Source: an uncultured beta proteobacterium
Lineage (GTDB): Bacteria; Pseudomonadota; Gammaproteobacteria; Burkholderiales; Rhodocyclaceae
Direction: 5' to 3'
NCBI GenBank assembly: GCA_903930395.1
Contig: CAIYYE010000263.1
Coordinates: forward strand, 1-12,495
DNA length: 12,495 nt
Below are positions 1-12,495 of the stretch, piece by piece (positions within the stretch are counted from its first letter, which is position 1; the number at the start of each line of letters is the position of its first letter). A program made the translations under genes and the position numbers. The notes under the pieces are model-generated. The model saw nothing but the letters and a program-made list of their open reading frames with translations. It made no database searches and was not told where the DNA came from.

Positions 1-1223
1 TCCTGACACAGGGCGGCCACCGTGACGGCATCGAGGTTACGGTTCTGCCTATATGCGGACAAGTCGACACCGGCCGTCTGCTGTTCACTGGCCCGTTGCA
101 GCGCCGTCGCTGGCTTGTCGTCGGCCAGTGCGGCGAGCATGGCGAGGCGTTCCGGGCTGCTTTTCCGGCGGCTGGGTGGAAAGATGTCGAGGACAATGCC
201 ACCCCCTATCGTGTGGCGGGCCGAAGCGTCGCGCAGGATGAAGCGGTCGCCGGCCAATGTGCCGATCTCTCGCTCAAGCGTCATCTGAGCCCAATGTTCA
301 GCCCCCGGCACGATTTCATCGACGCCGAGCAGCGCGATGCGGGCCGGGACATCCTCGGCCCCGAGGTGAAGATGCACCTGCGTCCAGTGCTTGAGCGCTG
401 GCTGGCCGGAAAGCACACGGACCCTGGCGTCGAAACGACGAAGCGGGGCGTGCAGGGAGGGCGCGACGATCCACTGGCCACGTTCGACGGCGGACTTTTC
501 GATGCCACTCAAGGCCAGCGCGATACGCTGCCCGGCCTGGCCGGATGCGGCCGGGGCATCCTGGACGCGCAGACTGCGCACCCGGACGGCTTTATTGGGC
601 GGCGAAAGCAACAATTGGTCGCCAGCCTGGACGGTGCCGGCAAAGGCAGTCCCGGTCACGACGGTACCGGCGCCGGAGAGCGTGAAGCAACGGTCAATGG
701 CGAGGCGGAAGCCACCGGCGGACTGGCGCTCACCCTGTTCTGCGGCTTGTGCTTCAAGATAGGCACGCAGCGGGGCAATACCTGCCCCACTCACGGCAGC
801 CACGGGGAAGACGGGCGCATCGGCCAATTCAGTGCCGGCGAGCAACCGGGCCACTTCCGTTGCGGCCTGTTCTGCCCGCTCGGCGTCTACCGCGTCGATC
901 TTGGTCAGCGCTACCGCCCCTCGCCTGATGCCGAGCAGTTCGATGATTTCCAGATGTTCGCGCGTCTGCGGCATCGGGCCATCGTCGGCAGCGATGACGA
1001 GCAGGGCGAAATCGATCCCGGTGGCCCCGGCCAGCATGTTGTGGATCAGCTTTTCATGGCCCGGCACGTCGATGAAACCGAGGGTCGGCGTATAGGCGTA
1101 GCCAAGATCGACGGTAATGCCGCGCGCCTTCTCCTCCTTCAGGCGGTCGCAGTCGACCCCGGTCAGCGCCTTGACCAGCGTCGTCTTGCCATGGTCGATA
1201 TGGCCGGCGGTGCCGATGATCAT
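1..1223 (-). CDS. selB: Selenocysteine-specific translation elongation factor SelB (5' part; C-terminus beyond window)
   Basis: SelB is a GTPase that brings selenocysteyl-tRNA(Sec) to the ribosome at UGA codons followed by a SECIS hairpin. About 407 N-terminal residues are visible of a family length of about 610-640, so the RNA-binding winged-helix tail is mostly outside the window. The GTPase motifs read clearly: G1 GHIDHGKT at residues 7-14, the GIT switch at 35-37, G3 DVPGHE at 52-57 and G4 TKID at 107-110. The EF-Tu-like beta-barrel domains follow, for example [19 protein letters not shown]. The ATG at 1221-1223 gives the family-typical start [15 protein letters not shown]. No ATG, GTG or TTG lies in frame between it and the upstream stop at 1263. 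The leader has a G-rich stretch (GAGGGTGGG) as a possible ribosome binding site. The gene lies 43 bp downstream of the cyclic-nucleotide-binding gene in the same direction, and selA is not next to this end. The organism is therefore expected to make selenoproteins. Confidence 0.95.
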
Positions 1224-1224
1224 C

Positions 1225-1251
1225 GGGTCTGACCCACCCTCGACATGTCGA
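1225..1251. promoter_or_regulatory. Dyad-symmetric selB leader
   Basis: The 43-bp gap ahead of selB holds two inverted repeats. TCGACATGTCGA at 1240-1251 is a perfect 12-bp palindrome. GGGTCTGACCC at 1225-1235 is an odd-length palindrome directly before the start codon. In the selB transcript both lie around the G-rich putative ribosome binding site. They could be a protein-binding site or a translation-tuning structure, or chance. The loops are too short for a stable hairpin, so confidence is low. Confidence 0.25.
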
Positions 1252-1266
1252 AGAACCCAGGCCTCA

Positions 1267-1791
1267 CTATTCGCTCTCTGTCGCCGGCCCGGTGGGCACG
1301 ACCGTGCCCAACTGCCCCTTCATCTGCAGTTCCAGTGCGCGCAATTTTTCAATGGCGCCGCGGGCGATATTGCGATAAATCCGAACGCCGATTTCCGGCC
1401 GAACGCTCAAGGCCTGTGCATTCAGGCGCACCAGGGTAGCGTTTGTCGCTGCCGTCACCGAAGCGCTGCGCGGCTCGTTGTCGACCACGCTCATCTCACC
1501 AAAACACTCCCCCGGTTTGAGGCGCCGCAACTCGGCCGACGTCCCCGGCCCCGTGCGCTTGCTGACTATCGCCTCGCCACCGATCAGGATGTACATGTAA
1601 CTGCCGACCTTGCCTTCTTCAACGATGAGGGCTTCCGGCTCAAAGACCTGCCGGTCGGCGAACTTGAACACCTCGGCTATCTCGTCGATCTTGAGGTCGC
1701 GAAATGCCGAGACGTTTTCTGCAATCTTCTTCAGCAAGACCTGCATGGCCGGGCTGAGAGTGGGCGTAGACAAGGGTGATGAACTGCTCAT
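1267..1791 (-). CDS. Stand-alone cyclic-nucleotide-binding (CNB/CAP_ED) domain protein
   Basis: This 174-residue, probably cytosolic protein is essentially one CNB domain (about residues 25-150) with a short Ser/Pro/Thr-rich N-terminus and a C-terminal helix. The phosphate-binding cassette at residues 97-112 reads [16 protein letters not shown]. Glu99 and Arg108 keep the nine-residue spacing of the ribose- and phosphate-contacting Glu and Arg in PKA regulatory subunits and CRP, so cyclic nucleotide binding is likely. There is no helix-turn-helix, kinase, channel or enzyme domain, so it is not a CRP-type transcription factor; it may act on a partner protein. The ATG at 1789-1791 is preceded by a weak GGGAAAA. 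Met16 is an alternative start. The gene is divergent from the adenylate cyclase and lies 43 bp upstream of selB. The link to cAMP is inferred from the domain and the neighbours. Confidence 0.85.
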
Positions 1792-1890
1792 TTTTGTTTT
1801 CCCGAGAAGATCAGGTCCGATCCGACACGATACCCGGAATCATAAACAGGGCTCGAAACTCGCGACACACTTATTTAAGAAATGCAAAAT

Positions 1891-1927
1891 CCAAAGCCAC
1901 TTTGGCATATAGTCTATTTGTCACAAA
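1891..1927 (+). promoter_or_regulatory. Putative promoter/operator of the adenylate cyclase gene
   Basis: The divergent gap is AT-rich compared with its surroundings. TATAGT at 1908-1913 is a good -10 match on the plus strand, but no good -35 element lies at the right distance, so activator dependence is possible. Just upstream is an inverted repeat, CCAAAG-CCA-CTTTGG (1891-1905). Just downstream is an 11-bp odd palindrome, TTTGTCACAAA (1917-1927). Both flank the -10 as operators often do. Transcription from this -10 would start near 1920, which favours translation from 1945 rather than 1882. This is pattern-based and unproven. Confidence 0.35.
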
Positions 1928-1944
1928 GCCACGCAAACCCAAGC

Positions 1945-4119
1945 ATGCAAAACAAGAACACCTCTCGTTGGCTATGGCTGCTGCCCCTGATTCCCGTGTT
2001 CGGCTCACTTCTGCTCGAGGTATTCGGGGCCGGCCCGCAGGAGATTTTACGCAACAACCTGTTCGACCAGTATCAGCGCTGGAAACCCCGGACCTATAGC
2101 GAAGCGCCCGTCAATATTATCGATATCGACGAAGAAAGCCTGACCAGGGTCGGCCAGTGGCCCTGGCCACGCTCACGGATGGCAGAACTGGTCGATCGTC
2201 TCACCCAATCCGGGGTCGCCTCCATCGGCTTCGATGTGATGTTTGCCGAACCCGACCGGACCTCGCCGAAAGCTGCCGCCGACCTGTGGCAGCTCACCGG
2301 CAAATTCCGCGCCGATCTGACCGCCCTGCCCGACCACGACGAGATCCTGGCCAAAAGCCTGAAGCGGGCGGATGCCGTCCTTGGGTTCGCCGTCGAACGC
2401 AACCAGAAGGCGCCACACAGCGACAGTCCGCTGAAGCTGCCCGTCAAGAAAGCCAATTTCATCACCCTGGGCGAATCGCAGACCCGCTGGCTGCATCCCT
2501 TCACCAGCGCCGTCCCCTCGCTTTTGCCGCTGGAAACCGCCGCCAAGGGCAATGGCGCCCTGACCTTCGTACCGGACAGCGATGGCGTCGTGCGACGGGT
2601 GCCCCTGGTCCTGCAACTGGCTGACGACACTATAGGCACGCTGACCAGCGAGTCGCTGCGGGTGGCTCAGGGTACGGCCGTCATTACGCTGCGCAGCGCC
2701 GGACACATCAACCACTTTACCGGGGATAACGACAACGGTGGGCTGGGTGAAATCCGCATTGGAGAAATCACCGTGCCGACGACTGCCAACGGTGAAATGT
2801 GGGTGCACTACACCCGGCACCGTCCCGAACGCAGCATCCCGGCCTGGAAAATCCTGGCTGGTGAAATTCCCAGAGAAGAAATCGAAGGAAAGATACTGCT
2901 CATCGGCAGCTCGGCGCAGGGGCTCATGGACTTGCGATTCAATCCCTTCGGCCTGATGGCCGGGGTCGAGGCGCACGCCCAGGCGCTCGAACAAATGCTC
3001 ACCGGCCAGTTTCTCGAGCGCCCGAGTTGGGCCCGTGGCGCCGAAACCGCGGTCATGGTGATCGGCGGCCTGCTCATCGGCCTGATTGCCCTGCGGGCGC
3101 AGGCCATCCTTGGCGCGGCCCTGTGCACGCTATTCGTCGGCGCGACGATGGGTGCCGGCTGGTACGCCTATGCCGAATACGGATTATTGCTCGATGTCGC
3201 CCTGCCCTCGATCGGCATCGCCCTCACCTTCACCCTCTGCAGCCTGGCCCACCACCTGTCCAGCGAGCGCGAACATCGCTGGGTCAAGGAAGCCTTTTCG
3301 CGTTACGTCTCGCCGAACCGGGTCGAACACCTGCTCGACAATCCGGAAGCCATGGCCCTCGGTGGCCGGCGCCAGGAGTGCAGCTTCATTTTTACCGACC
3401 TGGCCGGCTTCACAAGCCTCATGGAAAAAATCGATCCGGGCGAGGCGGTCGCCCTGCTCAACGACTATCTCGACGAAATGATCGCCATCGCCTTCAAGCA
3501 TGAAGGCACGCTCGACCGCATTGTCGGCGACGCTGTCGCCATCATGTTCTCAGCGCCGGTTTCCCAGCCCGACCACCGCGCCCGCGCCCTGGCCTGTGCG
3601 CTGGAAATGGATGCCTTCGCCAGCCAGTTTTCGAAAACCCAGCAGGAAAAAGGCATCGCCTTCGGCAAGACGCGCATCGGCATTCATGCCGGCGAGGTCA
3701 TTGTCGGCAACTTCGGCGGAAAGAACATTTTCGATTACCGGGCACTCGGCGACCCTATCAACACCGCTGCGCGGCTGGAAAGCGTGAACAAGCACCTGGG
3801 CACCCGCATGTGCGTTTCGGAAAACATCATGGCCGACTGCCCGGATGCCAGAGTCAGGCCGGTCGGTCGCCTGGTCCTCAAAGGAAAATCCGTACCCCTG
3901 GGGGTCTTCGAGCCGATCAGCCCCGACTTGGAAATCCTGCAGGCGCCGCTGGCCGATTACCAGGCTGCCTATGCCGCCATGCACGAAGAATCCACTGATG
4001 CCGCCGAGCGCTTTGCCCAACTCAAAGCCGCCTACCCCGACGACCCGCTGGTCAATCTGCACCACCAGCGCCTGCAGGCGGGTGAAAAGGGCGATCTGAT
4101 CGTGATGGCCGACAAATAA
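1945..4119 (+). CDS. Membrane-bound CHASE2-domain class III adenylate/guanylate cyclase
   Basis: Predicted to make cAMP from ATP at the inner membrane in response to an extracytoplasmic signal. The 724 residues run as follows: a membrane helix (about 9-27), a periplasmic CHASE2 sensor (about 30-355, opening with VNIIDIDEESL), three membrane helices (about 368-384, 387-406, 414-434), then the catalytic domain (about 475-645). Metal-binding Asp485 (FTDLAGFT) and Asp529 (RIVGDAV) are present, as are the transition-state pair Asn606 and Arg610 (INTAAR), so the enzyme should be active. The two base-selecting positions, Lys and Asp in textbook adenylate cyclases, are Arg525 and Arg599 here, so ATP as substrate is inferred. 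An in-frame ATG at 1882 would add 21 residues (745 in all), but that stretch is AT-rich, looks like promoter DNA and precedes the membrane helix. Neither start has a strong Shine-Dalgarno sequence. The phosphodiesterase gene follows after 10 bp. Confidence 0.92.
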   Translation: MQNKNTSRWLWLLPLIPVFGSLLLEVFGAGPQEILRNNLFDQYQRWKPRTYSEAPVNIIDIDEESLTRVGQWPWPRSRMAELVDRLTQSGVASIGFDVMFAEPDRTSPKAAADLWQLTGKFRADLTALPDHDEILAKSLKRADAVLGFAVERNQKAPHSDSPLKLPVKKANFITLGESQTRWLHPFTSAVPSLLPLETAAKGNGALTFVPDSDGVVRRVPLVLQLADDTIGTLTSESLRVAQGTAVITLRSAGHINHFTGDNDNGGLGEIRIGEITVPTTANGEMWVHYTRHRPERSIPAWKILAGEIPREEIEGKILLIGSSAQGLMDLRFNPFGLMAGVEAHAQALEQMLTGQFLERPSWARGAETAVMVIGGLLIGLIALRAQAILGAALCTLFVGATMGAGWYAYAEYGLLLDVALPSIGIALTFTLCSLAHHLSSEREHRWVKEAFSRYVSPNRVEHLLDNPEAMALGGRRQECSFIFTDLAGFTSLMEKIDPGEAVALLNDYLDEMIAIAFKHEGTLDRIVGDAVAIMFSAPVSQPDHRARALACALEMDAFASQFSKTQQEKGIAFGKTRIGIHAGEVIVGNFGGKNIFDYRALGDPINTAARLESVNKHLGTRMCVSENIMADCPDARVRPVGRLVLKGKSVPLGVFEPISPDLEILQAPLADYQAAYAAMHEESTDAAERFAQLKAAYPDDPLVNLHHQRLQAGEKGDLIVMADK

Positions 4120-4129
4120 GCCGTTTCTC

Positions 4130-4993
4130 ATGCCAAATTTCGACCTGACCAAGCCGCCTTTCAGCATTTCTCCGCAGCAAGCCGCTGATCGGGTTGCGCT
4201 CGATTTGGTCTCGGCCTTTGGCCTGATAGAACACATGCCCGCGCCACTGAGCCAAACCTTCGCCGCCATTCTGCAGGCCATCGGCGCCTCCGACAGTGAA
4301 GCGCTGGCCGTCGCCGGGAAGAACCTGGCCCGCGACATCGATGCCGGTGTCGGTGCCGGGATGGGCAATGGTTATCACAACCGCCAGCATTTCTGCGAAG
4401 TCATGCTCAGCGCCTGTTTCCTGTCCTTGCCGGAAGGACTGGCGATGGACGAACAACTCACGGTCGTCTTCGCCGCCATGGCGCACGACTTTCACCACGA
4501 TGGCAAGTTCAATGGCCCGACGCCTTTCCGTCTGGAGCGCCTGGCCTTCAATGAAGCCCGGCCCTACCTCGAAGCAGCCGGGATCAGTGCAGACCAGCAA
4601 GGGGAAATCGGGGCCTTGATCCTGGCGACGGATGTCATGCACGGTATTTCGGTGGCCAGAGCAAGCGATGCTTACCACCATGGACAAGGCCTTCGCCCGG
4701 AGATCCCGCCCGCCGCCCCTGAACTGGCCTTGCTCCTCGATGCTCGCAAACTGACCCGCATGGCCCTGCTGGTTTGCGAGGCGGACGTCCTGCCCTCAGT
4801 CGGGCTGACAGTCGATCATGCCTTGCAGGTTCAGGCTTGCCTGGCTCGCGAATGGGGCAAGCCGCTCTCCGTCGAAGACAAGGTCCGCTTCATCACGGAA
4901 TACTTTCCCGGATTCATCGTTGGCCATTTCTTCCAGGACAATGTCGCCCAAATCCTGCTATCCCTCGCGGAAAAGATGGCACCTAACCGATGA
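4130..4993 (+). CDS. Class I (eukaryote-type) 3',5'-cyclic nucleotide phosphodiesterase
   Basis: This 287-residue protein has no signal peptide or membrane segment, so it is probably cytosolic and hydrolyses cAMP and/or cGMP to the 5'-monophosphate. The class I PDE motifs appear in order: YHNRQH at residues 82-87 (His83 as general acid, His87 as metal ligand), HDFHHDGKFN at 119-128, which fits the class pattern HD-x2-H-x4-N (metal ligands His119 and Asp120), ATDVMHG at 166-172, and EAD at 217-219 with Asp219 as the likely last metal ligand. The 4-residue spacing of His83 and His87 equals that in mammalian PDE4. It is close to a bare catalytic domain, without the GAF or UCR regulatory parts of eukaryotic enzymes. 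The ATG lies 10 bp after the cyclase stop without a clear Shine-Dalgarno sequence, suggesting translational coupling. Its 3' end overlaps the convergent HD-GYP gene by 11 bp. The substrate is inferred from the cyclase next door. Confidence 0.85.
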   Translation: MPNFDLTKPPFSISPQQAADRVALDLVSAFGLIEHMPAPLSQTFAAILQAIGASDSEALAVAGKNLARDIDAGVGAGMGNGYHNRQHFCEVMLSACFLSLPEGLAMDEQLTVVFAAMAHDFHHDGKFNGPTPFRLERLAFNEARPYLEAAGISADQQGEIGALILATDVMHGISVARASDAYHHGQGLRPEIPPAAPELALLLDARKLTRMALLVCEADVLPSVGLTVDHALQVQACLAREWGKPLSVEDKVRFITEYFPGFIVGHFFQDNVAQILLSLAEKMAPNR

Positions 4994-7136
4994 ATTTGCT
5001 CACATCGACCTCGTCCATCTGTTCCGGTTTGAGGAAGCGCTCGGCGTAGTCGCGGTAAACCCCGGAAGTCAGGAAAAGGTCGAAAAGATCGGGGTCGATG
5101 TGCCTGTCCTTCTTGAAGAAGGACAGGATCTTCACCGACTCGGATAGGGTCTTGGCCTTCTTGTACGGGCGATCCGACGCCGTCAGGGCCTCGAAGATGT
5201 CGGCAATGGCCATGATCCGTGACGGAATGGACAGAGATTCCGCCGTCAGCTTGCGCGGATAGCCGCTGCCGATCAGGGTTTCATGGTGCGCCCCGGCATA
5301 TTCCGGGATGCGCTTTAGATTGTCCGGCAAGGGCAGTTGCTCGAGCATCATGATGGTCTGCACCATGTGCTCGTTGATCTTGAAACGTTCCTCTTCGGTC
5401 AGGGTGCCGCGGCCTATGGTGAGGTTGTAGATCTCGCCCATGTTGTACAGGTGTTCCGGCACTTTCATGTTGAAGCCGTATTTCGGGTCAAGCGCCTGCT
5501 TTTCCGGACGCGGCATGAGGTGATGTGGCCGGTCCGAGAGCAGGTTTTCCCGGGCCGGCAAGGGCTGTATGCCTTCTCCGTCGAAGCGCTTCAACTCCTC
5601 GTGGGCCAGGCCCAGGCGGTCATCGAAATTGCGGTCCCAGGTTTGTTCGGCGATCTGCTTGAGACGCTCGACCAGCGGTGGGGCCATGAATTCACCACCC
5701 AGATTGCACTCGGCAACAAAGGCGAAATCGTCCTTGAGCCTGGCCTGGCGCTCGGCAAAGCGTGCATCGGCGACGGCACGATCCACCCCTTGTTCGTGGA
5801 TAGCCTCCAAGCGCTCGATTTGCGCGTCGCGCAGGAGCACTTCAAAGCGCGTCCGCACCTCGTTGATGCGGTTGTTGATGGTTTCCAGCTTGGTCGCCTT
5901 GTCGACCACGTATTCGGGCATGGTCACCTTTCCGCAGTCGTGCAGCCAGGCCGCAATGCGGAATTCACGCCACTCATCGTCGGAGGTGAAGGCAAAGTCG
6001 GCCAGCGGACCTGAATCCGCCTGACTCGCCTGCTCGGCCAGCATGATGGCCAGTTCGGGAACGCGTTCGCAGTGGCCACCGGTGTAGGGACTTTTGGCGT
6101 CGATGGCGCCGGCAATCAACTTGATCAAGGCATCCATCAGCTCGCGCTGCGCCTCGACCAGCTGGAAGTTGTCCAGTGTCACGGCAGCCTGCGTCGCCAG
6201 ACCTTGCACAAAGTTGACGACGTCCGGCTTGAAGGTCGTCACCGCCCCGGTTTCCGGGTCCATGGCGTTGAGGAACTGCAGCACGCCGATAACCTTGCCG
6301 TCGCGCGGCGCCAGCGGAACGGTCAGCATCGATACGGTGCGCAGGCCAGAGGCTTCGCTGAACTTGATGGTGCCGCTCAGATCGAAGCGTGTTTCGCTAT
6401 AGACGTCATCGATGATGACGGCCTCGTTGTTCAGGGCGACATAACTCGAGACATAGCCGGTCATCGCCGCGCCGGTTTCCGGGTGATAGAGCGGCACCTC
6501 GAAATTGGGCAGTTCGTCGTCACTGGTGCGTACGGCAAAACGCAGGGTTTCGCGCTCGGTTTTGAGAAACAGGGTGCCGGCAGCGCAATTGGCGATCTCC
6601 CGGCCGCCCGAGAGAATCTTGTGGAGCAGCGCCATGCGGTCGCGCTCGCTGCCCATGCTGATGCCGAAATCGATCAGCCGCTCCAGCTTGCCCTGAACAT
6701 ATTCCAGAGCCTGGGTACGCTGGCGGACGCTGGCTTCGAGACGACGCGAATACTGCATGAGCTGGATGTGCGTCTTGAGGCGGGCGACAACCACGGCTTC
6801 GACGATCGGCTTGGCAATGTAGTCGACCGCACCCAGTTCGAAGCCCCGCGTCAAGTCCTCGACATCGCTGCGCGAGGTCAGGAAGATCACCGGAATGCTT
6901 GCGGTCAGCGGATTCTGCTTGAGCGTCCGGCAAACCTCGAAGCCATCCATGCCGGCCATGACGATATCGAGCAGAATGATGTCGGGCGGGCTGGCAGAGG
7001 CGGCAATGACCAGGGCAGACGCGCCATCCTGAGCCGTGACGACTTCATAGTCATCCTGCAGGATGGCCGAGAGAACCACCAGGTTGGAGCGTGTGTCATC
7101 CACCGCCAGGACACGAAATTTCGGTTTGGTCAGCAT
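4983..7136 (-). CDS. Response regulator with REC-GAF-HD-GYP domains (predicted c-di-GMP phosphodiesterase)
   Basis: This 717-residue cytoplasmic protein starts with a receiver domain (about 5-120). It has the acidic pocket Asp13/Asp14, phospho-acceptor Asp57 (LLDIVMAGMDG), Thr87 and Lys109 (KP). A coiled-coil linker (about 120-157) and a GAF domain (about 158-325) follow. The HD-GYP domain starts near 335: His355 (GGHCERV), His399-Asp400 in HDCGK, His617-His618-Glu619, and Gly625-Tyr626-Pro627 of the GYP signature. HD-GYP proteins hydrolyse c-di-GMP, so phosphorylation probably controls c-di-GMP turnover. About 217 residues separate HDCGK from HHE; the middle is charged, helical and Glu/Arg-rich, an insertion into the usual fold. 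The start follows a strong GGAGGAG (7146-7152), nine bases upstream and inside the last codons of the FecR-domain gene, six bases after whose stop it begins. It is the last gene of the exoprotein operon. Its histidine kinase is not in the window. Confidence 0.93.
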   Translation of the reverse strand: MLTKPKFRVLAVDDTRSNLVVLSAILQDDYEVVTAQDGASALVIAASASPPDIILLDIVMAGMDGFEVCRTLKQNPLTASIPVIFLTSRSDVEDLTRGFELGAVDYIAKPIVEAVVVARLKTHIQLMQYSRRLEASVRQRTQALEYVQGKLERLIDFGISMGSERDRMALLHKILSGGREIANCAAGTLFLKTERETLRFAVRTSDDELPNFEVPLYHPETGAAMTGYVSSYVALNNEAVIIDDVYSETRFDLSGTIKFSEASGLRTVSMLTVPLAPRDGKVIGVLQFLNAMDPETGAVTTFKPDVVNFVQGLATQAAVTLDNFQLVEAQRELMDALIKLIAGAIDAKSPYTGGHCERVPELAIMLAEQASQADSGPLADFAFTSDDEWREFRIAAWLHDCGKVTMPEYVVDKATKLETINNRINEVRTRFEVLLRDAQIERLEAIHEQGVDRAVADARFAERQARLKDDFAFVAECNLGGEFMAPPLVERLKQIAEQTWDRNFDDRLGLAHEELKRFDGEGIQPLPARENLLSDRPHHLMPRPEKQALDPKYGFNMKVPEHLYNMGEIYNLTIGRGTLTEEERFKINEHMVQTIMMLEQLPLPDNLKRIPEYAGAHHETLIGSGYPRKLTAESLSIPSRIMAIADIFEALTASDRPYKKAKTLSESVKILSFFKKDRHIDPDLFDLFLTSGVYRDYAERFLKPEQMDEVDVSKFIG

Positions 7137-7142
7137 GCCCGC

Positions 7143-7607
7143 TTACTCCTCCTCGACCGCCACGACAAACTGGGTACCGCGGACGCCTATCGTCCCGACC
7201 GGCGTATTCACCGAGACGACTTCCGGCTGCATCTTGGCGATCACGCCCGAAACGTAATTCAGGCTGCCCTTGGCCAGCTTGGCATTGAGCTTGAGCTTGC
7301 CTTGGGCCGGGTTGAACAGGTACTGATCGACCACCAGTTCGGTATTCGGCCCGAAGGACATCACCGTCTCATCCTTGAAGGTGACGCCCATGCTGCTGCC
7401 GCCGGCCGTTTTCAGGAGGCTGCCTTCGTAGACCGGCGAACCGATCTTGGCCTTGGCACTTTTGCCCTCGGTAATCACGAAAGCATCCCCGCTCACCGAT
7501 TTGACGAAGCCGATCTGGTCGGCGGCCTGGGCATTGACGGACCCGAACAGGAAAACAGTGGCCAGTGCCAGATCGCGAAGTTTGCGGATGGTGTAATGGC
7601 GATTCAC
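7143..7607 (-). CDS. Exported FecR-domain protein
   Basis: A 154-residue protein with a signal peptide (basic start, hydrophobic core LALATVFLFGSV, cleavage near AQA-A at 28/29) and then one FecR domain (about 35-150). The domain ends with the typical TPVGTIGVRGTQF at 135-147. Classical FecR is an inner-membrane anti-sigma regulator, but here the cytoplasmic and membrane parts are missing and no sigma factor is nearby. It is therefore probably a periplasmic or surface accessory of the exoprotein rather than an iron regulator; this role is inferred. The start is GTG at 7605-7607, five bases after the Shine-Dalgarno AGGGGG (7613-7618), which overlaps the stop codon of the exoprotein gene. The C-terminal Glu-Glu-Glu codons form the ribosome binding site of the next gene. 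It is tightly packed between tpsA and the response regulator, so it is co-transcribed with both. Confidence 0.88.
   Translation of the reverse strand: MNRHYTIRKLRDLALATVFLFGSVNAQAADQIGFVKSVSGDAFVITEGKSAKAKIGSPVYEGSLLKTAGGSSMGVTFKDETVMSFGPNTELVVDQYLFNPAQGKLKLNAKLAKGSLNYVSGVIAKMQPEVVSVNTPVGTIGVRGTQFVVAVEEE
7146..7152 (-). promoter_or_regulatory. Shine-Dalgarno site of the HD-GYP gene
   Basis: GGAGGAG on the minus strand lies nine bases before the ATG at 7136 and is formed by the last Glu codons of the FecR-domain gene. This near-perfect site suggests that the response regulator is efficiently translated from the polycistronic message. Confidence 0.65.
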
Positions 7608-7616
7608 GATAGCCCC

Positions 7617-10600
7617 CTAGCGACCTGTCGACTTGGGTTGTGCCTTCCGGGCACTGGAAAAATCCTGCTTCATCAGCTCAGACCCGACTTTTTGCGGCAG
7701 GGCAGAACCATCGAGTGGAACGCCGAATCCCGCCGATTCAACCACCTGCTCGCCCTTGGCGCCGGAAATGATGATCTTGCCGGTGGTGCCGTCGGCATTC
7801 TCGAGCAGCACGATGTAAGCGCGCTTGAAGCCGCTGACGACCGGCGGCCGGACCATGATGCCGGCGAGGACCTTGGCCTTCTTGGTTGTCGCTGGCGAAT
7901 CGCTCTTGGCATCGTCCTTCTTCTCGTCCGCACTGTCGGCCTCCTTGCTAGCCTCAGCTGCTGTTCCATCGCCGGAGGCAGCGTCAGCCGATTTTCCCTC
8001 GGTCGCCGGCGCTGCTGTCGTCGCGCTCTCCGCAGTCGCTGATGGCACTGAGGTCGAGGCGGCATCAGCCAGCATCGTCTGTTGCAGGGAAACGCTGGCC
8101 TGACTGCGACCGCTCACCGGGTCAGGCGCGGTGGCACTTGCGCTGGGTGCCGCTGGCGGCGTCAACGGTGCGGGCACGGTGGGTGAGATCGACAAGCTGC
8201 CATCGACAAAGCTGATCTGGTAATTCTGCGCCGTCAGACCTTGCGGCGAAATCGGATAGTTACCGGCATCGACTGCACCCTGGCTTGCGCCGGCATACCC
8301 GAGAACACCACCCAGGGCAGTGCTGTCTTCACCGCTGGCAAAGCCGGCATAGACAACGCCATTGCCACCGGCATAGGCCACACCATCGTAGACCTTGTTC
8401 GCTGCATTCGCCGTCACCGACAGCGGCGCCTTGTTCACTGTCAGTTCATTGGTGCTGGCTGCGTTATTGCTCAGGGCATAACCCAGACTGCTCGCCAGGC
8501 CGCTGGCGTAGGCCAGATCATGCGCCCCCGCCACAGGATGACCGGCACCCGACAGCCCCCCGCCTACCGTCCATGTGGCCGTGCCGCTGACGACATCCGT
8601 CGTCGTATCGCCATTGATATAGCCGCTGTAGCTGGCCAGAAGAAGCGGCAGGCTGCCACCATAGGTCATGGCCGTCGCGCCCGGCGCCACCGAAAGGACC
8701 GGTTGTTCGCGATAGATGGCAAACAGCCCGCTACCCAGCGACGCGGTGACATTGCTCGCTGTCTCGTCGCTGTTATAGCGGAAATGCCCGCTGCCGCTAC
8801 CGACCAGCGTGGCGAGGGAAGTATCCGCCAGGGCACCGGAATACAGCGTGGCGCGGCCACCCGTGCCCGTGCTGACGGTGGCGCTGACCATGATCAGGTT
8901 GCCGCCGCTCGCGGTGCCGGCCGCCGCATTTTTCCCGGCGTTGAGGACGATGGCCGAGGCGGAGGTATCGGTCGTCGACATATTGCCGGCTACCGTCATA
9001 TCGCCGCTACTGCTGGCGGCAATCGTCGAGGCGCTGGCAATGCCGTTCAGGGTGCTCACCCCGCTGTCGATGCTGACCGCACCGATGCGGTTGCCGGTGG
9101 TGCCGACGGCACCCAGATTCAACGTGCCAAGCGTATTGATCGTCAGCGCGGTAGCCGTATCCGCTGCCGAGATCGCACCCGTAGTGACATTCAAGGTTTC
9201 GCCACCGCCCAAGTTCAGCGATTTTCCGGCCGCCAGGCTGATCGCACCCAGATTCAGGACATCCGTGCCGCCCTGATCACCACGGATAGAAGCGTTGTCA
9301 GCAACTGTCAGCGTCCCGCTCGTGCCTGCTGTATTGCTGGCCACCAGCGCCCCGGCTGCTGCTGAGCCGGTACCGGCGATGCTGATATTTTCTGCCACGG
9401 TCACGCCATCCAGCCACAGCGTCGCACCACTGGCAACGGTCGTCCCGCCCGCCGTGCTTCCCAGGGCACTGGCATTCGAGACCTTGAGGATGCCCGCGCT
9501 GATGTCGGTCGCCCCGGTGTAGCTACTGGGGCCGGAAAGGGTCAGCATGCCCGTCCCGAACTTGTTCAGCGTACCGCCGCTGCTGGTCAGCCCGCTGGCA
9601 TAGCTCACGTTCTGGCCATTGGTATCGATATTGAAGGCTTGCCCGGCCGCTGTACTGAAGCGGCTTGAGTAGTCCGTCACGTTGCTGGCCGAATATTGCA
9701 GGGTGCCACCGCCGAAAGTCAGCGTTCCCGTTGTCCCGATCGCATTGGCCGAGCCCAGCATCAGGGTACCGGCATTGATCGTCGTACCGCTTGTGTAGGT
9801 ATTGGCCCCGGAGAGCAACAGGCTACCGCTACCGGACTTGGTCAGGTGGGCGGCGCCACCACTGGCATCATTCAGGGAGCCCGAGTAGGTCAGCGTCTTG
9901 CCGGCGGCGACATCGATATTGACGTTGCCGATCTGGCGCAGGTTTCCATTGATGACCGAATCAGCGCTCACCGTTATGCCCGAGGCGAAGGCAAAAATAC
10001 CCCAGTTCAGCCCATTCGCGCTGACCGTTCCGGTCGTCAGCGTGCCACCGTTCAAGGTGAAGTTGTAGAGGGTCTTTGAGTCACCGACCCCGATCAGCGT
10101 CCCGCCCTGGTTGACCGTGATGGCGGCGTGATCTGCCGCAGTGCCGCTGGCCCCGACCAGACTGTTATCGTTGGCCACCCCGGCCAGACCGGCCGTCAAG
10201 GTGCCGCCATTATTGATATTGATCGCCGTGGCGCTGCCCAGTCCGAGCTTGAGCGAAGAGAGGCCACCCGACGTGGCGCCATTGACCAGGACGGACTGGG
10301 CGATGTTCAAGACCCCGGTAAATCCCTGCGTGCCCAAAAAACTGACATTGCCGCTACCGCCCAGATTGACCGTACCGCCACCCAGCAATGCATAACTGAG
10401 CGGAACATTGCCGTTGGTGGTGTTGCCATTGAAATTCTGATTGGCCGAACTCGTCCAGTTGAGCACGGCACCGGTTGCCACGGTGGTCGCGCTGCTGCCA
10501 TTGAGGGTGCTGGCCCCGCCAATTTCCAGCGTCCCCGCACTGACCGTCGTGTTCCCGGTATAGCTATTGTTCCCGGCCAGCGTGAGTGCACCGCTGCCGG

Positions 10601-12269
10601 TCTTGACCAGACTCGTTCCGCTCCCTGAAACGACGCCGCTGTAGGTGCTGTTTCCACCCTGACTGATCGTCAGGACGCCGCCGCCGAGACTGAGATTACC
10701 GTTACCGGTCAGCCCGCCGCTGCCCGCAATCAGATCCAGCGCGCCGCTCGATGAGCGCGTAATGCCGGCATTGAGCACGATGCCGTTGGTGGCATTGAGC
10801 GTTAGCTTGTTGGTCGAGCTGTCGCTGATCGCACTGTCCACAGTGATGTTGCCGGTCTGGTTAGTGCCTGCCCCAGCCGTACTCACGGTTACGGCGCTGC
10901 CACTCAGGGCGGCCAGCAGCGTCGCGACATCGATAGAGGAAGAATCCGCACTGGCGGTAAATGTTCCGCCGCTATTGCCCGTGTTGCTGTTGGTCGCCGC
11001 AATTGTGATGTCGTAGGGGTCGATCAGCCATTGCCCCGTCTGGCCATACACCGCTCGGGTACTGACGCGCAGGCCGTCAAGCCGGACACTGTGGCCCGAG
11101 GTTTCGATCTTTCCGCCATCCCCTCCGGCGCTGCCACCTTCAGCCAGGATCTCGCCATGCACGCTGGTCAGGGAGTCTGGATTGCTCACAGCCGACCACA
11201 GCACCACCTTGCCGCCATCGCCCTGCTGCGTCGCGCTGGCATCAATGCGGGCGCCGCTTTCCATGCTGACGCGGGTTGCCTGATACAGCGTACCGCTGCC
11301 CTGCCAGTCGCCACCGACCAGCACCTGACCGCCGCCCGTGGCACCGCTGGCATCGATCCGGCTGGTCGAGGTCAGCGTAATGTCATCGCCGGTCAGCAGG
11401 ATGCGTCCGCCCTTCTCGACCAGACTGCTCGCCACCAGGCTGCCGCTATTGCGGACTATGCCACCCTGCAACTGGTTGGCTGCCCGTGCCGAAAGGATGA
11501 TCAGGCCGCCTTCGGCGAGTACGGCATGGCCGTTGTCGACCAGGGCATTGAGCGTGGCCGGTTCGACAATGACATTGGCCAGGGTGTTCTGGCCCTGAAT
11601 CTGCAATTCGTAGGCTTCGCCGGCCGCCAGCGCCACCGTGCCCAACTGGGCGAGGATGACGCCACGGTTACGGACTTCCGGCGCCAGCAAGGCGATGTAG
11701 CCGCCCAGCGCGGCTTTCAGTTCGCCTTCGTTGATGATGCTGCCGGTTGCCCCGTTGCGCTCGAACAGATAGCGTCCGGCCATGAAGTCGTCGTTGCCGA
11801 TGCGGTGCGTCGTCGCCACCAGCCCGCCGACATCGACGCTGGCTCCCGGCGCAAAGTACATGCCGTTCGGATTGGTGAAAAATACCTGACCGGGCGCCGT
11901 GATGCGCCCGTATATCTGGCTCGGGTTAGTGTCCAGCACACGGTTCAGCGTGACGCTGCCAGCCCCCTGCAACTGATTGAAATGGACCGCTGCCGCGCTA
12001 CCGACATTGAAGCTCGCCCAGTCGATGGCCGCCCGCTGCGTGCCTTGCGTCACGGTCATTACCGTGCCGGCCGATGTGATCGCCGCATTACCGGCGACGA
12101 CCTGAGCGCCCGTCGGCAATTGTCCGGGCAATGGCGGCGCCGCGTGCACGCAGCCCAGGGTCGCCAGCAGCAGGGCAAGCGGCTTCACGGCCATGCGCCT
12201 GGTCCGGCGGATAGCCGCGGGAGACGTATCGGGAGGGCGTCTCAGAACTGTTGACTGAGCGTTAGCCAT
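7617..12269 (-). CDS. TpsA-type filamentous haemagglutinin-like exoprotein with autotransporter-style beta repeats
   Basis: A 1550-residue secreted protein, probably a surface adhesin or matrix component exported by the TpsB transporter encoded upstream. It has an extended 43-residue signal peptide (Arg-rich start, LALLLATLGCVHA) and then the TPS secretion domain (about 45-290) with FTNPNGMYF (NPNG at 133-136). A beta-helical shaft follows, with GQWLIDPYDITI. Autotransporter-associated beta-strand repeats of the form LTLSG-x-YTG-x-T-x-I-x-AGTL lie near 554-585, 807-840 and 899-940. An MBG-like domain (about 1190-1277), a YDG domain (KVYDG, about 1278-1362) and an Ala/Ser/acidic linker (about 1363-1460) come next, then a C-terminal domain I do not recognise. 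No beta-barrel is present, so it is not a classical autotransporter. The chosen ATG has AAGGA (12276-12280) six bases upstream. A GTG at 12284 would add five residues. The start lies inside the tpsB end (28-bp overlap). Confidence 0.93.
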   Translation of the reverse strand: MANAQSTVLRRPPDTSPAAIRRTRRMAVKPLALLLATLGCVHAAPPLPGQLPTGAQVVAGNAAITSAGTVMTVTQGTQRAAIDWASFNVGSAAAVHFNQLQGAGSVTLNRVLDTNPSQIYGRITAPGQVFFTNPNGMYFAPGASVDVGGLVATTHRIGNDDFMAGRYLFERNGATGSIINEGELKAALGGYIALLAPEVRNRGVILAQLGTVALAAGEAYELQIQGQNTLANVIVEPATLNALVDNGHAVLAEGGLIILSARAANQLQGGIVRNSGSLVASSLVEKGGRILLTGDDITLTSTSRIDASGATGGGQVLVGGDWQGSGTLYQATRVSMESGARIDASATQQGDGGKVVLWSAVSNPDSLTSVHGEILAEGGSAGGDGGKIETSGHSVRLDGLRVSTRAVYGQTGQWLIDPYDITIAATNSNTGNSGGTFTASADSSSIDVATLLAALSGSAVTVSTAGAGTNQTGNITVDSAISDSSTNKLTLNATNGIVLNAGITRSSSGALDLIAGSGGLTGNGNLSLGGGVLTISQGGNSTYSGVVSGSGTSLVKTGSGALTLAGNNSYTGNTTVSAGTLEIGGASTLNGSSATTVATGAVLNWTSSANQNFNGNTTNGNVPLSYALLGGGTVNLGGSGNVSFLGTQGFTGVLNIAQSVLVNGATSGGLSSLKLGLGSATAININNGGTLTAGLAGVANDNSLVGASGTAADHAAITVNQGGTLIGVGDSKTLYNFTLNGGTLTTGTVSANGLNWGIFAFASGITVSADSVINGNLRQIGNVNIDVAAGKTLTYSGSLNDASGGAAHLTKSGSGSLLLSGANTYTSGTTINAGTLMLGSANAIGTTGTLTFGGGTLQYSASNVTDYSSRFSTAAGQAFNIDTNGQNVSYASGLTSSGGTLNKFGTGMLTLSGPSSYTGATDISAGILKVSNASALGSTAGGTTVASGATLWLDGVTVAENISIAGTGSAAAGALVASNTAGTSGTLTVADNASIRGDQGGTDVLNLGAISLAAGKSLNLGGGETLNVTTGAISAADTATALTINTLGTLNLGAVGTTGNRIGAVSIDSGVSTLNGIASASTIAASSSGDMTVAGNMSTTDTSASAIVLNAGKNAAAGTASGGNLIMVSATVSTGTGGRATLYSGALADTSLATLVGSGSGHFRYNSDETASNVTASLGSGLFAIYREQPVLSVAPGATAMTYGGSLPLLLASYSGYINGDTTTDVVSGTATWTVGGGLSGAGHPVAGAHDLAYASGLASSLGYALSNNAASTNELTVNKAPLSVTANAANKVYDGVAYAGGNGVVYAGFASGEDSTALGGVLGYAGASQGAVDAGNYPISPQGLTAQNYQISFVDGSLSISPTVPAPLTPPAAPSASATAPDPVSGRSQASVSLQQTMLADAASTSVPSATAESATTAAPATEGKSADAASGDGTAAEASKEADSADEKKDDAKSDSPATTKKAKVLAGIMVRPPVVSGFKRAYIVLLENADGTTGKIIISGAKGEQVVESAGFGVPLDGSALPQKVGSELMKQDFSSARKAQPKSTGR

Positions 12270-12495
12270 AGCCTGTCCTTGCACAGCGAACCGTCCTGAT
12301 CATTGCCCGTCGCGGTCGAATTCGGGTTGTCACCGATCCGCCGCGACCAGGTCGACTTGAAGGCCAGCCCACCCTTCGTTTGCCAGCCGAGCGCCAGACC
12401 GGCACCTTGCAGGCTGATCTTGTTCACGGCCGCAGCACCGACAAAATCATTGTTGCGATTGACCCTGACCTGACCGACATCGTAAAACCCGGTCA
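12242..12495 (-). CDS. TpsB outer-membrane transporter, ShlB/FhaC/HecB family (C-terminal part; rest beyond window)
   Basis: The reading frame is open from the right edge to the TGA at 12242-12244 and encodes the last 83 residues. They match the end of two-partner secretion transporters: a beta strand TGFYDVGQVRVNRN, then LQGAGLALGWQTKGGLAFK, the WSRRIGDNPN motif and GNDQDG, and a final strand ending WLTLSQQF with the C-terminal Phe typical of outer-membrane barrels. TpsB is a 16-stranded barrel with periplasmic POTRA domains that exports its TpsA partner. The POTRA part lies outside the window. Because the gene is cut at the edge, a search limited to complete reading frames would see only a 61-codon piece starting at an internal GTG (12427); that is not the real start. 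The downstream tpsA gene overlaps this end by 28 bp, so the pair is translationally coupled. Confidence 0.88.
   Translation of the reverse strand, partial: TGFYDVGQVRVNRNNDFVGAAAVNKISLQGAGLALGWQTKGGLAFKSTWSRRIGDNPNSTATGNDQDGSLCKDRLWLTLSQQF
12276..12280 (-). promoter_or_regulatory. Shine-Dalgarno site deciding the tpsA start
   Basis: AAGGA on the minus strand lies six bases before the ATG at 12267-12269 and inside the tpsB coding region. It supports that ATG over the upstream GTG at 12282-12284, which has no comparable site. Confidence 0.6.

Follow-up and report, generated by a model that had tools for sequence, protein, structure and literature searches.

In the usual textbook view, cAMP in bacteria forms a single pool whose reader is CRP. 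In Campylobacterota, a CHASE2 adenylate cyclase, a phosphodiesterase, an FecR outer-membrane protein, and a TPR protein are encoded in a cluster, and the authors proposed that they act in one pathway (PMC9239204). In S. meliloti, cAMP synthesis by CHASE2 cyclases increases in response to a plant protein that is sensed via an outer-membrane protein (PMC13001267). In the same species, the CHASE2 cyclase CyaD1 and the CRP-family regulator Clr act together, and cyaD1 is located near clr; SMc02177, a protein with an FecR domain, was not needed for the perception of the plant signal (PMC5498481). The BiofilmReg operon of Burkholderia encodes a LysM-FecR protein and a CHASE2 histidine kinase (PMC5192318), and Bd1971 of Bdellovibrio is a cAMP-controlled EAL c-di-GMP phosphodiesterase (PMC6717892).

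The DNA analyzed in this study (12,495 nucleotides; hereafter, the window) is one entire contig (G000:C263) of a draft genome, which is 88% complete and consists of 645 contigs. A selB gene, which is on the minus strand and truncated at the contig edge, precedes the gene of the putative reader, a single-domain cyclic-nucleotide-binding (CNB) protein of 174 aa (1267..1791, minus strand). The gene of the putative maker, a CHASE2 class III nucleotide cyclase (1945..4119, plus strand), is divergent from the CNB gene, and the gene of the putative breaker, a class I-like (PDEase_I fold) cyclic nucleotide phosphodiesterase (PDE) of 287 aa (4130..4993, plus strand), follows 10 bp 3′ of the cyclase end. 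The genes and their domains confirmed this arrangement as it had been described in the original prediction. The 3′ end of the PDE gene is overlapped by 11 bp by a gene on the opposite strand, encoding a response regulator-GAF-HD-GYP protein of the c-di-GMP phosphodiesterase type (4983..7136, minus strand; PF00072, PF01590, and PF13487). This gene forms a minus-strand run with the genes of an FecR-domain protein (7143..7607; PF04773, 39 bits) and a two-partner-secretion exoprotein with TPS, PATR, and MBG_2 domains (7617..12284; PF05860, PF12951, and PF18676), in which the genes are 6 and 9 bp apart, respectively. Being on the strand opposite to the cyclase, these three genes need not be co-regulated with it.

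The window resembles the Campylobacterota cluster in that a CHASE2 cyclase, a phosphodiesterase (for cAMP in that cluster), and an FecR protein are encoded together; in contrast to the window, the available text on that cluster mentions neither a CNB reader nor an HD-GYP protein in it, refers to CRP only in general, gives no PDE class, and places a TPR protein where the window has the LLE domain described below (PMC9239204). The S. meliloti cyaD1-clr-smc02177-smc02178/NsrA locus likewise combines a CHASE2 cyclase with a nearby cNMP reader and FecR gene (PMC5498481, PMC7529298), and the outer-membrane receptor upstream in that system was counted as a further likeness (PMC7529298, PMC13001267). 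However, its reader, Clr, is a transcription regulator (PMC5498481), and the S. meliloti pSymB cyclase analyzed here has Lys at the base site. BiofilmReg shares with the window the pairing of an FecR protein with a CHASE2 sensor, but its output is a histidine kinase and a response regulator, with no cyclase (PMC5192318). The CNB domain of Bd1971 is a non-transcriptional cAMP reader, as we propose for the window, and there controls c-di-GMP (PMC6717892), whereas the window CNB has no output domain attached; in our analysis, a CNB-EAL gene was located 26 bp downstream of a related cyclase (L063). No paper describing the gene combination of the window was found in a literature search that, beyond the cited papers, was made at overview level. 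With moderate confidence, we regard the locus as an envelope-triggered cyclic-nucleotide signaling module, of a known general kind with a new combination of parts.

The window CNB matched PF00027 with 67.9 bits and contained the Glu and Arg of the phosphate-binding cassette (GEM...PRSA), as expected for a cNMP-binding domain, and the cassette was aligned with those of the CRP of the same genome and the CNBs of the neighbor loci. PF00027 was its sole Pfam family; no HTH was found, and the protein was thus not assigned to the CRP/FNR transcription factors, whereas the CRP of the same genome yielded HTH_Crp_2 in the same kind of Pfam scan. The original prediction had viewed this protein as a non-transcriptional receptor; its non-transcriptional build and intact cassette agree with this view, and its role as a receptor is one that we infer from them. 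Relatives of the CNB were found at nine places at 36% or more identity, and the best four that were fetched shared 43–47% identity with it. In the regions covered, eight of the nine, no class III cyclase was present beside these nearest relatives (8/8 regions from 7 genomes), which was counted against the module reading.

Besides this locus, the genome of the window has a gene for a CRP-type protein (L099) in which an HTH is present and the cassette is intact, and it encodes two further class III cyclase-domain proteins; class I CyaA was not found in the 88% complete draft. A single reading frame encoding both protein kinase and CNB domains was also observed in this genome (L007:1315-2328). 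The separation of the unit from the global CRP/Cya system, as proposed in the original prediction, is putative. Because of the CRP-type protein and the two additional cyclase-domain proteins, a common cAMP pool is possible: the cyclase and PDE of the window would feed and drain an ordinary pool read by the CRP-type regulator, and the CNB would be a minor or unrelated neighbor. The working of CyaD1 with a CRP-family regulator in S. meliloti (PMC5498481) and the location of the closest CNB relatives away from any cyclase are in line with this explanation, which we consider possible but doubtful in view of the CNB linkage described below.

The PDE scored 18.2 bits against PF00233, below the cutoff of 24.8, and is therefore called class I-like here rather than a member of PF00233. 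Class I PDEs have a two-metal His/His/Asp/Asp site, an HNxxH motif, and an invariant purine-binding Gln. The motifs YHNxxH, HDxxHxG, and ExD were invariant in 12/12 aligned homologues, as were H83, H87, H119, D120, and D219, which provide the His/His/Asp/Asp residues of a two-metal site, and the fold model had the class I PDE catalytic fold. The candidate explanation that the third protein is no phosphodiesterase, raised by its being missed in the Pfam and PDB sequence searches, was rejected on the basis of this model.

This PDE was rare: among 300 genomes from the order, 4 had a match, which in two of them was a distant relative, and in the class sample it was found in 1 of 369 genomes, namely that of the window itself; a plasmid search with the PDE gave no match. 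A scan of a named genome collection yielded ten PDE loci, including the third match of the order, Quisquiliibacterium (L027). Among the 11 loci consisting of the window and these ten, seven had a CHASE2 cyclase or its remains (the window, L019, L020, L023, L024, L026, and L027), and one was a contig of 3.2 kb with an OmpA-type neighbor (L021). No class III cyclase was seen in L022, L025, and L028, and these three of the 11 loci were counted against the module reading. L023 and L024 are closely related to each other. In both, the cyclase gene was broken, with several frames and a large internal gap, next to an open PDE gene. It is conceivable that the three genes are each useful on their own and lie together by chance, the draft genome being rearranged; the window is a whole contig of such a fragmented draft, and the trio as such is rare. 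Nevertheless, the 10 bp spacing, the joint occurrence of make, break, and read functions also in L027 and L019, the linkage of CNB and FecR genes to the cyclase, and the seven PDE loci with a CHASE2 cyclase or its remains all argue against chance, which we regard as very improbable.

Distant relatives of the PDE (L017:518-1366 and L018:8211-9038) were about 30% identical to it in part of the sequence and 22–27% identical over the alignment. A sensor kinase is encoded nearby in L017, and chemoreceptors in L018. In L017, a class III cyclase domain with 44% identity to another cyclase encoded in the genome of the window lay about 3.7 kb from the PDE relative; no class III cyclase domain was found in the 17 kb around the relative in L018. 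A class II-type PDE was present in 13 of the 15 genomes searched, including both of the same genus, and absent from the draft of the window. That the class I-like PDE took the place of the class II type is only a possibility, because Quisquiliibacterium carries both types.

The cyclase scored 197 bits for CHASE2 (PF05226) and 65 bits for Guanylate_cyc (PF00211), both above the cutoff, and was classified as a CHASE2 class III cyclase. A start at 1945 gives an N terminus equal in length to those of the relatives, for example in L060; the alternative start at 1882 gives a longer reading. With the former start, the divergent intergenic region extends over 1792..1944. It contains a perfect 6-3-6 palindrome, CCAAAG-CCA-CTTTGG, at 1891-1905, between the CNB and cyclase genes, and this could be an operator. 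A scan of the window allowing up to 2 mismatches revealed no CRP-like site in this intergenic region. CRP control of the divergent promoter was rejected: the sole CRP-like match in the window was located at 4989-5004, and 3.73 matches were expected by chance. A sigma-70 scan of 1700-2050 gave 0 sites.

In class III cyclases, two Asp residues bind metal and an Asn/Arg pair acts at the transition state, and canonical adenylyl cyclases in this class recognize the base by a Lys/Asp pair. The motifs FTDLAGF, RIVGD, and INTAARLE of the window cyclase contain the two metal-binding Asp and the transition-state Asn and Arg. At the base site, Arg replaces Lys while Asp is kept, and the enzyme was therefore not classed as a canonical adenylyl cyclase. 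In the tree, 19 cyclases with this Arg (R-type) formed one clade with a support of 1.0, and the 25 other CHASE2 cyclases carried Lys. A 451-aa HD-like protein, HDx, was encoded directly upstream of R-type cyclases (L024:5928-7283, L026:4413-5768, and L064:1666-3021). No Pfam family was found in the two copies of HDx scanned, and its structure model was poor (pLDDT 43.8); HDx is perhaps another breaker.

The distinctness of the R-type clade raises the alternative that these cyclases make a nucleotide other than cAMP, for which the PDE and CNB would be specific, so that the module would be insulated from CRP. Consistent with this, the three plasmid cyclases examined, those of S. meliloti pSymB, Ensifer, and P. 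aminophilus, also had Lys at the base site, and CNB genes clustered with the R type. However, the change from Lys to Arg is conservative, the base-site Asp was kept in the R-type sequences read, the class I-like PDE was missing from the vicinity in 15 of the 17 R-type genomes retrieved with the cyclase, and the window CNB cassette resembles that of the CRP of the same genome. We therefore consider this alternative quite unlikely.

The FecR protein, which had a signal-peptide-like N terminus as judged by eye, is a putative periplasmic input partner of CHASE2. About 65 aa at the C terminus of the exoprotein matched the N-terminal part of small OmpA-domain proteins adjoining the cyclase in relatives, with 50% identity to that of L090; ten of these sequences were aligned, and several of these OmpA-domain proteins had a lipobox-like Cys, again as judged by eye. 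Because of this match, the exoprotein, the FecR protein, and the cyclase are likely to constitute one envelope-sensing set. The matching segment is a short domain (LLE.DG.TG...), termed the LLE domain, observed at 7617-7820 in the window and in the OmpA-type genes of L020, L026, L027, L060-L062, L090, L094, and L095. It is thus common to the C terminus of a secreted exoprotein and OmpA-domain proteins encoded beside FecR and CHASE2 cyclase genes.

A search that used just the cyclase matched 11 of 300 genomes of the order, 5 of 369 of the class, and 8 of 101 of the family, and removal of overlaps left 21. Within 8 kb of the cyclase, FecR was found in 17, the LLE domain in 13, CNB in 7, HD-GYP in 6, and the class I-like PDE in 2 (the window and Quisquiliibacterium) of the 21 genomes; these counts are lower bounds because contigs were short or cut: L067 and L068 are only about 5 kb long, which leaves little flanking sequence, and a number of further contigs end on one side. 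R-type cyclases were present in 17 of the 21, with FecR in 16, CNB in 7, and the class I-like PDE in 2 of these 17. The rarity of the PDE near the cyclase, which also counts against the module reading, and the absence of class III cyclases beside the CNB relatives contradict a conserved adjacency of the exact trio, a check named in the original prediction. Its view of a self-contained unit was not borne out either, as linkage to the cyclase was more frequent for FecR and LLE-domain envelope proteins than for CNB or PDE, and for HD-GYP it was about equal to that of CNB.

The 21 genomes contained 285 CNB domains, of which 0.71 were expected and 7 were found within 5 kb of the cyclase, about ten times the expectation (Poisson 1e-5; 8e-5 for 6/20 without the window; genomes treated as independent). 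These seven neighbors were the lone CNB of the window, CNB-NTE-patatin proteins (L027 and L062), a CNB-EAL protein (L063), a 371-aa CNB protein (L060), a CNB-protein kinase (L088), and a CNB protein without other Pfam families (L096). The patatin gene of L062 was located 20 bp upstream of the cyclase gene, the EAL gene downstream, the L060 gene convergent, and the L088 kinase gene 2.5 kb off. The L088 CNB did not have the cassette Arg. The L060 protein (L060:7456-8571) had a C-terminal part of about 200 residues without a Pfam match. An eighth neighbor, the CNB-CBS-DUF294 protein of L061 (PF00027, 32.8 bits), was left out of the count. The seven genes are neither built nor oriented alike, which suggests that CNB genes were recruited beside the cyclase more than once. 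Their varied architecture at this enrichment, and the absence of Pfam HTH families from all seven, argue against a pool read by CRP alone with the CNB as a bystander.

As a control, the Lys-type CHASE2 cyclase of L019 was used to search 101 family genomes (E <= 1e-80), of which 46 matched, including two cross-hits to the genome's own R-type gene (G000 and G730), and 20 regions (L131-L150) from 20 of these 46 genomes were read. The Lys-type cyclase adjoined a metallo-beta-lactamase-fold protein in 20/20 regions; the one scanned, from L131, scored 44 bits for PDEase_II (cutoff 23.7). HD-GYP was present in 20/20 and a CNB protein in 16/20 regions, that of L131 being CNB-rhodanese, whereas tblastn (1e-6) gave no match to FecR, LLE, or the class I-like PDE in the 20 regions. 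The family operon was ordered CHASE2-kinase, PP2C, FHA, Lys-type CHASE2 cyclase, class II-type PDE, CNB-rhodanese, GspE, and GAF-HD-GYP. It links genes for cAMP, Ser/Thr phosphorylation, and c-di-GMP. Like the window, it combines make, break, and read genes with HD-GYP in one gene run; unlike the window, it has a Lys-type cyclase, a metallo-beta-lactamase-fold PDE, and a CNB fused to rhodanese. No publication describing this operon was found in the literature search. The predicted domains showed it to be a further make-break-read cassette, assembled from different components. CNB linkage is therefore not special to the R-type clade, and the 16/20 do not represent 16 independent events, because the operon looks inherited within the family. 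The Lys-type operon occurred in 1/8 R-type genomes versus 43/93 others, with the two 101-genome family samples taken as the same draw on account of recurring genome identifiers; exclusion of this operon by the R-type cyclase was not supported, the difference not being significant (Fisher p 0.13).

A plasmid search yielded 609 records with a similar cyclase, three of which were looked at. On pAMI5 of Paracoccus aminophilus, CNB-patatin (opposite strand), TPR, FecR, and cyclase genes were side by side; Ensifer sp. PDNC004 had TPR, FecR, cyclase, and MBL hydrolase genes, with SulP-STAS-CNB about 2 kb on; and FecR adjoined the cyclase on S. meliloti pSymB. L019, from a betaproteobacterial MAG, mixed the builds, with a Lys-type cyclase, the class I-like PDE, and SulP-STAS-CNB. 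The joint presence of make, break, and read genes was thus confirmed, and such cassettes recur in other builds in L027, L019, and the class II-type PDE operon of the window's family. From the predicted proteins, the design recurs with breakers of class II, metallo-beta-lactamase type, and with CNB-patatin, CNB-EAL, CNB-kinase, SulP-STAS-CNB, and CNB-rhodanese as readers.

For the envelope-triggered module, we propose the following steps. The FecR protein and the LLE-bearing exoprotein would signal the state of the surface or envelope to the cyclase in the inner membrane via its CHASE2 domain in the periplasm, although the dispensability of SMc02177 for plant signal perception in S. meliloti argues against FecR as an obligatory input (PMC5498481). 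The cytoplasmic domain, identified as class III, would then make a 3′,5′-cyclic nucleotide, most likely cAMP, given that the base site retains its Asp despite the exchange of Lys for Arg. The PDE, with its class I fold and metal residues, would destroy the signal nearby, keeping the pulse short or local. The CNB, through its intact cassette, would bind the nucleotide and act by protein contact rather than DNA binding. Its likeliest target, and the least certain step, would be the neighboring response regulator-HD-GYP enzyme, in which case the module would act by altering c-di-GMP and, with it, adhesion or biofilm. The CNB-EAL fusion beside the L063 cyclase, HD-GYP near six of the 21 cyclases, and Bd1971 (PMC6717892) point to such a c-di-GMP output.

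The overall interpretation in the original prediction was therefore supported in part: co-location, the lack of an HTH, and the recurrence of the design speak for it, and the conservation of the exact trio and its self-containment do not. What is new is the combination: the recurring make-break-read design here has an Arg-type cyclase and a class I-like PDE, and it lies beside envelope proteins that the original prediction had not included. Loci that pack a sensor-cyclase, a dedicated PDE, and a non-transcriptional reader make local bacterial cyclic-nucleotide signaling directly testable, and breakers and readers recur interchangeably among such loci. The swapped outputs (phospholipase, c-di-GMP phosphodiesterase, and kinase) are candidate effectors, and the FecR and LLE proteins linked to the cyclase are candidates for the input of CHASE2. 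R-type CHASE2 cyclases may even represent a private-messenger branch, whose nucleotide is kept from CRP by identity or location, acts on swappable CNB effectors (lone CNB, phospholipase, c-di-GMP phosphodiesterase, or kinase), and is removed here by a class I-type phosphodiesterase. We consider this unlikely; if true, it would be a bacterial counterpart of compartmented cyclic-nucleotide signaling at the envelope.
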